Source: Candidatus Tectomicrobia bacterium
GTDB lineage: Bacteria > UBA8248
Direction of reading: 5' to 3'
Assembly: GCA_016192135.1 (NCBI GenBank)
Contig: JACPUR010000018.1
Location: 10,673-74,672, forward strand
Length of the DNA stretch: 64,000 nucleotides
Shown piece after piece: positions 1 to 64,000 of this stretch. Each line of letters opens with the position of its first letter. Within the stretch, counting starts at the first letter, position 1. The notes below the pieces were generated by a model that was given only the letters and a program-made list of their open reading frames with translations, was not told the DNA's origin and did no database searches. The position numbers and the translations under genes are program-made.

Positions 1-19
1 TGATAGTCGTTCATCAACG

Positions 20-271
20 ATGGGGGCGGAAATGGAGAGGATGTTAAGCGTTGAAGAGGTAGCGAAGCTTTTGGGTGTTGCCCCAGGGACGATCTACCGC
101 CGCCTGAAACTTGGCGGCGTTGGTCTCCCGGCTTTCGTCCGGGTGGGCGTGCAGTGGCGCACGCCCGAGGGCGAAGTTCGTAGGTTCATTGATTCACAGC
201 TTGAGGCGATGCGCCAAGTCGAAGCACATGCCGACGTCCAGCCGGCAGCGGTTGGCGAAGGGGCCAGGTAA
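20..271 (+). CDS. Small helix-turn-helix DNA-binding protein (excisionase/MerR-like)
   Basis: An 83-residue protein whose first half, around LSVEEVAKLLGVAPGTIYRR, is a classic helix-turn-helix of the excisionase/HTH_17 type, so it probably binds DNA as a phage regulator or recombination accessory. A start at 32 (MERML) is as plausible as the one at 20. Its TAA shares one base with the ATG of the next gene, so it opens a run of translationally coupled genes. The left flank is outside the window, so its promoter cannot be seen. The DNA-binding role is inferred from the motif alone. Confidence 0.75.
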   Translation: MGAEMERMLSVEEVAKLLGVAPGTIYRRLKLGGVGLPAFVRVGVQWRTPEGEVRRFIDSQLEAMRQVEAHADVQPAAVGEGAR

Positions 272-918
272 TGCCTCCCCGCTACGGCAACCTCCCCAAC
301 ACGCCCGAGCTGCGAGAGGCGCTCAGCACCTCGGATCGCGGGCTCCGGTGGCGAGTCTTGCTCGCAGCTTGCGTGGGTCGCGATTTCGAGTCGGGGGAGG
401 TCTTTGGCTGGCGCGCTGGGGTCATGCGAACTGTCGGGCTTGACCCCGAGGACAAGGCGGATTCGGCGACCTTTGCCCGCGCCGTACGTTGGCTCGAGGA
501 GAGGGGATTGGGTCACCGCACCAGAGGCGGCCGCGGCTTTGTTCTGCCCTGGAAAATCCAACCCTCAGAGCTACCCCAACCCTCAGAGCTACTACAACCC
601 CTAGAGCTAGTAAATGGTAGCCATGGGGGCTTGGCGGCAAAGCTCCAGGGGCTAGGAAATGGTAGCCTCCAGGGCTACAGGGTTCATAACCCCGAACAGA
701 AAGATCTTTCAGGGCCGGGAGCCGCTGCGCCCCGTGGGGGCGCGGCTCCGGCTGAAGAGCCAAAAAAATCTGAACAAAAAACATTCGCCGAAGTCCGCGC
801 TGAGGTCCAAGCCACCCCGCCCTTCGCGCGCCCGACGGCGGCCCGCAAGTTGGCCGCTCTCCATGGTTTTGAGCCGGCAGAACTGCTCGCCGAGAATGGC
901 GCGGAGGTGGCCCGATGA
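271..918 (+). CDS. Hypothetical phage protein with short internal repeats
   Basis: A 215-residue protein I do not recognise. The first 95 residues are compact and mixed, and might be a winged-helix-like fold (FARAVRWLEERGLGHRTRGG). The middle holds three six-residue repeats (PSELPQ, PSELLQ, PLELVN) and the C-terminal half is Ala/Pro/Glu-rich and probably flexible. It starts on the last base of the preceding stop codon (TAATG) and its own TGA overlaps the next ATG by four bases, so it is translated as part of the coupled phage operon. A replication or regulatory role is possible but nothing in the sequence fixes it. Confidence 0.7.
   Translation: MPPRYGNLPNTPELREALSTSDRGLRWRVLLAACVGRDFESGEVFGWRAGVMRTVGLDPEDKADSATFARAVRWLEERGLGHRTRGGRGFVLPWKIQPSELPQPSELLQPLELVNGSHGGLAAKLQGLGNGSLQGYRVHNPEQKDLSGPGAAAPRGGAAPAEEPKKSEQKTFAEVRAEVQATPPFARPTAARKLAALHGFEPAELLAENGAEVAR
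560..613 (+). repeat. Three 18-bp tandem repeats inside a phage gene
   Basis: Copies begin at 560, 578 and 596, each close to AACCCTCAGAGCTAC plus three bases, and stay in frame. A second pair of near-identical 17-mers (GCTAGTAAATGGTAGCC at 606 and GCTAGGAAATGGTAGCC at 651) follows directly. The cluster encodes the PSEL-type hexapeptides of the gene. Confidence 0.8.
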
Positions 919-1262
919 CCACGACCCGCATGGCCGAGGTCAGGGCACTCGCCTTCGAGCTCGCCTCGATGGAGCGAGAAGCGAGAAATGCTCGCCTCAC
1001 GTCGGTCGAAAGAGAGCGTGGCCGCACCTTCCGGGTCGCCGTCGTGGACGCCATCCTCGAACTCCGGCCGGAGCTAAATCGGGCGAATCGGCCCCAGGCT
1101 CGGGAGGCTGAGATCCGGGCGGCCGCGGAGAAGCTCCTCGAGCTGGAGCGCGAGGAGCGTAGAGCCCACCTGACGAAGCTCGGGGTCGCCCACGGGGTCG
1201 GATTTCAACGCCAGGTCTGCGATGCTCTGATCGGGTTACTCGCCCAGCGAGTTGCCTCATGA
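915..1262 (+). CDS. Hypothetical phage protein made of two similar halves
   Basis: A 115-residue, strongly helical and charged protein. Residues about 8-50 (VRALAFELASMEREARNARL... VVDAILEL) line up with residues about 66-110 (IRAAAEKLLELEREERRAHL... VCDALIGLL), pointing to an internal duplication. It overlaps both neighbours by four bases (ATGA), so it is translationally coupled. No known family is recognised; a small structural or DNA-associated helical-bundle protein is a guess. Confidence 0.7.
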   Translation: MTTTRMAEVRALAFELASMEREARNARLTSVERERGRTFRVAVVDAILELRPELNRANRPQAREAEIRAAAEKLLELEREERRAHLTKLGVAHGVGFQRQVCDALIGLLAQRVAS

Positions 1263-1537
1263 CGGCCTCCCGGCCCGAGTGGCCCGCCTTCATGAGCCCC
1301 TCCACGGCGGCCCGTTTCGCCGACGTCAGCCGGCGGACCATCTTCCGCTGGATCGAGGATGGCTTGCCCTGCGCGAGGGTCAACAAGGTGGTTCGGATCC
1401 GCATGGAGGCTCTCGAGGCCTGGCTCGCCGGCCAGAGCCCCGAGGAGGAGATCAGCCCCGCCGCTCGCGCGGCGGCAGCGGAGCTCCTGGGCCGCATCGG
1501 GAAGGGTCTCGCCGGCGCGGGGAAGGCGGGGCGATGA
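1259..1537 (+). CDS. Small helix-turn-helix DNA-binding protein (excisionase-like)
   Basis: A 92-residue protein with the HTH_17/excisionase pattern MSPSTAARFADVSRRTIFRW followed by IRMEALEAWL, the usual wing and third helix of that family. It probably binds DNA inside the phage programme. The ATG overlaps the previous stop by four bases and its TGA overlaps the following micro-gene in the same way. It is one of four such small HTH proteins in the prophage. Whether it acts as an excisionase, a transcription regulator or a packaging factor cannot be told from the sequence; its position just before the tail genes would also suit a small packaging-type DNA-binding protein. Confidence 0.75.
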   Translation: MTASRPEWPAFMSPSTAARFADVSRRTIFRWIEDGLPCARVNKVVRIRMEALEAWLAGQSPEEEISPAARAAAAELLGRIGKGLAGAGKAGR

Positions 1538-1629
1538 AAGCAATTTTCGCAACCCAGGCGGTGGGGAAACGCGAAAAAGTCCGGTCCAAGGGCGGGATCC
1601 ACTTCCCCATCGAAAGGGAGGGCGCCTGA
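1534..1629 (+). CDS. 31-residue coupled micro-gene
   Basis: A 31-codon reading frame (MKAIFATQAVGKREK... ending REGA) fills the gap between two genes exactly. Its ATG overlaps the upstream TGA by four bases and its TGA shares one base with the next ATG. The product is basic and has no recognisable domain. Precise fit at both ends suggests it is translated, if only to hand ribosomes from one gene to the next. Confidence 0.5.
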   Translation: MKAIFATQAVGKREKVRSKGGIHFPIEREGA

Positions 1630-3248
1630 TGGGCCTCCCCGCGTTTTTCTACGCGACCCCCGTCGGAGACGACACCACGGTCCGGGTCTCGTGCCAGCGC
1701 GAGCCCATCGCCGGCTTCGTCACCAAGACGGGCTCGGGCTCCGCCGTCATGAGCTTCTCCGTCGACGCCCAGGGCTCCTCCATGAGGACCCTGCGCGGCT
1801 ACGAGATCGAGGAGTACATCGTCCAGGTCAACGACGTGAGCGGCGGGACCGAGGTGGGCCAGGCCAAGTTCCGCTGGCGCCGAGCCTCGGACTCGACATG
1901 GCAAGCCTCCGGCGTCACCACCTCGGTATCCGCGGTCGCCCTCTCCGACGGGGTCTCGGTCTGGTGGACAGCGGGCAGCGGGGCCGACTTCGCGTCGAAG
2001 GACGAGTGGCGGTTCCGGCTCGTCCACCCGTGGGGAAAGGGCCGGCTCTTCTCCCGGGACCCCAACACGAAGTGGAGGAGCGGCCTGGCGGGGGCGACGG
2101 CGGCCCAAAGCGCGTACGTGAGCCTCGACTGGGGGGCGTCCCAGACCTTCGACGCGATCATCCTGCACGACCACAACCTGACCAGCGCGGCCGTCCTCAC
2201 TCTCAAGGGCTACACCGGGACGGACCCCGAGCCCTTCCTGGATGATTTTCAAATCATGAAGGTGCGGGCCGACGGAACCAGCTACGACGACAAAACCCGC
2301 CAGGGGCTCAACGAGGATGGGGCAAACCTGGGCTTCTCCCCACAGGGCGCCTCCACCTTCTACGACTTCATCGGCCGACGGGCCGCCTTCACCACGATCA
2401 CCGTTGCCGGGATCGCGGCCGCGGCCGTCTTCACCGGCTCCGGAGCGATGCAGCTCGTCGTCCAGTACTGGAACGGCTCCGCGTGGACCGCCGTCTCGAA
2501 CCTGACCGACGGGACCGCCTCGGGGGGGGACACCTGCCAGCAGGACGGGACCGTCACCTTCGACCTGCCGGGCGACTGGGCGGCCGGGGGCAGCTTCCCG
2601 GCCGGGGCCGCGAACGACGACGTCCCGGAGTTCTACTACGTCCGGATCTCGGTCGTCCCCACCGTGGACAAGGTGGTCACGACCATCGACGACGCGGAGC
2701 GGACCGTCCCCTACGCGATCACCGCCGCCTCCTTCACCGAGACCCTCACGTGGGAGACGGGGACCATCCTGCACCGCACCACCGGGACCCGCACGGCCCG
2801 CTCCGTCCGCTTGGTGATTCAAGATGGTGGCAACACCGACGTCTACCACCAGATCCATGAGTTCTTCGTGGGGACCGAGACGGAGCTCTCGACGGCGGCC
2901 CCCCAGGAGGAGACGCGGAGCCACGATCCGATCACCTCGGTGCGCACCCTCGTCTCGGGGGCCGATCACGAGGTGCTGGGGAACGTGACCCGGCCCGTCT
3001 CGCTCCGGCTCCGGCTCTCCGACGCCGACCGGAACTCGCTCCTCGAGGTCCACGCAGACTGCTTCGACTCGGTGGGGGCCCGGCTCAAGCCCTTCTTCTT
3101 CGCCCAGGACCGGGACGGGGCCGGGGCCGACCTCGTCCTGGCGGTCTTCGCGGGGCCCGTCCGCACCCTCAACGATCTCGGGATCGGATCGGCGGCCCGC
3201 TGGGAGGTCGAGCTCGAGCTCGAGGAGGCAGTGAAAGGGAGGAGCTGA
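1629..3248 (+). CDS. Phage tail structural protein
   Basis: A 539-residue, beta-rich protein (many Thr, Val, Ser, Gly and aromatic residues) immediately before the tape-measure gene, the usual place for tail proteins. A segment near residues 165-195 (SLDWGASQTFDAIILHDHNL) resembles discoidin-like (F5/8 type C) modules seen in tail and fibre proteins, and a related stretch occurs near 400-430. The start at 1629 is chosen because it overlaps the preceding stop (TGATG); the frame is open further upstream, but that part overlaps other coupled genes. The exact role (tail tube, baseplate or receptor-binding part) is not decided by sequence. Confidence 0.7.
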   Translation: MGLPAFFYATPVGDDTTVRVSCQREPIAGFVTKTGSGSAVMSFSVDAQGSSMRTLRGYEIEEYIVQVNDVSGGTEVGQAKFRWRRASDSTWQASGVTTSVSAVALSDGVSVWWTAGSGADFASKDEWRFRLVHPWGKGRLFSRDPNTKWRSGLAGATAAQSAYVSLDWGASQTFDAIILHDHNLTSAAVLTLKGYTGTDPEPFLDDFQIMKVRADGTSYDDKTRQGLNEDGANLGFSPQGASTFYDFIGRRAAFTTITVAGIAAAAVFTGSGAMQLVVQYWNGSAWTAVSNLTDGTASGGDTCQQDGTVTFDLPGDWAAGGSFPAGAANDDVPEFYYVRISVVPTVDKVVTTIDDAERTVPYAITAASFTETLTWETGTILHRTTGTRTARSVRLVIQDGGNTDVYHQIHEFFVGTETELSTAAPQEETRSHDPITSVRTLVSGADHEVLGNVTRPVSLRLRLSDADRNSLLEVHADCFDSVGARLKPFFFAQDRDGAGADLVLAVFAGPVRTLNDLGIGSAARWEVELELEEAVKGRS

Positions 3249-3328
3249 TGGCAACCCCCGCGGCAAGGCGGTGCGAAAAGGGCCGGAATCAGGGCCATGA
3301 ACCTTTTGAGGAAGGAATGCCCGAGTGA
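3248..3328 (+). CDS. 26-residue coupled micro-gene before the tape measure
   Basis: A 26-codon frame (MATPAARRCEKGRNQG... ending GMPE). Its ATG shares one base with the tail-protein stop and its TGA overlaps the GTG of the tape-measure gene by four bases. Nothing in the peptide is recognisable. Perfect overlaps at both ends argue that it is translated and couples expression of the two large tail genes. Confidence 0.5.
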   Translation: MATPAARRCEKGRNQGHEPFEEGMPE

Positions 3329-6300
3329 GCACACAATTGAAATTCCAAGTCGGGGCGGACATCTCCCCGGCCGTCGCTCAGCTCGCGCGGCTCAAAGGGG
3401 TCGCGGCCGAAAGCTTCCGTGGCATGAGTTCGGCCATGTCGCCGATCACCTCCCTCTTCAAGGGCATGGCCTCAGCCATCGGAAACGTCGTCACCACCAT
3501 GCTCGGGATGCTGGGGGCCCAGGGCCTCTCCGCCCTCATCGGTAAGGTCGCCGACTTCGCCAGGGGGGCCGTCGAGACCGCGGGCAGCGTCGAGGCCCTC
3601 CAGCTCCGCCTCAGCGTCATGCTGGGGAGCACCGAGGCCGCCTCCGCCGCCTTCGACAAGTTCCAGTCCGTGGCCGCCAAGGTCCCCTTCTCGCTCGAGC
3701 AGGTCATCCAGAGCGGGGTCCAGCTCCAGGCCTTCCTGACGGGGACCGGCTTCAAGGCGGAGGACCTCTCCGAGGGCATGGCGGATCTCGCCGCCTTCAT
3801 GGGGGTCGACATGACCCTGGCCTCCCAGAGCTTCGGGCGGGCCATGGCCCAGGGCGCCGGCGCCGCCGACATTCTGCGGGAGCGGGGCGTCCTCAACGTC
3901 ATCCGCGCCTTCCGCGACATGCGGGGCGAGATGAAGGACATCACCGAGATCTCGATCGAGGAGTTCCGCCGGGATCTCATCGATCTCGTCACGAACCCCA
4001 CCCACGGCATCGCGGGGATGAGCGACAAGCTGGCCTCGACCTGGGGGGGCGTCCTCTCCATGCTCGAGGACGCCATGTTCGAGCTCAAGCGCGGGATCGG
4101 GGACGCGCTCCTTCCCACCCTCAAGGAGCTCGTCAACGAGACCATCATCCCGGCCGTGAAGGCGACGTCGCAATGGGTCAAGGAAAACCAGGAGCTGATC
4201 AAGACCGACTTTATCGAATGGTTGAAGCGGTCAGTGGCCATCGGAAAGGAGATGGCTACCTGGCTCGGCGACGTCGTCGGATTCGTCACGAAGTGGACCG
4301 GCATCCAGGCCGCCTCCCGGGCCGTATGGGAGGCGAACGAGTCAGCCATCGACACCTGGGGCAAGACCCTCGTTGCGGGGGGCGCCACCCTCGAAGAGTT
4401 CACCACGATCATGAGGGAGAAGGGCGTCAAGGGCACCAACGAGATGATCCAGGTCATGGCCCGTGCCGGCGTCGGGGCGGGGAAGCTCACGCTCGAGTTC
4501 AAGAAAGCCGTCCGGGACATGCCCGACATCCTGGATGAGCAGGACGTCACCGCCGCGGACCGGTCCCAGCTCGACAAGCTGCTGGGAGAGCGGGCCGCCT
4601 TCGAGCGGAAGAAGCTCCGGATCGCTTCTGAGGTCCAGGCCCAGATCAACGCCCTCGCGGGGGACGGCACCGCCATCTACAAGGTCGAGCTCGAGAAGCA
4701 GGTCGGGGAACTCAAGTCAAAGAACGTCACCGAGATCGACGCCCGCCGGCTCGCCGCGGCCCAGCGGGAGGCCGTCGAGCGCAAAGTCACGGCCACCATC
4801 GCCGGCCTGCGGGGGGACGAGGAGGCCACCTTCCGGCTCGGGCTCCAGAAGGAGCTGGCCGATCTCGGGAAGCAGGGGGTCTCGAAGGGGCTCCTCAAGC
4901 AGTACGAGACGGCCCGCCTCACCGACTTCGCGAAGAAGCAGCGTCAGGAGGAGGAGAAGATCCGGGACGACGCCATGAAGCAGTTCCAGGCCGAGACCGA
5001 CGCCCGGATGAAGATGGGGGAGGACCTCCTCGAGTTCGTCACCGAGGGGGCGAAAAAGGCGGATCACGAGATCCGCCTCATCGACGGAGGCTACACCGAG
5101 TGGGTCCGCCGGGAGCGCCAGAAGCGGCGGGAGGCCATCGAGGCCGAGTACGGTGCCTCCGAGAGCACGGCCCGGCTCTTCGCCGCCCGCGAGAAGCAGG
5201 TGATCCGGGACGCCCAGGCCGACATCGCCGCGGCCTACGGGGACACGACCGCACAGGCCGAGGTCCAGGTCCGGAAGAAGTTTGAGGCGGTCCTCGCCGC
5301 CACCTTGGACGAGCGCACGGCCACCGCCGCGGCCGAGGCCGAGAAGCTCCGGCTCTCCCGGGGCTTCTTCGACGGGTTCAGCCAGGGCCTCATTGAGCTG
5401 CGCCAGCGGACCTCGGACTTCGCCTCGATCTCGAAGGGCTTCATCATCTCCGCCTTCGACGCGAGCCGCCGCTTCCTGAGCGACGGCTTCTTCTCCGCCC
5501 TCACCGGGGACTTCAAAGCGCTCGAGAAGCTCCCCCAGCAGTTCGCCAACTCCATGATCCGGGCGTTCGCCGACATGAGCGCCCAGCTCGTCACCAACAC
5601 CGCCTTCCAGTTCCTGTTCGGGACGGCCGGCAAGACGGGGGGCGGGGGGGGCAGCCAGGTCGCCACCTTCGGGGGCGTGCTGGGCGGGCTCGGCCAGATG
5701 CTGGGCTTCGGCGGGGGGCAGGGCGGGGGCGGGTTCGACTTCCTCAAGACCGGCTCCAGCATCCTCGGCCTCTTCACCGGCGGGGTCGGGGGCGCCCTCC
5801 TCGCCGGCGGGCTCGGCCTGGCCGGCGGATTCGGCCTCAGCAAGCTCTTCGGGGGGAAGGACGACCCCTTCAAGGGCACCAACATGAGCGGGGCCATCAC
5901 CGGCCAGATCCAGCAGGCCGCGGCGAACCTCCTGATCGCCAAGGGGATCGCCCCGGACCAGGCCAGGCTCAACCAGATCGCGAACGAGTACTTCGCCTTC
6001 GCCGGATCGGACAACATGGACCTCTTCGGCGCCTTCATGGCGTCGGGGCGGCTCAACGACCTGCTGCGGGCCAAGTTCCCCGGCTTCAAGCGCGGCGGCT
6101 TCTTCGACGTCGGCGGGGTGGGCGGGCCCGACTCCCAGCTCATCGCCTTCCTCGCCAGCCCGGGCGAGCGCGTCTCCGTGCGTCCTCCGGGTGGAGACCA
6201 TGTGGCCGGTGGCGGATCCGCCACCTACAACGTCACGGTGAACGTGAGCGGGCAGAACCTATCCGACCCTGAGGCCGTCGCGCGGGCCGTCGGAAGGGAG

Positions 6301-6357
6301 ATGCGGAGCGAGCTCTCGCGGCTCGACCGGAGGACCCTCGCGCCCGTCCAGAGGTAG
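3325..6357 (+). CDS. Phage tail tape-measure protein
   Basis: A 1010-residue protein with typical tape-measure layout: a hydrophobic Ala/Gly/Met-rich N-terminal part (about 30-110) with membrane-like helices, a long charged helical region (about 400-660) that should form a coiled coil spanning the tail lumen, Gly-rich hydrophobic stretches (about 770-850) and a short beta-type C-terminus around YNVTVNVSGQNLSDPEAV. Length sets tail length in siphophages, so a tail of ordinary to long size is expected. Translation starts at GTG 3325 inside the preceding stop (GTGA). This is the clearest phage marker in the region and implies a long-tailed phage or a tail-like particle. Confidence 0.9.
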   Translation: MSTQLKFQVGADISPAVAQLARLKGVAAESFRGMSSAMSPITSLFKGMASAIGNVVTTMLGMLGAQGLSALIGKVADFARGAVETAGSVEALQLRLSVMLGSTEAASAAFDKFQSVAAKVPFSLEQVIQSGVQLQAFLTGTGFKAEDLSEGMADLAAFMGVDMTLASQSFGRAMAQGAGAADILRERGVLNVIRAFRDMRGEMKDITEISIEEFRRDLIDLVTNPTHGIAGMSDKLASTWGGVLSMLEDAMFELKRGIGDALLPTLKELVNETIIPAVKATSQWVKENQELIKTDFIEWLKRSVAIGKEMATWLGDVVGFVTKWTGIQAASRAVWEANESAIDTWGKTLVAGGATLEEFTTIMREKGVKGTNEMIQVMARAGVGAGKLTLEFKKAVRDMPDILDEQDVTAADRSQLDKLLGERAAFERKKLRIASEVQAQINALAGDGTAIYKVELEKQVGELKSKNVTEIDARRLAAAQREAVERKVTATIAGLRGDEEATFRLGLQKELADLGKQGVSKGLLKQYETARLTDFAKKQRQEEEKIRDDAMKQFQAETDARMKMGEDLLEFVTEGAKKADHEIRLIDGGYTEWVRRERQKRREAIEAEYGASESTARLFAAREKQVIRDAQADIAAAYGDTTAQAEVQVRKKFEAVLAATLDERTATAAAEAEKLRLSRGFFDGFSQGLIELRQRTSDFASISKGFIISAFDASRRFLSDGFFSALTGDFKALEKLPQQFANSMIRAFADMSAQLVTNTAFQFLFGTAGKTGGGGGSQVATFGGVLGGLGQMLGFGGGQGGGGFDFLKTGSSILGLFTGGVGGALLAGGLGLAGGFGLSKLFGGKDDPFKGTNMSGAITGQIQQAAANLLIAKGIAPDQARLNQIANEYFAFAGSDNMDLFGAFMASGRLNDLLRAKFPGFKRGGFFDVGGVGGPDSQLIAFLASPGERVSVRPPGGDHVAGGGSATYNVTVNVSGQNLSDPEAVARAVGREMRSELSRLDRRTLAPVQR

Positions 6358-6375
6358 AGATTGTGGAGGTTGACG

Positions 6376-6774
6376 ATGGCAAAGAATGTGACACCTGAAA
6401 TCGCAGAGCTGTGGGAACAAATGGTCGCGGTCGAGACCAAGTTACGGGCCCGGCCATTCGGGAAGCGGTCCAAGGAAGAGCGGGACGGCATCTCCGCCGA
6501 GATTCTGGGAATCCAGGCGGACCTGCAGCTCCATGCACCGCGCACCCTCTGGGATGTCGCGGTGTTCATCAAGATCGGCCAGGCCTGCGTCCTCAGCCAG
6601 TTTCAGCGGGCCGCATCCAAGTTGGAGCCCGGCGAGGCCCAGCAGATTCGAGAGGGCCTCGAGATCATTGAGGCTGCATGGACGGCAGTCCGGAAGATGG
6701 CGGAGGCGGAGGAGTTCGCCGGGCGCGACTCCAGCGCAGGCAAGGCGCCTACGGACAAGGAAAACAAGGGCTGA
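6376..6774 (+). CDS. Hypothetical phage protein
   Basis: A 132-residue, mostly helical, charged protein starting at ATG 6376 behind a GGAGG ribosome site six bases upstream; the in-frame TTG at 6361 lacks such a site. No family is recognised. It follows the tape-measure gene by 18 bases, so it belongs to the tail transcription unit. Confidence 0.7.
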   Translation: MAKNVTPEIAELWEQMVAVETKLRARPFGKRSKEERDGISAEILGIQADLQLHAPRTLWDVAVFIKIGQACVLSQFQRAASKLEPGEAQQIREGLEIIEAAWTAVRKMAEAEEFAGRDSSAGKAPTDKENKG

Positions 6775-6805
6775 GTCATTTCTCACACAAAGAGGGGATC
6801 GGAGA

Positions 6806-7087
6806 ATGGATCCGAAGACCTGCAGAAAGCGCTTGCACCTCGCGCTGCGCACCATTTCCCAGGACACCCTGGTGAAGCACGCGGGGTTGCGGCTGAATTT
6901 CGGCCCCAATGACCTGACGGACGTGAAATTGACCCCGGCGCCGAAGGGCTCCGAGGGCATCAACTTTGGTTCCTTTCAGCAGGCCATGGCAGCGGCCGTG
7001 GACGCTCTGACCGAGGAAGCCCTTGGCAAGGGCAGATCGGTTTCGTTGACCTTCGCCGATGGCAAGGTGGCGACAGAAATTCTCTGA
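6806..7087 (+). CDS. Hypothetical phage protein
   Basis: A 93-residue protein starting at ATG 6806 behind a GA-rich ribosome site. It has a basic N-terminus (MDPKTCRKRLHLAL), a central amphipathic helix (FQQAMAAAVDALTEEAL) and a beta-type end (VSLTFADGKVATEIL). No known family is recognised. It sits in a series of small genes downstream of the tape measure. Confidence 0.65.
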   Translation: MDPKTCRKRLHLALRTISQDTLVKHAGLRLNFGPNDLTDVKLTPAPKGSEGINFGSFQQAMAAAVDALTEEALGKGRSVSLTFADGKVATEIL

Positions 7088-7120
7088 CCACAGAGGCGCG
7101 GAAGCGCCGGGAGGAAACAG

Positions 7121-7477
7121 ATGAGCACAGAGCTTGAGCGACGGAACGCCGTCCTCGGCATGGACGTCTTCGGTGGTCACCTCGAGGAGAAGAACGCACC
7201 TGCGGAAACTGACCGCGAGCTCGAGCACAAGAAGCTCGGCGCCCGGCTCCTCCGGGAGTCCGGCCTGCCGCAGTCGGTTCTCAGCTCCCTCTTCCTCCAA
7301 CAGGTCTCCGAGGCGTCCGACGAGGCGGCGATAAGGGCCCTCATCGAGGACCGCCGCCTGGCCACGCTGCCGGCGGACTCGGCCCGCAAGCGAGCTGCCA
7401 TCTCGCTGCCCGTATTTGGCGGCCCCCTTCGCGAGGATGAGCGGGAGTTCGCGATCCGGGAGGGGCTCATCAGGTAG
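7121..7477 (+). CDS. Hypothetical phage protein
   Basis: A 118-residue, mainly helical, acidic protein with a good ribosome site (GGGAGGAAACAG before ATG 7121). It contains two FGG turns (VFGGHLEE and VFGGPLRE). No family recognised; context is the small-gene cluster after the tail genes. Confidence 0.65.
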   Translation: MSTELERRNAVLGMDVFGGHLEEKNAPAETDRELEHKKLGARLLRESGLPQSVLSSLFLQQVSEASDEAAIRALIEDRRLATLPADSARKRAAISLPVFGGPLREDEREFAIREGLIR

Positions 7478-7588
7478 TCGGCGCGGCGGACTTTCGCCAT
7501 CGAGGCCAGCGAATGATGCCGCGGTGCGCACCCCGAAACCCCTGCCGGGATGGCCTCCCCGGCGGGGGTGGACGGGCCGAATCCCTCC

Positions 7589-7654
7589 CCGCCGCCCCTG
7601 TGGGATCGTCCATCTTCCTCCGATGGACGGTCCCCCGAAGGGCAGGGGCGGCGG
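7589..7654. terminator. Nested hairpin between phage genes
   Basis: A 12-bp stem (CCGCCGCCCCTG at 7589-7600 with its exact complement at 7643-7654) encloses a second perfect 8-bp stem (CGTCCATC at 7607 with GATGGACG at 7622, 7-base loop). There is no T tract, so intrinsic termination is uncertain; it may instead protect or process the mRNA. The surrounding gap (7478-7761) shows no convincing gene. Confidence 0.5.
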
Positions 7655-7761
7655 GCCAGGGAGGCCCCTGGGGACAGCGGGACGCGAAGCCTACCGAGGA
7701 TCGGGTGACGATGGGGCCGCGGCACTGAAAAGCGCGCGCGTTTTAGAATGGGGGCAAGAAA

Positions 7762-8280
7762 TTGGCACAGCCGCAGCCAGTGAACCTCACGGCGAATTTG
7801 CCCGAGTTCAACCGGTTCGTCGACGGCGTGATCGCGAAGCTGGGGGATCCCCGCGGCGAGGTACTGGACCGGACCCTCCGCGCCATCGCCCTCAAGCTGC
7901 TCGACCGGATCATCAAGAAGAGCCCGGTCGACACGGGCCGCTCCCGGGCCGCCTGGTACGTCGCCATCCGGCGGCTCGGGGGGAGCGGGAACCCGGGGGG
8001 CGACCCCAAGGCCGTAGAGGACGGGCTGGCCAAGGGCGATCTCCGGTGGGGGGGCGGCTGGCTCCGGCCCCGCTTCATCGAGGTCATCAACGGGGTCAAC
8101 TATGCGATCTGGCTCGAGATGGGCCACTCCCGGCAGGCCCCCTCGGGGATGGTGCGGATCTCGATGCTTGAGATGGCAGGCCGCCGGGAGATGGAAAAGG
8201 AGCTGATGGAGAACATCCGCACAGCCTGGCTCACCGAGTCGCGCAAGGTATCGAGCGGACTCACGGGCCGCACTTTTTAG
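7762..8280 (+). CDS. HK97 gp10-like head-tail/neck protein
   Basis: A 172-residue protein with the hallmarks of the HK97 gp10 / minor tail family: an N-terminal helix, the SPVDTGRSRAAW turn, then NYAIWLEMGHSRQAPSGMVR. These proteins sit at the neck or head-tail joint of long-tailed phages. The start is TTG 7762; no in-frame ATG lies nearby. In HK97-like phages this gene normally precedes the tape-measure gene, whereas here it lies after it, so the gene order is rearranged or the family assignment is only structural. Confidence 0.65.
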   Translation: MAQPQPVNLTANLPEFNRFVDGVIAKLGDPRGEVLDRTLRAIALKLLDRIIKKSPVDTGRSRAAWYVAIRRLGGSGNPGGDPKAVEDGLAKGDLRWGGGWLRPRFIEVINGVNYAIWLEMGHSRQAPSGMVRISMLEMAGRREMEKELMENIRTAWLTESRKVSSGLTGRTF

Positions 8281-8290
8281 GGAGATGAGT

Positions 8291-9022
8291 ATGCGAATTG
8301 ACCTGGACCGCCCCGATCTGTACTTCCCGATCCTGGAGCTCGAGGACGTCGGCGAGGAGAGGCTCGCCGAGCTGGGCGCTCGCCGGTTCCATGACGCCAG
8401 CGGTGAGATCATCATCGATCCGACGAGCCTGGAGCGCTACGGCGCCGGGCGCTGCTTCGAGAGGTTGGGGTCTCCCCTCGAGGCCGCCTTCCGGGCATGG
8501 TGCTCGCGGGAGTGCTTGTTCGATCAGATTCGTCGAGAGGTCCCACCGATCGCTGCCGCCTGTCGCGGGGCCAAGGCGGAGGCGAGGCAGTTCGAGGGGC
8601 ACCTTGTCGTCCCGGTCTCCCAGCTCACGGACCCGCGCGAGGCCCTCGAGATGTATCAGGAGCGGCAACGGATGGAGCTTGACCGCCTCCTCAAGGAGAG
8701 GTTCCTGTCCGCCGGCGGGATCCATATGGACCCCAGCGCCGGGCTGTCGATGATCGGCGAGCGAATCGTCGGCTCCATCATGGAAGATGAAGCCCTTCAC
8801 GGCATCATCCAGCGAATCCTCATCGCAAAAGTGGCCATGCAGTCGCTTCCGGAGGATCGCCCCGCCCGCCAGCCCTCCTACGATCCCGCTTCCCGGTCCA
8901 CGGAGCGCGAGGCGGCGAGGGCGGCCGTCCGGGAGGCGGAGGCGGCTTACGCGGCGTTCTGGCGGCCCATCCTCGGGCGCTTCCTGGCGGAGCTGACCCG
9001 CAGGCCCGCGCCTGTCGCGTAA
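8291..9022 (+). CDS. Hypothetical phage protein
   Basis: A 243-residue soluble, helical protein (residues about 90-240 are mostly charged helices ending in an Ala-rich stretch). The ATG at 8291 has GGAG six bases upstream; the in-frame ATG at 8285 directly abuts the same GGAG and is less likely. No family recognised. It follows the gp10-like gene closely and may be part of the virion or its assembly. Confidence 0.65.
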   Translation: MRIDLDRPDLYFPILELEDVGEERLAELGARRFHDASGEIIIDPTSLERYGAGRCFERLGSPLEAAFRAWCSRECLFDQIRREVPPIAAACRGAKAEARQFEGHLVVPVSQLTDPREALEMYQERQRMELDRLLKERFLSAGGIHMDPSAGLSMIGERIVGSIMEDEALHGIIQRILIAKVAMQSLPEDRPARQPSYDPASRSTEREAARAAVREAEAAYAAFWRPILGRFLAELTRRPAPVA

Positions 9023-9028
9023 GAATCG

Positions 9029-9106
9029 GCTGGCCCCCCGGCCCGCCGGCGGTCCCTTCCTCGGTCGCCGGCGCGGAGGGGTTGGGGTGACCCCGGGGGG
9101 GCCGGC
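9029..9106 (+). terminator. Nested terminator-like hairpin
   Basis: GCTGGCCCCCCGG (9029-9041) pairs with CCGGGGGGGCCGGC (9093-9106, one wobble) and encloses a second stem (GCCGGCG at 9045, CGCCGGC at 9066). TTCTTCCT follows. The nested design resembles the hairpin at 7589-7654 and separates two phage genes. Confidence 0.5.
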
Positions 9107-9132
9107 TTCTTCCTGCAAATGGAGGGTTGACC

Positions 9133-9585
9133 ATGGCACGGGCAATTTCCGGAGCGGAGCGCGCCCGGGTTGCGTCCGACCCCTTCGCATTGGCGGCCCT
9201 GGAACGCGCCCCACTGCCGGACCTCGGGACGCTCCCCGAATTGGCGGATGAGCCGGCCACGGAGTCTCCCAGGCTTGCCGTCCTCTCCCGAGGAATGCGG
9301 CGGGCCGTCCGGAGTTCCCAGAGGGTGCCGGTGGTAGGGGACCTCGGCGAGGAAGTGTGTGAGGTCGGTCGTGTCGAGGGCTCGGACGTCAAGTATCCCA
9401 TCCGGGCCGCGCTGGCCCGCTATAAGGACGGAAGTCTCCGCGTCGGGCTCAACAGGGTCCTCGACTCAGCAAAGGGGCTCGTCAACTTCCGGCTCGGGCG
9501 GATGGACGCTGACGAGGCGCTGGGCGTGGCCAAGCTCCTCACCAGGGCCGCCAAGATGATGAAGAGCCGAAGGAGGAAGCGATGA
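9133..9585 (+). CDS. Hypothetical basic phage protein
   Basis: A 150-residue protein starting at ATG 9133, six bases behind GGAGGG. The N-terminal 75 residues look flexible; residues 85-150 are basic and mixed, ending MMKSRRRKR, which would suit nucleic-acid contact. Its stop overlaps the next start by four bases. No family recognised. Confidence 0.65.
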   Translation: MARAISGAERARVASDPFALAALERAPLPDLGTLPELADEPATESPRLAVLSRGMRRAVRSSQRVPVVGDLGEEVCEVGRVEGSDVKYPIRAALARYKDGSLRVGLNRVLDSAKGLVNFRLGRMDADEALGVAKLLTRAAKMMKSRRRKR

Positions 9586-9947
9586 GTTTTGACGCGAGTT
9601 CCCATATATCGCGCGCGGAAGGTCAAAACCCATTCGAGCCGACACCCGCCCAGCTCGCGTTCACCGAGGCGGCCTTGGCCGCGGCCAAGGGCGATCCGGT
9701 CCCGCTGGTCAACCTCCGCAATGGTGGTTTGGCCCTAAAAGATTGGGCGTCGTGGCTCATCACCGTGCCGGGGTTCCAGGAATCGCTGACCGAGCGCCTC
9801 GAGTTGCGGAACGGAAAGCGTGCCGCCGCCTTCGCCCGGGCAGTCACCACCGCCTTCGGCTGCACGCGGAACCAGGGCCGGGGGTTCGCTCAAGCCCTGG
9901 GGGCTGGCGACAAGGTTTTCTACGCCATCCCGCGCGCGCTGCTCTAA
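9582..9947 (+). CDS. Hypothetical phage protein
   Basis: A 121-residue soluble protein starting in the overlap ATGA with the preceding gene. Composition is ordinary and helical; no motif is recognised. A strong-looking promoter follows its stop codon, so it probably ends a transcription unit. Confidence 0.65.
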   Translation: MSFDASSHISRAEGQNPFEPTPAQLAFTEAALAAAKGDPVPLVNLRNGGLALKDWASWLITVPGFQESLTERLELRNGKRAAAFARAVTTAFGCTRNQGRGFAQALGAGDKVFYAIPRALL

Positions 9948-9952
9948 TTTTC

Positions 9953-9982
9953 TTGACAGAGGGGATCGCGCTTGACTATAGA
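9953..9982 (+). promoter_or_regulatory. Sigma70-type promoter in the phage region
   Basis: TTGACA (9953-9958) is a perfect -35 box, followed after 18 bases by TATAGA (9977-9982, four of six matches). It lies directly behind a stop codon in an otherwise GC-rich stretch and would drive the membrane protein/sigma-like genes. Transcription would begin near 9990, downstream of the TTG at 9972. Confidence 0.55.
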
Positions 9983-10007
9983 GCAAAAAGCCTCCCGCCC
10001 GGAAGGC

Positions 10008-10247
10008 ATGCAAGATGCACGGTCCGCTCCCGCTCTCTTCGGACGCGATCTTGGCGAGGCAGCCGCGGAGTGGTTGCTCCTCACCATCGTGCTCTTCATC
10101 CTCGCCCCCGTCGCGGCTGGCTTCGCCTGGGCCTGGAACCTCGCCGCTCCCTTCCTCTCCCTGCCCCCGCTCCACCCCGCCTGGCTGCTCGCCCTCTTCG
10201 GCCTCATCCTCGCATCAAGGGCGGTCGGGCTCCGTGGCAGTCTTTAA
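10008..10247 (+). CDS. Small two-helix membrane protein (possible holin)
   Basis: A 79-residue protein with two hydrophobic segments (about 24-46 and 55-72), the shape of a small phage holin. Start choice is open: TTG 9972 would give 91 residues but lies upstream of the predicted transcription start, whereas ATG 10008 has GGAAGG only one base away. Neither is ideal. Holin function is a guess from size, topology and phage context; no endolysin gene is seen beside it. Its end overlaps the next gene by 14 bases. Confidence 0.5.
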   Translation: MQDARSAPALFGRDLGEAAAEWLLLTIVLFILAPVAAGFAWAWNLAAPFLSLPPLHPAWLLALFGLILASRAVGLRGSL

Positions 10248-10608
10248 GAGCCTGACCCACGCCCTCGCCTGGTACTACGCCGAGCGCCTCCGGGCGGGGG
10301 CGCCCTCCGCTCTCCGCTTCGACCCTGACGCGCTTCTCCACCGCTCCCGGCCGGGCCCGCGGGACGAGCACCTCGTCAAGATGTGCGACGTCGCGCAGCT
10401 CGTCGAGCAGGAGACGGACTACACCCAGAAGGTGCTTTTCATGTTTTACGGCTTCGACCTGGAGGCCCGCCAGATCGCGGAGGAGCTCAAGAAGACCGAG
10501 GCCGGGATTGAGGGCACCATCCAGCGGGCCCGGCGCTCGCTGCGGTACGAGATGGAAATCAGGGGGCTCATTCCGAATGGTGAGCGATGGGGCCGCCACC
10601 GGGCCTGA
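10234..10608 (+). CDS. Sigma region-4-like phage transcription regulator
   Basis: A 124-residue protein from GTG 10234. Residues about 70-110 (FYGFDLEARQIAEELKKTEA followed by GTIQRARRSLRYEM) match the helix-turn-helix of sigma factor region 4 or phage late regulators that use the same fold. The N-terminal half contains LTHALAWYYAERLR and is helical. It probably redirects RNA polymerase for later phage genes. Region 2 is absent, so it is not a complete sigma factor. It overlaps genes on both sides. Confidence 0.55.
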   Translation: MAVFKSLTHALAWYYAERLRAGAPSALRFDPDALLHRSRPGPRDEHLVKMCDVAQLVEQETDYTQKVLFMFYGFDLEARQIAEELKKTEAGIEGTIQRARRSLRYEMEIRGLIPNGERWGRHRA

Positions 10609-10843
10609 TGACCGCTGGCTGGTGGGCTGGAAGGAGATCGCGGCCTACCTGGGCCGGCCCATCGACACGGTGAAGAACTGGGGCCGGGCGGGCAAGCTGC
10701 CCGTGTGGAGACCCGTCCCTGGGAGCATGCCCCAGATCCGGGCCTCAACTCTCGATCGGCTCCTGCGGGAGGGGACGGCCACAGCGGAGGCCGCCCCCAC
10801 CCGCCCCGATCCGCCCCGGGTCGTGGCGCGGCGGGCCCGATGA
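10577..10843 (+). CDS. Small helix-turn-helix DNA-binding protein
   Basis: An 88-residue protein with LVGWKEIAAYLGRPIDTVKN, a MerR/HTH_17-type helix-turn-helix, followed by a wing (VWRPVPGSMPQIRASTLDRL). ATG 10577 or GTG 10580 may start it; both lie inside the preceding gene. Its TGA overlaps the next ATG by four bases. It is probably a transcription regulator of the phage. Confidence 0.65.
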   Translation: MVSDGAATGPDDRWLVGWKEIAAYLGRPIDTVKNWGRAGKLPVWRPVPGSMPQIRASTLDRLLREGTATAEAAPTRPDPPRVVARRAR

Positions 10844-11016
10844 GCTACTACCTGATCGACGGGCCCCTCCCCATGGCGCCCCTGTCCGAATGGGAGGACT
10901 TCCGCCAGCGACTCGAAAAACTGCCATCGGAGAACCCAGAGGTGGCCCAGCAAAAGACGCTCGCCGACGAGATGATCGCCCGGCTCAAGCTCCTTAGGCG
11001 CTCGAGCGGACCCTGA
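10840..11016 (+). CDS. Short hypothetical phage protein
   Basis: A 58-residue helical protein coupled by ATGA to the preceding HTH gene. It ends inside the convergent membrane-protein gene (23-base overlap). No family recognised. Confidence 0.5.
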   Translation: MSYYLIDGPLPMAPLSEWEDFRQRLEKLPSENPEVAQQKTLADEMIARLKLLRRSSGP

Positions 11017-11251
11017 CAGCGGGTCCAGGAGGCGCACCCGGCTCCGGCGCTGCCCGTCCCTCCAGGGCCTTTTCGATGCGGCGCTGACTCTTGAGGATAG
11101 CCGCGAGGATCTCCTCCGAGCGCTCCATTGAGCTCACCATCCGGTTGTATTTGTAGAACCAGCACCAGAACTCCCGCAGGACCAGGAACAGAAGGAAACC
11201 CAGGGCAAGGAGAAAGATGACGAGCCCCCAGATGCCACCCGGGCCATTCAT
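10994..11251 (-). CDS. Small membrane protein with a cytoplasmic helix
   Basis: An 85-residue protein on the minus strand, against the direction of the rest of the prophage. One transmembrane segment (residues about 7-27) is followed by a charged helix (MERSEEILAAILKSQRRIEK). GGAGG lies six bases before the ATG, so expression is likely. Being opposite to the lytic genes, it might be expressed in the lysogen (for example for superinfection exclusion), which is inference only. Confidence 0.6.
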   Translation of the reverse strand: MNGPGGIWGLVIFLLALGFLLFLVLREFWCWFYKYNRMVSSMERSEEILAAILKSQRRIEKALEGRAAPEPGAPPGPAVRVRSSA

Positions 11252-11357
11252 GGCGGACCTCCGCTGATGGGGTTGGACCGGCGCATTGAATTATCGGATA
11301 GTACCAGGAAACGAGCCTTCGGAAATAGGCTCGGACACAACCCTGGAGGATGATGTC

Positions 11358-11726
11358 ATGCGCGCCCTGATTCTAGGTATGGTCTTAATTCTCTTCCCCG
11401 TTGGCGCTTTCGGCGCCTGGGTCAACGCCTGCGAAGATCCGCAATGGCAGAGCACGGCGAGCCAATATTGCAAATGTGTTGGGCGCCAAGTGTGGCACGA
11501 TTCCGAGGGAATCCGGCGTCTGATGCAGGCTGGCCGGAGCATCCCTCCGGTGGGCAGCGTCATAGGGGTGGCCTGGCGGCCCAAGGGCAGCCTCATCTCC
11601 AAGGATGGCCGGACAACGCCACGAAATGCTTTCTACTACATCGTGGACGACGGGCGGCCGGACCCCTTCCTAAAGAATCCTCGTGAATCGGTCTTTGAGG
11701 GGGGGGCGCGGCTATGGTGCCGATAG
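11358..11726 (+). CDS. Exported Cys-containing hypothetical protein
   Basis: A 122-residue protein with a clear signal peptide (MRALILGMVLILFPVGAFGA). The mature part has four Cys, so disulfides outside the cytoplasm are likely. ATG 11358 has GGAGG eight bases upstream; the frame is open upstream but that segment lacks signal-peptide character. No family recognised. It overlaps the next exported-protein gene, and the two may form a moron-type pair carried by the prophage. Confidence 0.6.
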   Translation: MRALILGMVLILFPVGAFGAWVNACEDPQWQSTASQYCKCVGRQVWHDSEGIRRLMQAGRSIPPVGSVIGVAWRPKGSLISKDGRTTPRNAFYYIVDDGRPDPFLKNPRESVFEGGARLWCR

Positions 11727-11983
11727 CTCTGATCCTCGCGATCCTCGCCCTGGCGCCCCAGGCGTTTGCCGCGGAGGCCCAGGAGCCCCGCCGGGTAGAC
11801 CTCTTCGACAAGGACTCCCGCCGGACCGGCCATGCCGTGATCGAGCCGGAGACGGGCCGGGTGGACCTCTACGACGCGAAGAGCCGGCGCCAGGGCTACG
11901 GGAAGGTGCAGCCCGGCGGCGGGCTGGAGCTCTTCGACCTCAAGGGAAACCGGCTCCAGGGCGTCCGGCCTTCTCTCAGGTAA
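11714..11983 (+). CDS. Exported protein made of three short beta repeats
   Basis: An 89-residue protein with signal peptide (MVPIALILAILALAPQAFAA) and a mature part of three successive repeats: RVDLFDKDSRRTGHAVIEPE, RVDLYDAKSRRQGYGKVQPG and a shortened LELFDLKGNRLQG. The pattern suggests a small beta-sheet or hairpin stack exposed outside the cytoplasm. It overlaps the preceding gene by 13 bases and is followed by a terminator-like hairpin. Confidence 0.65.
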   Translation: MVPIALILAILALAPQAFAAEAQEPRRVDLFDKDSRRTGHAVIEPETGRVDLYDAKSRRQGYGKVQPGGGLELFDLKGNRLQGVRPSLR

Positions 11984-11990
11984 GGAATCC

Positions 11991-12014
11991 AGCCCCCGAT
12001 TCTGGGGGCTTTCC
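11991..12014 (+). terminator. Terminator-like hairpin
   Basis: AGCCCC and GGGGCT pair around a CGATTCTG loop directly behind the repeat-protein stop; TTCC follows, so the T tract is short. Confidence 0.5.
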
Positions 12015-12241
12015 ATCCTCCCCTGCGCCCCGGTTGCGCTTCCCCTCGAAATCCGCCCCTCAGCGCCCCGATCTCCCCAACCCCCTCCCTACCCTCACCC
12101 CCTCCCCGCAACCTCGCTCCTGTAAACGCGCGCGTTCGTAATTCGGGGCGTTCCGTGAGGGTCCTGACCCCCGCTTCGCGCAACGTGCCGGCTACTTACC
12201 ACTACATCCGAGTTCCCCACAAAAATATTTCGTGCACTCCT

Positions 12242-12269
12242 GATGCTATAATGCTATATTCATAGCATC
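12242..12269 (+). promoter_or_regulatory. Extended -10 promoter inside a palindromic operator
   Basis: GATGCTAT (12242-12249) and ATAGCATC (12262-12269) form a perfect inverted repeat. Within it lies TGCTATAAT, an extended -10 element with a perfect TATAAT (12247-12252); no good -35 is seen. This AT-rich patch is the only such site in the 283-base gap 12012-12294 and precedes the right-end operon that leads to the integrase. A repressor bound to the palindrome would cover the promoter. Confidence 0.6.
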
Positions 12270-12294
12270 ACACTTCCCCGCCCCCAGAGGGGAC

Positions 12295-12678
12295 ATGAAA
12301 ACCGCGAGCTTCTTCTCCTACGACGGCCCCGGGCGCATCTCGATCGCCCGATGGGCGCCGCGAGGCCAGGGCGGCCTCCCGAAGTACCGCCCCCTGCAGG
12401 TATCCGCCGCGATGATGCGGATGGAGCCCGAGCCGTTCCGGCTGGCCTACGCCCGGGACGTGCTCTCGAAGCTCGATCCCCACCAGGTCTGGGACGAGCT
12501 CTGCGCCCTGGCCCAACCCCATGAACCCATCCTGCTGTGCTGGGAGAGGCCCCCCATCGTCTGGCCCTCCCACTGGTGCCACCGCCGCGACGTGGCGGAA
12601 TGGCTCGAGTCGGGGCTCGGGGTCGAAATCCCCGAGATCGCCGCACCTGAGCCGCCGAAGGAGCAGATCCATGCCTGA
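12295..12678 (+). CDS. DUF488-like phage protein
   Basis: A 127-residue protein. The segment ILLCWERPP... then WCHRRDVAEWLE matches the conserved Cys-(W/Y)-Glu ... Cys-His-Arg signature of the DUF488 family, whose biochemical function is not established. A ribosome site (GAGGGG) precedes ATG 12295. It is the first gene behind the palindromic promoter at 12242 and overlaps the next gene by eight bases. Confidence 0.65.
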   Translation: MKTASFFSYDGPGRISIARWAPRGQGGLPKYRPLQVSAAMMRMEPEPFRLAYARDVLSKLDPHQVWDELCALAQPHEPILLCWERPPIVWPSHWCHRRDVAEWLESGLGVEIPEIAAPEPPKEQIHA

Positions 12679-12862
12679 GACGCTTGCCGACACCCCGCCC
12701 GAACGAGAGGAAGGCCCCGTGGCCGAGAAGCAGCTTGCCATTCGAATCCCCGAGGAGCTCCACCGCCGCTTCCGCCTCGAGTGCGTGCGGCGGGGGGTCT
12801 CCATGCGGGATGTGCTCGAGGAGGCGATTCGGAAATTCCTGGCCGGAAAACGCGGGCGATGA
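12671..12862 (+). CDS. Ribbon-helix-helix DNA-binding protein
   Basis: A 63-residue protein with an acidic tail and then a short beta strand (KQLAIRIP) and two helices (EELHRRFRLECVRRG and MRDVLEEAIRKFL), the CopG/Arc ribbon-helix-helix layout. It probably binds DNA as a dimer and could be the repressor acting on the palindrome upstream of its own operon; that link is inference. Confidence 0.7.
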   Translation: MPETLADTPPEREEGPVAEKQLAIRIPEELHRRFRLECVRRGVSMRDVLEEAIRKFLAGKRGR

Positions 12863-12944
12863 GCCCCCGGCACGGAGCCGCGGCGCCGCCGGCGCGGTTC
12901 CCGGCCGATTCCATCATGCGGTCCGGCGGAAGAGGAGAGCACAC

Positions 12945-13259
12945 ATGAGCGTCCAGGTTGACTCGTGTGGAAACAGAGTAGTGGTCGATCCCGTCGTGGA
13001 TGCCGTCACGGGCTTTTTCGCCGGCCGCGTCCCGAGGAAGAAGCTCGACAAGACCCTGGCCGGCCCCTGCAACGGCCTCGGTAGCGTGCTGGCCCTGCTC
13101 AAGCTGGCCGAGTGGGCCGCCCTCCAGTCCGGCGACCAAAAGCTCCTGAATCTGTGTCTCTTCAAGGCGTGTCAGTCGGAGATTTCGGAAGGCGAGGCCG
13201 ATGTCGTTCTCGCCATGTTCCGGGAAGTGGAGAGTGTTGCATGCCTGAGCGCCTCCTGA
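12945..13259 (+). CDS. Hypothetical phage protein
   Basis: A 104-residue helical protein starting at ATG 12945 behind AGAGGAG. Nothing in it is recognised (a segment LAGPCNGLGSVLALLKLAEW is amphipathic). It overlaps the next HTH gene by 19 bases, so the two are coupled. Confidence 0.6.
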   Translation: MSVQVDSCGNRVVVDPVVDAVTGFFAGRVPRKKLDKTLAGPCNGLGSVLALLKLAEWAALQSGDQKLLNLCLFKACQSEISEGEADVVLAMFREVESVACLSAS

Positions 13260-13516
13260 CTACGGCGGAGGTCGCCGAGAGGATCCAACGCCGGCCCGAG
13301 TGGGTCCGGGAACAGGCGAAGCTGCGCCGCATCCCCGCGATCCGGCTGGGACGCCACTACCGGTTCCGCCCGTCGGCGATCGAGGCCTGGCTCAGGGATC
13401 AGGAGACCGCGCAGCCGCCAACGAGGACGCAGTTGATTCGGAGGGCCGCGGGGGCCGCCATCGCCGACGTGTACGGCATCCCCCGGGCCCGCCGGCAGAG
13501 GAGAAAGAACAGGTGA
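13241..13516 (+). CDS. xis: Excisionase-like helix-turn-helix protein
   Basis: A 91-residue protein with LLTTAEVAERIQRRPEWVRE, then RRIPAIRLGRHYRFRPSAIE: the standard excisionase/HTH_17 pattern including the wing and the final helix, with a basic tail (RARRQRRKNR). Its place two genes before the integrase supports a recombination-directionality role. Three other small HTH proteins occur in the prophage, so the assignment rests mainly on position. Confidence 0.65.
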   Translation: MPERLLTTAEVAERIQRRPEWVREQAKLRRIPAIRLGRHYRFRPSAIEAWLRDQETAQPPTRTQLIRRAAGAAIADVYGIPRARRQRRKNR

Positions 13517-13908
13517 AAAATCCAAGAGGCAGATGGGCGGAAGCTTTTCTGGTGGAGAGCCCCAGTGAAATCGAGGCCAAGTCCCACTTCGATCGGCTCT
13601 ACTTCGAGGTCCTGGCGAGAAGAGAAATGGCGGATGAGCTGCGGCGCTCCGCCGAGGAAACATACTTGGCCGCCGTGAATGAAGAGAGCGAGGCGGAGCA
13701 GTTTCGAATTGTGGCCCAGATGCTCGGGCCGGTCATGGTGCTTGCGGGGCTGTCGAGCAGCGACCCCACCGCAAATCACCGGCTACAAATGGACATCCGG
13801 GGCCGCCTCGCGGAAAGGAAGGGGACTCTGAGCGAGCAGGAAGTGAATGCCCTGGCAGCGGTGGCCTCGGAGGCCCAACGAGTTGCCAAGATGCTTTCGG
13901 CCGCCTGA
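13513..13908 (+). CDS. Hypothetical helical phage protein
   Basis: A 131-residue helical, charged protein starting at GTG 13513 in overlap with the preceding stop (GTGA). No family recognised. It ends 12 bases before the integrase start, so the four genes from 12945 appear to be one transcript. Confidence 0.6.
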   Translation: MKNPRGRWAEAFLVESPSEIEAKSHFDRLYFEVLARREMADELRRSAEETYLAAVNEESEAEQFRIVAQMLGPVMVLAGLSSSDPTANHRLQMDIRGRLAERKGTLSEQEVNALAAVASEAQRVAKMLSAA

Positions 13909-13920
13909 GAGGAGGATTCT

Positions 13921-15075
13921 ATGGGAGTAAAGCTCCGCGAACGGCCCCCCGGCTCCGGTGTCTGGTGGGTCTACGTCAACCACAAGCGCAAGAGATGGTC
14001 GAAAAAAGTGGGCGACAAGAAGGCCGCCCAAGAGGTGAAGCGCATCACCGAGGCTCAGCTTGCCCTGGGGCAGTTGCCATCGGGAGGACCCGATCAGATC
14101 CCGACCTTCAAGGAGTACGCTCAGGGCTGGGTGGAGAAGTACGGCGAGGTTATTCTGAGGCCGAGTACCCTCGACAATTACCGGCGCCATCTCAAAAACC
14201 ACATCTACCCGAAGATCGGGGAAATGCCTCTCGACAAGGTTGAGAAGCGCCATGTCCGCGAACTCTTGGTAGAGCTGATGGCGGGCCACAAGAGCAAGAG
14301 CGCCCTTACAATACTGGGCCCGCTGCGCCGCATCCTGAGTTCAGCGGAAGAGGACGAGCTCATCAAGAAGAACCCAGCCCGGAACCTGGGAAGGGGAATC
14401 AATAAGGGGGAGAAATCAAAAGGGGCCGACCCCTTCACCGAAGATGAGGCGGACAGATTCCTGGCCGCCCTCTTGGAGCACTTCCCAGAGTGGCACCCCT
14501 TCTACTTCACGGCCCTCCGTACCGGCGCCCGGGTGGGCGAGATCGCCGGGCTCAAGTGGGAGGACATCGATTTCCGAGCCCGGGCGATCACGATCCGGCG
14601 CACCTACAGCAAGCGCCGCCAGGGACCACCCAAAACGGGAGAAGAACGCACCATTGACTTGAGCCAGGAGCTCGGCGTTGTCTTGACAGATCACCTCGAG
14701 GCCCAATTGAAAGCGGCCAGAGAAACGGGCAGGACGCCAGGGTGGGTGTTCGCCGATGCCGCCGGCCGACCAGTTGACTACGCGAAAGGCCGGGAGGTCT
14801 ACGAGAAGGCCCTCAAGAGGGCTGGGGTCCGCTACCGGCCCCAGCACCAGATCCGGCACACCGTCGCATCCGTTCTTCTGAGCAAGGGCGTCCCCGTCCT
14901 GGCCGTCTCAAAGCTGCTGGGACATGCCTCCGCAAAGATGACCCTCGACACCTACGGTAAATGGCTGCCCCAGCCAGGCGGGCGAGTCGTGGACCGCCTG
15001 GACACCCCTACCGAAACAACCGAACGCGACCCAGACGCAACCAACCTCGAAAAAGTGCCGTCCCTAGCCACCTGA
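13921..15075 (+). CDS. int: Phage tyrosine recombinase (integrase)
   Basis: A 384-residue tyrosine recombinase that inserts and excises the prophage by site-specific recombination. It has an N-terminal arm-binding part, a SAM-like core-binding domain (about 60-150, EYAQGWVEKYGEV... STLDNYRRHLKNHI) and a catalytic domain with Arg in ALRTGARVGEIAGLKW (about residue 200), the HxxR box HQIRHT, the second His in LLGHASAKMT and the nucleophile Tyr in LDTYGKW (about 345). All catalytic residues are present, so it should be active. It is the last phage gene; the next genes are host-type and opposite in direction. No tRNA or obvious direct repeat marks an attachment site just downstream. Confidence 0.93.
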   Translation: MGVKLRERPPGSGVWWVYVNHKRKRWSKKVGDKKAAQEVKRITEAQLALGQLPSGGPDQIPTFKEYAQGWVEKYGEVILRPSTLDNYRRHLKNHIYPKIGEMPLDKVEKRHVRELLVELMAGHKSKSALTILGPLRRILSSAEEDELIKKNPARNLGRGINKGEKSKGADPFTEDEADRFLAALLEHFPEWHPFYFTALRTGARVGEIAGLKWEDIDFRARAITIRRTYSKRRQGPPKTGEERTIDLSQELGVVLTDHLEAQLKAARETGRTPGWVFADAAGRPVDYAKGREVYEKALKRAGVRYRPQHQIRHTVASVLLSKGVPVLAVSKLLGHASAKMTLDTYGKWLPQPGGRVVDRLDTPTETTERDPDATNLEKVPSLAT

Positions 15076-15159
15076 TCCCCTTCCAGACCGAAAGGAGAAG
15101 GAGGCTGCTCGCTCAGGTGGGGCAGGCGGCGGGGCCGGCCTGGGGGGCGCGTTCGTCCT

Positions 15160-15516
15160 TCATCGGGATTTCTCCTCGGCCTCTAGGGATTCGCGGGCGC
15201 GGGCGGGGTCGATCTCGTACAAGTAGTCGAAGGAGTAGATGCCCATCTTGCAGCCGCCCCGCCAGGAGAACTGGATGGCGTAGCGGCCCACCATCTGGGC
15301 GTCGTCGAGCTGGGCGGGGCCGGTGGGCCCGGTGATGACCGCGAGCGGGTTGCGCTCGCGCTCGGCGCGCTTCTCGCGGCAGTTGGCGCAGGGGCACATG
15401 GCCATCAGGTAGTCGAAGCCGAAGACGGACTTCCGCCCGCCGGCCCACTCGACCCGGAACTCGCGGCCGGCCTTGTCCACCGTCAGATCGACGGGCTTAG
15501 GGTATTCCTCGGGCAT
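15160..15516 (-). CDS. DUF971 family protein
   Basis: A 118-residue protein of the DUF971 family (gamma-butyrobetaine hydroxylase N-terminal-like), with the conserved CPCANCREKR cysteine cluster and the ending GGCKMGIYSFDYLYEI. The Cys pattern may hold a metal. Members are often found near Fe-S protein genes, and a role in iron-sulfur handling has been suggested for the family. It is the first host-type gene right of the integrase and is co-directional with the selenoprotein upstream (43-base gap). Confidence 0.8.
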   Translation of the reverse strand: MPEEYPKPVDLTVDKAGREFRVEWAGGRKSVFGFDYLMAMCPCANCREKRAERERNPLAVITGPTGPAQLDDAQMVGRYAIQFSWRGGCKMGIYSFDYLYEIDPARARESLEAEEKSR

Positions 15517-15558
15517 TTCCTGCCACCTTCCTTCCCGCAGTCTGCTCTTGGCGGCGGC

Positions 15559-16212
15559 CTACTTCTGCCCGGTGTACTTGGCGTACTTCTTCCGGGACTC
15601 CTCGGCCAGCCGGGCCGAGACGGGGGTCTTGATCTCGAGGAGGTAGGGCCGCTCGGCCGAGGTGGCGCGGACGGCGTCGAAGAGGCCCTCGTCGTCCTTC
15701 CCCTCCCAGTCCCCCGCCTCGAGCTTCACGAAGGCCGGCTTCCCGCCGCCGAAGTAGAGGGTGGGGACGCCGAAGACGCCCTCGGCCGCCGCCTCCTCGT
15801 GGTCCTGGGCGATGAGCGGGATGGCCGCCCCGCTCTTCATGTCCTCCTCCCAGCGGGCCACGTCGAGACCCACCTCGGCGGCGATGTCGCGGAGGATGAG
15901 CTGGTTCGTGATGTCCTTCTTGTCCACGTGCTTGGCGCGGTGGAGGGCCAGGTGGTAGCGGGCGAACGCGTCCTCCCCCTGGAGCCCGGCGCACTTGGCC
16001 GCCTCGTGGGAGGGGATGTCGCGGCTGGGGAAGGTCTTGTCCTCCCACGCCTTCCACTCGGGGCCGCGCGCCTCGGCGAAGTTCATCTGCTCGAGGACGA
16101 ACGCCTTGTAGGTCACCTTCAGGTCCTTGCGCTTCCTCTCAAGACGGGTGAGCCACTCCGTGGCCCGGTAGGCGTAGGGTCAAACGTAGCAGTTCCACAT
16201 GGTCACGTTCAT
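15559..16212 (-). CDS. DsbA/FrnE-like thioredoxin-fold selenoprotein (UPYA)
   Basis: Translation should start at ATG 16212, which has a near-ideal AAGGAG six bases upstream. Codon 11 (16182-16180) is TGA, and the frame then continues for 206 codons through a DsbA/FrnE-type protein: VTMWNCYV-U-PYAYRAT at the end of the first strand, a helical insertion with HEAAKCAGLQGEDAFARYHL, and the cis-Pro loop VFGVPTLYFGG. The UGA sits where this family has its active-site cysteine (CPYC/CPWC), so selenocysteine is expected. The second Cys of the usual CxxC is Ala here (UPYA); another Cys lies three residues before the Sec. A hairpin just downstream resembles a bacterial SECIS. If UGA were a stop, no full thioredoxin fold could be made. 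Confidence 0.75.
16145..16167 (-). promoter_or_regulatory. Putative SECIS hairpin
   Basis: Reading the minus strand, 15 bases after the UGA, GCCAC and GTGGC form a perfect stem around a GGA loop; outer CGG/CCG bases can extend it with a bulge. The apical loop starts 21 bases after the UGA and begins with G, as in the bacterial SECIS model. The selenoprotein at 40024 has a stem of the same sequence at the same offset. Confidence 0.6.
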
Positions 16213-16352
16213 CGCGCGCTCCTTTCGGGGGATGGCCCGCCCTGGATGCCCTTCCATTATGGCACAGGGGGATTTTTGCCCCAAGCTAAGGTAAAGGCCG
16301 CAAAGGTTACAGAATCACTCATGTAATTTTTCGTTAATATCACCTGCCTATA

Positions 16353-16381
16353 TTGACAAATGCCCGAAAGGCTGGCATATT
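16353..16381 (+). promoter_or_regulatory. Sigma70-type promoter of the siroheme operon
   Basis: TTGACA (16353-16358), a 17-base spacer and CATATT (16376-16381, four of six matches) lie in a strongly AT-rich patch (about 16260-16450) unlike the rest of the window. It is oriented towards hemD, about 95 bases upstream of its ATG. Confidence 0.6.
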
Positions 16382-16482
16382 TTACCAGTATTTAAAAGCG
16401 AGTTAGTTTTAATTGAGCGGAATCATCTAAATTCATTCTATATCAATCGGTTGCAGCGGCCCATCCTAGCCCCGGAGCGGAC

Positions 16483-17307
16483 ATGGGCATCCTCGCAGGG
16501 AAGACCGTGGTCATCACCGGCCAGCGCCGCGGCGCGGAGATGGCCGAGATGGTCCGCCGCCTGGGCGGGGAGCCCCGCCTCGTCCCGACCGTCAACCTGC
16601 GGTTCGAGGAGGCGAAGGAAGAGGCCGGGCGCCTCGCCCGCCTGGTGCTGGAGGGAGTGGACGCCGCCGTCTTCTACACCGGGGTGGGCGCGAGGGCCGT
16701 GGCCGCCGCCTCGGATCGGCTGGGCCGAAAGGAAGCCTTCCTGGACGCCCTGCGGAAGGCCTGGGTCCTCTCCCGGGGCCGGAAAGCCCTCCGCGCCCTG
16801 CGCGAGATCGGCCGCCCCCCCGACGCGGAAGCCGAGCCCGGCACCACCGAGGGCGTGATCGAAGCCCTCGCGGGCAGGGACTTGGACGGCCGCCGCGTCT
16901 GGGTCCAGACCCCCGGCGCCCTGCCCCGGGGCCTGGGCGAATACGTCGAGGCGCGCGGGGGCCGCCTGCTGCACGGCTCGCCCTATCGCTTCTTGCCCCC
17001 CGAGGACCCGGCCGCCCTCCAGTCCCTCATCGAGGATCTGGCCGCCGGCCGGCCCGACGCCGCCACGTTCACCAGCCCTCCCGCCGTCCACAACCTCTTC
17101 CTCGCGGCGGACGACGCCGGCTGCGCCGAGGCGCTCGCCGAGGCGCTGGGAAGGAAGATCCTCACCGCGTCCATCGGCCCGGTCACCTCCGCCGCGCTCC
17201 GGGAGCACGGCGTGGAGCCGGGCGTCGAGTCGCCCACCCAGCGGATGGGCGATCTCCTCCACCAGGCCGCCGGCGCCCTGAGCGCCGCCCCAGCGAGGCC
17301 AAGCTGA
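16483..17307 (+). CDS. hemD: Uroporphyrinogen-III synthase
   Basis: A 274-residue HemD-family protein that closes the tetrapyrrole ring (hydroxymethylbilane to uroporphyrinogen III). Visible family marks are the N-terminal LAGKTVVITGQRRGAEMAEM, the FYTGVGARAVAA loop, the second-domain start GRRVWVQTPGALPRGLGEYV and the FTSPPAVHNLF/ASIGPVTSAALREHG motifs. HemD is poorly conserved, but position directly before cobA supports it. GGAG lies just ahead of the ATG. It leads an operon with cobA, the sulfite/nitrite reductase and sirB, so it feeds siroheme as well as haem synthesis. Confidence 0.88.
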   Translation: MGILAGKTVVITGQRRGAEMAEMVRRLGGEPRLVPTVNLRFEEAKEEAGRLARLVLEGVDAAVFYTGVGARAVAAASDRLGRKEAFLDALRKAWVLSRGRKALRALREIGRPPDAEAEPGTTEGVIEALAGRDLDGRRVWVQTPGALPRGLGEYVEARGGRLLHGSPYRFLPPEDPAALQSLIEDLAAGRPDAATFTSPPAVHNLFLAADDAGCAEALAEALGRKILTASIGPVTSAALREHGVEPGVESPTQRMGDLLHQAAGALSAAPARPS

Positions 17308-17309
17308 AC

Positions 17310-18187
17310 ATGCCCAGAGACCTCTCCTTCTCCCCGGAGCCCTCCCTCGGGAAAGTCGCCATCGTCGGCGCGGGCCCGGGGGACCCCGACCTGCTCACCC
17401 TCCGCGCCGCCCGGCTCATCGGCCAGGCGGGGGCGGTGGTGCACGATCGCCTTCTCTCCCCGGAAATCCTCGATCTCTGCTCCGATGACTGCCGCGTGAT
17501 CTACGCGGGGAAGTCGCCGGGGTGCCACGCCCTCCGCCAGGAGGAGATCAACGATCTCCTCGTCTCGCTGGCCCGGGAGGGGCTCGACGTGGTGCGCCTG
17601 AAGGGGGGCGACCCCTTCGTCTTCGGCCGCGGGGGCGAGGAGGCCGAAGCCCTGGCCGCCGCGGGGATTCCCTATGAGGTCGTGCCGGGCGTCACCTCCG
17701 CCGTCGCGGCCCCGGCCTTCGCGGGCATCCCGGTCACCCACCGGGGGCTCGCCGCCTCGGTCACTTTCGTCACCGCCCACGAGGACCCGGCCAAGGAATC
17801 GGGCCAGGTGGACTACGCCCACCTGGCCCGCGCCAAGGGCACCCTCGTCTTCCTGATGGGGGCGCGCGCCGTGGGCCGCATCGCCCGGAGCCTCCTCTCG
17901 AATGGCATGGCGGCCGCGACGCCCGTGGCCATCGTCGAGAACGGCTCGACCCCCCGCCAGCGCACCCTCCGCTGCCGCCTCGGGGAGGCGGCCCGCCTCG
18001 CCGAGCGCGAGGAGGTGGCCTCGCCCGCCGTGGTGGTGGTGGGGGAGGTGGCCGCCCTGGCCGATTCCCTCGCCTGGTTCCAGCCCGAGGCCGCCGCCGA
18101 TATGCCCTGGTGCCGGCCCGTCCCCGATCCCGAAACCGCTGCCGGCCGCGCCTCCGTGGCGCGGCCCGAAACCCACGTGAGGACGCC

Positions 18188-18191
<4 letters not shown>
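17310..18191 (+). CDS. cobA: Uroporphyrinogen-III C-methyltransferase (SUMT)
   Basis: A 293-residue SAM-dependent methyltransferase that makes precorrin-2 from uroporphyrinogen III. The tetrapyrrole methylase signatures are clear: VAIVGAGPGDPDLLTLRAAR, LKGGDPFVFGRGGEE, VVPGVTSAVAAPAFAGIPVT and the ASVTFVTAHE segment. The siroheme-specific dehydrogenase (CysG-N/SirC) is not fused here and is not seen in the window. It starts two bases after hemD ends and overlaps the reductase gene by four bases (ATGA), so the genes are cotranscribed. Confidence 0.93.
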
Positions 18192-20008
<1,817 letters not shown>

Positions 20009-20046
20009 TTGAGCGGGATATCGCAGCGCCGCCGGGAGAACGCCGG

Positions 20047-20448
20047 ATGAACCCATCCGAGCCCAGGCTCGCCGTCCTCCTCCTGGGCCACGGGAGCAAG
20101 GCCGAGGGGGCGAACGAGGCCATGCACCGGGTCGAGGCCGACCTCCGGGCCCAGCACCCGGGGTGGATCGTCGCCTCCGCCTTCCTGGAGATCAACCATC
20201 CCTCCATCCCCGAGGGCATCGACCTCTGCGCCCGGCGGGGGGCGGAGCGCATCATCCTCCTCCCCTACTTCCTGCATCTCGGGAACCACGTCGCCCAGGA
20301 CCTCCCCCGCCTCATGGCCGAGGGCCAGGCCCGCCACCCCGGCCTCGAGATCACCCTGGGGCCTCACCTCGGCTACCACCCCAAGCTCGCCGAGATCGCC
20401 GAGGAGCGGCTGCGGGAGGCGATGGAGGGGGTCCACGCCAAGAGGTAG
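20047..20448 (+). CDS. sirB: Sirohydrochlorin ferrochelatase (CbiX/SirB short form)
   Basis: A 133-residue single-domain chelatase that should insert iron into sirohydrochlorin to give siroheme. Family motifs are LLLGHGSKAEGANEAM with the metal-binding His, and LLPYFLHLGNHVAQDLP with the second His pair. The ATG at 20047 follows GGGAGAACGCCGG. It is the last gene of the siroheme/reductase operon; cobalt insertion by this family is also known, but context favours iron. Confidence 0.88.
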   Translation: MNPSEPRLAVLLLGHGSKAEGANEAMHRVEADLRAQHPGWIVASAFLEINHPSIPEGIDLCARRGAERIILLPYFLHLGNHVAQDLPRLMAEGQARHPGLEITLGPHLGYHPKLAEIAEERLREAMEGVHAKR

Positions 20449-20463
20449 GGGCCATTTCACGCC

Positions 20464-20539
20464 GTAGGGGCGTGTGGCATACGCCCCGGCCCAAGCCTGC
20501 CATTCATCCCTAGGGGCGGGTTTCAAACCCGCCCCTGCA
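20464..20539. repeat. Two GTAGGGGC-type palindromes
   Basis: An imperfect copy at 20464-20487 (core TGTGGCATACG) and a nearly perfect one at 20511-20539 (core GGGTTTCAAACCC), both in the space behind sirB. They belong to the constant-end, variable-core palindrome family found throughout the host part of the window. Confidence 0.75.
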
Positions 20540-20550
20540 TAACCACCACG

Positions 20551-20575
20551 GGCCGCGCGAGCGGCCTTTTCTTTT
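20551..20575 (+). terminator. Intrinsic terminator
   Basis: GGCCGC and GCGGCC form a perfect stem with GCGA loop, followed by TTTTCTTTT. It ends the siroheme operon. A near copy lies at 21602. Confidence 0.88.
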
Positions 20576-20614
20576 GGGCCTTGCGGCCTATCCGCCAATG
20601 GCGTATGCTGACAC

Positions 20615-20932
20615 ATGCGCTTCATCGAGACGCCGGTCTTCACGAAGATCATCCTCGATCTCATGGACGACGAGGATTACCGTCGGCTCCAATTGGCCTT
20701 GCTATTCAGGCCCGAGCAGGGCGCCCTCATCCGGGGCGGCGGCGGGCTCCGGAAGATCCGGTGGGGCGCGCGGGACGAAGGAAAGCGGGGCGGGGCTCGC
20801 GTCATCTATTTCTGGCACAAAGGGGAGGAGACGATTTACATGCTCCTCGCCTACTCGAAGCGCGACCAGGAAGACCTGACGCCCGCTCAACTAAAAATCC
20901 TGAGCCGCCTGGTGCGGGAGGAGTTCAAGTGA
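20615..20932 (+). CDS. higB: RelE/HigB-type toxin
   Basis: A 105-residue protein of the RelE/HigB toxin superfamily: MRFIETPVFTKIILDLMDDE, the GGLRKIRWGARDEGKRGG core and VIYFWHKGEETIYMLLAYSK, ending LKILSRLVREEFK. Such toxins cut mRNA at the ribosome. The gene overlaps a downstream HTH gene by four bases, the toxin-first order typical of higBA loci. It begins 40 bases after the upstream terminator, so it has its own promoter, probably autoregulated by the antitoxin. Confidence 0.82.
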   Translation: MRFIETPVFTKIILDLMDDEDYRRLQLALLFRPEQGALIRGGGGLRKIRWGARDEGKRGGARVIYFWHKGEETIYMLLAYSKRDQEDLTPAQLKILSRLVREEFK

Positions 20933-21219
20933 GGACCCAGGAGTTCAACCAACTGGTCAAGAGCGTCAAGCAGGCGGGGAAAATCCGGCGCGGCAAGATG
21001 AAGGCCGGGCGCACCTTCTCCTTCCGGCCCGCCGACGTGAAGGCCATCCGGACCGGGCTCAAGAAATCCCAGGCTGAGTTCGCCCTGATGATCGGGGTGA
21101 GCGTCGCGACGCTCCAGAACTGGGAGCAGGGCCGCCGCCAGCCCGAGGGCCCGGCCCGCGCCCTCCTCAAGGTGGCGGCGGAGAACCCCAAGGCGGTCGA
21201 GCGGGCGCTGAGCGCGTAG
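20929..21219 (+). CDS. higA: XRE-family HTH antitoxin
   Basis: A 96-residue protein starting at GTG 20929 inside the toxin stop. The C-terminal two thirds hold a Cro/C1-type helix-turn-helix (LKKSQAEFALMIGVSVATLQ, then NWEQGRRQPEGPARALL). It should neutralise the toxin and repress the operon. The N-terminal 30 residues are basic and flexible, likely the toxin-binding part. Confidence 0.83.
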   Translation: MRTQEFNQLVKSVKQAGKIRRGKMKAGRTFSFRPADVKAIRTGLKKSQAEFALMIGVSVATLQNWEQGRRQPEGPARALLKVAAENPKAVERALSA

Positions 21220-21236
21220 GCTGGCGGAGAGGTCGA

Positions 21237-21482
21237 ATGGCGGCGAGCCTGAAGTTCACATACGACCGCGACGCCGACATCCTCCACATCGACAAGCACT
21301 CCCCATACGCGGCGCAGGAGTCGGAGGAGCTGGGGGACGAGATCGTCGCGCGCCTCAACCCCGAGGCGGGCGAGGTCGAGAACCTCGAAATCCTCTTCTT
21401 CTCGACGCGGCTCCTGCGCAAGGACGCCTTCGAGCTCCCCGTCGCGGCCGACCTCCGGCTGCCGGGAAAGGACGGGGGCTGA
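21237..21482 (+). CDS. DUF2283 family protein
   Basis: An 81-residue protein with the DUF2283 pattern: FTYDRDADILHIDKHSPYAA, then a Glu-rich turn and VARLNPEAGEVENLEILFFS. Members are small proteins often found next to RelE- or DUF4258-type genes and may be antitoxin-like. It lies 17 bases behind the HTH antitoxin, so it is probably a third member of the toxin-antitoxin operon. A second family member occurs at 60997. Confidence 0.75.
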   Translation: MAASLKFTYDRDADILHIDKHSPYAAQESEELGDEIVARLNPEAGEVENLEILFFSTRLLRKDAFELPVAADLRLPGKDGG

Positions 21483-21499
21483 AAAGGGTTCCACCCAGT

Positions 21500-21582
21500 G
21501 TCATTCCGAGCGCAGCGAGAAATCTTCGCGCCTCGCTACGCGCGTAGATTCTTCACTCCATTGCGCTCCGTTCAGAATGACG
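21500..21582. repeat. TCATTC-type interspersed repeat
   Basis: Begins GTCATTCCGAGCGCAGCGAG and ends TTCAGAATGACG, with inverted ends and an internal CTTCG/TAGATTCTTC hairpin. One of several related elements (others at 24691, 26725, 28772, 53211 and 53461). Confidence 0.7.
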
Positions 21583-21601
21583 TCTTTTCCCTTAGTAACT
21601 T

Positions 21602-21629
21602 GGCCGCACGGGCGGCCTTTTCTTTTTTC
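21602..21629 (+). terminator. Intrinsic terminator
   Basis: GGCCGC-ACGG-GCGGCC followed by TTTTCTTTTTT. Almost identical to the terminator at 20551; together they flank the toxin-antitoxin block. Confidence 0.88.
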
Positions 21630-21685
21630 TACACAACATGAAACAATGAAAAAACGATAAAGGTTCTGTCGTGGGAGCCGAACAC

Positions 21686-22510
21686 ATGGAATTACTATTA
21701 GCTTTCCTGATGGGAGTCACCTCATCTGCTGTTGTTGCCTACGTCGTCTATCGCAAACAGCGCCGTGAGTCACTCCAGGCGGAGGCTGCACTTCTTCAAC
21801 GTCTTGCCGAACACGGTGAAGTCCTAGGCTTCGCGGCAGCTACTTCCCTACAAGCGGTAGGGTCTACCGAAAGACTGGAGCGCGACGTCTCCATTCTTCG
21901 TCGTCAAGTAACGACTGCTCTCGATTCGGGCGAGACGGTGCGGCGCGATCATGTCGATCTGGCGCGAGGCCTGCTTGCAAGTAATTTTTCGCTGGACGAA
22001 CGTACACTCAAAGAGCTTCATAGCTTGCTACTGGGACGAGAACTTGACTACGCAGGGCAATTTCGTGACATCCTCGTAAGGGTTGGTGGATCGTCGCTAG
22101 AAACTGACGGCCTCGCATCTGTGCCTGAGCCAGATCAGGTACGGCAGCAACTTGCCGCGGTACTAGAAGCTTGGGCACAGGCAGTTATGGTGGCATCTGC
22201 TTTGCCGCCCAAGGAACGCCTCGATCACATTTTGCGTTTCCATATCGGATTACTACAGGTACATCCATTTTTTGACGGCAATGGACTTCTCGCTCGCGTA
22301 CTTTTAGCAGTCCACACGGAAGAACATCTGGGCATTAGAGTCATGCTTCCAAGGCGTGACGCCGCCTATTTCCGCGCCTTACGTCAAGCCAGCCAAGGAA
22401 ATTATGATGATCTCCTTCGTTACGTAAAAATAAAAATGGACGACGCGGTCCAACATCGGCTCCCAGCGGACGGAGCGCCGAGCGACCGCGCGGGAAAGGA
22501 GGCGTCATGA
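21686..22510 (+). CDS. Membrane-anchored Fic-like protein with variant motif
   Basis: A 274-residue protein with an N-terminal transmembrane segment (ELLLAFLMGVTSSAVVAYVV), a coiled segment and a Fic domain. The Fic loop reads HPFFDGNGLLAR near residues 192-203 against the usual HPFx(D/E)GNGRxxR: the catalytic His, Asp and GNG are kept but the first Arg is Leu. Fic enzymes transfer AMP or other phosphate groups to proteins; loss of that Arg may alter or abolish phosphate binding. GTG 21671 is an alternative start. Base composition looks clearly less GC-rich than the neighbours, suggesting recent transfer. Its stop overlaps the next gene. Confidence 0.72.
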   Translation: MELLLAFLMGVTSSAVVAYVVYRKQRRESLQAEAALLQRLAEHGEVLGFAAATSLQAVGSTERLERDVSILRRQVTTALDSGETVRRDHVDLARGLLASNFSLDERTLKELHSLLLGRELDYAGQFRDILVRVGGSSLETDGLASVPEPDQVRQQLAAVLEAWAQAVMVASALPPKERLDHILRFHIGLLQVHPFFDGNGLLARVLLAVHTEEHLGIRVMLPRRDAAYFRALRQASQGNYDDLLRYVKIKMDDAVQHRLPADGAPSDRAGKEAS

Positions 22511-22770
22511 AGCGTAAAGGCCGCGCCCGGGCGGACGACCTGCGGGCCGAGTACGCGTTCGACTACGCCAAGGCGGTGCGCGGGAAGTACCACCGCCGCC
22601 TGCTGCGGGAAGGGGCGAACGTGGCCGTGCTGGAACCGGACGCGGCGGAGAAATTCCGCGATTCCGCCGCTGTCAACGACGCCCTGCGGTCGCTGCTTCA
22701 GGTGTCCGATTCGACCCGCCGCCTGACCGCGCGCCCCAAGCGAAAGGCGCGCAAGACGGATGCCGCTTAG
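22507..22770 (+). CDS. Small antitoxin-like protein
   Basis: An 87-residue protein (DLRAEYAFDYAKAVRGKYHR, LREGANVAVLEPDAAEKF, AVNDALRSLL) of a widespread uncharacterised type usually found beside toxin genes. The C-terminus is basic. It overlaps the Fic-like gene by four bases but is GC-rich, unlike that gene. An antitoxin or DNA-binding partner role is inferred from context. Confidence 0.6.
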   Translation: MKRKGRARADDLRAEYAFDYAKAVRGKYHRRLLREGANVAVLEPDAAEKFRDSAAVNDALRSLLQVSDSTRRLTARPKRKARKTDAA

Positions 22771-22774
22771 CCAG

Positions 22775-22802
22775 CAGGGGCGGGTTTGAAACCCGCCCCT
22801 AC
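22775..22802. repeat. GTAGGGGC-type palindrome, core GGGTTTGAAACCC
   Basis: A perfect palindromic element between two genes; same core as the copy at 62593. Confidence 0.8.
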
Positions 22803-22808
22803 ATTTTC

Positions 22809-23216
22809 TCAATCCCCTACCCCTTCCCCCCCCGGATACCGCTTCTCGGCCTCCTCGGCCCCCGCGGCGAGGTTGTAGTCCTGGTCGAGGTTGCCGTCCC
22901 CGGCGGGGAACTTGACGGTGAAGAAGGTGGCCCCGCCCTCGAGGGCGCGGCTGCGGTGGTGGGTGAAGCGGGGGATGTGGATGAGGTCGCCGGGCCCGAC
23001 GATCTTCTCCTCGCCGCCCAGGATGTAGTGGAGTCTGCCTTCCAGGATGAGGGTGAACTGCTCCTCGTTCGGGTGCATGTGGAGCGGGGGGCCCTCCCCG
23101 GCGGGCTTGGTGACGACCCCCGCCTTCATGAACTCCCCGGTCACGGTCTTGGCGGTGATGGCGGGGTTCACGTTGCTGTGCTTCTCCTTCATCCCGGCGA
23201 TCTCGTAGAAGGGCAC
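22809..23216 (-). CDS. Cupin-domain protein
   Basis: A 135-residue single-domain cupin. The first motif reads GPPLHMHPNEEQFTLILEGR and the second GDLIHIPRFTHHRSRA, giving His/Glu ligands for a metal ion. The start is GTG 23216 with GAGGAG seven bases upstream. Such proteins act as isomerases, dioxygenases or ligand sensors; no substrate can be named. It lies downstream of the Gfo/Idh oxidoreductase on the same strand but with a repeat-filled gap between them. Confidence 0.8.
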   Translation of the reverse strand: MPFYEIAGMKEKHSNVNPAITAKTVTGEFMKAGVVTKPAGEGPPLHMHPNEEQFTLILEGRLHYILGGEEKIVGPGDLIHIPRFTHHRSRALEGGATFFTVKFPAGDGNLDQDYNLAAGAEEAEKRYPGGEGVGD

Positions 23217-23272
23217 CGCGGGTCTCCTCTGCCGGCGGGGGTCAGGGATCAGATTCGGGCCTTGACGCTTCC

Positions 23273-23343
23273 GTAGGGGCGATGCTTGTCATCGCCCGCC
23301 TTGGAAGGGCGCCGCCCGGGGCGAACACGAGGTTCGCCCCTAC
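23273..23343. repeat. GTAGGGGC-type repeat pair and Ctccc-rich element
   Basis: GTAGGGGCGATGC...GCATCGCC-like half elements at 23273-23297 and 23318-23343. A CTCACCCCAACCCTCTCCCA-type element with a complementary GGGAGAGGG arm follows at 23347-23380. Confidence 0.65.
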
Positions 23344-23426
23344 GGACCCTCACCCCAACCCTCTCCCATGGGGAGAGGGAGCAAGGCGCCACCCCTCCCG
23401 AGACAACGCCTATTGAACCTCCCCCC

Positions 23427-24551
23427 CTAGTTCAAATCCTCGAACGTGGCCGCGTCGGGGGGCAGGGCCACCGCCTTGCCGCGCCGGGCCGAGAGGTCCA
23501 TCGCCTTGGTGAGGACGAGGTTGCGGTGGCCCTCCGCGGCGGTGGCGTGGGGGGTGTCGAGGCCGGTGTGGACCCGGGCGAACCAGGCGTTCGTCTCCTC
23601 GCGCATGGGGCCCCAGAGCTGGCCCAGGGCGATGTCCCCGGGCGGGTAGCTGGTCAGGAAGTCCACGTTGCGCTTCACCTCGGGGCTGTAGCCCGCGGGC
23701 TGGCCCTTCTCGGAGGCGAGCACCAAGTCGCGGTGGGTGTCGTCGATGGTGAGGACGCCCTCGGTGCCCACGATGCCGATCTCGAGGCTGTAGACCGAGC
23801 CCGGCCACACGACCGGGAGCGCCCAGTTGATGGACATGCTCCAGATGGTGCCGTCTTCGAACGTGAAGAGGCCGAAGGTGGCGTCCTTGGTGCCGCAGGA
23901 GACGCCGATGGCCTTGTCCACCGAGCGGGCGTAGATCTCGACGGGCTTCTTGCCCTCGAGGAGCCACATGCAGATGTCGAGGCTGTGGGTGCCCGAGACC
24001 ACCATGGGGGTGAGGACGGAGCGGTTCTCGGTCTTGGCCACGGTGGCGATGGGGACGAGGCGGTTCATGAAGGCGCGGGTGGTGACCGAGGTCACGTCGC
24101 CCAGCTGGCCGGTGCGCACCCTCTCCTTCGCCACGAGGAAGCGGCGGCGGAAGCGCTGGGTGTAGCCCACCACGGCGTCGATCCCGGCGTCCTGGATGGC
24201 CTTGAGCACCCGGGCCGAGTCCTTCACGTTCGTGGCGAGGGGCTTCTCGATCATCATCTGGTGCCCGCGCTCGACGGAGGCGAGGATGGGGCCGACGTGC
24301 TCGTTCTCCTCGGTGGCGATGATGGAGGCGTTCACCTCGGGCCGGGCGAGGAGCTCCTTGTAGTCCTTGGTGAAGAAGTCGGCCTTCACGTCCTCGGCCA
24401 GCCTGCGGCCCGCCTTCTCGTCGATGTCGCAGAGCCCCAGCCACTCGACGCCGGGGTAGTCCCGGGCGAACTCCCCCCGGATGCGGCCCACCTTGCCGCA
24501 GCCGACCATGGCCAGGCCGATGGGCTTTTTTCCATTCCTTTGCGCGCTCAT
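23427..24551 (-). CDS. Gfo/Idh/MocA-family oxidoreductase
   Basis: A 374-residue NAD(P)-dependent oxidoreductase. The Rossmann part starts LAMVGCGKVGRIRGEFARDY, with the family's EKPLATNVKDSARVL (catalytic Lys region) and the C-terminal beta-sheet domain containing GTHSLDICMWLL (His). Substrates in this family are sugars, inositols and their derivatives; the exact one is unknown. GGGAG precedes ATG 24551. It lies downstream of three acetamidase genes on the same strand and may act in the same catabolic set. A second Gfo/Idh gene occurs at 44618. Confidence 0.87.
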   Translation of the reverse strand: MSAQRNGKKPIGLAMVGCGKVGRIRGEFARDYPGVEWLGLCDIDEKAGRRLAEDVKADFFTKDYKELLARPEVNASIIATEENEHVGPILASVERGHQMMIEKPLATNVKDSARVLKAIQDAGIDAVVGYTQRFRRRFLVAKERVRTGQLGDVTSVTTRAFMNRLVPIATVAKTENRSVLTPMVVSGTHSLDICMWLLEGKKPVEIYARSVDKAIGVSCGTKDATFGLFTFEDGTIWSMSINWALPVVWPGSVYSLEIGIVGTEGVLTIDDTHRDLVLASEKGQPAGYSPEVKRNVDFLTSYPPGDIALGQLWGPMREETNAWFARVHTGLDTPHATAAEGHRNLVLTKAMDLSARRGKAVALPPDAATFEDLN

Positions 24552-24621
24552 CCGATGCTCCCTATCGATGAATTCCGACCTTCCGAAAGAAAATCGTCAA
24601 GCCCGTCATGCGGGAGGAACC

Positions 24622-24744
24622 GTAGGGGCAGGCCCCCGTGCCTGCCCCCCGCCGGGGCGGCCACAGTGGGCCGCCCCTACAGATTCCAAAAGCAGATTCT
24701 TCGCGGAGTTTACCCTGAGCGCAAGCGCAGGGCTCAGAATGACG
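24622..24744. repeat. Mixed intergenic repeats
   Basis: Two GTAGGGGC-type elements (24622-24648, 24654-24680) followed by the right half of a TCATTC-type element (24691-24744, ending CTCAGAATGACGG). They fill most of the gap between the Gfo/Idh and acetamidase genes. Confidence 0.7.
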
Positions 24745-24779
24745 GCCTTTCGCCGTCCCGGTATCGCTCTCCTCTCCCC

Positions 24780-25715
24780 CTACCCCACCACCGCCTTGGG
24801 CAGCATGGCGTGGACGCCCTTGTACCCGTTCACGATCTGGGTCACCCGCAGGTCCACCGCGAGGCTGCAGAGCGTGTAGGCGTCGTCCCGGCCCATGCCC
24901 CTGAGCTCCCCGAGGAAGCTGATCGTCTCCCGGAGCGCCATCTTGGCCGCGTTGTCGAGGATGGGGTCGAAGCCCATGAGGATGTGGTGCGTGGGCGTCT
25001 CGGCACGGGGAGATTTCAGCTTCAGGTCCTTGCGGAGGCGGACCTCGAAGGTGCCCATCAGGCCCGTCTCGACCGCCGTGAGGCAGCATTCGCCGTCCCC
25101 CTGGCAGCCGTGGCCGTCTCCGACCGAGAGCCGCGCGCCCTCGTTGAAGACCGGGAGATAGAGCACCGTCCCGGCCACCAGCTCCTTGTTGTCGAGGTTC
25201 CCGCCCCAGGCCCCGGGGGGCATGGAGGGGACCTGCCCCATCGCGGGGAGGGGCGCCACCCCGATGTTCCCGAAGAAGGGGGCGAGCGGCACGTTCACCC
25301 CCGCGCCCCAACCGCAGGTGCGCCGCCCGAGGTCGATGTCCACGATGCGCTTGACGGTGTAGGGGAAGTCGGCCGGCAGGCCTCCGGCCAGGGGGTGGAA
25401 CTGGTTGTAGCCCCAGTCGTAACGCGGCTGGATGTCCTTGATTCGGATCTCCAGCGCGTCCCCGGGACGGGCGCCCCGCACGGCCACCGGCCCCGTCATC
25501 ATGTGGGGGCCCGGGCCCTGCGGGATCTTCTCCAGGATGGCGCGCAGGGCCTCCGAGGCGCGGCTCCCCACCTTCTCCACGTGCTCCTTGCGCCCGGACT
25601 CGGTGCCCACGACCAAGGTGTCGCCCGAGTCGATGGTCATGAGGGGCGGGAGCCCGGCGTCGTAGTAGCCCCAGTGGACGGTGTCGGGTCCGGCGATCAG
25701 TTCGTGGCGCGCCAT
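24780..25715 (-). CDS. Acetamidase/formamidase family protein, copy 1
   Basis: A 311-residue amidase of the FmdA/AmdA family, which hydrolyses short amides to acid and ammonia. Family marks are GHILTGPVAV-type MMTGPVAVRGARPGDALEI, the FFGNIGVAP loop, WGGNLDNKEL and the GDGHGCQGDGE cluster. The start at 25715 has GGGGAG five bases upstream and matches the starts of its paralogs (MARHEL). It is the last of three tandem copies of identical length. Confidence 0.87.
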   Translation of the reverse strand: MARHELIAGPDTVHWGYYDAGLPPLMTIDSGDTLVVGTESGRKEHVEKVGSRASEALRAILEKIPQGPGPHMMTGPVAVRGARPGDALEIRIKDIQPRYDWGYNQFHPLAGGLPADFPYTVKRIVDIDLGRRTCGWGAGVNVPLAPFFGNIGVAPLPAMGQVPSMPPGAWGGNLDNKELVAGTVLYLPVFNEGARLSVGDGHGCQGDGECCLTAVETGLMGTFEVRLRKDLKLKSPRAETPTHHILMGFDPILDNAAKMALRETISFLGELRGMGRDDAYTLCSLAVDLRVTQIVNGYKGVHAMLPKAVVG

Positions 25716-25725
25716 GGTGTCTCCC

Positions 25726-26661
25726 CTATCCAAACAGCGCCTTGGGCAGCATGGCGTGGACGCCCTTGACCCCGTTTACGATCTGGGTCACCCGCAGGTC
25801 CACCGCCAGGCTGCAGAGCGTATAGGCGTCGTCCCGGCTCATCCCCTTGAGTTCCCCGAGGAAGCTGATCGTCTCCCGGAGCGCCATCTTGGCGGCGTTG
25901 TCGAGCAGGGGATCGAAGCCCATGAATATCCAGTGCGCGGCCGTCTCGGCGCGGGGGGTGGAGAGCTTCATGTCCTTGCGCACGATGAGCTCGAACTCGC
26001 CCGTCATGGCCGTCTCGATGGCCGAGAGGCAGCTCTCGCCGTCCCCCTGGCAGCCGTGGCCGTCCCCCGCCGCGAAGAGCGCCCCCTCGACGAAGACCGG
26101 GAAATAGACCGTCGCCCCGGCCCCGAGCTCCTTGTTGTCGAGGTTCCCGCCCCAGACGCCGGGCGGCATGGAGGGCACCCGCCCCATCGAGGGAGGGGGC
26201 GCGACGCCGAAGTTCCCGAAGAAGGGCGCGAGCGGCACCTTCACCCCGGCGCCCCAGTCCCCCGTCCCGGCCTTGGCGTCGAGCTTCACGATCACGAGCC
26301 GGGTGTGGGGGAAGTCCTCCGGGAGCCCTCCCAGGAGGGGCCGCACCACGTTGAAGCCCCAGTCGTAGCGCAGGCGGACGTCCCGGATGCGGACCTCGAG
26401 CACGTCCCCGGGCATGGCTCCCTGGACGGCGACCGGCCCGGTCAGGATGTGCCCGCCCAGGTCGCGCTCCCCGTTCTCGACGATGTCCCGGAGCTCCGGG
26501 GAGGCCAATTTCTCGATGGGGCCCTCCAGCGTTCGGACCCCGGGCTCGGCGTGGATGACCACCGTGTCCCCCGAAGCGGCGGTGAGAACCGGCTTTTTCT
26601 TCGGACAGTAATAGCCCCAGTTCACCGTCTTGGCGGTCGCGGTCAGCTCGTGCCGGGCCAT
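25726..26661 (-). CDS. Acetamidase/formamidase family protein, copy 2
   Basis: A 311-residue paralog of the genes on both sides, only ten bases from copy 1 and so cotranscribed with it. The motifs HILTGPVAVQGAMPGDVLEV, FFGNFGVAPPPSMG, GGNLDNKELGAG and GDGHGCQGDGES are all present. The N-terminal region differs most between copies (YCPKKKPVLTAASGDTVVI here), which suggests different substrate preference. It is probably an active amidase. Confidence 0.87.
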   Translation of the reverse strand: MARHELTATAKTVNWGYYCPKKKPVLTAASGDTVVIHAEPGVRTLEGPIEKLASPELRDIVENGERDLGGHILTGPVAVQGAMPGDVLEVRIRDVRLRYDWGFNVVRPLLGGLPEDFPHTRLVIVKLDAKAGTGDWGAGVKVPLAPFFGNFGVAPPPSMGRVPSMPPGVWGGNLDNKELGAGATVYFPVFVEGALFAAGDGHGCQGDGESCLSAIETAMTGEFELIVRKDMKLSTPRAETAAHWIFMGFDPLLDNAAKMALRETISFLGELKGMSRDDAYTLCSLAVDLRVTQIVNGVKGVHAMLPKALFG

Positions 26662-26724
26662 GGGATCTCCTGGAGATGAATTACACCGATCAGGGGCTCA
26701 TCCTTTCCAAAGGACCACCCCGCC

Positions 26725-26807
26725 TGTCATTCTGAACGGAGCGAAGCGGAGTGAAGAATCTTCGCGTGCGGCCACTCACGAAGATTCCTCGCTGCGCTCG
26801 GAATGAC
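26725..26807. repeat. TCATTC-type interspersed repeat
   Basis: Starts TGTCATTCTGAACGGAGCGA and ends CTCGGAATGACA; its ends are inverted repeats. It separates acetamidase copies 2 and 3. Confidence 0.7.
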
Positions 26808-26832
26808 ACCAAAATCGAGCCAGCCTGTCCCC

Positions 26833-27768
26833 CTACTCGAACAGCGCCTTGGGCAGCATGGCGTGGACGCCCTTCACGCCGTTCACGATCTGGGTCACCC
26901 GCAGGTCCACCGCCAGGCTGCACAGCGTATAGGCGTCGTCCCGGCTCATGCCCTTCCACTCGCCCAAAAACTTGATCGTCTCGCGCAGGGCCGTCTTGGC
27001 CGCGTTGTCGAGGATGGGGTCGAAGCCCATGAGGATCCAGTGGGTGGCCGTCTCGGCGCGCGGGAGGGCGAGCTTCAGGTCCTTGCGGAGGATGAACTCG
27101 ATGGTGCCGGTCAGGCCCATCTCGATGCCGTTGATGTTGGCCTCGCCGTCCCCCTGGCAGCCGTGGCCGTCCCCCGCCGAGAAGAGCGCCTCCTCGTTGA
27201 AGACGGGGAGGTAGACGATCGAGCCCGCGCCGAACTCCTTGTTGTCGGTGTTGCCGCCCCAGGCCCCCGGGGGGGAGGTGGGGATCACCCCGAGCTGGGC
27301 GGGGGGGGCGACGCCGAAGTTCCCGAAGAAGGGGGAGAGCGGCACCTTCACCCCCGCCCCCCAGTCCCCCGTCCAGGACCCCTTGTCCACCTCGACGATG
27401 GAGAGGTGGACGTAGGGGAAATCCTCGGGCAGCCCGCCCACCAGGGGGCGGAAGCCGTTGTAGCCCCAGTCGTAGCGCGGCTGGATGTCCCGGAAGCGCA
27501 CCTCGAGCACGTCCCCCGGCCTTGCGCCCCGGATGGCCACCGGCCCCGTCATGATGTGGGCCCCTCCCGCCGGGGCCTGGGTTTCGAGGATCGTCTTGAG
27601 CGCGGGGGAGATGCGCCCCGCCATCTTTTGGAGGAGGTCCTTGCGGCCCGACTCGGTGTGGATGACGAGGGTGTCGCCCGGGTCGATGCTCAGCACGGGC
27701 TTCAGCGCCGCCGAATAGAAACCCCAGTGCACGTTGTCCGGCCGGGTGATCAGTTCATGGATGGCCAA
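26833..27768 (-). CDS. Acetamidase/formamidase family protein, copy 3
   Basis: A third 311-residue paralog. The start is TTG 27768, which has GAGGAGG six bases upstream and aligns with the MARHEL starts of the other two (here LAIHEL); longer forms from upstream have no ribosome site. Motifs IMTGPVAIRGARPGDVLEV, FFGNFGVAPPAQLG, WGGNTDNKEFGAG and GDGHGCQGDGEA are intact. It is the first of the three in reading direction, separated from copy 2 by a repeat element. Confidence 0.87.
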   Translation of the reverse strand: MAIHELITRPDNVHWGFYSAALKPVLSIDPGDTLVIHTESGRKDLLQKMAGRISPALKTILETQAPAGGAHIMTGPVAIRGARPGDVLEVRFRDIQPRYDWGYNGFRPLVGGLPEDFPYVHLSIVEVDKGSWTGDWGAGVKVPLSPFFGNFGVAPPAQLGVIPTSPPGAWGGNTDNKEFGAGSIVYLPVFNEEALFSAGDGHGCQGDGEANINGIEMGLTGTIEFILRKDLKLALPRAETATHWILMGFDPILDNAAKTALRETIKFLGEWKGMSRDDAYTLCSLAVDLRVTQIVNGVKGVHAMLPKALFE

Positions 27769-27879
27769 CGGTTGCCTCCTCGGGAACCGGAAAGGGAGCC
27801 GCGGGAATCGGTATCGGGCCGAAACAGGACAGAGGACTCTACCATCCGGGGCGGAAGGGATCAAAAAGCGGGGGGCCCC

Positions 27880-28644
27880 TCAGCCCAGAGCCGCCCCGGC
27901 CAGGGTGGGGAGGATATCCCCAGCCCGCCCGCGCAGCAGGGCGTGGGCATGGGCGTCGAGGCGGGTGGGGCCCTCGTTCACGATGATGAGGCGGCCCCCG
28001 CGCAGGAGGGCCCGCTCCGGCAGGGCCCCCGCCGGGCGCACCGCGAGGGAGGAGCCCACCACCAGGAAGACCTCGGCCGCGTCCGCCCCCGCCACCGCCC
28101 GCTCCAGGCGCTCGGGGGGGATGGGCTGGCCGAAGAAGACGGCGTCCGGCTTGAGGGGCTCCCCGCACCCCCGGCAGCGGGGGATCTCCTCCCCCGCCTC
28201 GACCCGGGCCTGCACCTCCGGGCGCGGCACCTTCCCCCCGCAGCCCACGCACACGCAGGCGTGGCTCGTCCCGTGCATCTCGACGATTCGTCCGGGCGCG
28301 TGGCCCGCCTTCTGGTGGAGGCCGTCCGTGTTCTGGGTGACGAGGAGGGAGAGGCGGCCCGCCCCGTCCAGGCGGGCCAGGGCCCCGTGGCCGGGCGAGG
28401 GCTCGGCCCCGCTCACGAGCCGCCAGCCCTCCCGGGCGGCGGCCCAGTAGCGGCGGCGGACCTCCTCCGATCCCAGCCAGCGGCGGATGTCGAAGTCCTT
28501 GGGATCGAAGCGGCTCCAGATGCCGTTCCGGGAGCGGAAGTCCGGGATGCCGCTCTCGGTGCTGATCCCGGCCCCGGTCAGGCAGACCGTCGCGGAGGAC
28601 TCCCGGAGCCAGCCCGCCGCAAGCTCGAACGCCCGCGTCTCCAT
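27880..28644 (-). CDS. cobB: Sir2-family NAD-dependent protein deacylase
   Basis: A 254-residue sirtuin that removes acyl groups from lysine using NAD. The NAD-binding motif LTGAGISTESGIPDFRSRNG, the catalytic TQNTDGLHQKAG and MHGT, four zinc cysteines (CVGCGG and CRGCGE) and VVGSSLAVRP are all present. The pocket lacks the Tyr-x-x-Arg pair of desuccinylases at the usual place (after FRSR), so ordinary deacetylation is likelier. GGAG precedes the ATG. It is on the same strand as the acetamidases but 112 bases away. Confidence 0.9.
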   Translation of the reverse strand: METRAFELAAGWLRESSATVCLTGAGISTESGIPDFRSRNGIWSRFDPKDFDIRRWLGSEEVRRRYWAAAREGWRLVSGAEPSPGHGALARLDGAGRLSLLVTQNTDGLHQKAGHAPGRIVEMHGTSHACVCVGCGGKVPRPEVQARVEAGEEIPRCRGCGEPLKPDAVFFGQPIPPERLERAVAGADAAEVFLVVGSSLAVRPAGALPERALLRGGRLIIVNEGPTRLDAHAHALLRGRAGDILPTLAGAALG

Positions 28645-28771
28645 CCGGGGCTCCTTTAGGGAAAGGACGCGCCCCGTTGGAAGCGGGCGCGCGGCGGGTG
28701 ATATGGTACGCGAGCCCCTGGCGCGAAGCCAAGCAAGGAAAGGTGGCGGATTTGACGCGACTTTCTCTGAT

Positions 28772-28877
28772 TGTCATTCCGAGCCCTGCGCTTGCGCTCA
28801 GGGTAAACTCCGCGAGGAATCTTCGTGAGTTGCCACCTGCGTAGATTCCTCGGTCGCCGTGCTCCCTCGGAATGACG
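28772..28877. repeat. TCATTC-type interspersed repeat
   Basis: Starts TGTCATTCCGAGCCCTGCGC and ends CCCTCGGAATGACG; lies between the divergent sirtuin and lipoprotein genes. Confidence 0.7.
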
Positions 28878-28926
28878 AGCTCAAGGGCCAATGGAAACTA
28901 CGCCTGTCGCTTTCCGAGGACCCCTC

Positions 28927-29700
28927 ATGCCCTCCCTCCCCCGCCTCTCCCTCGCCGCCTGCCTCCTCGGGGCCCTCCTCGCCGGCTGCGCGCCCGGCTC
29001 CACCGTCAGCGACGAGGCCTGGAAGGCGCTCTCCGACTCCATCCAGAAGGAGTTCGACCTCCTCGTCCAGGAGTTCGACGCCCTCGACGCCCGGGGCGAC
29101 CTCGAGCTCTGCCAGCCCGTCCAGTTCGCCGTGGCCCGCTTCGCGGTCTACCAGGTAATCGAGGAGAGGCGGGCCTCCGACCTGACCCAGCTCACGCGGC
29201 TCATCACGCGGGCGCGCCGGGCGCTGCGCTTCCCCCAGCAGGCCCTGCGGGACAAGCAGTGCGTGGACAGCGACGGGGACGGGCTGACCGACCTGGAGGA
29301 GGTCCGGGTCCATAAGACCCACCCCGGCAAGGCCGACACGGACGGGGACGGCCTCCAGGACGGGGACGAGGTGCGCCGCCACCGCACCGACCCCCTCAAG
29401 CTCGACACCGACGGCGACCTGCTGGGGGACGGCGAGGAGGCGCTCTTCTACAAGACCTCGCCCCTGCGCGCGGACTCGGACGGGGACGGCTACCCCGACG
29501 GCCTGGAGGTCTTCCTCGGGAGCGATCCCCTCGACCCCTGCTCCCTCCCCAAGGGGCAGGAGGACAAGCGGCTCCCCGGGCCCTACACCCAGTGCCGCCC
29601 GAGGCCCCCGGGCGCCGCGCCGCCCCCCCGGCCCTTCGCGCCGAAGCCCGCGCCGCGGGCGCCGGGCGGCCTTCCCGCCCCGCCTTCATCCGTGCGATGA
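28927..29700 (+). CDS. Lipoprotein with calcium-binding (thrombospondin-3-like) repeats
   Basis: A 257-residue lipoprotein: signal with lipobox LLAGC near residue 22, a helical region (about 30-110), then four Asp-rich repeats of the type [36 protein letters not shown] and [12 protein letters not shown], which bind calcium, and a Pro-rich tail. ATG 28927 gives a proper signal sequence. It would sit at the outer membrane or cell surface as a rigid calcium-stabilised stalk; the partner is unknown. Confidence 0.82.
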
Positions 29701-29747
29701 TGCGCGGGGAACCGGACACATCTCAGCGGACTCATTCGGAGGCGGAA

Positions 29748-31436
29748 ATGGCACAGCGGGTGCGGCTCAACCAATACAGCAGCCGGGTGACGGAACCCCT
29801 CTCCCAGGCGGCCTCCCAGGCCATGCTGCACGGGGCGGGCCTGGACGAGCAAGACATGAAGCTGCCCCAGGTGGGCATCGTGAGCATGTGGTGGGAGGGC
29901 AACTCCTGCAACTTCCACCTGAACGACCTGGCCAGGCTCATCAAGGAGAGCGTGAACGAAGGCAAGAAGATGGTGGGCCTGTGCTTCAACACCATCGGGG
30001 TGAGCGACGGCATCTCGATGGGGACCGAGGGCATGAAGTACTCCCTCCAGTCGCGCGACATCATCGCCGACTCCATCGAGACGGTGGTGGCCGCCCAGTG
30101 GTACGACGCGGTCATCACCGTCCCCGGCTGCGACAAGAACATGCCCGGCTCGGTCATCGCCATGGGCCGGCTGAACCGCCCCGGCCTCATGGTCTATGGG
30201 GGCACCATCAGCCCGGGCTTCCTGGACGGGCGGAAGCTCGACGTCGTCTCCGCCTTCCAGGCCTACGGCGAGTACATCGCCGGGCAGATCGGGGAGAAGG
30301 AGCTCAAGGACGTCATCCGGCACTCCTGCCCCGGCGCGGGGGCCTGCGGGGGCATGTACACGGCCAACACCATGTCCTCCTCCATCGAGGCCCTGGGCAT
30401 GAGCCTCCCCTACAGCTCCACCAACCCGGCCACGAGCAAGGAGAAGCGCAAGGAGTGCCTGAGCGCCGGGAAGGCCATCTACAACCTGATGGAGAAGGAC
30501 ATCCGCCCGCGCGACATCATGACGAAGAAGGCCTTCGAGAACGCCATCACCGTCGTCATGGCGCTCGGCGGCTCGACCAACGCCGTCATGCACTACATCG
30601 CCATCGCCAAGTCGGTGGGGGTGCGGCTCTCCCTGGACGACTTCCAGCGCATCAGCAACCGCACGCCCTACCTCGCCGACCTCAAGCCGAGCGGGAAGTA
30701 CGTGATGGAGGACCTCCACGGCGTGGGCGGGCTCCCCGCCGTGCTCAAGATGCTCCTCAAGGAGGGCCTGCTGCACGGGGACTGCCTCACCGTCACCGGC
30801 CGCACCCTCGGCGAGAACATCGAGGCCCTCCCCGGCCTCAAGAGCGATCAGAAGATCATCTCCCCGCCCTCCCGGCCCCTCAAGAAGACCGGCCACCTGC
30901 AGATCCTCTACGGCAACCTCGCCACCGAGGGCGCCGTCGCCAAGATCACCGGCAAGGAGGGGGAGCGCTTCGAGGGCCCGGCGCGCGTCTTCGACTCCGA
31001 GGAAGCCGCGCTCAAGGGCCTCGAGCGGAAGAAGATCAAGAAGGGGGACGTGGTCGTCATCCGCTACGAGGGGCCCAAGGGCGGCCCCGGCATGCGCGAG
31101 ATGCTCACCGTCACCGCCGCCATCATGGGCGCGGGCCTGGGCAACGACCTGGCCCTCATCACCGACGGGCGCTTCTCGGGCGGCACCCACGGCTTCGTGG
31201 TGGGCCACGTCACCCCGGAGGCCCAGATGGGCGGCCTCCTCGCCCTGATCGAGAACGGGGACAAGATCGTCATCGACGCCCGGAAGCGCGCCCTGACGCT
31301 GGAGGTGCCCGCCGCCGAGATCCGGGCGCGGCGGAAGAAGTGGAAGGCGCCCGCCCTCAAGTTCAAGCGCGGCACCCTCTACAAGTACGCCAAGCTCGTC
31401 TCCTCGGCCTCGGAGGGCTGCGTCACGGACGAGTGA
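29748..31436 (+). CDS. ilvD: Dihydroxy-acid dehydratase
   Basis: A 562-residue iron-sulfur dehydratase of branched-chain amino-acid synthesis (dihydroxy acid to 2-keto acid). Cluster cysteines are visible in [27 protein letters not shown] and [12 protein letters not shown], and the C-terminal [17 protein letters not shown] is intact. Length matches the family. The start at 29748 has GGAGG five bases upstream; the frame is open upstream but that is non-conserved sequence. No other ilv gene is nearby. Confidence 0.93.
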
Positions 31437-31457
31437 GGGAGCTGCCGCTGAAATGCA

Positions 31458-31530
31458 TAGGGGCGAGGCATGCCTCCCCCTACGGACGGAAGGGACGGTA
31501 TGTAGGGGCGTATTGCAATACGCCCCTGCA
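31458..31530. repeat. Two GTAGGGGC-type palindromes
   Basis: Copies at 31458-31483 (core AGGCATGCCT) and 31502-31530 (core TATTGCAATA) behind ilvD. Confidence 0.75.
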
Positions 31531-31561
31531 ATCGCGCGAACCCGCTAGCTCCACAACGAAA

Positions 31562-31585
31562 CGGGGGAGCCTTCCGGCTCCCCCG
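31562..31585. terminator. Bidirectional terminator
   Basis: A perfect 10-bp stem (CGGGGGAGCC / GGCTCCCCCG) with TTCC loop between the convergent ilvD and DUF442 genes; T-rich tails follow on both strands. Confidence 0.8.
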
Positions 31586-31613
31586 CTTGCTTTCTTCGGC
31601 CACGCGCCCCCGC

Positions 31614-32075
31614 CTATTTCTTCCGCCTCGCCGCGAGGAACTTCTCGAAGTACTTGGTGAGCGGGTTGGTGGTCCAGTCGAAGTTGAGCCTCTTGGCCAC
31701 CTCGAGCGTCTCTTCCGCCGTCCAGTCCTGCGCCTCGGCCTCGTGCATCAGCGAGCAAACCCCGGCCCGCCCGAGGACCCTTCAGTGGACGAACACGGGC
31801 CCTTCCCGCTTGGCATCGGCGATGGCCCGGTTCACCTGGGCGGCGGATTCCTCGGCGATGGTCTGAGCCGTCAGGGGAATGTTGACGTAGTTCATTCCGA
31901 GGGACTCGATCAGGTCCTTCTCCTGCCCGGGGGGAAGGTGCACCTCCTCCTCGTTGGCGTCCCGGACGTTGATGATCGTCTTCACGCCCTTCTTGGCCAG
32001 CTCCTGCAGCTCCTCCGCCGTGGGCTGGCCGCCGAACGACAGCTTGTCCGATAGGTCACGGTATTGCATGGCCAT
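31614..32075 (-). CDS. DUF442 (PTP-like) phosphatase with Sec at the catalytic Cys
   Basis: A 153-residue protein if UGA at 31784-31782 (codon 98) is read as selenocysteine. The part before it is a standard DUF442 / beta-lactamase-hydrolase-like phosphatase domain (LSFGGQPTAEELQELAKKGV, TIINVRDANEEE). The signature loop then reads VFVHURVLGRAGV where relatives have HC-x4-R, so the UGA falls exactly on the nucleophile. The frame goes on for 55 further codons with family-like sequence (CSLMHEAEAQDWTAEETLEV) before TAG. ATG 32075 has GGAGG eight bases upstream. Ending at the UGA would remove the catalytic loop. Selenocysteine at this site in a DUF442 phosphatase is not something I know to be described. 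Confidence 0.75.
31760..31776 (-). promoter_or_regulatory. Possible SECIS hairpin of the DUF442 gene
   Basis: On the minus strand, five bases after the UGA, CCTCGG pairs with CCGGGG around a GCGGG loop. The loop lies about 12 bases from the UGA, nearer than in the usual bacterial SECIS, so this is weaker than the hairpins of the two DsbA-like genes. Confidence 0.35.
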
Positions 32076-32116
32076 GGATGGTTCCTCCGACGGACGCAGG
32101 GCCGAATGGGGGAGCG

Positions 32117-32959
32117 TCATCCCCGTTGCACGATCTCCCGGTAGCGCATGAGGCGCTTGATCCTGTCCTCGCTGCCCTCTCGCTGGCAGATGCCGATGAG
32201 GTTGTTGAGCATCCGCTCCACGATGCGGCGCGGCGGGGTCTCCTGCAGGAAGCGCAGGTCGAAATGATACCCCAGCCCGCGCACGATGGCGTCGCAGTCC
32301 TGCACGCTGAGCCGGCGGCCCCCCTCGAAGGGGTCGAGGAAGATGGGCCCCTCGGGCGCCTCGTACTTGACGATGAAGTGGCCCGGCATCCCCACCCCCC
32401 GGAAGGGGAGGTCCAGCCGCCGCCCCAGCATCAGGTAGACGGACGCGAGGGAGATGGGAATCCCCCGCCGCCGGTCGAGCACGCGGTTCATGTAGCTGTT
32501 CTTGGGATCATAATAGTTGTCCCGGTCGCCGTCGAAACGCAGCTCGCCGTGCAGGTACTCGGCCGTCCTCTCGACGATCTCCGCCGGCGCCGCCCCCTTC
32601 CCCAGCCGCAACCGCAGCGCCTCCGCCATCCGATCGAGCTCCGCCTCCCACCGTCCCATGTCCTCGAGCGGATAGCCGTAGGAGGCCAGCAGGAAGACGC
32701 CCCGCTCCAGGTCCCCCTCCTCGGGAGCCGCGACGGCCCAATCGGCGAAAGCGCGCTCCAGCATCCGGTGGTGGTGGTCCTCCAGGGCGGGCGGAAGGAC
32801 CGCCGGCCCCCGCCCCTCCCCGCGCAGCCGGAGGAGAAGCCGGTCCCGGTCCTCCTCGGAGAAGCCGGCGAGCTGGCGATCCAGGACGGCGGTGATGGAG
32901 GGGCGCTCATCCTCCAGCAGCAGGCAGAGGGCGCCGAGCTGGGCGTCGGTCAAGGGCAT
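32117..32959 (-). CDS. SirB1-family (transglutaminase-like/TPR) protein
   Basis: A 280-residue SirB1-family protein. The conserved core DPKNSYMNRVLDRRRGIPIS followed by LASVYLMLGRRLDLPFRGVG and MPGHFIVKYE is clear; N-terminal 100 residues are helical. Function is not established, though members are broadly conserved in bacteria. ATG 32959 has GGGAGG five bases upstream, and a promoter is visible at 33000-33028. The DUF442 gene follows 41 bases downstream on the same strand and is probably cotranscribed. Confidence 0.83.
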   Translation of the reverse strand: MPLTDAQLGALCLLLEDERPSITAVLDRQLAGFSEEDRDRLLLRLRGEGRGPAVLPPALEDHHHRMLERAFADWAVAAPEEGDLERGVFLLASYGYPLEDMGRWEAELDRMAEALRLRLGKGAAPAEIVERTAEYLHGELRFDGDRDNYYDPKNSYMNRVLDRRRGIPISLASVYLMLGRRLDLPFRGVGMPGHFIVKYEAPEGPIFLDPFEGGRRLSVQDCDAIVRGLGYHFDLRFLQETPPRRIVERMLNNLIGICQREGSEDRIKRLMRYREIVQRG

Positions 32960-32999
32960 GGGGGCCTCCCTTCCCAGGCGACCGGGGAACTCCTTCCCT

Positions 33000-33028
33000 A
33001 TGATAAGATCACCCGCGGCCATTCCCAA
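33000..33028 (-). promoter_or_regulatory. Promoter for the SirB1-family gene
   Basis: On the minus strand TTGGGA (33028-33023), a 17-base spacer and TATCAT (33005-33000, five of six matches) would start transcription about 34 bases before ATG 32959. The rest of the 337-base gap 32960-33296 holds no convincing gene. Confidence 0.55.
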
Positions 33029-33296
33029 GTTGAAATTTTTGGCATTCCCGGTGGGGGCGATTGACAAGTTTCATTCATGGCTTGCCGCGCCCGCTCCCGC
33101 TTTTTTCACGCCAGGAGCCACCTCCGGCGGATTTCACATGATCCAAGCGGGCGGAGGAGAGAAAGCCGCCTATTGACGCAGCCCGAATCCCGGGCGCGTT
33201 TGGGGCTGCGGCGGCGGTTTTGTCGTGTGTAAGCGGGGAAAATCGAATCCGGAAGATCGGGTTAAACCCTTACCCGCCATCCGGCAGGAGGCACGC

Positions 33297-33684
33297 GTGC
33301 CCACCTACGCCGACGTGGCCGCCAGGGCGCTGGCCCAGGCCGGAATCGAGTTCGTCTTCGGCGTCCCCGGCAGCCACGGTGACCGACGGGGACACCGCCA
33401 ATTGGCAGAAGATTCTCGCCACGCTGCGCACCTGGGAGGTCGAGGCGCTCGTGCCGGGGCACGGCCCGGTGGTCCGGGGCAGGGAGAACGTCCACAAGGC
33501 GATCGACGCGCTGGACGCCTACTTCAACGACCTGCGGGGCCAGGTCCGGGCCCTGATGCGCCAGGGGAAGAAGCTGGACGAGATCCAGAAGGCGGTGAAC
33601 GTCGCGAAGTACGCCTCCTGGGGCCGGAAGAACGCGCTCGCGGGCACGATCAAGAAATTGTACGAGGAGCAGAGCGCGAACTAG
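33297..33684 (+). pseudogene. Chimeric remnant: TPP-enzyme start joined to a metallo-hydrolase end
   Basis: From GTG 33297 (behind CAGGAGG) 27 codons encode the N-terminus of a thiamine-pyrophosphate enzyme of the acetolactate-synthase type (PTYADVAARALAQAGIEFVF, GVPGSHG). At about 33378 similarity shifts to another frame and another family: 33379-33684 encodes VTDGDTANWQKILATLRTWE, EALVPGHGPVV and a helical tail, the C-terminal end of a metallo-beta-lactamase-fold hydrolase. A deletion apparently fused two genes out of frame. Neither half keeps a complete active site, so no function is expected. Confidence 0.7.
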
Positions 33685-35057
33685 CGCGCGAGCCCAGAAT
33701 CGGCTCTGCCCTCGGAGACGGGCCGGCCCGCTTCACGGCCGAGGAGGCCCAGGGCCTCCTCGGCCGCCCGCTCTCCGCTCCGCACCGCCCCCTCCGCCGT
33801 GGCCGGGAGACCCGTGGCCGTCCAGTCCCCGGCGAGGAGGAGCCCCCGCGCCGGGGTCACCGGCCCGGGGCGGAATTCCTGCTCCTCCCAGCCGTTCGCC
33901 CAGGTCGCCGCCCGCTCCCGCACCACCCTCGCGCGCACCACCCGCCGCCCGGGCAGGAGCCTCCCCGCCGCCTCGCGCGCCGAGGCCTCGGCCTCCCCGC
34001 GCGGGAGCGCCGCCACCGAGTCCTCTCCCCCGGCCAGAAGGCAGACCGGGCCTTCGCTCCCGTAGGGGCGGAACAGCCAGTGCCAGGGCTCCCCGGCCAG
34101 GGCCTCGAAGGCAGGCCCCGGGCAGGGCCCGTCCAGCCACAGGTAGGCGCTCGCGATGGGTGAGGGCCGCAGGCGCCGGAGGTCCCGGAATGGGCGCTCT
34201 CCCCGCCAGGCCTCGGGCAGCAGGGGGCCCAGCGCCGGGGGGGGGACGGCGGCCACGACCGCCGCCGCTTCCACGAATTCCCCGTCCATGAGCCTCACCC
34301 CGCGCACCGAGCCTCCGCCGATCTCGACTTCCCGCACCGGCCTCCCCCGGTCCACCCGCCCGCCCAGGCGCTCGAGGGCGGCCCCGGCCCGGTCCGCCCA
34401 GAAGGCGCCGAGGGGCGAGGGCGGCACGGCCAGCGACGCCCCGCCCGGACCCTCGCGGAAGGCCTCCCGCGCCACCCGGGCGAAGAGGGCGGCGCTCCCC
34501 GCGTCCAGCGGGAGGTTCAGCACGGCGCGCGCGAAGGGCTCCCAGAACCAGGCGCGGGCCTCCCTTCCCTGGCCGAGCCCGTCCAGCATGGCGGCGACGG
34601 AGCCTCCCGCCCCGCCTCCCGCGAGGAGCCGGCGGAGGCCGCGCGCGATCTCGAGCCTCGCCCCGAGCCCGGGGCCCCGCCAGCGCAGCAGCGCCAGCGC
34701 CTGGCGCAACCTCCCCCCCTCCGGCGGGAAGGCGAGGCGCGGCAGGCGCACTCCTCCCCGGTCCGCCGCGCGGAACGGGATGTCCAGCGCGGGAGGGAAA
34801 CGCAGCTCCGCCCCCGCCCGCCCCAGGAAGGCGCGCAGGGCGGGGTTGGCCGCCATGACGAGGTGGGGCCCCCAGTCGAGGTCGAGGCCGGATCCGGGAT
34901 CGCGGAAGCTCGATGCCCGGCCGCCCAGGCGCCGGCCCGCCTCGAACAGCCGCACCGGGACGCCGCGCTCCGCCAGGCGGAGGGCCGCCGAGAGGCCGGC
35001 GAACCCGGCGCCCACGACGACGGCGGCCCCGCGCGGGGGAGGAACGCCCCGAGTCAC
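33681..35057 (-). CDS. hpnE: Hydroxysqualene dehydroxylase (FAD-dependent)
   Basis: A 458-residue flavoprotein that reduces hydroxysqualene to squalene for hopanoid synthesis. The FAD motif AAVVVGAGFAGLSAALRLAE is followed by LFEAGRRLGGRASSF, and the C-terminal FAD contact LLLAGDWTATGLPATAEGAV is intact. The start is GTG 35057 in four-base overlap with the upstream HpnC/HpnD fusion gene, so the two are coupled and form the full presqualene-to-squalene route. The longer open frame upstream lies wholly within that fusion gene in another frame. Its stop overlaps the convergent remnant's stop in a CTAG. Confidence 0.88.
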   Translation of the reverse strand: MTRGVPPPRGAAVVVGAGFAGLSAALRLAERGVPVRLFEAGRRLGGRASSFRDPGSGLDLDWGPHLVMAANPALRAFLGRAGAELRFPPALDIPFRAADRGGVRLPRLAFPPEGGRLRQALALLRWRGPGLGARLEIARGLRRLLAGGGAGGSVAAMLDGLGQGREARAWFWEPFARAVLNLPLDAGSAALFARVAREAFREGPGGASLAVPPSPLGAFWADRAGAALERLGGRVDRGRPVREVEIGGGSVRGVRLMDGEFVEAAAVVAAVPPPALGPLLPEAWRGERPFRDLRRLRPSPIASAYLWLDGPCPGPAFEALAGEPWHWLFRPYGSEGPVCLLAGGEDSVAALPRGEAEASAREAAGRLLPGRRVVRARVVRERAATWANGWEEQEFRPGPVTPARGLLLAGDWTATGLPATAEGAVRSGERAAEEALGLLGREAGRPVSEGRADSGLAR

Positions 35058-37234
35058 CGTTCCCAGTAGCAGTGGAAGGCTTCGAGGAGCTTGGACGCGG
35101 TCGAGAGGGGCGGGCGCCAGGGAGCCGGTGGGAAGCCGGCGGCGTCCATCTCCTCGAGCAGCCGGCGGTAGATGCGGCCCATGAGCCGGGCGGGGAAGAG
35201 CTTGTCCTTCGCGTCGGCGGGAAGATGCCCGTCCGCCTCCCGGTAGAACGCGCGGGCGCGATCCGCCTGGAAGCGGAGGAGCGCCACGACGCGCTCGTCG
35301 TAATCCCCGCGGCGGAAGGCGCCGGCGTCCACCCCGAAGCGCTCCAGGTCCTCCCGCGGGAGGTAGAGCCGCCCCGCCTGGGCGTCCCGCCACACGTCGC
35401 GCAGGATGTTGGTAAGCTGGAGGGCGACCCCCAGGGCGCGGGCGTAGCGCTCCGCCGCCCCGGTGCGCACCCCGAAGACGCCCAGGCAGGCCAGCCCCAC
35501 CGCCGAGGCCACCTTCTCGCAATAGGCCTCCAGGGCCGCGAAGTCCGCGAAGGGCCTTCCTTCGAGGTCCATCTCCACCCCCTCGCACACCGCGCGCAGG
35601 TGGCGGAGGGGGATGCCGAAGGCGGCGTCGGCGCGGGCGAGCTCCCGGAGGATGGGGTGGCGGCGCCCCCCCTCGTGGAAGCGCGCGAGGTCCTCCTGCC
35701 AGCAGGCGAGGCGGCGGCGCTTCGCCTCGGGCGCCCCCGGCGAATCGGCGATGTCGTCCACCACCCGGCAGAAGGCGTAGATGGCGTTCAGGGCGCGGCG
35801 GCGGTCGCGCGGCAGGGCGAAGAAGGCGAGGCGGAAGTTCGAGCGGCTCCGCCGCACCACCCAGCGGCAGTGGCGCGCCTCGGCCCGCTCCTGCCGGGCG
35901 GCGTCCGCGCGGCGGGCCAGGCGGCCCGCGGGCAGGAAGGCCGCCGCGAGGCAGGCCGCCCTGTCCCCGGGGCCGAGGCGGGGCGCCCCGCGCAGCACAT
36001 CGAAGGAGGCCCGCTCGATGGCGTCGAGCGCCGCCGCCCCGCCCCGCCAGATGGCCCGGAGCTCCCGGCCCAGCCGCCCCCGAACCCTGGCGAGCGGGGG
36101 GAGCCCCCGGATCAGCAGGGCGCGGACCCGCCCCGCCTCGAAGACCATGAGCGCCCGGAGGGCCGGGCCCGCCGACTCCCCGCCCAGCTCCTCCTCGTCC
36201 ACGCCGAAGGCCCGGAGGTCCTCCTGGGGGAGATAGACGACGCCCCGGAGGTAATCGGCCTTCACGTCCTGCAGATGGTTGGCGAGCTGGAGGGCGGTGC
36301 AGACGGCGTCCGAGGCGCGGAGCGTCTCGTCGTCCTTGAGCCCCCACATCTCCAGGATGATCCGCCCCACCGGATCGGCGGAGCGGCGGCAGTAGTCGAG
36401 GAGGGAGGCGTAGTCCGGGTAGCGCGCGACCTCCACGTCCTGCCGGAAGGCCGAGAGAAGATCGCGGAAGGGCCGGAGGGAGAGGCGGCCCGCCCGGAGG
36501 GTTTCGGCGAGGGCGGCGAAGAGGCCCTCCCCCTTCCCCTCGGCCGCCGCCTCGAGCCTCCGCTCCATCTCCTCCAGGAGCGCGAGACGCTCCCCGGCGG
36601 GGGCGGCGCCGTCGGCGATGTCGTCGGCGGCCCGGGCGAAGGCGTAGACCGCCGCGACGTGCGGGCGCATCCGGACGGGAAGGAGCCAGGAGGCGACGGG
36701 GAAGTTCTCGTAGTGGAAGGCCGCCTGCTCCATGCAGCGCCGGAAGGCCTCCGCCCGCTCCTCTCCCCCGGCCTCCGCCCGCCGCGCCTTCCCGGCGAAG
36801 GAGGCGCTCCCGTTGGCCGCCCCATCCCCGCGGGCGCCTTCCTCGCGCAGCGCCTGGATGAGCGGGGCGTCCGCCGGGAGGAACTCGAACTGGCCGAGCC
36901 GGGCCGGGCGGACCCAGGCATGGCCGGCCACGCCGTGGTCCTTTCCCTCGCCCGCCTTCCACGCGCAGTCGTAGAAGCGGAGGTGGACCGTCCGGTCCGG
37001 GTAGGCGTGGCGGGTCTCCCAGCGCAGGGAGCCCACCTCGACCTCCACCTCCAGTTCCTCGCGCAGCTCCCGCGCCAGGGCCTCTTCGGGGGACTCGCCG
37101 TTCTCGACCTTCCCGCCCGGGAACTCCCAGAGGCCCGCCAGGTGTTTCCCCTCGGGGCGCCGGCAGATGAGGATCTCCTCCCCCCTGCGGACGACGGCCG
37201 CGACCACTTCGAGGGCTTCGGGTTCGATCTTCAT
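35054..37234 (-). CDS. hpnCD: Nudix-HpnC-HpnD fusion (squalene synthesis)
   Basis: One uninterrupted 726-residue gene with three domains. Residues 1-130: MutT-type Nudix hydrolase, with box GGKVENGESPEEALARELRE-EL. Residues about 159-437: HpnC-type squalene/phytoene synthase, with Asp motifs ARAADDIAD (about 201-208) and HLQDVKAD. Residues about 445-726: HpnD-type synthase, with CRVVDDIAD (about 489-497) and NILRDVWRDAQAGRLYLPRE. HpnD makes presqualene diphosphate from two farnesyl diphosphates and HpnC converts it to hydroxysqualene, so both steps lie on one chain. The Nudix part may only be a housekeeping (8-oxo-dGTP) enzyme captured by fusion, or may act on prenyl diphosphates; this is open. 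It is directly coupled to hpnE. The ribosome site is weak. Confidence 0.85.
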   Translation of the reverse strand: MKIEPEALEVVAAVVRRGEEILICRRPEGKHLAGLWEFPGGKVENGESPEEALARELREELEVEVEVGSLRWETRHAYPDRTVHLRFYDCAWKAGEGKDHGVAGHAWVRPARLGQFEFLPADAPLIQALREEGARGDGAANGSASFAGKARRAEAGGEERAEAFRRCMEQAAFHYENFPVASWLLPVRMRPHVAAVYAFARAADDIADGAAPAGERLALLEEMERRLEAAAEGKGEGLFAALAETLRAGRLSLRPFRDLLSAFRQDVEVARYPDYASLLDYCRRSADPVGRIILEMWGLKDDETLRASDAVCTALQLANHLQDVKADYLRGVVYLPQEDLRAFGVDEEELGGESAGPALRALMVFEAGRVRALLIRGLPPLARVRGRLGRELRAIWRGGAAALDAIERASFDVLRGAPRLGPGDRAACLAAAFLPAGRLARRADAARQERAEARHCRWVVRRSRSNFRLAFFALPRDRRRALNAIYAFCRVVDDIADSPGAPEAKRRRLACWQEDLARFHEGGRRHPILRELARADAAFGIPLRHLRAVCEGVEMDLEGRPFADFAALEAYCEKVASAVGLACLGVFGVRTGAAERYARALGVALQLTNILRDVWRDAQAGRLYLPREDLERFGVDAGAFRRGDYDERVVALLRFQADRARAFYREADGHLPADAKDKLFPARLMGRIYRRLLEEMDAAGFPPAPWRPPLSTASKLLEAFHCYWER

Positions 37235-37263
37235 CGGATTCCCAAAAGGGTTGAACCTTCCGC

Positions 37264-38034
37264 CTATTCAGCCAGCGGCGCCAGCCGGGTTTCGAATATG
37301 GCCGGCTCGGCCTGGCGGAGCGCCTCGTCCAGCTCGATCTGGCTCTCGTAGCGGGCCGGAGGAAGGGTGAAGCCCGGGAACAAGAGCTGCATCGCCGCGG
37401 CCTGGAACGGCCAGGGGGCGATCTCCAGGGCTCCCTCGCGGGTCAGGCAGATCTTCATCCCGCCCCGCGTCAGGAACTGGACCTCCCCCGGGGGGGGCGA
37501 TATCTCGGGCGCCCGGCACGCGATCAGGGAAAGGGTATCACACACCCGGAGGAGCCGTGCCGCCTCGTCCTTCAGGGAGGCCTCTTGGGGGCTGCTTTCC
37601 CTGAGCAACGCCTTCCGGCGCTCGCGCTCCTCCTCGGCGAAGCGGTCCAGCAGGGCCAGGTCCTCCTCGGGCGCGCCGGGGAGCGCCGCCTCCGCCAGCG
37701 AGGTGAAATGGAGGCTCACGAGGTAGCCCGAAAAGGGGCTGTGCGCCTCGCAGAAACGGATGCCCTCGGTCCAGGTGGAGACCGCCTCCTCCGCCGTCGC
37801 GGCGAAGAAGCTCTGGGGCAGGCCCGTCGCCAGGTCGATGCGGGGGGCGCTGTCGAGGCGGCACCAGCCGACGTCGTGGTTGTCGGCGGCGAAAAACAGG
37901 GAGTCGAGCAGGGCCGTTGGAAGGGCGGGGAGGGAGGGGGTGCCCTGCCAGCGGCGGACCAGGGTGCCCGCCGCGCGCGCGTGATCGTGCTGATGGATGA
38001 GCTGCACGCCTTCGCGCACGGGCCGGATGATCAT
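37264..38034 (-). CDS. DUF3891 family protein
   Basis: A 256-residue protein matching DUF3891: MIIRPVREGVQLIHQHDHAR, FFAADNHDVGW, CEAHSPFSGYLVSLHFTSLA and VCDTLSLIACRAPE. The several His/Asp residues (HQHDHA, DNHD) resemble a metal-binding hydrolase-like site, but the family's activity is unknown. It ends 29 bases before the Nudix-HpnCD gene on the same strand, so it may lead that operon. Confidence 0.82.
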   Translation of the reverse strand: MIIRPVREGVQLIHQHDHARAAGTLVRRWQGTPSLPALPTALLDSLFFAADNHDVGWCRLDSAPRIDLATGLPQSFFAATAEEAVSTWTEGIRFCEAHSPFSGYLVSLHFTSLAEAALPGAPEEDLALLDRFAEEERERRKALLRESSPQEASLKDEAARLLRVCDTLSLIACRAPEISPPPGEVQFLTRGGMKICLTREGALEIAPWPFQAAAMQLLFPGFTLPPARYESQIELDEALRQAEPAIFETRLAPLAE

Positions 38035-38499
38035 GGAGCCGCCTCGCTCGCCGCGGCCGGGGCCGGGGCGACGGGATGGAGGGTGCCAAGGGATACCCGG
38101 GCCGGGCCGGGAAGAAAAACCGACGGATGGAGGTTCACGCGCCCCTGGAGCCGGCGCCGGGCCACTTTAGCAAGGGCCCCCGGCGGGGACAAGGCGCCCG
38201 GCGCGGATCCATTCCCGCACCAGCAACAACCCTCCTCCACGGCCGCGGGGCCCGGGAACGCCGCCGCGGTGGAGGACGGGCGGCGCGGCCGAAGGCCGCT
38301 CCCCTGCCGAGCCGGTGCAGGTCAGGCCGGCGTAGGGGCGGTTCGCGAACCGCCCCTACGAAAATCACCCTCTGTCGTCCGTTCGCGTAGAGGCCGGCCC
38401 GAGCCCCTCCCTCCCCCCGGGCCTTGTCCCTGCCGGACCCCTGTGCTAGAAGCCGAACTTTGCGAAGCTCGCCTGCCCCGCGAGAGGAAGACCACGCGC
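38035..38499. other. 465-base gap with a palindromic repeat
   Basis: Divergent spacer between the DUF3891 gene and metX. The only clear structure is the palindrome at 38332-38359. I see no SAM or other riboswitch fold and no clear promoter box; open frames here are ordinary GC-rich chance frames. Confidence 0.5.
38332..38359. repeat. GTAGGGGC-type palindrome, core GGTTCGCGAACC
   Basis: A perfect 28-base palindrome, identical to the copy at 52364-52391. Confidence 0.85.
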
Positions 38500-39936
38500 A
38501 TGAGCACGCCCGCCCCCCATCTCCAGCCGGGCTCCGTCGGCCTGGTGGAGACGAAGCGCTATACGCTCCCCGGGCCCTTCCGCACCGAGTCGGGGCGGAC
38601 GCTCGGCGAGGTGACCGTAGCCTATGAGACCTACGGCCGCCTGAACGCCGCGGGCGACAACGCCGTCCTGATCATCCATGCCCTGACGGGCGACGCCCAC
38701 GCGGCCGGCTGCCACGCCCCGGACGATCCCCGCCCCGGCTGGTGGGACCCCATGATCGGCCCGGGCAAGGCCCTCGACACGGCCCGGTACTTCGTCGTCT
38801 GCACGAACAACCTGGGCGGCTGCTCGGGCACCACCGGCCCCGCCTCCACCGACCCGGCCACGGGCCGGCCCTTCGGGATGCGTTTTCCGGTCGTGACGGT
38901 GGAGGACACCGTCCGCCTCCAGAAGCTCCTCCTGGACGCGCTGGGGGTGAAGCGGCTGCGGACGGTGGTGGGGGGCTCCCTCGCGGGGATGCAGACCCTG
39001 GAGTGGGGGCTGCGCTACAGCGCCTTCTGCGACTCCATCATCCCCGTGGCGGGGGCGGCGCGGCTCACCCCGATGGGGATCGCCTGGGACAAGATCGGCC
39101 GCTCGGCCATCATGGCCGACAACAACTGGATGGGCGGCGACTACCCCCCCGGCGCGGGACCCAAGCAAGGCCTGAGCGTGGCGCGCATGATCGGCCACAT
39201 CACCTACCTGAGCGGCGTCATCATGGGGCACAAGTTCGGCCGGCGGGTGCGGGACGAGGGGCGGCTCCTCGAGGACGTGAACGCGCGCTTCGAGGTGGAG
39301 AGCTACCTGGAGCACCAGGGGGGGAAGTTCGTCGACCGCTTCGACGCCAACTCCTACATCTACCTCTCGCGCATGATGGACCTCTACGACTCCGCCGCGG
39401 GCTGGCCGAGCCTGGAGGCCTCGCTGGAGCGCCTCCGGACGAAGTGCATGCTCGTGTGCTTCATCTCGGACTGGCTCTACCCGCCCCAGTGCAGCATCCA
39501 GATCGCCGAGGCGCTGCAGCGCCTGGGGCGCGAGGTCGAGCTCCACACGGTGGAGTCCACCTACGGGCACGACGCCTTTCTGGTGCAGTACGATCAGCTC
39601 ACCCGCATCGTCGGCGACTTCCTCCGCCGCGTGGAGCGGGGCGGCCCCGTCGGCCTGGGCGCCCTCCCCGTCCCCGCCGGGACCCGCCGGTTCGTCTTCA
39701 CCTTCCCGAGGGACGAGGTGCGCAAGCCCGTCCTCTGGGAGCTGGGGCGGAAGTTCCCCATCGCCATCAACATCATCCAGGGGGACGTGAGTACCGAGTC
39801 CGGCTGGCAGGTCTGCGAGATCGACGGCTCGGAGGCGGACATCGCCCGGGCGGCCGCCTACATGCGCGAGCGCGGCATCTGGGTGGACCCGGGGGGCATC
39901 GACCCCATCGACCACGACCGGGCCGAGGTGGTATAA
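38500..39936 (+). CDS. metX: Homoserine O-acetyltransferase with C-terminal NIL domain
   Basis: A 478-residue protein, about 100 residues longer than usual MetX. Residues 1-385 are the alpha/beta-hydrolase acyltransferase that activates homoserine for methionine synthesis: nucleophile loop VVGGSLAGMQTLEWG (Ser near 158), NNLGGCSGTTGPAS and the His-containing ESTYGHDAFL. Residues about 398-470 (RFVFTFPRDEVRKPVLWELG, ending MRERGIWV) look like a NIL domain, the ligand-sensing module of methionine ABC transporter ATPases. A methionine feedback role is therefore plausible. In this superfamily acetyl versus succinyl specificity is not fixed by these motifs. Confidence 0.87.
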   Translation: MSTPAPHLQPGSVGLVETKRYTLPGPFRTESGRTLGEVTVAYETYGRLNAAGDNAVLIIHALTGDAHAAGCHAPDDPRPGWWDPMIGPGKALDTARYFVVCTNNLGGCSGTTGPASTDPATGRPFGMRFPVVTVEDTVRLQKLLLDALGVKRLRTVVGGSLAGMQTLEWGLRYSAFCDSIIPVAGAARLTPMGIAWDKIGRSAIMADNNWMGGDYPPGAGPKQGLSVARMIGHITYLSGVIMGHKFGRRVRDEGRLLEDVNARFEVESYLEHQGGKFVDRFDANSYIYLSRMMDLYDSAAGWPSLEASLERLRTKCMLVCFISDWLYPPQCSIQIAEALQRLGREVELHTVESTYGHDAFLVQYDQLTRIVGDFLRRVERGGPVGLGALPVPAGTRRFVFTFPRDEVRKPVLWELGRKFPIAINIIQGDVSTESGWQVCEIDGSEADIARAAAYMRERGIWVDPGGIDPIDHDRAEVV

Positions 39937-40023
39937 ACCGGGAATCCGGACAGGCGCGCGGCGGCCCCACCCGGCGGCGGGAAGGCCCCTGCCCGCCTTT
40001 GGAGCCCCTTCGAGGAGGAGCGG

Positions 40024-40656
40024 ATGAGCCAGCTGGAAGAACCCATCATCGTCGTCAAGTACTCCGACTTCACCTGACCCTACTGCTACGTGGCCACCGT
40101 GGGTGGCTCCCCGATCCTGGAGAAGGATCCCGACGTGAAGGTGGAGTGGGTGAGCTGGGAAGGGCGGCCCCCCGGCGCCCCGTTCGCGCCCTATACCCCC
40201 GAAAAGCGGCTCGAGAACTACGAGAAGGTCCACAAGCCCCTGGCGCAGAAGTACGGGGTGCCCATCGGCCCCGCCGGGAAGAACCTCCGCACCACCAGCG
40301 CCCACCTCGCCACCTACTACGCCCGGGAGCGGGGGAAGCTCCGCGAGTTCCGCGACCGGGTGTACAAGGCGCGCTGGGTGGAGGATCTGGACCTGGAGAG
40401 CCCGGACGTTCTCGCCAAGCTGGGCGAGGAGGTCGGGCTGGACGGGGCGGAGATCAAGAAGGTGGTGGCCGGGCAGCGCTACCTCGCCCTCCTGCACAGC
40501 CAGCGCGCCCAGGGGAAGAGCCTCGGCATCTTCGGCATCCCCTCCTTCGCCGTGCGGGGGAAGATCTTCTGGGGGCAGGACGTGATCGAGGAGGTGCGCC
40601 AGGAGGTGGCCCGCCTCAAGCGGGAGCTCCTGGAGAAGCAGAAGCAGAGCGCCTGA
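40024..40656 (+). CDS. DsbA/FrnE-like thioredoxin-fold selenoprotein (UPYC)
   Basis: ATG 40024 follows GAGGAGG. The reading frame meets TGA at 40075-40077 (codon 18) and then runs to 40656. Around the UGA the product reads IIVVKYSDFT-U-PYCYVAT, the standard DsbA/FrnE first strand and active site with Sec in place of the first Cys (CPYC to UPYC). The rest is a typical thioredoxin-fold protein with helical insertion (KPLAQKYGVPIGPAGKNLRT) and cis-Pro loop IFGIPSFAVRGKIFWGQD. Total 210 residues with Sec. No signal peptide, so it acts in the cytoplasm as a dithiol/selenol oxidoreductase or isomerase. A SECIS-like hairpin starts 15 bases after the UGA. A strong terminator follows. Confidence 0.82.
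40093..40107 (+). promoter_or_regulatory. Putative SECIS hairpin
   Basis: GCCACC (40093-40098) and GGTGGC (40102-40107) form a perfect stem with GTG loop, beginning 15 bases after the UGA, so the loop lies about 22 bases from it. The stem base sequence GGCCAC is at the same offset as in the selenoprotein gene at 15559-16212. Confidence 0.65.
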
Positions 40657-40678
40657 GCCGCGGCGTTAGAAACCAAAG

Positions 40679-40705
40679 GGGCCCCGGAGACGGGGCCCTT
40701 TTTTT
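40679..40705 (+). terminator. Intrinsic terminator
   Basis: GGGCCCC and GGGGCCC pair around GGAGAC and are followed by seven T; directly behind the UPYC selenoprotein gene. Confidence 0.92.
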
Positions 40706-40754
40706 CGTGATCTACGGACGCAATGGCGCGGCGGACACCGCTTTGCCTATCGGG

Positions 40755-40930
40755 AATGGAATCTCTTCTCCCTCCCCCTCCGGGGAGGACCCAAGAACCG
40801 GTGGAGTAAAGTGCCACCCATGTGCCCGGTCTGATCTGTCACCCATGTGGCAGGTTGCACAGTGGGGGAGCACCGCCAGGGGCATCTCCCTCCCCCTACC
40901 CCCTCCCGGAAGGGAGGAGAAAATTCAAAT
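40755..40930. repeat. CT-rich interspersed repeats and a CACCCATGTG pair
   Basis: Contains two CTCCCTCCCC/GGGAGG-type elements flanking CACCCATGTG copies at 40815 and 40840 (25-base spacing). A related CT-rich element lies at 44512-44605. These resemble leftover ends of mobile elements, which I cannot confirm. Confidence 0.5.
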
Positions 40931-40952
40931 GCGCCTTGAGATTGGCGAACCG

Positions 40953-41345
40953 CTATCCAGGAATCAGCACCACCGCCTCGATCTCGACGATGTCGTCCTG
41001 GTTGAGGGCGCGGACCTCGACGATGGTGCGGGCGGGAAGATCCTTCCCGAAATATTCCTCGAACAGGCGGTTCACGGCCGGCCGGTGGGCCTTCATGTCG
41101 GTGACGTAGACCGTGGTGGTGAGGAAGCCGGCCATCGAGGCCCCGGCCGCCTCGGCGATGGCCTTGAGATTCTCGAGCGCCTGCCGCGCGCGGGCCTCGA
41201 TGCGTGGTTCGGTGAGTTCCCCGGTGGCCGGGACGATGCCCCGCTGCCCGGCGATGAAGAGGAGGTTCCCGGCCCGGCGGGCCTGGGCGAAGGGCCCCGT
41301 GGGTGCCGGCGCCCGGGGGGTGGAGACGGTCTCGGGATGCGTCAA
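40953..41345 (-). CDS. RidA family (YjgF/YER057c/UK114) protein
   Basis: A 130-residue RidA-family protein. The pattern GPFAQARRAGNLLFIAGQRG, ARQALENLKAIAEAAGASMA, TTVYVTDM and ARTIVEVRALNQDDIVEIEA is typical. The active-site Arg for imine deaminase activity in RidA proper lies in the segment around PARTIVEV and is present, so hydrolysis of reactive enamines/imines is possible. Placement between a CT-rich repeat and a short gene gives no further clue. Confidence 0.87.
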   Translation of the reverse strand: MTHPETVSTPRAPAPTGPFAQARRAGNLLFIAGQRGIVPATGELTEPRIEARARQALENLKAIAEAAGASMAGFLTTTVYVTDMKAHRPAVNRLFEEYFGKDLPARTIVEVRALNQDDIVEIEAVVLIPG

Positions 41346-41367
41346 GCGCGCGTCCGGGGCGGAGAGG

Positions 41368-41595
41368 CTATTTCTTCTTCGCCTTGGCCGGAGCCTCGGC
41401 CGGGAAGGCGACCTTGAGCCACTGCTGGGCGAACAGGGCCGCGGTGTCCGCGTCCTTGCCGGGGATGAAGGCGATGGGCTCGGGCGGCCGGCTCCCGTCC
41501 GGCTCGGTCATGTAGAGGTCCCCGCCGGGGCCGTACAGGTCGTGCCGGCGGGGCTCCAGGATGTATCTCACCCCGTTGTGCGTCAACTCGGGCAT
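41368..41595 (-). CDS. Small hypothetical protein
   Basis: A 75-residue protein (MPELTHNGVRYILEPRRHDL) with a lysine-rich tail (KAKKK). Not recognised. It lies 22 bases upstream of the RidA gene on the same strand and may be cotranscribed with it. Confidence 0.55.
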   Translation of the reverse strand: MPELTHNGVRYILEPRRHDLYGPGGDLYMTEPDGSRPPEPIAFIPGKDADTAALFAQQWLKVAFPAEAPAKAKKK

Positions 41596-41754
41596 GTCGC
41601 GCTTCTTCCTCCGCGAAAGGCCATGAACGGGCGGATGAACCGCCCCGGGAGCGGGGGCAATATAACGAAAGGCCGTTCCCCCGTAAACCCAGGCCCCGCC
41701 CCCCCCTTCCCGGCTTGAACCCCGCCGGGCGTTATGATAAAGCGCTTGGAGCTT

Positions 41755-41829
41755 GGGCCGTTAACTCAGCGGAAGAGTGCCATCCTCACACGGTGGAAGT
41801 CGCTGGTTCGAATCCAGCACGGCCCACCA
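41755..41829 (+). tRNA. tRNA-Val (anticodon CAC)
   Basis: A full cloverleaf: acceptor GGGCCGT/ACGGCCC, D stem ACTC/GAGT, anticodon stem CCATC/GGTGG with loop CTCACAC (anticodon CAC, reading GTG), T stem GCTGG/CCAGC with loop TTCGAAT, discriminator A and an encoded CCA. It is the only tRNA seen in the window and shows no sign of prophage insertion. Confidence 0.93.
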
Positions 41830-42227
41830 CGCCTTCCTCCCTCGCGGCATCCGGAAATCCACGCCTCCCCCGGCCGGCCCCCGGATTCGAGGAGCGTTTT
41901 GCGCGCGGCGCGTGTTTGAGGGGATGAGGCCTGCGAGCGTGCGGCTCCGCCCGCGCCGCCAAAAACGATGCTTCCGTCCGGGATTCCGGTTCGGGTCTTA
42001 TTCGGATTGATTCGGCGCCCTTGGACCTTCAGAATGGAGGCTGGGTTCCCGCCGTGAACCCGCCGCTTCTCCTCATCGTTCCGAGGCCGTGGAAGTCTAT
42101 GCAGGCCGCCGCGAGCCAGCCCTGGCACATGCTGGGGCCGGAGGGAGATTGCCTCTCCCCCTGGCCGGCCCCATGCGCTTCCGTCCCGTTTCCGACCCTC
42201 CCCGCCCGCCCCGGCGCCTGATCCGGC
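41830..42227. other. 398-base gap without a recognised gene
   Basis: Between the tRNA and the permease. No clear promoter, hairpin or conserved frame is visible; the short frames here have no ribosome sites. Confidence 0.5.
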
Positions 42228-43559
42228 ATGAATAAGCCCCGGAGAGTCCTGTCTCTGTTCGACACGGTTTCCATTATCGTGGGCATCGTGATCGGGGCGG
42301 GCATTTTCCGGCTGCCGAGCCTGGTCGCCTCTCAGCTGGGCGGCGAGGCGGCCATCCTGACGGCGTGGGCGGCGGGCGGCCTCATCTCCATCGTGGGCGC
42401 CCTCTGCATCGCCGAGCTCGCGACCGCCTATCCCCATCCCGGCGGGGAGTATCATTTCCTCACCCGAGCCTACGGGCGCGACTGCGGGTTCATGTTCGCC
42501 TGGGCCCGGATGACGGTGGTGCAGACGGGGAGCATCGCCCTGCTCGCCTACATCTTCGGCGACTACGCCGCGCAGCTTCTTCCCCTCGGGCCGCACGGGA
42601 CATCCCTCTACGCCGTCGCGGCCATCCTGTTCCTGACCGCCGTCAACTTGATCGGCATCCGGCAGACGAAGCTCGTCCAGAACCTCCTGTTCGCGGCGAC
42701 CATCCTGGGCCTCCTGTGCGTGATCGGAGGCGCGTTCCTGACGCCCGCGGCGCCGGCCGGGCGCGCCTCCGCCCCGGCCGCCACGCCCTCCGGCGTGGGC
42801 CTCGCGATGATCTTCATCCTCCTCACCTACGGCGGCTGGAACGAGGCGGCCTACGTCTCCGCCGAGGTGAAGGACGGCCCGCGCAACATGGTACGGGGAC
42901 TCCTCCTCGGCCTGGGCGTGATCACCCTGTTCTACGTGGCCGTGAACTTCGCCTACCTCCGGGTGCTGGGGGTCTCCGGGGTGGCGGGGTCCAAGGCGCT
43001 GGCGAGCGATTTCATGCGCGGGATCTTCGGCGAGGCGGGGGTCGTCTTCATGTCCTTCCTCATCCTGGCGATCGTCCTGGCGTCGCTGAACGTCACCGTA
43101 CTGACCGGCGCCCGGACGAACTTCGCCTTGGGCCGCGACTTCCCGGCGTTCGGCTTCCTCTCCCACTGGAGCTCCGGGGGAGGGGCGCCGGTGCGGGCGC
43201 TCCTGGTGCAGGGGGCGATCGCGCTGACGCTGGTCCTGCTGGGCGCCTTCAGCCGCCGGAACATCGAGCTGGTGGTGGACTATCTCTCCCCCGTCTTCTG
43301 GCTCTTCTTCCTGCTGACGGCCATCTCGCTGTTCGTCCTGCGCAGGCGCGAGCCCGGCGCCGAGCGCCCCTTCCGCGTGCCGCTCTACCCGGTCACCCCG
43401 GCCCTCTTCTGCCTCACCAGCGCCTATCTGCTGTACTCCAGCCTGAACTACACGGGGGCGGGGGCGCTCGTCGGGGTGGGCGTGCTCATCCTTGGGATTC
43501 CCTTTCTCGCCTGGGCGCGCAGACGGCCGGCGCCCGCGGAAACGACAACCGCCGCTTGA
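42228..43559 (+). CDS. APC-family amino-acid permease
   Basis: A 443-residue integral membrane protein with about 12 transmembrane helices. The first helix carries the APC-superfamily substrate loop IVGIVIGAGIFRLPS, and helix 6 region follows the pattern of LAT/CAT-type transporters. It should import or exchange amino acids with proton or antiport coupling. The substrate is not predictable. A signal-peptide methyltransferase gene follows after 31 bases on the same strand and may be cotranscribed. Confidence 0.87.
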   Translation: MNKPRRVLSLFDTVSIIVGIVIGAGIFRLPSLVASQLGGEAAILTAWAAGGLISIVGALCIAELATAYPHPGGEYHFLTRAYGRDCGFMFAWARMTVVQTGSIALLAYIFGDYAAQLLPLGPHGTSLYAVAAILFLTAVNLIGIRQTKLVQNLLFAATILGLLCVIGGAFLTPAAPAGRASAPAATPSGVGLAMIFILLTYGGWNEAAYVSAEVKDGPRNMVRGLLLGLGVITLFYVAVNFAYLRVLGVSGVAGSKALASDFMRGIFGEAGVVFMSFLILAIVLASLNVTVLTGARTNFALGRDFPAFGFLSHWSSGGGAPVRALLVQGAIALTLVLLGAFSRRNIELVVDYLSPVFWLFFLLTAISLFVLRRREPGAERPFRVPLYPVTPALFCLTSAYLLYSSLNYTGAGALVGVGVLILGIPFLAWARRRPAPAETTTAA

Positions 43560-43590
43560 TGGCGGCGACTCTCCCGAAAGGAGCCTGCGC

Positions 43591-44418
43591 ATGAAACGGA
43601 GAATCCGGCTCGTCCCGTCCGTCCTGGTCCTGCTCGCCGCGCTGGCCGCCCTGCCGTTCGGCGCCGCCGCCGCCCCCGGCCCGGCCCTCGACATCCACTT
43701 CGTCCCGACGCCCGAGGATGCCGTCAAGAGGATGCTCGAGATGGCCGAGGTGAAGCCCTCGGACGTCGTCTACGACCTGGGCTCCGGCGACGGCCGGATC
43801 GTCATCTCGGCGGTGCGCGACTTCAAGGCGCGCAAGGGCATCGGCGTTGACCTGGACCCGGTGCGCGTCCAGGAGGGCATCGCGAACGCCAAGGCCGCCG
43901 GCGTGAGCGACCGCGTCCAGTTCATCGAAGGGAACGTCTTCAAGGTCGACTTCAGCGAGGCGACCGTCGTGACCATGTACCTGCTCACGCGCATCAACAT
44001 CGACCTCAGGCCGCGCATCCTGAACGAACTGAGGCCCGGCACGCGCGTGGTCTCGCACCAGTTCGACATGGGGGACTGGGAGCCGGACGAAACCGAACAC
44101 GTGGGGAAGGCGACCCTCTACGCCTGGACCGTCCCGGCCAAGGTCGAGGGCAGCTGGAAATGGGAGATGGACGGGAACGGCTACCAGCTCCAGATCGAGC
44201 AGCGGTACCAGAAGGTATCGGGGAATCTGAGCGGCGGCGGGCCGGGGGCCCCCATCCGCTACGGGCTGATCAAAGGGGACCGCCTCACCTTCGAAGCTCC
44301 CGTGCGGGGCGGCGGCACCATGCGCTTCGACGGCAAAGTGGTGGGCAAGGACGCCATCGAGGGCATCGTCAGCGCCGGCGGGTCGAGCCAGAAAATCGTC
44401 GCCCGGCGGGCGAACTGA
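43591..44418 (+). CDS. Exported SAM-dependent methyltransferase-like protein
   Basis: A 275-residue protein with a cleavable signal peptide (RLVPSVLVLLAALAALPFGA), a class I methyltransferase fold (VVYDLGSGDGRIVISAVRDF for SAM, GIGVDLDP, FIEGNVFKVDFSEATVV) and a beta-rich C-terminal domain (about 185-275, YQLQIEQRYQKVSGNLSGG). ATG 43591 has AAAGGAG seven bases upstream, which makes the signal part of the protein. SAM is not expected outside the cytoplasm, so the location is puzzling. The fold resembles FAM173/ATPSCKMT-type lysine methyltransferases. Confidence 0.78.
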   Translation: MKRRIRLVPSVLVLLAALAALPFGAAAAPGPALDIHFVPTPEDAVKRMLEMAEVKPSDVVYDLGSGDGRIVISAVRDFKARKGIGVDLDPVRVQEGIANAKAAGVSDRVQFIEGNVFKVDFSEATVVTMYLLTRINIDLRPRILNELRPGTRVVSHQFDMGDWEPDETEHVGKATLYAWTVPAKVEGSWKWEMDGNGYQLQIEQRYQKVSGNLSGGGPGAPIRYGLIKGDRLTFEAPVRGGGTMRFDGKVVGKDAIEGIVSAGGSSQKIVARRAN

Positions 44419-44511
44419 GGGCCGGGCGGGGGGCGCGCGGCGAGGGCCCGAGAAAATAACCGCCTGGGCAGATGCATCTTTACACCAAATTCACGCTCCT
44501 GCGGGTTTTTT

Positions 44512-44605
44512 TCCCTCCTCCTCCGGGGGAGGGCTGGGTGGGGGAATGCCGCCGAGCCGCTTCCCTCCCCCTGCCCCCTCCCGGAGGGAGGGGGAGGTTG
44601 AGCGG
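44512..44605. repeat. CT-rich palindromic interspersed repeat
   Basis: TCCTCCTCCGGGGGAGGGCT and CCCCCTCCCGGAGGGAGGGG type arms around a GGGTGGGGGAATGCCGCC centre; related to the elements near 40768-40920. Confidence 0.55.
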
Positions 44606-44617
44606 GCACGGGAGCCT

Positions 44618-45670
44618 TCAGGCAGCCAAGCCCTTCAGCAGGTCCCGGATCTCCACCGGGCGCCCCGTCCCGGCCGAGAGGCAGGAGCCCTCCACCAGGG
44701 CCAGGGCGTAAAGGCCCTCCTCCGGCCCCGTCTCGGGCGCCTTCCCGGTCCGCACGCAGTCCGCGAACTCCTCCAGCTCGTCCTGGATCATCTCCGTCAT
44801 CTGGGGCAGGACCACCGGCACGAAGCCCGCCTTCCCCTTGGGCTGGAGAGTGAGGACCGTCTCCTGGTTCGTCCGCTCGGCGAGGGTGGTGTTCTCCCGG
44901 TGCATCTCGAGCGCGAGGATGCCCTCCGTCCCGTGGACGCGCACGGAGTACGCCCCCGAGGTCACGAAGCTGCACGCGATGGAGGAGAGCCCGCCCCCCT
45001 CGTGCTCGACGATGGTCATCGTCACGTCGTCGATCTCGGCCGGCGTGGCCAACCTCTTGTGCACCCCGGTGACGCGGACCGGGCGGCCCATCAGGTAATT
45101 AAGCGTGTCGCAGTGGTGGACCCCCATCTGCATCAGCGGCCCGCCCGGGCACTCGGCCCGGAAGAAGCGCCAGCGGTCCGGGCCCATGGTGAGGCCCGCC
45201 GGGTTGGTGAAGGCGGCCTCCGCCCAGAGCGGGCGCCCCACGGCCCCCTCGTCCATCATCCGGCGCATCACGCGGTGGCCGGCCGCCCGGCGGTAGCAGT
45301 GGCCCACGGCGAGCACCTTCCCCGAGGCGCGCCAGGCCTCCAGCACCGGCCCGGCCTCGGCCAGGGTGTTGGTGAGGGGCTTCTCCACCCAGACGTGCTT
45401 CCCGGCCCGGAGCGCGGCCTGGATCTGCCCGGCGTGGGCGCTGTTCGGCGTCGTGATCAATATGCCCTCGATGGACTTGTCTTTCAAAATCTCCTCGAAG
45501 CTCCCCGCCTCGGCGCAGCCGTGCGACTTCGCGAAGGCGGCGCGCTTCCCGGGATTGCGCGTGAAGCACGCGGCGATCTCCAGCCTGGAGCTGTTCTTCA
45601 CGGCCGTCCCGATGGGGGTGGACCACCAGCCGATGCCCACGAGGGCGGTCTTGACCGGGGTGTGGCTCAT
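44618..45670 (-). CDS. Gfo/Idh/MocA-family oxidoreductase
   Basis: A 350-residue NAD(P)-dependent oxidoreductase: Rossmann start KTALVGIGWWSTPIGTAVKN, the EKPLTNTLAEAGPVLEAWRA lysine region, and MQMGVHHCDTLNYLMG with catalytic-type His residues. The N-terminal glycine motif is slightly unusual (GIGWWSTP in place of GxGxxG). GGAGGAG precedes ATG 45670. It stands alone between a convergent methyltransferase and a divergent secreted protein, so the substrate is unknown. Confidence 0.86.
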   Translation of the reverse strand: MSHTPVKTALVGIGWWSTPIGTAVKNSSRLEIAACFTRNPGKRAAFAKSHGCAEAGSFEEILKDKSIEGILITTPNSAHAGQIQAALRAGKHVWVEKPLTNTLAEAGPVLEAWRASGKVLAVGHCYRRAAGHRVMRRMMDEGAVGRPLWAEAAFTNPAGLTMGPDRWRFFRAECPGGPLMQMGVHHCDTLNYLMGRPVRVTGVHKRLATPAEIDDVTMTIVEHEGGGLSSIACSFVTSGAYSVRVHGTEGILALEMHRENTTLAERTNQETVLTLQPKGKAGFVPVVLPQMTEMIQDELEEFADCVRTGKAPETGPEEGLYALALVEGSCLSAGTGRPVEIRDLLKGLAA

Positions 45671-45784
45671 CCTCTCCTCCTCGAAAATCGTTCGTGACGG
45701 GATGCGGGCACGATACCACGCGCCCCGCTCCCCGAGAACCGAATGCCGCGCCGGAGTATAATCGCCGGAGAGGAGGACGACCCG

Positions 45785-46138
45785 ATGCGGCCCCGCCGGA
45801 TTCTCGCCGCCGCCCTGCTGGCCGCCGCCCTGCCCGGGGGCGCCTGGGCCGGGGTGAGCGCCGCCAACTTCCGGAGGGAAGGCCTGACCGGCCACGCCGA
45901 CGTGACCTACACGAACGACTCGGAGGCGGTGCTCTCCTCGGTCAAGGTCGAGTGCGTCCCCCCCGGCGTCACCGACCGCCGCCGGCACCTCAACCTCTAC
46001 TTCTCCAACCACCTGGGGGGCGGCCTCCCGCCCGGCTACGCCGAGACCCGCTCCGTCTCCTTCCCCCTGCCGGACGAAACGGCCCGGCCCGAGGACCTCT
46101 CCTGCGAGGCCCACGAGCTGCCCGTCAAATTGCCCTAG
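45785..46138 (+). CDS. Exported hypothetical protein
   Basis: A 117-residue protein with signal peptide (ILAAALLAAALPGGAWA) and a mature part of beta strands with two Cys (VECVPPG and LSCEAHE), likely disulfide-bonded. GAGGAGGA lies seven bases before ATG 45785. Not recognised; ends 11 bases before the convergent priA. Confidence 0.65.
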   Translation: MRPRRILAAALLAAALPGGAWAGVSAANFRREGLTGHADVTYTNDSEAVLSSVKVECVPPGVTDRRRHLNLYFSNHLGGGLPPGYAETRSVSFPLPDETARPEDLSCEAHELPVKLP

Positions 46139-46149
46139 GCTTCCTCCCC

Positions 46150-48714
46150 TCACAGCAAATTCTGTGGGTCCACGTCCACGATGAGCTGGACGGAGCGCGG
46201 CGCCTTCTCCCGCCCGAACGCCTCCATCAGGGCGCGCACCGCCTCGCCCAGCCGGCCCGAGGTGCGGCTCTTGAGGAGCATGTGCCGCCGCCACAGCCCC
46301 CGCACACGCTCCAGGGGCGCGGGCGCGGGCCCCAGGAACTCGACTTCCCCTCCCGCCCCCGCCGGGCGGGCGCCCTGCTTCTCCAGGAAGCGGCGGCTCC
46401 ACTCACCGGCGCGGGCGGCCGCCGCCTCCTCCTTCGCCTCGAAGCGCAGCCGCGCGAGCCTGCGGAAGGGGGGATAGCCCGCCCGCTCCCGGGCCGCGAT
46501 CTCCTTGGCGTAGAAGCCGGCGTAATCGTGCTCCCGGGCGCAGGCCACGGCGTAGTGCTCGGGGCGGAAGGTCTGGATGACCGCCTCCCCCGGCAGCTCC
46601 GCCCGCCCGGCCCGGCCCGCGACCTGGGTCAGGAGCTGGAAGGTGCGCTCCGAGGCCCGGAAGTCGGGCAGGTGGAGCCCCACGTCGGCCAGCACCACCC
46701 CGACGAGGGTCACCCTCGGGAAATCGTGCCCCTTGGCCGCCATCTGGGTGCCGATGAGCACGTCCGCCTCCCCGCGCCGCACCGAGGCGAGGAGGCGGTC
46801 GTAGTCCCCCGGCTTCTTCACGGTGTCGCGGTCCATGCGCACCAGGCGCGCCTCCGGGAAGCGCGCCCGGGCCGCCTCCTCCACCCGCTCGGTGCCCAGG
46901 CCGAAGTAGCCCACCCGCCCGCTCCCGCACGCGGGGCACAGGCCGGGCGGCCGGGACTCGGCGTCGCAGAGGTGGCAGCGCAGCCGGCCCCCTCCCTCGC
47001 GGTGGAAGGTCAAGGGCGCGGAGCAGTTCGGACACTCGACCGCCGCGCCGCAGTCACGGCAGAGGAGGATGGAGGAGAACCCCCGGCGGTTGAGGAAGAG
47101 GAGCGCCTGCTCCCCCCTCTCCAGTCGCTCGCGGATGGCCCGGGAGAGATCGGCGCCGAGGAGGAGCGGCGTCCTCGCGTCCTTCCCCGGCTCCTTGCGG
47201 AGGTCCACCACCCGCACCCCGGGCAGGGGCCGCCCCCCGGGGCGCGCGGGGAGCTCCTTCAGGCGGTACTTCCCCTGCCGCGCGTTGTGGTAGCTCTCGA
47301 CCGAGGGAGTGGCCGAGCCGAGCACCACCGGGACGCCCAGGCGCCGCGCCCGCACGATGGCGGCGTCGCGGGCGTGGTAGCGGGGGGACTCCTCCTGCTT
47401 GTAGGAAGCGTCGTGCTCCTCGTCCACGGCGATGAAGCCGAGGCTCCTCACCGGGGCGAAGACCGCCGAGCGCGTGCCCACCACGACGGAGGCCTCCCCC
47501 TTCCAGGCCCGCCGCCACTCCCCCTCCCGCCGCCGCTCGGGGTAGGCGCTGTGGAGGCAGGCGGCGCGGTCCCCGAACCGGGCCCGGAAGCGCCCGAGGA
47601 GCTGGGGCGTCAAGCCGATCTCGGGCACGAGGACGAGGGAGCCCCGGCCCATGCGCGCGGCCTCCTCCGCGAGGCGCAGATACACCTCGGTCTTGCCGCT
47701 CCCCGTCACCCCGTGCAGGAGGGTGACGGAGAACTTCCCCTCGCGAAGGTCCCCCGCCACGGCCTCGAAGGCGTCCCGCTGCGCTGGATTGAGGATGGGC
47801 GGAGAGGATGGGGCCTCCTCACCCTCGCCCGGGGCGGGGGCTCCGGGAGGTACCACGTCCTCCTCGAGGCGCACCGCCCCCCGCTTCGCCAGGGCGGCGC
47901 AGGCCGCCCGCGCGCCGGGCGCGGCCGCCTCCAGCTCCCGCAGCGGCATCCGGCCCTCCGGCGCCGCCGCGAGCGCCTCCAGGGCGGCGGACTGGCGGGG
48001 GGCCTTCTTGCGGAGCTTCTCCATCTCCCCGGGAGGGAGCGGAGCGAGGAGCCGGGCCATCCGGATGGTGAGGGGCGCGGCGCCCTCCTTCTCCTCGGTT
48101 ACCCGCTCGGCCAGGCCCGCCGCCTCCAGGCGCTCCAGCTCGGCCCGCGCCCCCCGGCCCAGCGCCGCCGCGAGGGCGTCCCCGGTGCGGGGGCCCTTGC
48201 GCAGCCCCGCGAGCAGGCGCGCGCGCGGGCTCCCGCCCGCCTCCATGCCCGGGAGGCCCAGCCCCGCCGCCTCGAGGACGGCCTCGCGCCGGCCCTCCTC
48301 GGTCAGGCGGAAGCGGGTCTGGACCCGCCGCTCGGGGAGGCCGGGCAGCGCGGCCCGGATGGCCTCCCCCCAGCCGCAGCAGTAGTAGGAGGCGATCCAG
48401 CGCGTCAGCTCCAGCATCTCCGGGCCGATGAGGGGCTCGTCCTCCAGCGTCTCGATGATGTCCTTCAAGTTCTTGGGGTCGAGCCCGGCGGGGGGAGCCC
48501 CGGCGGGCGGCGCGGCGACGTAGCCCGTCACCTTGCGCGAGCCCAACGGCACCCACACCCTGAGGCCGGGCGCGAGCCGCCCCGCGAGGGCGGGGGAGGC
48601 GCGGTAGGTCAGGGTGTCGAGCTGGGGGACGTTGAGGGCCACCTCGACGTAGCGCGCGTCCCGCCCCGCCTCGGCGGGGCGGGAGGGGCGGAGGGTGTAC
48701 TTCACGGCGCCCAT
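46150..48714 (-). CDS. priA: Primosomal protein N' (replication restart helicase)
   Basis: An 854-residue superfamily-2 DNA helicase that reloads the replisome at stalled forks. Features: N-terminal DNA-binding part (VEVALNVPQLDTLTYRA), Walker A LLHGVTGSGKTEVYLRL, DEEH box FIAVDEEHDASYKQEE, two zinc sites (CRDCGAAVECPNC and CHLCDAESRPPGLCPACG) and helicase motifs GTQMAAKGHDFPRVTLVGV. Length is slightly above the usual 730-830 because of an Ala-rich insertion after the N-terminal domain. The PLP dehydratase gene is immediately upstream (four-base gap), probably cotranscribed. Confidence 0.93.
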   Translation of the reverse strand: MGAVKYTLRPSRPAEAGRDARYVEVALNVPQLDTLTYRASPALAGRLAPGLRVWVPLGSRKVTGYVAAPPAGAPPAGLDPKNLKDIIETLEDEPLIGPEMLELTRWIASYYCCGWGEAIRAALPGLPERRVQTRFRLTEEGRREAVLEAAGLGLPGMEAGGSPRARLLAGLRKGPRTGDALAAALGRGARAELERLEAAGLAERVTEEKEGAAPLTIRMARLLAPLPPGEMEKLRKKAPRQSAALEALAAAPEGRMPLRELEAAAPGARAACAALAKRGAVRLEEDVVPPGAPAPGEGEEAPSSPPILNPAQRDAFEAVAGDLREGKFSVTLLHGVTGSGKTEVYLRLAEEAARMGRGSLVLVPEIGLTPQLLGRFRARFGDRAACLHSAYPERRREGEWRRAWKGEASVVVGTRSAVFAPVRSLGFIAVDEEHDASYKQEESPRYHARDAAIVRARRLGVPVVLGSATPSVESYHNARQGKYRLKELPARPGGRPLPGVRVVDLRKEPGKDARTPLLLGADLSRAIRERLERGEQALLFLNRRGFSSILLCRDCGAAVECPNCSAPLTFHREGGGRLRCHLCDAESRPPGLCPACGSGRVGYFGLGTERVEEAARARFPEARLVRMDRDTVKKPGDYDRLLASVRRGEADVLIGTQMAAKGHDFPRVTLVGVVLADVGLHLPDFRASERTFQLLTQVAGRAGRAELPGEAVIQTFRPEHYAVACAREHDYAGFYAKEIAARERAGYPPFRRLARLRFEAKEEAAAARAGEWSRRFLEKQGARPAGAGGEVEFLGPAPAPLERVRGLWRRHMLLKSRTSGRLGEAVRALMEAFGREKAPRSVQLIVDVDPQNLL

Positions 48715-48718
48715 CCCC

Positions 48719-49696
48719 TCATCCCCCCGCCGCGGGCGGGACGCCGCCCGAGAGGATGACGCGCAGCATCTCGCCCGTGATGTTGCGCCCGCTCAGGACG
48801 GCGCCCACCGTCTTCCCCCCGAGGTCCAGCTTGAGGGCGGCGGCGGTCGAGGCGGCCCCCGCCCCCTCGGCGACCGCCCGCGCCTCGAAGGCGAGGAGGC
48901 GGATGGCCCCGCACATCTCCTCCTCCGTCACGAGCACCACGTCGTCCACCCACCGCTGGAGCATCTGGAAAGTGAGCTCGTAGGGGAAGCGCGTGGCGAG
49001 GCCGTCGGCGAAGGTCCGGGGCGAGGGCTGGGGGCGCGGCGCCCCGGCCCGGAAGCTCTCGTGGAAGGCCGGGGCCCCCGCCGCCTGGACCCCGATGACG
49101 CGGACGGCCGGGTTCACCGTCTTGGCCGCGAGGGCCGAGCCGCACACCCCGCTCCCGCCCCCGAGGGGCACGAGCAGCAAGTCGAGCCCCGGCTCCTCCT
49201 CCAGCATCTCCAGGGCCTGGGTGGCCACCCCGGCGATGAGCAGGGGCTCGTTCGCCGAGTGAACGTAGCGCATCCCCCGCTCCCCCGCCTGGGCCTCGCA
49301 CCACTCGCGGGCGTCGTCGAAGTCCCGGCCCTTCAAGACGACCTCCGCCCCCAGCGCCCGCATGGCGGCGATCTTGTCCGGGTTCGAGCCCTCGGGCGCG
49401 GCGACGAGCACCCGGGCGCCGAAGGCCCGCCCGGCCCAGGCGATGGACTGGCCGTGATTGCCCGTCGAGGCGGTGATGAGGCCCCGCGCCCGCTCCTCCG
49501 GGGAGAGGGCCGAAACCAGGTTCACGCCCCCCCGCACCTTGAAGGCGCCGATGGGCTGCATGGACTCGAACTTGAGCAGGAAGCGGCCCCCGGTGCGCCG
49601 GGAGAGGGCCGGGATCTCCAGGAAGGGCGTCGGGCGCAGGTGGGGCGCGATGCGCCGGCGGGCGGCGAGGACGTCCTGGAAGGTGGGCTCGCGCAT
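48719..49696 (-). CDS. Threonine/serine dehydratase-like PLP enzyme
   Basis: A 325-residue fold-type II PLP enzyme. The Schiff-base lysine lies in FESMQPIGAFKVRGG, the Asn loop is TASTGNHGQSIAWAG and the phosphate-binding glycines are PLGGGSGVCGSALA. It probably removes water from threonine or serine (or 3-hydroxyaspartate) to give the keto acid. No regulatory C-terminal ACT domain is present, so it is of the catabolic or short type. The start at 49696 (MREPTF) aligns with the family; the open upstream frame includes a palindromic repeat and is rejected. Confidence 0.86.
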   Translation of the reverse strand: MREPTFQDVLAARRRIAPHLRPTPFLEIPALSRRTGGRFLLKFESMQPIGAFKVRGGVNLVSALSPEERARGLITASTGNHGQSIAWAGRAFGARVLVAAPEGSNPDKIAAMRALGAEVVLKGRDFDDAREWCEAQAGERGMRYVHSANEPLLIAGVATQALEMLEEEPGLDLLLVPLGGGSGVCGSALAAKTVNPAVRVIGVQAAGAPAFHESFRAGAPRPQPSPRTFADGLATRFPYELTFQMLQRWVDDVVLVTEEEMCGAIRLLAFEARAVAEGAGAASTAAALKLDLGGKTVGAVLSGRNITGEMLRVILSGGVPPAAGG

Positions 49697-50078
49697 GGGG
49701 GCTCCGGGATCGGGCGTCCCTGTCTTATACCAGACCTGCCCGTTTCCCATCCTCCCGGCCGGTGGGCCATCTGGGTCCGTAGGGGCGAGGCATGCCTCGC
49801 CCCTACGAAATTTCATCCCCTGGCATCCGCTTCCGCGGGGGCGGGTTTCAAACCCGCTCCCGCGGACGCACCGGACAATCGCAGGGGCGGCCCCCCGTGG
49901 CCGCCCTGGGGCAGGCCATCTTTTCGGGTCCCCGAATCGGCCCGCCGATTCGGGATGAGGGGCCTGCCCCTACAGACGAAATTCCTCCTGCCGGAGCTGC
50001 CCTCCCCGAAACACCTCATTGACCCCGCCTCGGGGGGCTCCCTACAATGCGAGCCTAGACTGCGTGGGAGGATCCGCC
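49697..50078. other. 382-base repeat-filled gap
   Basis: Contains a perfect GTAGGGGC palindrome at 49779-49806 (core AGGCATGCCT), a weaker one near 49838-49862 and the composite repeat at 49881-49973. No gene is apparent. Confidence 0.7.
49881..49973. repeat. Composite repeat, copy 1
   Basis: GGGGCAGGCC...GGCCTGCCCC outer arms enclose the palindrome CCGAATCGGCCCGCCGATTC. Bases 49908-49973 are identical to 54428-54493 over 66 positions. Confidence 0.85.
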
Positions 50079-50408
50079 ATGAAAAGCGCGCTCGAGCTGG
50101 CGATGGAGAAAACCTCCGCCATCGGGGCCAAGGCCCGCGAGGAGCTGGCCAAGCTCTCGCCCGCCCAGCGGGCCGAGATCGAGAAGCTCAAGAAGGTGTA
50201 CGAGGGGAAGACCGCCGAGAAGGACGTGATGTTCCAGCAGGAGGCCATGAAGCTCACCGGCGGAATCCCCCTGGAGATGGCGTCGCGGGCGCTCCCGCCC
50301 GAGCTGGCCGAGAAGCTCGGGCAGCTCCGCGAGAAGCTCAAGGCGGACAAGGAGGCCATCGAGGCCGAGCGCGACCAGAAGATCGAGGCGGCCAAGAAGG
50401 ATGGCTAG
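50079..50408 (+). CDS. Coiled-coil hypothetical protein
   Basis: A 109-residue, almost entirely helical and charged protein (ELAKLSPAQRAEIEKLKKVY, LAEKLGQLREKLKADKEAIE). GGGAGG precedes ATG 50079. Not assigned to a family; probably forms a coiled coil. It ends four bases before the DUF362 gene and is likely cotranscribed with it. Confidence 0.65.
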   Translation: MKSALELAMEKTSAIGAKAREELAKLSPAQRAEIEKLKKVYEGKTAEKDVMFQQEAMKLTGGIPLEMASRALPPELAEKLGQLREKLKADKEAIEAERDQKIEAAKKDG

Positions 50409-50411
50409 CGG

Positions 50412-51380
50412 ATGAGCCTTGTCGCCGCCGTCCGCTGCGAGGGCTACGAGCGCGCGCACGTCGAGGAGGCGGTGGGCCGGCTCCTCGAGCTCCTGGGGGG
50501 CGCGGCCCGCTTCGCCCGGGCCGGGGAGCGCCTCCTCCTCAAGCCCAACCTCCTGAAGGGCGCCCCGCCCGAGCGGGCCGTCACCACCCATCCCGAGGTG
50601 CTGCGCGCCGCCATCGGGGCGCTCCGCGCCGCTGCCCCCGATCTCAGGCTCCGCGTCGGGGACAGCCCCGCCTGGGGCGGCTTCGAGGCCTCCGCCGAGG
50701 CGGCGGGCCTCGCGGCCATCTGCCGGGAGACAGGGGCCGCCCTCACGCCCTTCGCCGGAGGCGTGAAGACCCCCAACCCCAAGGGCCAGGTGTACGACCA
50801 CCTCGTCCTCGCCCGCGAGGCGGTCGAGAACGGCGGCCTCATCAACCTCCCCAAGCTCAAGACCCATGTCCAGCTCTACATGACGGGCGCCGTGAAGAAC
50901 CTCTTCGGCTGCGTGGCCGGCAAGCGCAAGGCCTGGTGGCACTTCAAGGCGGGGAACTACCAGGACTACTTCCCCCTCATGCTCGTCGAGACGGCCCGGC
51001 TCCTGGGGGCGCGCCTGCACCTCCTGGACGCGGTGCTCGCCATGGAGGGGAACGGCCCCGCGAACGGTGTCCCCCGCCCCATGGGCCTGCTCCTGGCCTC
51101 CGAGGACCCGGTGGCCCTCGACCGGGTGGCGGTCGAAGCCGCCGGGCTCGACCCCGCCCGCCTGCGCACCCTCGAGGCCGCCCGCCTGCTGGGATGGGGG
51201 GAGACCCATCTCGCCAAGATCGAGATCGCCGGCCTTCCCCTCACCGAGGCCCGCCTGGCCCGCCCCCTGGCCGAGCCCCGGATGATCCCCATCGGCTTCA
51301 GCCTCCCCCGGGTGGTCAAGAGCACCCTCAAGCAGCAGTGGCTCCTGCGGGTCGAGGAGCCCCTGCGGCGGATCTCGTAA
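50412..51380 (+). CDS. DUF362 domain protein
   Basis: A 322-residue DUF362 protein: LLLKPNLLKGAPPERAVTTH, VGDSPAWGGFEASAEAAGL, the conserved INLPKLKTHVQLYMTGAVKN and the DAVLAMEGNGPANG segment. Many members carry a ferredoxin domain at the C-terminus, but this one does not. Function is not established; a metal- or Fe-S-associated role is suggested for relatives. It follows the coiled-coil protein gene. Confidence 0.85.
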   Translation: MSLVAAVRCEGYERAHVEEAVGRLLELLGGAARFARAGERLLLKPNLLKGAPPERAVTTHPEVLRAAIGALRAAAPDLRLRVGDSPAWGGFEASAEAAGLAAICRETGAALTPFAGGVKTPNPKGQVYDHLVLAREAVENGGLINLPKLKTHVQLYMTGAVKNLFGCVAGKRKAWWHFKAGNYQDYFPLMLVETARLLGARLHLLDAVLAMEGNGPANGVPRPMGLLLASEDPVALDRVAVEAAGLDPARLRTLEAARLLGWGETHLAKIEIAGLPLTEARLARPLAEPRMIPIGFSLPRVVKSTLKQQWLLRVEEPLRRIS

Positions 51381-51824
51381 GAAATTTTGGTTTTATCCCA
51401 AGATATTCGAGAAAATCCTGTAAAATCGGTCCATTTCCCGCCTTATCCCTGCCTTTTTAAAAGGTGAAATTCGGTGAAATATCGTGAAAATCGGTGAACG
51501 CTCAGGCTTCCAGAGGAGCGGGGGATGCTTCATGTGAGCGGGAAACCGCCCCCCCCGCGGTTGGGCCGCGCGCCCCCGGCGGTGAATATACGCCCCCGGG
51601 CGGGAAAGCCATTTACCCCATTTTCGCGCAATTTCGCGCTGGTTCCGCCATTTTCACCTCATGGATTAGAATCCGGGGGCATCCCGGGCAGGGCCAAAAA
51701 AGAGGGGGCCTTTGGGCCGCACCGCCCGCCCCGGCCCGCGCCGTACGCCCGGGGAAAGGAATCCCCCACCCCAGCGGGCGCCCCCCATGCCGCAAGCGGC
51801 GGGCCGCCCGGGAGGAGGCCCATC
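51381..51824. other. 444-base gap with an AT-rich decamer array
   Basis: The first 130 bases are unusually AT-rich for this genome and contain the four decamers at 51463-51502 and two TTATCCC sites (51394, 51443) that only loosely resemble DnaA boxes. The remainder is GC-rich without a convincing gene. Confidence 0.55.
51463..51502 (+). repeat. Four tandem 10-bp repeats of GGTGAAA type
   Basis: Units start at 51463 (GGTGAAATTC), 51473 (GGTGAAATAT), 51483 (CGTGAAAATC) and 51493 (GGTGAACGCT). A 10-bp period puts every unit on the same face of the DNA, as in an operator or iteron bound by a repeating protein. Confidence 0.8.
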
Positions 51825-52202
<378 letters not shown>

Positions 52203-52233
52203 GGCGCCGGTCGCAGGAGTGGCCGGCCGATTC

Positions 52234-52391
52234 CGTAGGGGCGGACCCTCCTTCGGAGGCCGAAGCCTCCTACGGAGGGCGAAGGCCTCGTGCTCGCCCT
52301 CATCCCCCCGCCACGGGGCGAATACAAGATTCGCCCCTACAGGTGGATCATTAACCGGTGCCCGTAGGGGCGGTTCGCGAACCGCCCCTAC
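52234..52391. repeat. GTAGGGGC-type repeat cluster
   Basis: A long imperfect element (52234-52340) with inserted GGAGGC arms followed by a perfect 28-base palindrome (52364-52391), identical to 38332-38359. Confidence 0.78.
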
Positions 52392-52419
52392 ACCCGCCAT
52401 GCCGCCGGCCCTTGCTGTA

Positions 52420-53193
52420 TCAAATATTCGATCGGCTCTGGCCCCCGTCCACGGCCCAGCAGGCGCCGTGGACGAGGCTGGCGCGGGGGCTCACCATGAA
52501 CACCGCCGCCGCGGCCAGCTCCTCGGGCCGGCCGAAGCGCCCGAGCGGGAGGTCCGAGTCGATGAAGCCCTTCAAGCCGTCCGGGGCCTCCTTCACCCGG
52601 CGGTCCCAGCTCCCGCCCGGGAAGAGGATGCTGCCGGGGGCGATGGCGTTCACCCGGATGTTGTCCTTGGCCACCTGCTGGGCCAGGGCCTTCGAGAAGC
52701 CGATGAGGGCGGCCTTGGAGGCGTTGTAGGTGGCCGAGCCGCCCCCCTCCCGGCCGTAGATGGAGGCCACGTTCAGGATGGAGCCCCCGCCCCGCTTCCT
52801 CATCTCCGGGATGGCGAGGCGCGAGAGCGCCACGGCGTGGAAGAGGTTGGTGCCGAAGGCGGCCCGCCAGTCCTCCTCCGTGAGGTCTACCACCGCGCCC
52901 GGCCTCGCCCCGCCCGCGTTGTTGACGAGAATGTCCACCCCGCCGAAGGCCTCCAGCGTCCTTTTCAGGAAGGCCTCGGGGACGCCCGGCGCGGTGATGT
53001 CCCCCTGGAAGCCGACCGCGGAGCCCTCCCGGATGGCGTTCAGCTCTTTCACCGCCTCATTCAGGCGCGCCTCCCCCCGGGCGCCCACCGCGACCCGGCA
53101 GCCCTCCCCGGCCAGCCCGCGCGCGATGTGGTAGCCCAGCCCCCGGCTCCCGCCGGAGATCATGGCGGCCTTGCCCTGGAGCATGAGGTCCAT
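52420..53193 (-). CDS. SDR-family oxidoreductase, copy 1
   Basis: A 257-residue short-chain dehydrogenase/reductase. The NAD(P) glycine motif is SGGSRGLGYHIARGLA (TGxxxGxG with Ser first), NNAGGARPG follows, the catalytic Tyr/Lys are in YNASKAALIGFSKALA, and the LAPGSILFPGG-type NAIAPGSILFPGG ends the site. Upstream Ser is in NVASIYGREGG. It is paralogous to the gene at 53596 (same length, same end). GGAGGG precedes ATG 53193. Substrate unknown. Confidence 0.88.
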   Translation of the reverse strand: MDLMLQGKAAMISGGSRGLGYHIARGLAGEGCRVAVGARGEARLNEAVKELNAIREGSAVGFQGDITAPGVPEAFLKRTLEAFGGVDILVNNAGGARPGAVVDLTEEDWRAAFGTNLFHAVALSRLAIPEMRKRGGGSILNVASIYGREGGGSATYNASKAALIGFSKALAQQVAKDNIRVNAIAPGSILFPGGSWDRRVKEAPDGLKGFIDSDLPLGRFGRPEELAAAAVFMVSPRASLVHGACWAVDGGQSRSNI

Positions 53194-53210
53194 GGGGATA
53201 CCCTCCACCC

Positions 53211-53574
53211 GTCATTCTGAGCGACCATGGGGAGCGAAGAATCCGCTTCTGGCTCTGGCGTCAAAACAAAAGCAGATGCTTCGCTGCGCTCAGCATGACG
53301 GCAAAAACGCCGCCCCTACAGATGTGACCGGCCGATTCCGTAGGGGCGAACCTCGTGTTCGCCCCCCATCCCGCCCACGGGGCGAATACAAGATTCGCCC
53401 CTACAGGTGGCCAACATGATCATACCCGCGGGGGCAGCCCCCCGTGCCAGGGTTTCCGCTGTCATTCTGAGCGCAGCGAAGAATCTCGGTGTTGATTCTC
53501 AAAAGGCAAACCGAGATTCTTCACTCCGCTTCGTGGAGCCTGTCCTGAGCGCAAGCGCAGGGTTCAGAATGACA
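53211..53574. repeat. Repeat cluster between two SDR genes
   Basis: TCATTC-type elements at 53211-53300 and 53461-53574 flank a GTAGGGGC-type block (53340-53404). Together they fill nearly the whole 402-base gap; no gene is seen. Confidence 0.75.
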
Positions 53575-53595
53575 CCAAGGCCAACGCCTCTCTTC

Positions 53596-54369
53596 TTAGA
53601 TATTCGACCGGCTCTGGCAGCCGTCCACGTTCCAGCAGGCGCCATGCACGAGGCTGGCGCGCGGGCTCACCATGAAGACGGCCACGGCCGAGACCTCCTC
53701 GGGCCGGCCCATGCGGCCGAAGGGCATGGCGGAGGCGATCCAGCCCTTGAGGCCGTCCGGGGCGGCCGCGATGCGCCGATCCCAGACCCCGCCCGGGAAG
53801 AGGATGCTGCCGGGGGCGAGGGAGTTCACCCGGATGTTGTCCTTCGCCACCTGCTGGGCCAGCGCCTTGGAGAAGCTGATGAGGGCGGCTTTGGAGGAAT
53901 TGTAGGTCATGGCCGAGCCCGACTCGCGCCCGGCGATGGAGGCGATGTTGAGGATGGCGCCCCCGCCGCGCTTCTTCATCTCGGGGATGGCGAGGCGCGA
54001 GAGCGCCACGGCGTGGTAGAGGTTGAGGCCGAAGACGTGGCGCCAGTCCTCGTCCGTGGTTTCGAGGAGGGGCTTGGGGTCGCTCCCTCCCACGTTGTTG
54101 ACGAGGATGTCCACCCCGCCGAAGGCCTCCAGCGCCTTCTTCAGGAGCGCCTCGGGGACGCCCGGCTTCGTCACGTCCCCGGCGAAGCCCGCGGCCTTGC
54201 CCTTCCCCTGGGCGTTGATGTCCTGGACGGCCTGGTTGAGGTCCTTCTCGCCCCGGGCGCCCACCATCACGCGGCAGCCCTCGGCGGCCAGGTCGCGGGC
54301 GATGTGGAGGCCGATGCCCTTGCTCCCGCCCGAGACGATCGCCACCTTGCCGTTCAGCATCAGGTCCAT
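53596..54369 (-). CDS. SDR-family oxidoreductase, copy 2
   Basis: A 257-residue paralog of the gene at 52420. It has SGGSKGIGLHIARDLA for cofactor binding, NNVGGSDPK, Ser in NIASIAGRESG and YNSSKAALISFSKALA with the catalytic Tyr and Lys. Shared segments such as QQVAKDNIRVN and PGSILFPGG and the identical ending SRSNI show recent duplication. Position next to an acyl-CoA dehydrogenase suggests a role in fatty-acid or related acyl metabolism. Confidence 0.88.
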   Translation of the reverse strand: MDLMLNGKVAIVSGGSKGIGLHIARDLAAEGCRVMVGARGEKDLNQAVQDINAQGKGKAAGFAGDVTKPGVPEALLKKALEAFGGVDILVNNVGGSDPKPLLETTDEDWRHVFGLNLYHAVALSRLAIPEMKKRGGGAILNIASIAGRESGSAMTYNSSKAALISFSKALAQQVAKDNIRVNSLAPGSILFPGGVWDRRIAAAPDGLKGWIASAMPFGRMGRPEEVSAVAVFMVSPRASLVHGACWNVDGCQSRSNI

Positions 54370-54393
54370 GGGGTGTCCTCATCTGAAATGTCC

Positions 54394-54493
54394 GGCAGGG
54401 GCGGCCCCCTGTGGCCGCCCCTTCCACGGGGCAGGCCATCTTTTCGGGTCCCCGAATCGGCCCGCCGATTCGGGATGAGGGGCCTGCCCCTAC
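54394..54493. repeat. Composite repeat, copy 2
   Basis: Second copy of the element at 49881; 66 bases (54428-54493) are identical. Lies between SDR copy 2 and the acyl-CoA dehydrogenase. Confidence 0.85.
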
Positions 54494-54543
54494 GGTTTCA
54501 ACGCTTCCGGAGACGCCTGCCGGCCGCCTTGCCAGTGGCCGTC

Positions 54544-55728
54544 CTAGAGCGGCTGGTCCATCGTCTGGGCCGCCCGCAGGAGGGTCATGGAGTCGGTGCC
54601 GTCCCCGTGCAGGAAGGTGATGAGGTCGCGGATCATCTTCTCGGAGGGCGACTCCTTCATGATGCCGATGCCGGCGAGGATGTCGGTGGCGAGGTAGATG
54701 GTCTTCATGGCCACCTGGTCGCTGAACACCTTGCCGTAGCGGGTCATGCGGGTGTTGTAGGACTCGTCGTTCTCCACGCCCCAGCAGATGCGCCACATGA
54801 ACTGCTCGGCCACCTCGATGTTCATGAGCATCTCGGCCAGCATGTGGCGGACGGTCGGGTGCTCGATGATGGGCACGCCGCCCTGGACGCGGTCCTTGGC
54901 GTGCCGGTGGCAAAAGCTCCACAGCCCGCGGCAGATGCCGGTGTTGCAGGCGGGGAGCTCGGCGCTGCCCCGGAAGATGGCGGCCTGGGTGGCGTAGCCC
55001 CCGTTCAGGGGGCCCAGCATGTCGCGCTCGTGCACGCGCACGTTGTCGAAGAAGGTCTCGCCGTTCGGGTAGAGCCGGTAGCCGAGCTTGTCGTGCACCT
55101 GGCCGTGGGTGAGGCCCTCGGCGTCGCCCGGGACGAGGAAGACGCTCGAGCCCTGGTGGACGGGCTTCGTGGGGTCGGTGCGGACGAAGACGATGAGCAC
55201 CTTGGCCCAGGGGGAGAGGGAGTTGAAGCGCTTGGCGCCGTTCAGCACCCAGTAGTCGCCGTCCTTCACGGCCGACATCTTGAGGCCGAGCTTCGGATCG
55301 GGCTGGCGCAGCAGGTTGTCCGAGCCGTAGTCGGGCTCGGTCATGAGGATGGCGCCGACGAAGTCGTCGTCCTCGACGAAGGCCTTGCCCCACCGCTGCT
55401 TCTGATCCTCGTTGCCCATCTTGAAGAGGACGTTCGACACCTTCCAGCACTGGGAGAGGCACTTGATGGTGCCGATCTCGATCTGCGCCCCGGTCCACAG
55501 GCAGAGCGTCTTGGTCGGGGTGTCGGCGCCGATGCCGCCGTAGGCCTCGGGGACCACGAGGGTGCGGAGGCCCAGCTTGGAGGCCTTGCGGATGAGCTCC
55601 GCCGGGTAGCAGTCCCGCGGGTCGGGCTTGCGGTCCAGCTCGGCCGCGGCGGGCACCACCTCCTTCTCCATGAAGTCCTTGGTGAGCTGGGCCAGGGCGA
55701 GTTGCTCGTCGGTGAACGGATATTGCAT
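54544..55728 (-). CDS. Acyl-CoA dehydrogenase family protein
   Basis: A 394-residue flavoprotein of the acyl-CoA dehydrogenase family: helical N-domain (MQYPFTDEQLALAQLTKDFM), FAD/substrate region ILMTEPDYGSDNLL, WVLNGAKRFNSLSP, and the C-terminal helices. The usual catalytic Glu in the (Y)EGT turn is Asp here (LHGDGTDSMTLL), so the enzyme may work poorly as a standard dehydrogenase or use another residue. Upstream of the SDR genes on the same strand, it may act with them on an unusual acyl substrate. Confidence 0.85.
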   Translation of the reverse strand: MQYPFTDEQLALAQLTKDFMEKEVVPAAAELDRKPDPRDCYPAELIRKASKLGLRTLVVPEAYGGIGADTPTKTLCLWTGAQIEIGTIKCLSQCWKVSNVLFKMGNEDQKQRWGKAFVEDDDFVGAILMTEPDYGSDNLLRQPDPKLGLKMSAVKDGDYWVLNGAKRFNSLSPWAKVLIVFVRTDPTKPVHQGSSVFLVPGDAEGLTHGQVHDKLGYRLYPNGETFFDNVRVHERDMLGPLNGGYATQAAIFRGSAELPACNTGICRGLWSFCHRHAKDRVQGGVPIIEHPTVRHMLAEMLMNIEVAEQFMWRICWGVENDESYNTRMTRYGKVFSDQVAMKTIYLATDILAGIGIMKESPSEKMIRDLITFLHGDGTDSMTLLRAAQTMDQPL

Positions 55729-55931
55729 CGTCTCTCCATCCTGGGAAGAAGCGCCCGGAAACCGTCCGGGAAATCAGAAAACGGGCTTTGGGAGCGTCCG
55801 AATGGAGTGCGTATCGTCTCCGGTGGGCGGTGTCAACCGCGGAAGGGGATTGCGGACAAGGGGTTTGCGCGGATGGATCAATGCCCGGCGAAGATTTTCC
55901 GAAACGGATGAGGGGAAGTCGTCCGCCCCCC

Positions 55932-56618
55932 TCACCCCGGATACGGCAGCGGGTCCGCCACCCCCGCCTCGGCGAAGCCCCTCCGGCGGAGGAGGCAGGC
56001 GTCGCAGCGCCCGCAGGGGCGCCCGGGGGCGAGCGGGTCGTAGCAGGAGTGGGTGAGCGCGAAGTCCACGCCCAGTTCCAGCCCCTTGCGGATGATCCCG
56101 GCCTTGGGCAGGGCGATGAGGGGGGTGCGGATCGAGAGCGGCCTCCCCTCCACCCCGGCCTTGGTGGCGAGCCGGGCCATGCGCTCGAAGGCCGCGATGT
56201 ACTCGGGCCGGCAGTCCGGGTAGCCCGAGTAGTCGAGGGCGTTCACCCCGATGAAGATGTCCTCCGCCCCCCGCACCTCGGCCAGGGCCAGCGCGAAGCT
56301 CAGGAAGACGGTGTTCCGGGCCGGGACGTAGGTGACGGGGATCCCCTCCCCGATGCGGCCTCGGTCCTTGGGCACCTCGGCGTCCCCGGTCAAGGCGCTC
56401 CCCCCGATGGCGCGCAGGTCGATCTGGGCGGTGGCGTGGCTCGTCGCCCCGAGGGCGCCGGCCACCCGGCGCGCGGCCTCGAGCTCCATCCTGTGGCGCT
56501 GGCCGTAGTCGAAGGAGAGGGCGTGGCAGGCGAGGCCCTCCGCCCGGGCGCAGGCCAGGGCCACGGCGGAGTCCATGCCCCCGCTCAGGAGGACGACGGC
56601 AGCTCTCGGCGCACCCAC
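55932..56618 (-). CDS. queC: 7-cyano-7-deazaguanine synthase
   Basis: A 228-residue QueC, which makes preQ0 in the queuosine pathway using ATP and ammonia. The PP-loop is [31 protein letters not shown] and [10 protein letters not shown] follow, and the four zinc cysteines are in [20 protein letters not shown]. The start is GTG 56618, giving the normal length; the upstream open frame is an overlap with the next gene. No other queuosine gene is in the window. Confidence 0.9.
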
Positions 56619-56980
56619 GGGCGTATCTGGCTCTCGGCGGATTTCATGAGCTCCTGGCGGGAGCGGGGGAGGCCTTCGCTCACGAACTGGACGCGGAGGC
56701 GGTAGGGAGGCTCCTCCTCCGTGACGAACTCGGCGCGCACCGGGGAGACGGGCAGCCACCCCGACGCGCCCGGGTCGAGGCGGGCGGTGGAGGTGCCGAT
56801 CAAGGCGCCGCCCGCCCCGTACATCTCCACCTCCAGGCGGAAGGTGCGGCTCGGGGGCTCGCCCACGAACAGGACGAATCCCCCGAGGACCACGAGCCCC
56901 CCTTCCAGGCGCTCCCACTCCCAGCGCTGGAGGGTGCGCGGCAGCGCGCTCAGCACCTCGAGGTTGAAGATCGGCTTCAT
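56585..56980 (-). CDS. Hypothetical protein
   Basis: A 131-residue beta-rich protein ([40 protein letters not shown]) with an Arg-rich C-terminus. Not recognised. It overlaps queC by 34 bases and is probably cotranslated with it. Confidence 0.6.
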
Positions 56981-57104
56981 TCCCCTCTCCCCGGGCCTCC
57001 GGCGCGCGCTTCACCCTCTCGGGCGACGGGGCAGGGTAATCCATCGCCGGGAGAAGGCCAACCGGCGGTGGAGGGCCGGTTTGCCAGCGGGCCTCCACCG
57101 CCGG

Positions 57105-57225
57105 CCCCCCCTCACCCCGGCCCTCTCCCAGAGGGAGAGGGAGAAGCGGCCCATTCATCGGCATTCGCGGCCTCCGCGCCCCTCTCCCCTTGGGAGAGGG
57201 GATGGGGGTGAGGGATTGCCGCGTT
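57105..57225. repeat. CTCACCCC-type interspersed repeat
   Basis: CCTCACCCCGGCCCTCTCCC and its complementary GAGAGGG arm, then a second half CCCCTCTCCCCTTGGGAGAG ending GGGGGTGAGGG: inverted copies of the same sequence. Related to 23347-23380. Confidence 0.65.
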
Positions 57226-57272
57226 CGGCATGACGCAAAATCGCCAAACTCACCCACTACCAACCGGCCTCC

Positions 57273-58166
57273 TCAGCGAATCGGCTCCGCCGCTCCGCTC
57301 TCCCCGCCCGGAAGCAGGTCGACGCGGATGACGGGATCGCCCGGCTCGGCGAGCGGGCCCTCCCAGCGCAGGAAGCCCGCGGGCGCGGGGTTCGTGAGCC
57401 AGATCCGGTGGTCGGGGGCGTCCACGAAAAGGGTGGCGATCCAGGGAATCTTCGCGTGGACGATGAAGCGATCCCCCCTCAGCAGCCGGCCCCCCATGCG
57501 CATCCGATCGAGCCCGCCGTGCCGGAGCTCCACCTCCACCAGCCGGGGCTTCGGCGTGAAGGCGGCGGCCCGCAGCTCCACCCGCTCCCCCCGCATGAGG
57601 CGCTCCCGGAGAGCCTTGAGGGCCATGGTGAAGCCGAAGCCCGCGAAGGCGCGGCCCTCGACGAGCTCGAGCTTCCCGGTCCACTCCCTCAGCCCGCCCT
57701 CTTCGCGCTTCTTGGCGGAGGCGGCGCCCGAGCGGAAGTCCACCTCGAAGTGGCGGTAGAGTTCTCCCCCCCTCATCTCGCGGAGCGACCACTCCTCCTG
57801 GACGAGCTCGGGGCTCTGCCGGAAGGCCGCCCTCTCCTCGACCCGCCTCCCCTCTCCGAACTCGTAGAGTATCCGGATGTGGAGCCGGCCGCCCTCGATC
57901 CATTGGGCGAAATCCCCATCGGCGAGCTTCTTCCCGTCCAGGCTCCGCATGGCGGGGAACCCGTGCAGGGCGCCCTCGAGAGGCGCGCCCTCAACGCCCG
58001 CGGCGGGCGCGCCCTCCACCACCGCTCCGGGCGCGGCCGCGAGCAGCCACGCGAGCGCCGCCCAGCGCGCGAGGCGGAGCGCGGCGGGGGAACGCCGCCC
58101 GGAATTCCGGTTCCGGCGATAACGCGGCAGGCTGAAGCGGGAAAAAAGCGTGAGGATGGGTCCCAT
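57273..58166 (-). CDS. Exported hypothetical protein
   Basis: A 297-residue protein with a basic N-terminus and a hydrophobic export segment (AALAWLLAAAPGAVVEGA). The mature part is beta-rich (HGFPAMRSLDGKKLADGDFA, LYRHFEVDFRSG, FAGFGFTMALKAL, WLTNPAPAGFLRWEGPLAEP) and resembles DUF-type periplasmic proteins, but I cannot name a family. Start ATG 58166 follows CAGGGGA. It may be anchored or secreted. Confidence 0.65.
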   Translation of the reverse strand: MGPILTLFSRFSLPRYRRNRNSGRRSPAALRLARWAALAWLLAAAPGAVVEGAPAAGVEGAPLEGALHGFPAMRSLDGKKLADGDFAQWIEGGRLHIRILYEFGEGRRVEERAAFRQSPELVQEEWSLREMRGGELYRHFEVDFRSGAASAKKREEGGLREWTGKLELVEGRAFAGFGFTMALKALRERLMRGERVELRAAAFTPKPRLVEVELRHGGLDRMRMGGRLLRGDRFIVHAKIPWIATLFVDAPDHRIWLTNPAPAGFLRWEGPLAEPGDPVIRVDLLPGGESGAAEPIR

Positions 58167-58286
58167 TCCCCTGACCCCCGGCGGCTTTCGGCGCCCAGGC
58201 GGTTGTATTAGGGTAGTCCATCGCCGGGAGCGGGCCAAGCCGCCGCTCCGCCCCCCGCCTGAGAACCCCGCCAGGAGGCCCCGCCC

Positions 58287-58688
58287 ATGAACCGCGCCGA
58301 AGCCCTCGCCTTCCTCCAGCGATGCAAGCACGGGGTGCTGGCCACCCTACTCCCGGACGGCCGGCCCCACCCCACCCCCGTCGTCTTCGGCCTCATGGGG
58401 GAGGCCATCGAGATCTCCATGACCCGGGACCGGGTCAAGACCCGGAACCTCCGCCGCGACCCCCGCGCCACCCTGTGCGCCTTCCCCGAGGGGTCCTGGC
58501 ATCCCTACCTGTGCGCCGAGGGCCGGGCGGAGCTCGTCGAGGACCCGGACGGCCAAAGGAACCTCACCCTCTACCGCCATATCGCCGGAAAGGACCCGGA
58601 CGACCTGGAGGAGTACCTCCAGGCCATGAAGAAGGACAAAAGGCTCGTCTGCCGGCTCAAGCCCGAGCGGCTCTATCCGATAAGCTGA
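58287..58688 (+). CDS. PPOX-class (pyridoxamine-phosphate-oxidase-fold) protein
   Basis: A 133-residue split-barrel flavin/F420-binding protein: LQRCKHGVLATLLPDGRPHP, RDRVKTRNLRRDPRATLCAF and a C-terminal RLVCRLKPERLYPIS. This pattern is that of the Rv1155-like PPOX-class F420-dependent group. It would act as an oxidoreductase with F420 or FMN; which one is unknown. AGGAGGC lies before the ATG. Confidence 0.82.
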   Translation: MNRAEALAFLQRCKHGVLATLLPDGRPHPTPVVFGLMGEAIEISMTRDRVKTRNLRRDPRATLCAFPEGSWHPYLCAEGRAELVEDPDGQRNLTLYRHIAGKDPDDLEEYLQAMKKDKRLVCRLKPERLYPIS

Positions 58689-58728
58689 CGAGGAGCGAAC
58701 GCCCGACCCTTCCGCGGGAGCCGCCGCC

Positions 58729-60792
58729 ATGAGATGCCCCGCCTGCGCCTCGGAGACCCTCCAGCCCGCCACGACCGCCCAGGGCGTCGAAGTGGACCGC
58801 TGCACCCAGTGCGGCGGCGTCTGGCTCGACGAGGGCGAGATATTCAACTTCACCCCGGACCGCATCACCCTCGCCCGGGCCCTCATGCAGGCCAAGCCCC
58901 AGGAGAAATCCGGCGAGCGCCTCAGCCCCAAGACGGGCAAGCCCATGCGGGAGGTGCCCCTCCTCGGGGGGAGGCTCACCCTCGACGCCTGCCCGGACAC
59001 CCGGGGCTTCTGGCTCGACGCCGGGGAGCTAGAGAAGATCGGGGAGATCGACCGCCACCTCGCCGCGCTCGCCACCCGGGCCCCGGCGCGGGAGGGCTCC
59101 CACGGCCCCGCGGCCCGGGCCGTGCCCCGGCTCGCCCGGCTGCCCAACCTCTTCGTCCAGTCCGGCCTCGTCCTGGGCGGCCTCTACGCGCTGGCCGCCC
59201 TGGTCCTCATCGCGGCGGCCGAGTACTACAAGCTTCCGCCCGGCCTCGTGCTCGGCGCCGGGTTCATCGCCGTGTGCTTCCAGTTCGTCCTGGCGCCGTT
59301 CCTCATGGACTGGCTCCTGGCCCTCATCTTCCAGGGCACCTGGGTCACCTCCTTCGACCTCCCCCCGCACCTCGCGGAGTTCGTCCGGAAGGCGTGCGAC
59401 GAGAAGGGGCTCGCCTTCCCCCAGTTCGGCATCATCAACGACGGCGCCCCCAACGCCTTCACCTACGGCCATACGCCCCGGAACGCCCGGATCGTGCTCA
59501 CCCGGGGCCTCATCGGCATCCTGGACCCGGGGGAGCTCGAGGCCGTCGTCGCCCACGAGATGGGCCACGCCAGGCACTGGGACATCCTCCTGATGACCAT
59601 CGCCCAGCTCGCCCCCCTCGTCCTCTACTACATCTACCGCACCATGCTCCGCTCGAGCGGGGGGGACGACCGGGGGGGAGCCTACCGCCTCGTCTTCGTG
59701 GCCGCGGCCTACATCCTCTACATCGCCTCCGAGTTCGTGGTGCTCTTCTTCTCCCGCGTGCGGGAGTACCACGCCGACCGCTTCGCCGGGCAGGTCACGG
59801 GCCGGCCCAACGACGTCTCGACGGCCCTGGTGAAGATCGCCTACGGCTTGGCCGGCCAGGCGCCGAAGGGGGAGGCCGGGAAGGAGGAGGACCGCCGGCC
59901 CGGCCTCGAGGCGGTGGGAGCGCTGGGCATCTTCGACGCCGGCATCGCCAAGGCCTTCGCGGTGGCCTCCTATTCCACCGCGCGGGCTGGCGCCGCGCAG
60001 GCCGGCGCGGGCGGGCGGGCCGCCATCGACAAGGAGGCCCTCCTCGGCGCCATGCGGTGGGACCTCTGGAACCCCTGGGCCCGGTACTACGAGCTCGCCT
60101 CGACCCATCCCCTCGTGGCCAAGCGCATCGGCCGGATGAGCGAGCTGGCGGCCTGGATGGGCCAGGAGCCCTTCATCACCTTCAACCTCTGGAAGCCCGA
60201 GAGCTACTGGGACGACTTCCTGGAGGATCTCGCGGCCATGTGGCTCCCCACCCTCATGCTCGTGGGGCTGTGCCTGGCCGCCTTCCATACCGGCGAGAAA
60301 TGGCTCTACGGGCTGGCCCTGGCGATGGCGGGGGTGAGCTGGCTCGTCAAGCTCTCCCTGCTCTACCCCCGGAAGTTCTTCCCACGCACCACCGTCTCGG
60401 CCCTGCTACGCAACGTGAAGGTGTCCGGCGTGCGCGGCATCCCCTGCGTCCTCGCGGGCCGGGTGATCGGCCGCGGGGTGCCCGGGCTCATCTGGTCCGA
60501 GGACTTCATCATGCGGGACGACACCGGGATCATCTTCCTCGACTACAGCCAGCCGCTGCGCGTCTGGGAGTTCCTCTTCGGGCTCACGCGCTGGCGCAAG
60601 CTCCCCGGCCTCGACGTGGAGGTGACCGGCTGGTACCGGCGCTCCCCCGTCCCCTACGTCGAGATCCAGGCCATCTCCACCGAGGCGAACCGCTACCGCT
60701 GCTACACCTTCCCCTTCCTCCACGCCGCCGCCTGGGCCGTCACCCTGGGAGGAATCGCCCTGTTTGCGCTGTTGGTGGGGGGGTGGTGGTAG
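58729..60792 (+). CDS. Zinc-ribbon/M48-type membrane metalloprotease
   Basis: A 687-residue membrane protein. Residues 3-32 are a TFIIB-type zinc ribbon (CPACASETL... CTQCGGVWLDEGE), and a second, degenerate ribbon follows (ACPDTRGFWLDAGELEKIG). After two or more transmembrane helices comes a peptidase M48 domain with the zinc motif VVAHEMGHARHWD (about 275) and REYHADRFA supplying the third ligand. A C-terminal part (about 560-660) is an OB-like or beta domain before a final hydrophobic helix. It is a HtpX/Ste24-like membrane protease, perhaps regulated by the zinc ribbon. Confidence 0.83.
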   Translation: MRCPACASETLQPATTAQGVEVDRCTQCGGVWLDEGEIFNFTPDRITLARALMQAKPQEKSGERLSPKTGKPMREVPLLGGRLTLDACPDTRGFWLDAGELEKIGEIDRHLAALATRAPAREGSHGPAARAVPRLARLPNLFVQSGLVLGGLYALAALVLIAAAEYYKLPPGLVLGAGFIAVCFQFVLAPFLMDWLLALIFQGTWVTSFDLPPHLAEFVRKACDEKGLAFPQFGIINDGAPNAFTYGHTPRNARIVLTRGLIGILDPGELEAVVAHEMGHARHWDILLMTIAQLAPLVLYYIYRTMLRSSGGDDRGGAYRLVFVAAAYILYIASEFVVLFFSRVREYHADRFAGQVTGRPNDVSTALVKIAYGLAGQAPKGEAGKEEDRRPGLEAVGALGIFDAGIAKAFAVASYSTARAGAAQAGAGGRAAIDKEALLGAMRWDLWNPWARYYELASTHPLVAKRIGRMSELAAWMGQEPFITFNLWKPESYWDDFLEDLAAMWLPTLMLVGLCLAAFHTGEKWLYGLALAMAGVSWLVKLSLLYPRKFFPRTTVSALLRNVKVSGVRGIPCVLAGRVIGRGVPGLIWSEDFIMRDDTGIIFLDYSQPLRVWEFLFGLTRWRKLPGLDVEVTGWYRRSPVPYVEIQAISTEANRYRCYTFPFLHAAAWAVTLGGIALFALLVGGWW

Positions 60793-60996
60793 GAGTTCCG
60801 CTCCCTCGCCGGAACTTTGCCGCGGCGCCCGAAATCTCCGGTCCTCAGCCTGCCCCGGGGGAGGGTCCGGGAGCGCTACGCGGAGTGGGGCGGGTGGGTG
60901 GTATAGGCGTGCAGGGCAGAGAAGTGGAGCGAAGGATCCGCCCTGGGCCGATGCGCTTTGCAGCGGCTGGTTCCCGCGGCGGCTTGGCCAGCCGGT

Positions 60997-61209
60997 TCAG
61001 GCCGGTGTCGTTTCAAACGAAAGACGAAGCAGATCGGGATGGGGCGCCGTGAAGTTGAGTTTCTCGAAACCGATCACTTTGCCCGCGCCATCCTTCATCA
61101 GGATAACCTCGTCGCCGGTTTCCTCCGAGACGTGCTCCTGGCTCGGATCGGCGAACCAGACGGTGAGCGTGTTGCCCGCCTTGTCGTAAAATACCTTCAC
61201 TTCGGCCAT
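60997..61209 (-). CDS. DUF2283 family protein
   Basis: A 70-residue protein (MAEVKVFYDKAGNTLTVWFA, EETGDEVILMKDGAGKVIGF) with the DUF2283 pattern. ATG 61209 follows GGAAGGG. It overlaps a DUF4258 gene by 13 bases. This pairing is recurrent and suggests a toxin-antitoxin-like unit in which DUF2283 is the antitoxin side. Confidence 0.75.
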   Translation of the reverse strand: MAEVKVFYDKAGNTLTVWFADPSQEHVSEETGDEVILMKDGAGKVIGFEKLNFTAPHPDLLRLSFETTPA

Positions 61210-61451
61210 ATCTTGATCCCTTCCTTGATTGCGTCCGTGGGGTATGCGGTGATCAGAAACCCTTCCCCATCCGACCGTTTTGTCACTGCACAGACCCACC
61301 GTTTCAAGGCTTCGGCTTTATAAAACAACAAAACGGAACCGTCGGTTTTGCTCCGCCGCACTTCGTCAGGACTTTCAAGCGCCGACTTGACGGCCGATTC
61401 GCGCCCTTTCATTGCCGGATGCTTCTCGTTCACGATCAAATCCCAGCGCAT
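61197..61451 (-). CDS. DUF4258-like protein
   Basis: An 84-residue protein (MRWDLIVNEKHPAMKGRESA, VLLFYKAEALKRWVCAVTKR, GEGFLITAYPTDAIKEG) resembling the RelE-like DUF4258 family. An upstream in-frame ATG at 61484 is possible. It precedes and overlaps the DUF2283 gene, forming a small two-gene operon. Confidence 0.65.
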   Translation of the reverse strand: MRWDLIVNEKHPAMKGRESAVKSALESPDEVRRSKTDGSVLLFYKAEALKRWVCAVTKRSDGEGFLITAYPTDAIKEGIKIWPK

Positions 61452-61581
61452 TCGGTCGACTCTCTGGCGCTTCAGGGCTCTCACAGCTGAGTATCTGGCT
61501 ACTGCTGGCGCTCAACGGCTTGGCATTAGCGGGAGGCGCGCAGCACCGTCATCTCAACGGCCTCGCTAGACGCGGCGATAA

Positions 61582-62133
61582 CTAACCACGATTCAGTCGG
61601 AGAATGGGATCCCAATTGTTGAGCCAAGGCGTGAAATCCCTCTTCCGGTTGATGTACTCACCGTGGGCCAGAAGAAGCTGATCGGTCTTCCGCATGCCTC
61701 GAGTCTCCCAGCAGCGCCGACCCTCGGTGACCCACAGGTAGGTGTGGACCTTTTTGTCACGTCCGTGGATTGATGCAAGCCGTTTCGCCAGTTCGCGCGG
61801 CGGCACGATGACGAAATCAACGGTTCGATTGGCGAATCCCTGGAGAACGAAGACCCAATAGTCCGCTGGCGACTTGGCGAGCTTGCTCCGGTCGATTGTC
61901 CACCACCCGCACGCTCTGAGCTGCTTCTGAAAAGCAGGATCCATGTGAGTCGCCAGGAAGTCCTTCGAGAACTTCACTTGGAGAGAGAGCGTTCGCCGGC
62001 TGCGGCGGTCCGTTACGAGAAGATCGACTCCTGTGTCCCTCGACGGTACCCATACGTTGGTTCGTCGAAAACGCCGCTCGATTTCGGACGCCACCAAGTA
62101 CTCACCCGCGTGAATTGTAAACAGTGTTCTCAC
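61582..62133 (-). CDS. Restriction-endonuclease-fold-like protein
   Basis: A 183-residue protein. VASEIERRFRRTNVWVPSRD followed by TGVDLLV...TLSLQVKFSKDF has the D ... QVK layout of PD-(D/E)xK nucleases. The remainder (RACGWWTIDRSKL, YWVFVLQGF) resembles nuclease-like defence genes. GC content appears a little lower than in neighbours, in keeping with transfer. No methylase or partner is adjacent. The activity is inferred from the motif only. Confidence 0.55.
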   Translation of the reverse strand: MRTLFTIHAGEYLVASEIERRFRRTNVWVPSRDTGVDLLVTDRRSRRTLSLQVKFSKDFLATHMDPAFQKQLRACGWWTIDRSKLAKSPADYWVFVLQGFANRTVDFVIVPPRELAKRLASIHGRDKKVHTYLWVTEGRRCWETRGMRKTDQLLLAHGEYINRKRDFTPWLNNWDPILRLNRG

Positions 62134-62644
62134 TGATCACCTGTCTGCGTATCGCGCGGCCTAACAACAATTCGACTCGTCCGCCAACGATGCGAAGTTC
62201 AGTTTTCTGACCCCACAACACGCCGCAGGATTTCTTGCCGAAGGCGTGTCAACCCGTTCGCATCCAATCGCTTGCCACCTGCCTAGCGGCATATCACAGC
62301 ATCTTTTTCGGATCAGGATAGCACAACCCCCTTGAATTGGTTCATAGCCCGCTTACCGCCAAGTGGAATGGTTCGCCAATATCTATGGCTAATCTTGTCA
62401 TGGTTCTCCGTCTTTGCTACAAAGCCCCCCTGGCGCGGATTTTTCGTCTCCCCATGCTGCGAATGGACGGAGGTTCGATCGTTTCGAACGTGGACTGGAA
62501 GGCCCTCTCGGACGCCCTGGCCGGGATCCCGGGACGGCCAGCGCTTCGCGAGGGCGTGAGGGGGAGCAAATGCCAGCAGGGCGGTTCGTTCCGTAGGGGC
62601 GGGTTTGAAACCCGCCCCTACAGACAAATCCGTCCATTGACCAA
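62134..62644. other. 511-base gap with one palindrome
   Basis: A region of rather lower GC with no convincing gene. It contains the perfect GTAGGGGC palindrome at 62593-62621. The first part resembles the degraded end of a transferred segment. Confidence 0.5.
62593..62621. repeat. GTAGGGGC-type palindrome, core GGGTTTGAAACCC
   Basis: A perfect 29-base palindrome-like element, same core as 22775-22802, just behind the aldo/keto reductase gene. Confidence 0.85.
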
Positions 62645-63529
62645 CTACCCCAGCAACTTCTCCAACTCCCTCGCCGCCTCCGGCGGGAGGGGCCCCATGT
62701 CCCCGGCAGCGGCGTTCTCGGCGGCGCGCCCGGGGCGGCGGGTGGCGGGGACGACGGTGGACACCCTCGGGTCGGAGAGGACGTAGCGGATGAGGGCCTG
62801 GGCGAGCGTCCCGGCCTCCAGGGCGGCGAGGGCGCGCGCCTCCTTCTTGCCGAGGGGATGGAAGCTCCCGTAGCCGGCGCGGCTCAAGGCGTACCGCAGC
62901 CGCGCCCAGGGGCCCGAGCGGCCGCGGCGCCGCGCCAGCTCGCGCCAGGCGCGGGCGATGGGCCGCATGGCGATGACGCCGAGGTTCATCCCCGCCGCCA
63001 GGGGCAGCACCCGCTCCCGGCACGAGGTCTCCCCCAGCCAGAAGGGCACCTGGACGGCGTCGAAGCGGCCGGTGCGCATCCCGGCCAGCGCCTCGGCCTC
63101 GCTCTCGCGCTCGTAGTAGGTGAGCCCGAGGAAGCGGACCCGCCCCCTCTCCCGGTATTCCTCCAGCACCGGAAGCACCTCCCGCCAGCCCGCCATGTTG
63201 TGCACCTGGAGGAGATCGATCACGTCCGTGCGCAGGCGCTCGAAGGAGCGCTCGATGCTCGCCCGGGCGGCCGGGGCGCTGGTCTCGCGCACCTTGGTGG
63301 CCAGGAGGACGCCCGCGCGGCGCCCGGCGAGGGCGAGCCCCAGGACGCGCTCCGAGGCGCCGTAGGCGGGGGCGGTGTCGAAGAAGTTGCAGCCGCGGGC
63401 GAGGGCCTCGTCCACGAGCCGGCGGCAGCGGTCTTCCTCCGGCCCCGGCGGCACGTCGAAGGATTCGAGGGTGCCCATCCCCACCGAGCTGACGGAGAGG
63501 CCGGTGCGGCCCAGGACGCGGTAGCGCAT
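62645..63529 (-). CDS. Aldo/keto reductase, copy 1
   Basis: A 294-residue AKR-family oxidoreductase: start MRYRVLGRTGLSVSSVGMGT, catalytic Asp and Tyr in FFDTAPAYGASE, Lys in LATKV and His in DLLQVHN. The region AEALAGMRTGRFDAVQVPFW is typical of the YghZ/YdhF-like type. NADPH-dependent reduction of a carbonyl is expected; the substrate is unknown. A related gene follows upstream. Confidence 0.87.
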   Translation of the reverse strand: MRYRVLGRTGLSVSSVGMGTLESFDVPPGPEEDRCRRLVDEALARGCNFFDTAPAYGASERVLGLALAGRRAGVLLATKVRETSAPAARASIERSFERLRTDVIDLLQVHNMAGWREVLPVLEEYRERGRVRFLGLTYYERESEAEALAGMRTGRFDAVQVPFWLGETSCRERVLPLAAGMNLGVIAMRPIARAWRELARRRGRSGPWARLRYALSRAGYGSFHPLGKKEARALAALEAGTLAQALIRYVLSDPRVSTVVPATRRPGRAAENAAAGDMGPLPPEAARELEKLLG

Positions 63530-63544
63530 GATCCCCGCCCCGGC

Positions 63545-64000
63545 TCAGCCGATGAGGCGTTCGAGCCGCCGGAGGGCGCCGGGCGGGAGGGGCCCTCCCT
63601 CGGCGGCGGCCGCGTTCTCGGCCACGCGCTCGAGCCTGCTCGTGGCCGGGATGACGGCCGAGACGGCCGGGTCCGAGAGGACGTACTTGAGCAGGGCCTG
63701 GCCTGGGGTGCGGACGCCATGAGGCTCCAGGAAGGAGAGGTCTTTCCCCCGCAGCGCGCCGATGAGCTTGCCCCGCCCGAAGATGGGAGAGATGGGCGTC
63801 ATACCGATCACCCCCAGGTTCAGCTCCCGGGCGAGAGGGAGGATCGCTTTCCGGCAGGCCGTCTCGCCCACGTGGTAGGGGATCTGGATGGTGTCGTAGA
63901 GGCCGGTGCGCATGGCCTCCATCATCTCCGGGTAGTTCGACACGCGGTAGTCGGTGAGGCCGGTGAAGCGCACGCGGCCCTCCTCCCGGAGCTCCTGGAG
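63545..64000 (-). CDS. Aldo/keto reductase, copy 2 (partial)
   Basis: The C-terminal part of an AKR protein that runs off the right edge (LQELREEGRVRFTGLTDYRV to GALRRLERLIG). It resembles copy 1 (CRKAILPLARELNLGVIGMT, YVLSDPAVSAVIPATSRLER). It ends 15 bases before copy 1 starts. Its N-terminus, with catalytic residues, is outside the window. Confidence 0.82.
   Translation of the reverse strand, partial: LQELREEGRVRFTGLTDYRVSNYPEMMEAMRTGLYDTIQIPYHVGETACRKAILPLARELNLGVIGMTPISPIFGRGKLIGALRGKDLSFLEPHGVRTPGQALLKYVLSDPAVSAVIPATSRLERVAENAAAAEGGPLPPGALRRLERLIG

Follow-up and report, generated by a model that had tools for sequence, protein, structure and literature searches.

The locus described here raises the question of how an in-frame TGA codon is read when it falls exactly where a DUF442 protein has its catalytic nucleophile, and of what the resulting protein would do. 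The gene occupies positions 31614..32075 on the minus strand of the 64,000-nucleotide stretch of DNA that was analysed (the window) and contains 153 codons, including one in-frame TGA. All of its elements are given on that strand. The ATG start codon is at 32075, with an alternative in-frame ATG at 32069, and is preceded at a distance of 7 nt by a GGAGGA sequence resembling a ribosome-binding site, which was read directly from the sequence (32083..32088); the stop codon is TAG (31616-31614). Codon 98 (31782..31784), the sole internal TGA of the gene, is found in the context VFVH-U-RVLG-R and occupies the nucleophile position at the head of a six-residue active-site loop, U98-R-V-L-G-R103 (U-x4-R; 31767..31784), from where 55 sense codons lead to the TAG. 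A preliminary description of this DNA had given the same coordinates, had placed the UGA exactly at the nucleophile of the loop and had described the frame beyond it as open for 55 family-like codons; all of this holds, the likeness to the family being borne out by a Pfam match after read-through, and the gene was found to run on the minus strand.

Upstream, the gene is adjoined across a gap of 41 nt by a Transglut_core2 gene (32117..33067, minus strand), with which it is probably co-transcribed, while its downstream side faces the convergent ilvD gene for dihydroxy-acid dehydratase (29592..31436, plus strand). ilvD is kept beside Sec-DUF442 orthologues, in either orientation. A position between a Transglut_core2 gene and ilvD is shared by the orthologues of genera g3, g5 and g6; the genus mate G002 retains ilvD but has an FAD oxidoreductase gene as the upstream neighbour instead. 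The neighbours of the window gene, transglutaminase-like and ilvD, give no indication of sulfur metabolism. The ilvD gene next door terminates in TGA, which shows that this codon acts as a stop elsewhere in the genome of the window. This would speak for a reading in which codon 98 is a true stop, leaving a 97-residue protein or a pseudogene, or else is a sequencing error or a codon for another amino acid.

The codon was followed through related genomes. A read-through search of relatives recovered 22 homologues, all with a TGA and with 37-99% identity to the query, from 16 genomes, namely the genome of the window and 15 of 17 family relatives, many of the compared genomes being fragmented assemblies and close relatives of one another. 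Two copies are present in five genomes of genus g5 and in one of g1. Of the two remaining family genomes, G005 yielded no homologue and G003 only a distant one of the Cys type. The TGA falls in one alignment column in 22/22 homologues, and no other column is all-TGA; independent assemblies agree on TGA at codon 98. After the TGA and beyond the hairpin described below, dN/dS ranges from 0.15 to 0.65 and is below 1 in all ten pairs where it is defined, so that the second half of the gene must be translated and constrained. None of the objections foreseen in the preliminary description arises: where Cys codons occupy this site, the orthologue belongs to another species, and no decay is seen beyond the TGA.

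A wider profile search yielded one TGA-bearing match outside the family of the window, in genome G280. In the phylum of that genome, of which 149 genomes were searched, a TGA lies within a full-length match in 16 genomes and the frame is intact in 5. The five intact-frame genes (L117, L123, L125, L126 and L133) use TGC or TGT as the nucleophile codon, and their Cys proteins align over the whole length with the TGA genes, which hold the TGA at the same column; the TGA of G461 was counted from the search table, and the other second-phylum genes were read one by one. The swap between Cys and UGA that had been proposed as a check is found, with TGA in 22/22 homologues of the window's family and 16 TGA genomes vs 5 Cys genomes in the second phylum. 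Altogether, 38 genes, drawn from many assemblies and two phyla, keep the TGA. In a third phylum, 100 genomes carry DUF442, with no internal stop among the matches listed. All distant homologues that were aligned have Cys or TGA at the nucleophile column, and the search of viral contigs returned only distant homologues of the window's clade (clade 1), clade 2 having no homologue there. When 63 proteins were placed on a tree, the clade of the window came out as one well-supported group (98/91), which adjoins the Cys protein L070 and is close to the second clade with Sec; at least four changes between Sec and Cys are counted on this tree without direction, that is, without separating gain from loss. 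Sec and Cys orthologues occurring within one phylum lend themselves to a direct comparison of what selenium contributes to a nucleophilic active site that binds anions.

Bacterial SECIS elements are defined by a stem-loop that directly follows the UGA on the 3' side (PMC9312934). In the window gene, a SECIS-type hairpin with a 7-bp stem and an 8-nt loop, CGGGGTTT (31750..31771, minus strand), begins 10 nt past the TGA and is supported by pairing and by synonymous constraint. Folded alone, it has no extra stability with respect to shuffled sequences (z 1.65), and a longer competing fold is present; the case for the hairpin therefore rests on comparison. An Rfam search of the window gave no SECIS match. 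In clade 1, the stem GGCGRGC/GCUCGCU with its eight-base loop can be formed by all sequences, and 100% of the 140 cells from 20 distinct sequences are paired, against 31-56% when the partner strand is slid. Covariation is uninformative in this clade because five of the seven stem pairs never vary. Codon usage was compared in pairs of clade 1 sequences at shared amino acids encoded by four or more codons: the same codon is used in 82% of cases in the hairpin and in 46% elsewhere, and the hairpin codons GCC, GGG and TCG are invariant in 22/22. As judged from these comparisons, synonymous constraint is better evidence for the clade 1 hairpin than covariation. In the second phylum, the hairpin of the TGA genes carries a GGUC loop, shows 98.8% of cells paired, includes two compensated pairs (GC/CG and CG/UA) and has a covariation score that was matched by 0/500 shuffles. 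In the five Cys orthologues, the corresponding region is 76.7% paired, which does not exceed the pairing at a slide of 3, a comparison limited by n=5. The predicted hairpin of the second phylum decays, on this evidence, in the Cys genes.

Regarding the selenocysteine machinery, the genome of the window contains selA (540 bits), selB (389 bits) and a tRNA-Sec (74.8 bits) for which ARAGORN gives the anticodon tca. A search for selD in its assembly (G000, 96.8% complete) found none; the best SelD match there looks, in our reading, like ThiL and lies beside a thiE-like gene. A Sec-type selD with an in-frame TGA is present in 14/18 family genomes, both genus mates included, and the missing SelD probably reflects an assembly gap. 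In the second phylum, selA is present in 16/16 TGA genomes, and also in 4/5 Cys genomes (G479, G491, G446 and G464), so that the use of Cys is not simply due to loss of the Sec machinery. In three genomes of family f264 (G414, G415 and G416), the Sec-DUF442 gene was seen about 4 kb from selA, and in G414 (L143) a selB-like gene lies between the two.

Because of the conserved TGA, the SECIS-type hairpin, the Cys/TGA swaps among orthologues and the Sec machinery, codon 98 of the window gene almost certainly encodes selenocysteine, and the replacement of the catalytic Cys by Sec put forward in the preliminary description is strongly supported. A stop, a pseudogene, an error or another amino acid is extremely improbable given the 38 genes in two phyla, the Cys found elsewhere at the same column, the purifying selection downstream, the conserved hairpin and the presence of the machinery.

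The same description had called the protein a PTP-like phosphatase. With the TGA read through, the window protein matches Pfam BLH_phosphatase/DUF442 (PF04273) with 31.6 bits (cut-off 26.1) and PTP-NADK with 41.1 bits (cut-off 27). An AlphaFold2 model built from 37 sequences, with Sec modelled as Cys, has a mean pLDDT of 93.3, and the modelled fold is PTP-like. The best Foldseek match of the model is 2f46; the top structural matches are the DUF442 proteins 2f46 and 3gxg, with PTP/DSP phosphatases next. The DUF442 structures 2f46 and 3gxg/3gxh are annotated as putative phosphatases and differ from the window protein in having a Cys nucleophile; their function comes from annotation only. Five positions, Q17, R38, E42, C/U98 and R103, are invariant in the 37 Sec and Cys sequences. 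Matches to the PTP-like fold reach Z 18.5, and most of the neighbours in structure are genuine PTP/DSP phosphatases, TpbA and Tk-PTP among them; together with the phosphatase names of the Pfam matches above cut-off, they speak for a Sec-dependent phosphatase in which the selenolate would attack a phosphate ester and form a Se-phosphoryl intermediate.

Such an enzyme is nevertheless unlikely. The PTP loop is C-x5-R, and all aligned Sec members carry U-x4-R, one residue shorter, in place of this PTP/DSP signature; several proteins with an x5 loop occur among the homologues. The six-residue loop is compatible with a phosphatase too and does not exclude one. No phosphate-linked neighbour was seen at the examined loci, and the DUF442 domains that have been studied biochemically are sulfurtransferases. 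In Xylella Blh, the DUF442 half acts as a sulfur transferase (PMC5823870), and the DUF442 domain of the C. pinatubonensis (Cupriavidus) SQR is a rhodanese with the loop CRTGTR, in which a change of the Arg at the loop end costs about 95% of the activity (PMC8533005). Both belong to the same family as the window protein, with the same modelled fold and the nucleophile in the active-site loop, and the C-x4-R of the Cupriavidus domain has the same length as U-x4-R; they differ in using Cys and in being fused to an ETHE1 dioxygenase or to SQR, whereas the window protein uses Sec and is free-standing. Active rhodanese-fold domains carry Cx4R/T or Cx5R (PMC10135228), and 2f46 itself has served as a rhodanese template for DUF442 (PMC6441731).

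The NCBIfam matches point in the same direction. Two models match 22/22 proteins, both of them sulfur transferase models and both below cut-off. NF040641, the Blh bifunctional sulfur transferase/dioxygenase, scores 69.2 bits against a cut-off of 625 and is matched over positions 3-129 of 423; the window protein is a single domain without the fused ETHE1-type dioxygenase and thus falls outside this family. The TIGR01244 sulfur transferase model reaches 45.8 bits (best E among the 22 members 4.5e-16) against a cut-off of 85.85, so the protein is not filed there and the claim is limited to its working like such an enzyme. The PTP-like fold of the earlier label therefore stands, while its phosphatase part, weakly supported by the fold and the Pfam names, gives way before the x4 loop, the NCBIfam matches and the enzymology of DUF442; "phosphatase" is probably the wrong name for the Sec-DUF442 proteins.

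On the strength of the U-x4-R loop, the NCBIfam matches, the DUF442 enzymology, 2f46 and an operon with an OsmC-type gene described below, we favour, at a probability of roughly 65%, a selenium-dependent sulfurtransferase engaged in reactive-sulfur or redox handling. Sequence comparison strongly supports the insertion of selenocysteine at codon 98 by SelB and tRNA-Sec, with the hairpin just 3' of the UGA as the signal, which places Sec98 in the six-residue U-x4-R anion-binding loop of the PTP-like fold, where it would act as the nucleophile. The sulfur-transfer chemistry, substrates and role that we infer for the enzyme would be as follows. Sec98 would take sulfane sulfur from a donor, which may be thiosulfate, glutathione persulfide or polysulfide, forming a selenosulfide (Se-S) intermediate with the help of R103 and the backbone amides of the loop, and the sulfur would then be handed from this intermediate to a thiol or to sulfite.

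A Sec redox enzyme, reducing peroxide, disulfide or persulfide through a selenenylsulfide perhaps formed with Cys107 and with OsmC-like partners, appears slightly less likely still than a phosphatase. A redox function is assumed for the majority of known selenoproteins (PMC13188914), a Sec-OsmC gene stands in the same operon in one genus, and Cys107 (TGC, 31755..31757, minus strand), which would complete a U-x8-C arrangement, is invariant in clade 1. This residue is absent, however, from the second Sec clade, and its conservation is confounded because the TGC codon lies inside the hairpin, where constraint on the RNA may explain it; moreover, no peroxidase-type motif was seen.

Among the known systems closest to a selenium-dependent sulfurtransferase of the DUF442 type are the Sec rhodanese-like proteins (PF00581, forms 1-5 of a 2026 inventory), in which Sec is likewise predicted in a sulfurtransferase-type protein. 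These belong to a different family: the window protein scores E 0.2 to PF00581 and has the PTP-like DUF442 fold. Of the 119 prokaryotic selenoprotein families or subfamilies listed in a review of May 2026, five are rhodanese-like, and DUF442, PF04273 and tyrosine phosphatases are absent. None of the NCBIfam selenoprotein models fits the 22 proteins, one member giving a weak HesB match (E 0.058), and a full-text literature search for selenocysteine with DUF442, of incomplete coverage, found no paper. The absence from the 119-family inventory agrees with the preliminary remark that a Sec DUF442 protein was not known to be described, although priority is not certain. The family of enzymes and the mechanism of recoding are both known, and their combination is apparently undescribed. 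If the reading is correct, the selenoproteins, among which thioredoxin-like folds predominate (PMC13188914), would gain a family with the PTP fold, and annotations would be corrected, ordinary gene calling truncating these proteins at the TGA.

The paralogues provide further context. In genus g5, an OsmC-type gene with an in-frame TGA (GFULLT) lies 22 bp upstream of the Sec-DUF442 paralogue and was read in two genomes (L142:3535-4098 and L136:3802-4365, plus strand). Its score of 164.8 bits lies above the cut-off (95) of the NCBIfam OsmC-related (seleno)protein NF041052 (UxxT), which is, like Sec-DUF442, a selenoprotein, but an already known one with an unrelated fold. The pair is apparently an operon of two selenoproteins. 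It is conceivable, and we put it forward tentatively, that the dedicated role of Sec-DUF442 is to carry sulfur (or selenium) as a selenosulfide, perhaps for partners such as OsmC-type selenoproteins, with DUF442 constituting an unlisted selenoprotein family of at least two phyla.

In G002 (L139:44-3671, plus strand), a divergent Sec-DUF442 copy was observed near genes for an Fe-S protein, a molybdopterin enzyme and a DMSO-reductase-type chaperone, the molybdopterin enzyme being closest to the thiosulfate reductase PhsA, below the cut-off of that model. The contexts of the paralogues fit reactive sulfur or redox handling as thin hints. The neighbours of clade 2, a prolyl oligopeptidase and an exonuclease, were inspected and gave no functional clue. 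Finally, the window itself contains a DsbA-like gene (PF01323; 40024-40656, plus strand) with a TGA (40075-40077) at the first active-site position, DFT-U-PYC, and this UPYC gene is probably a second selenoprotein gene within the window.
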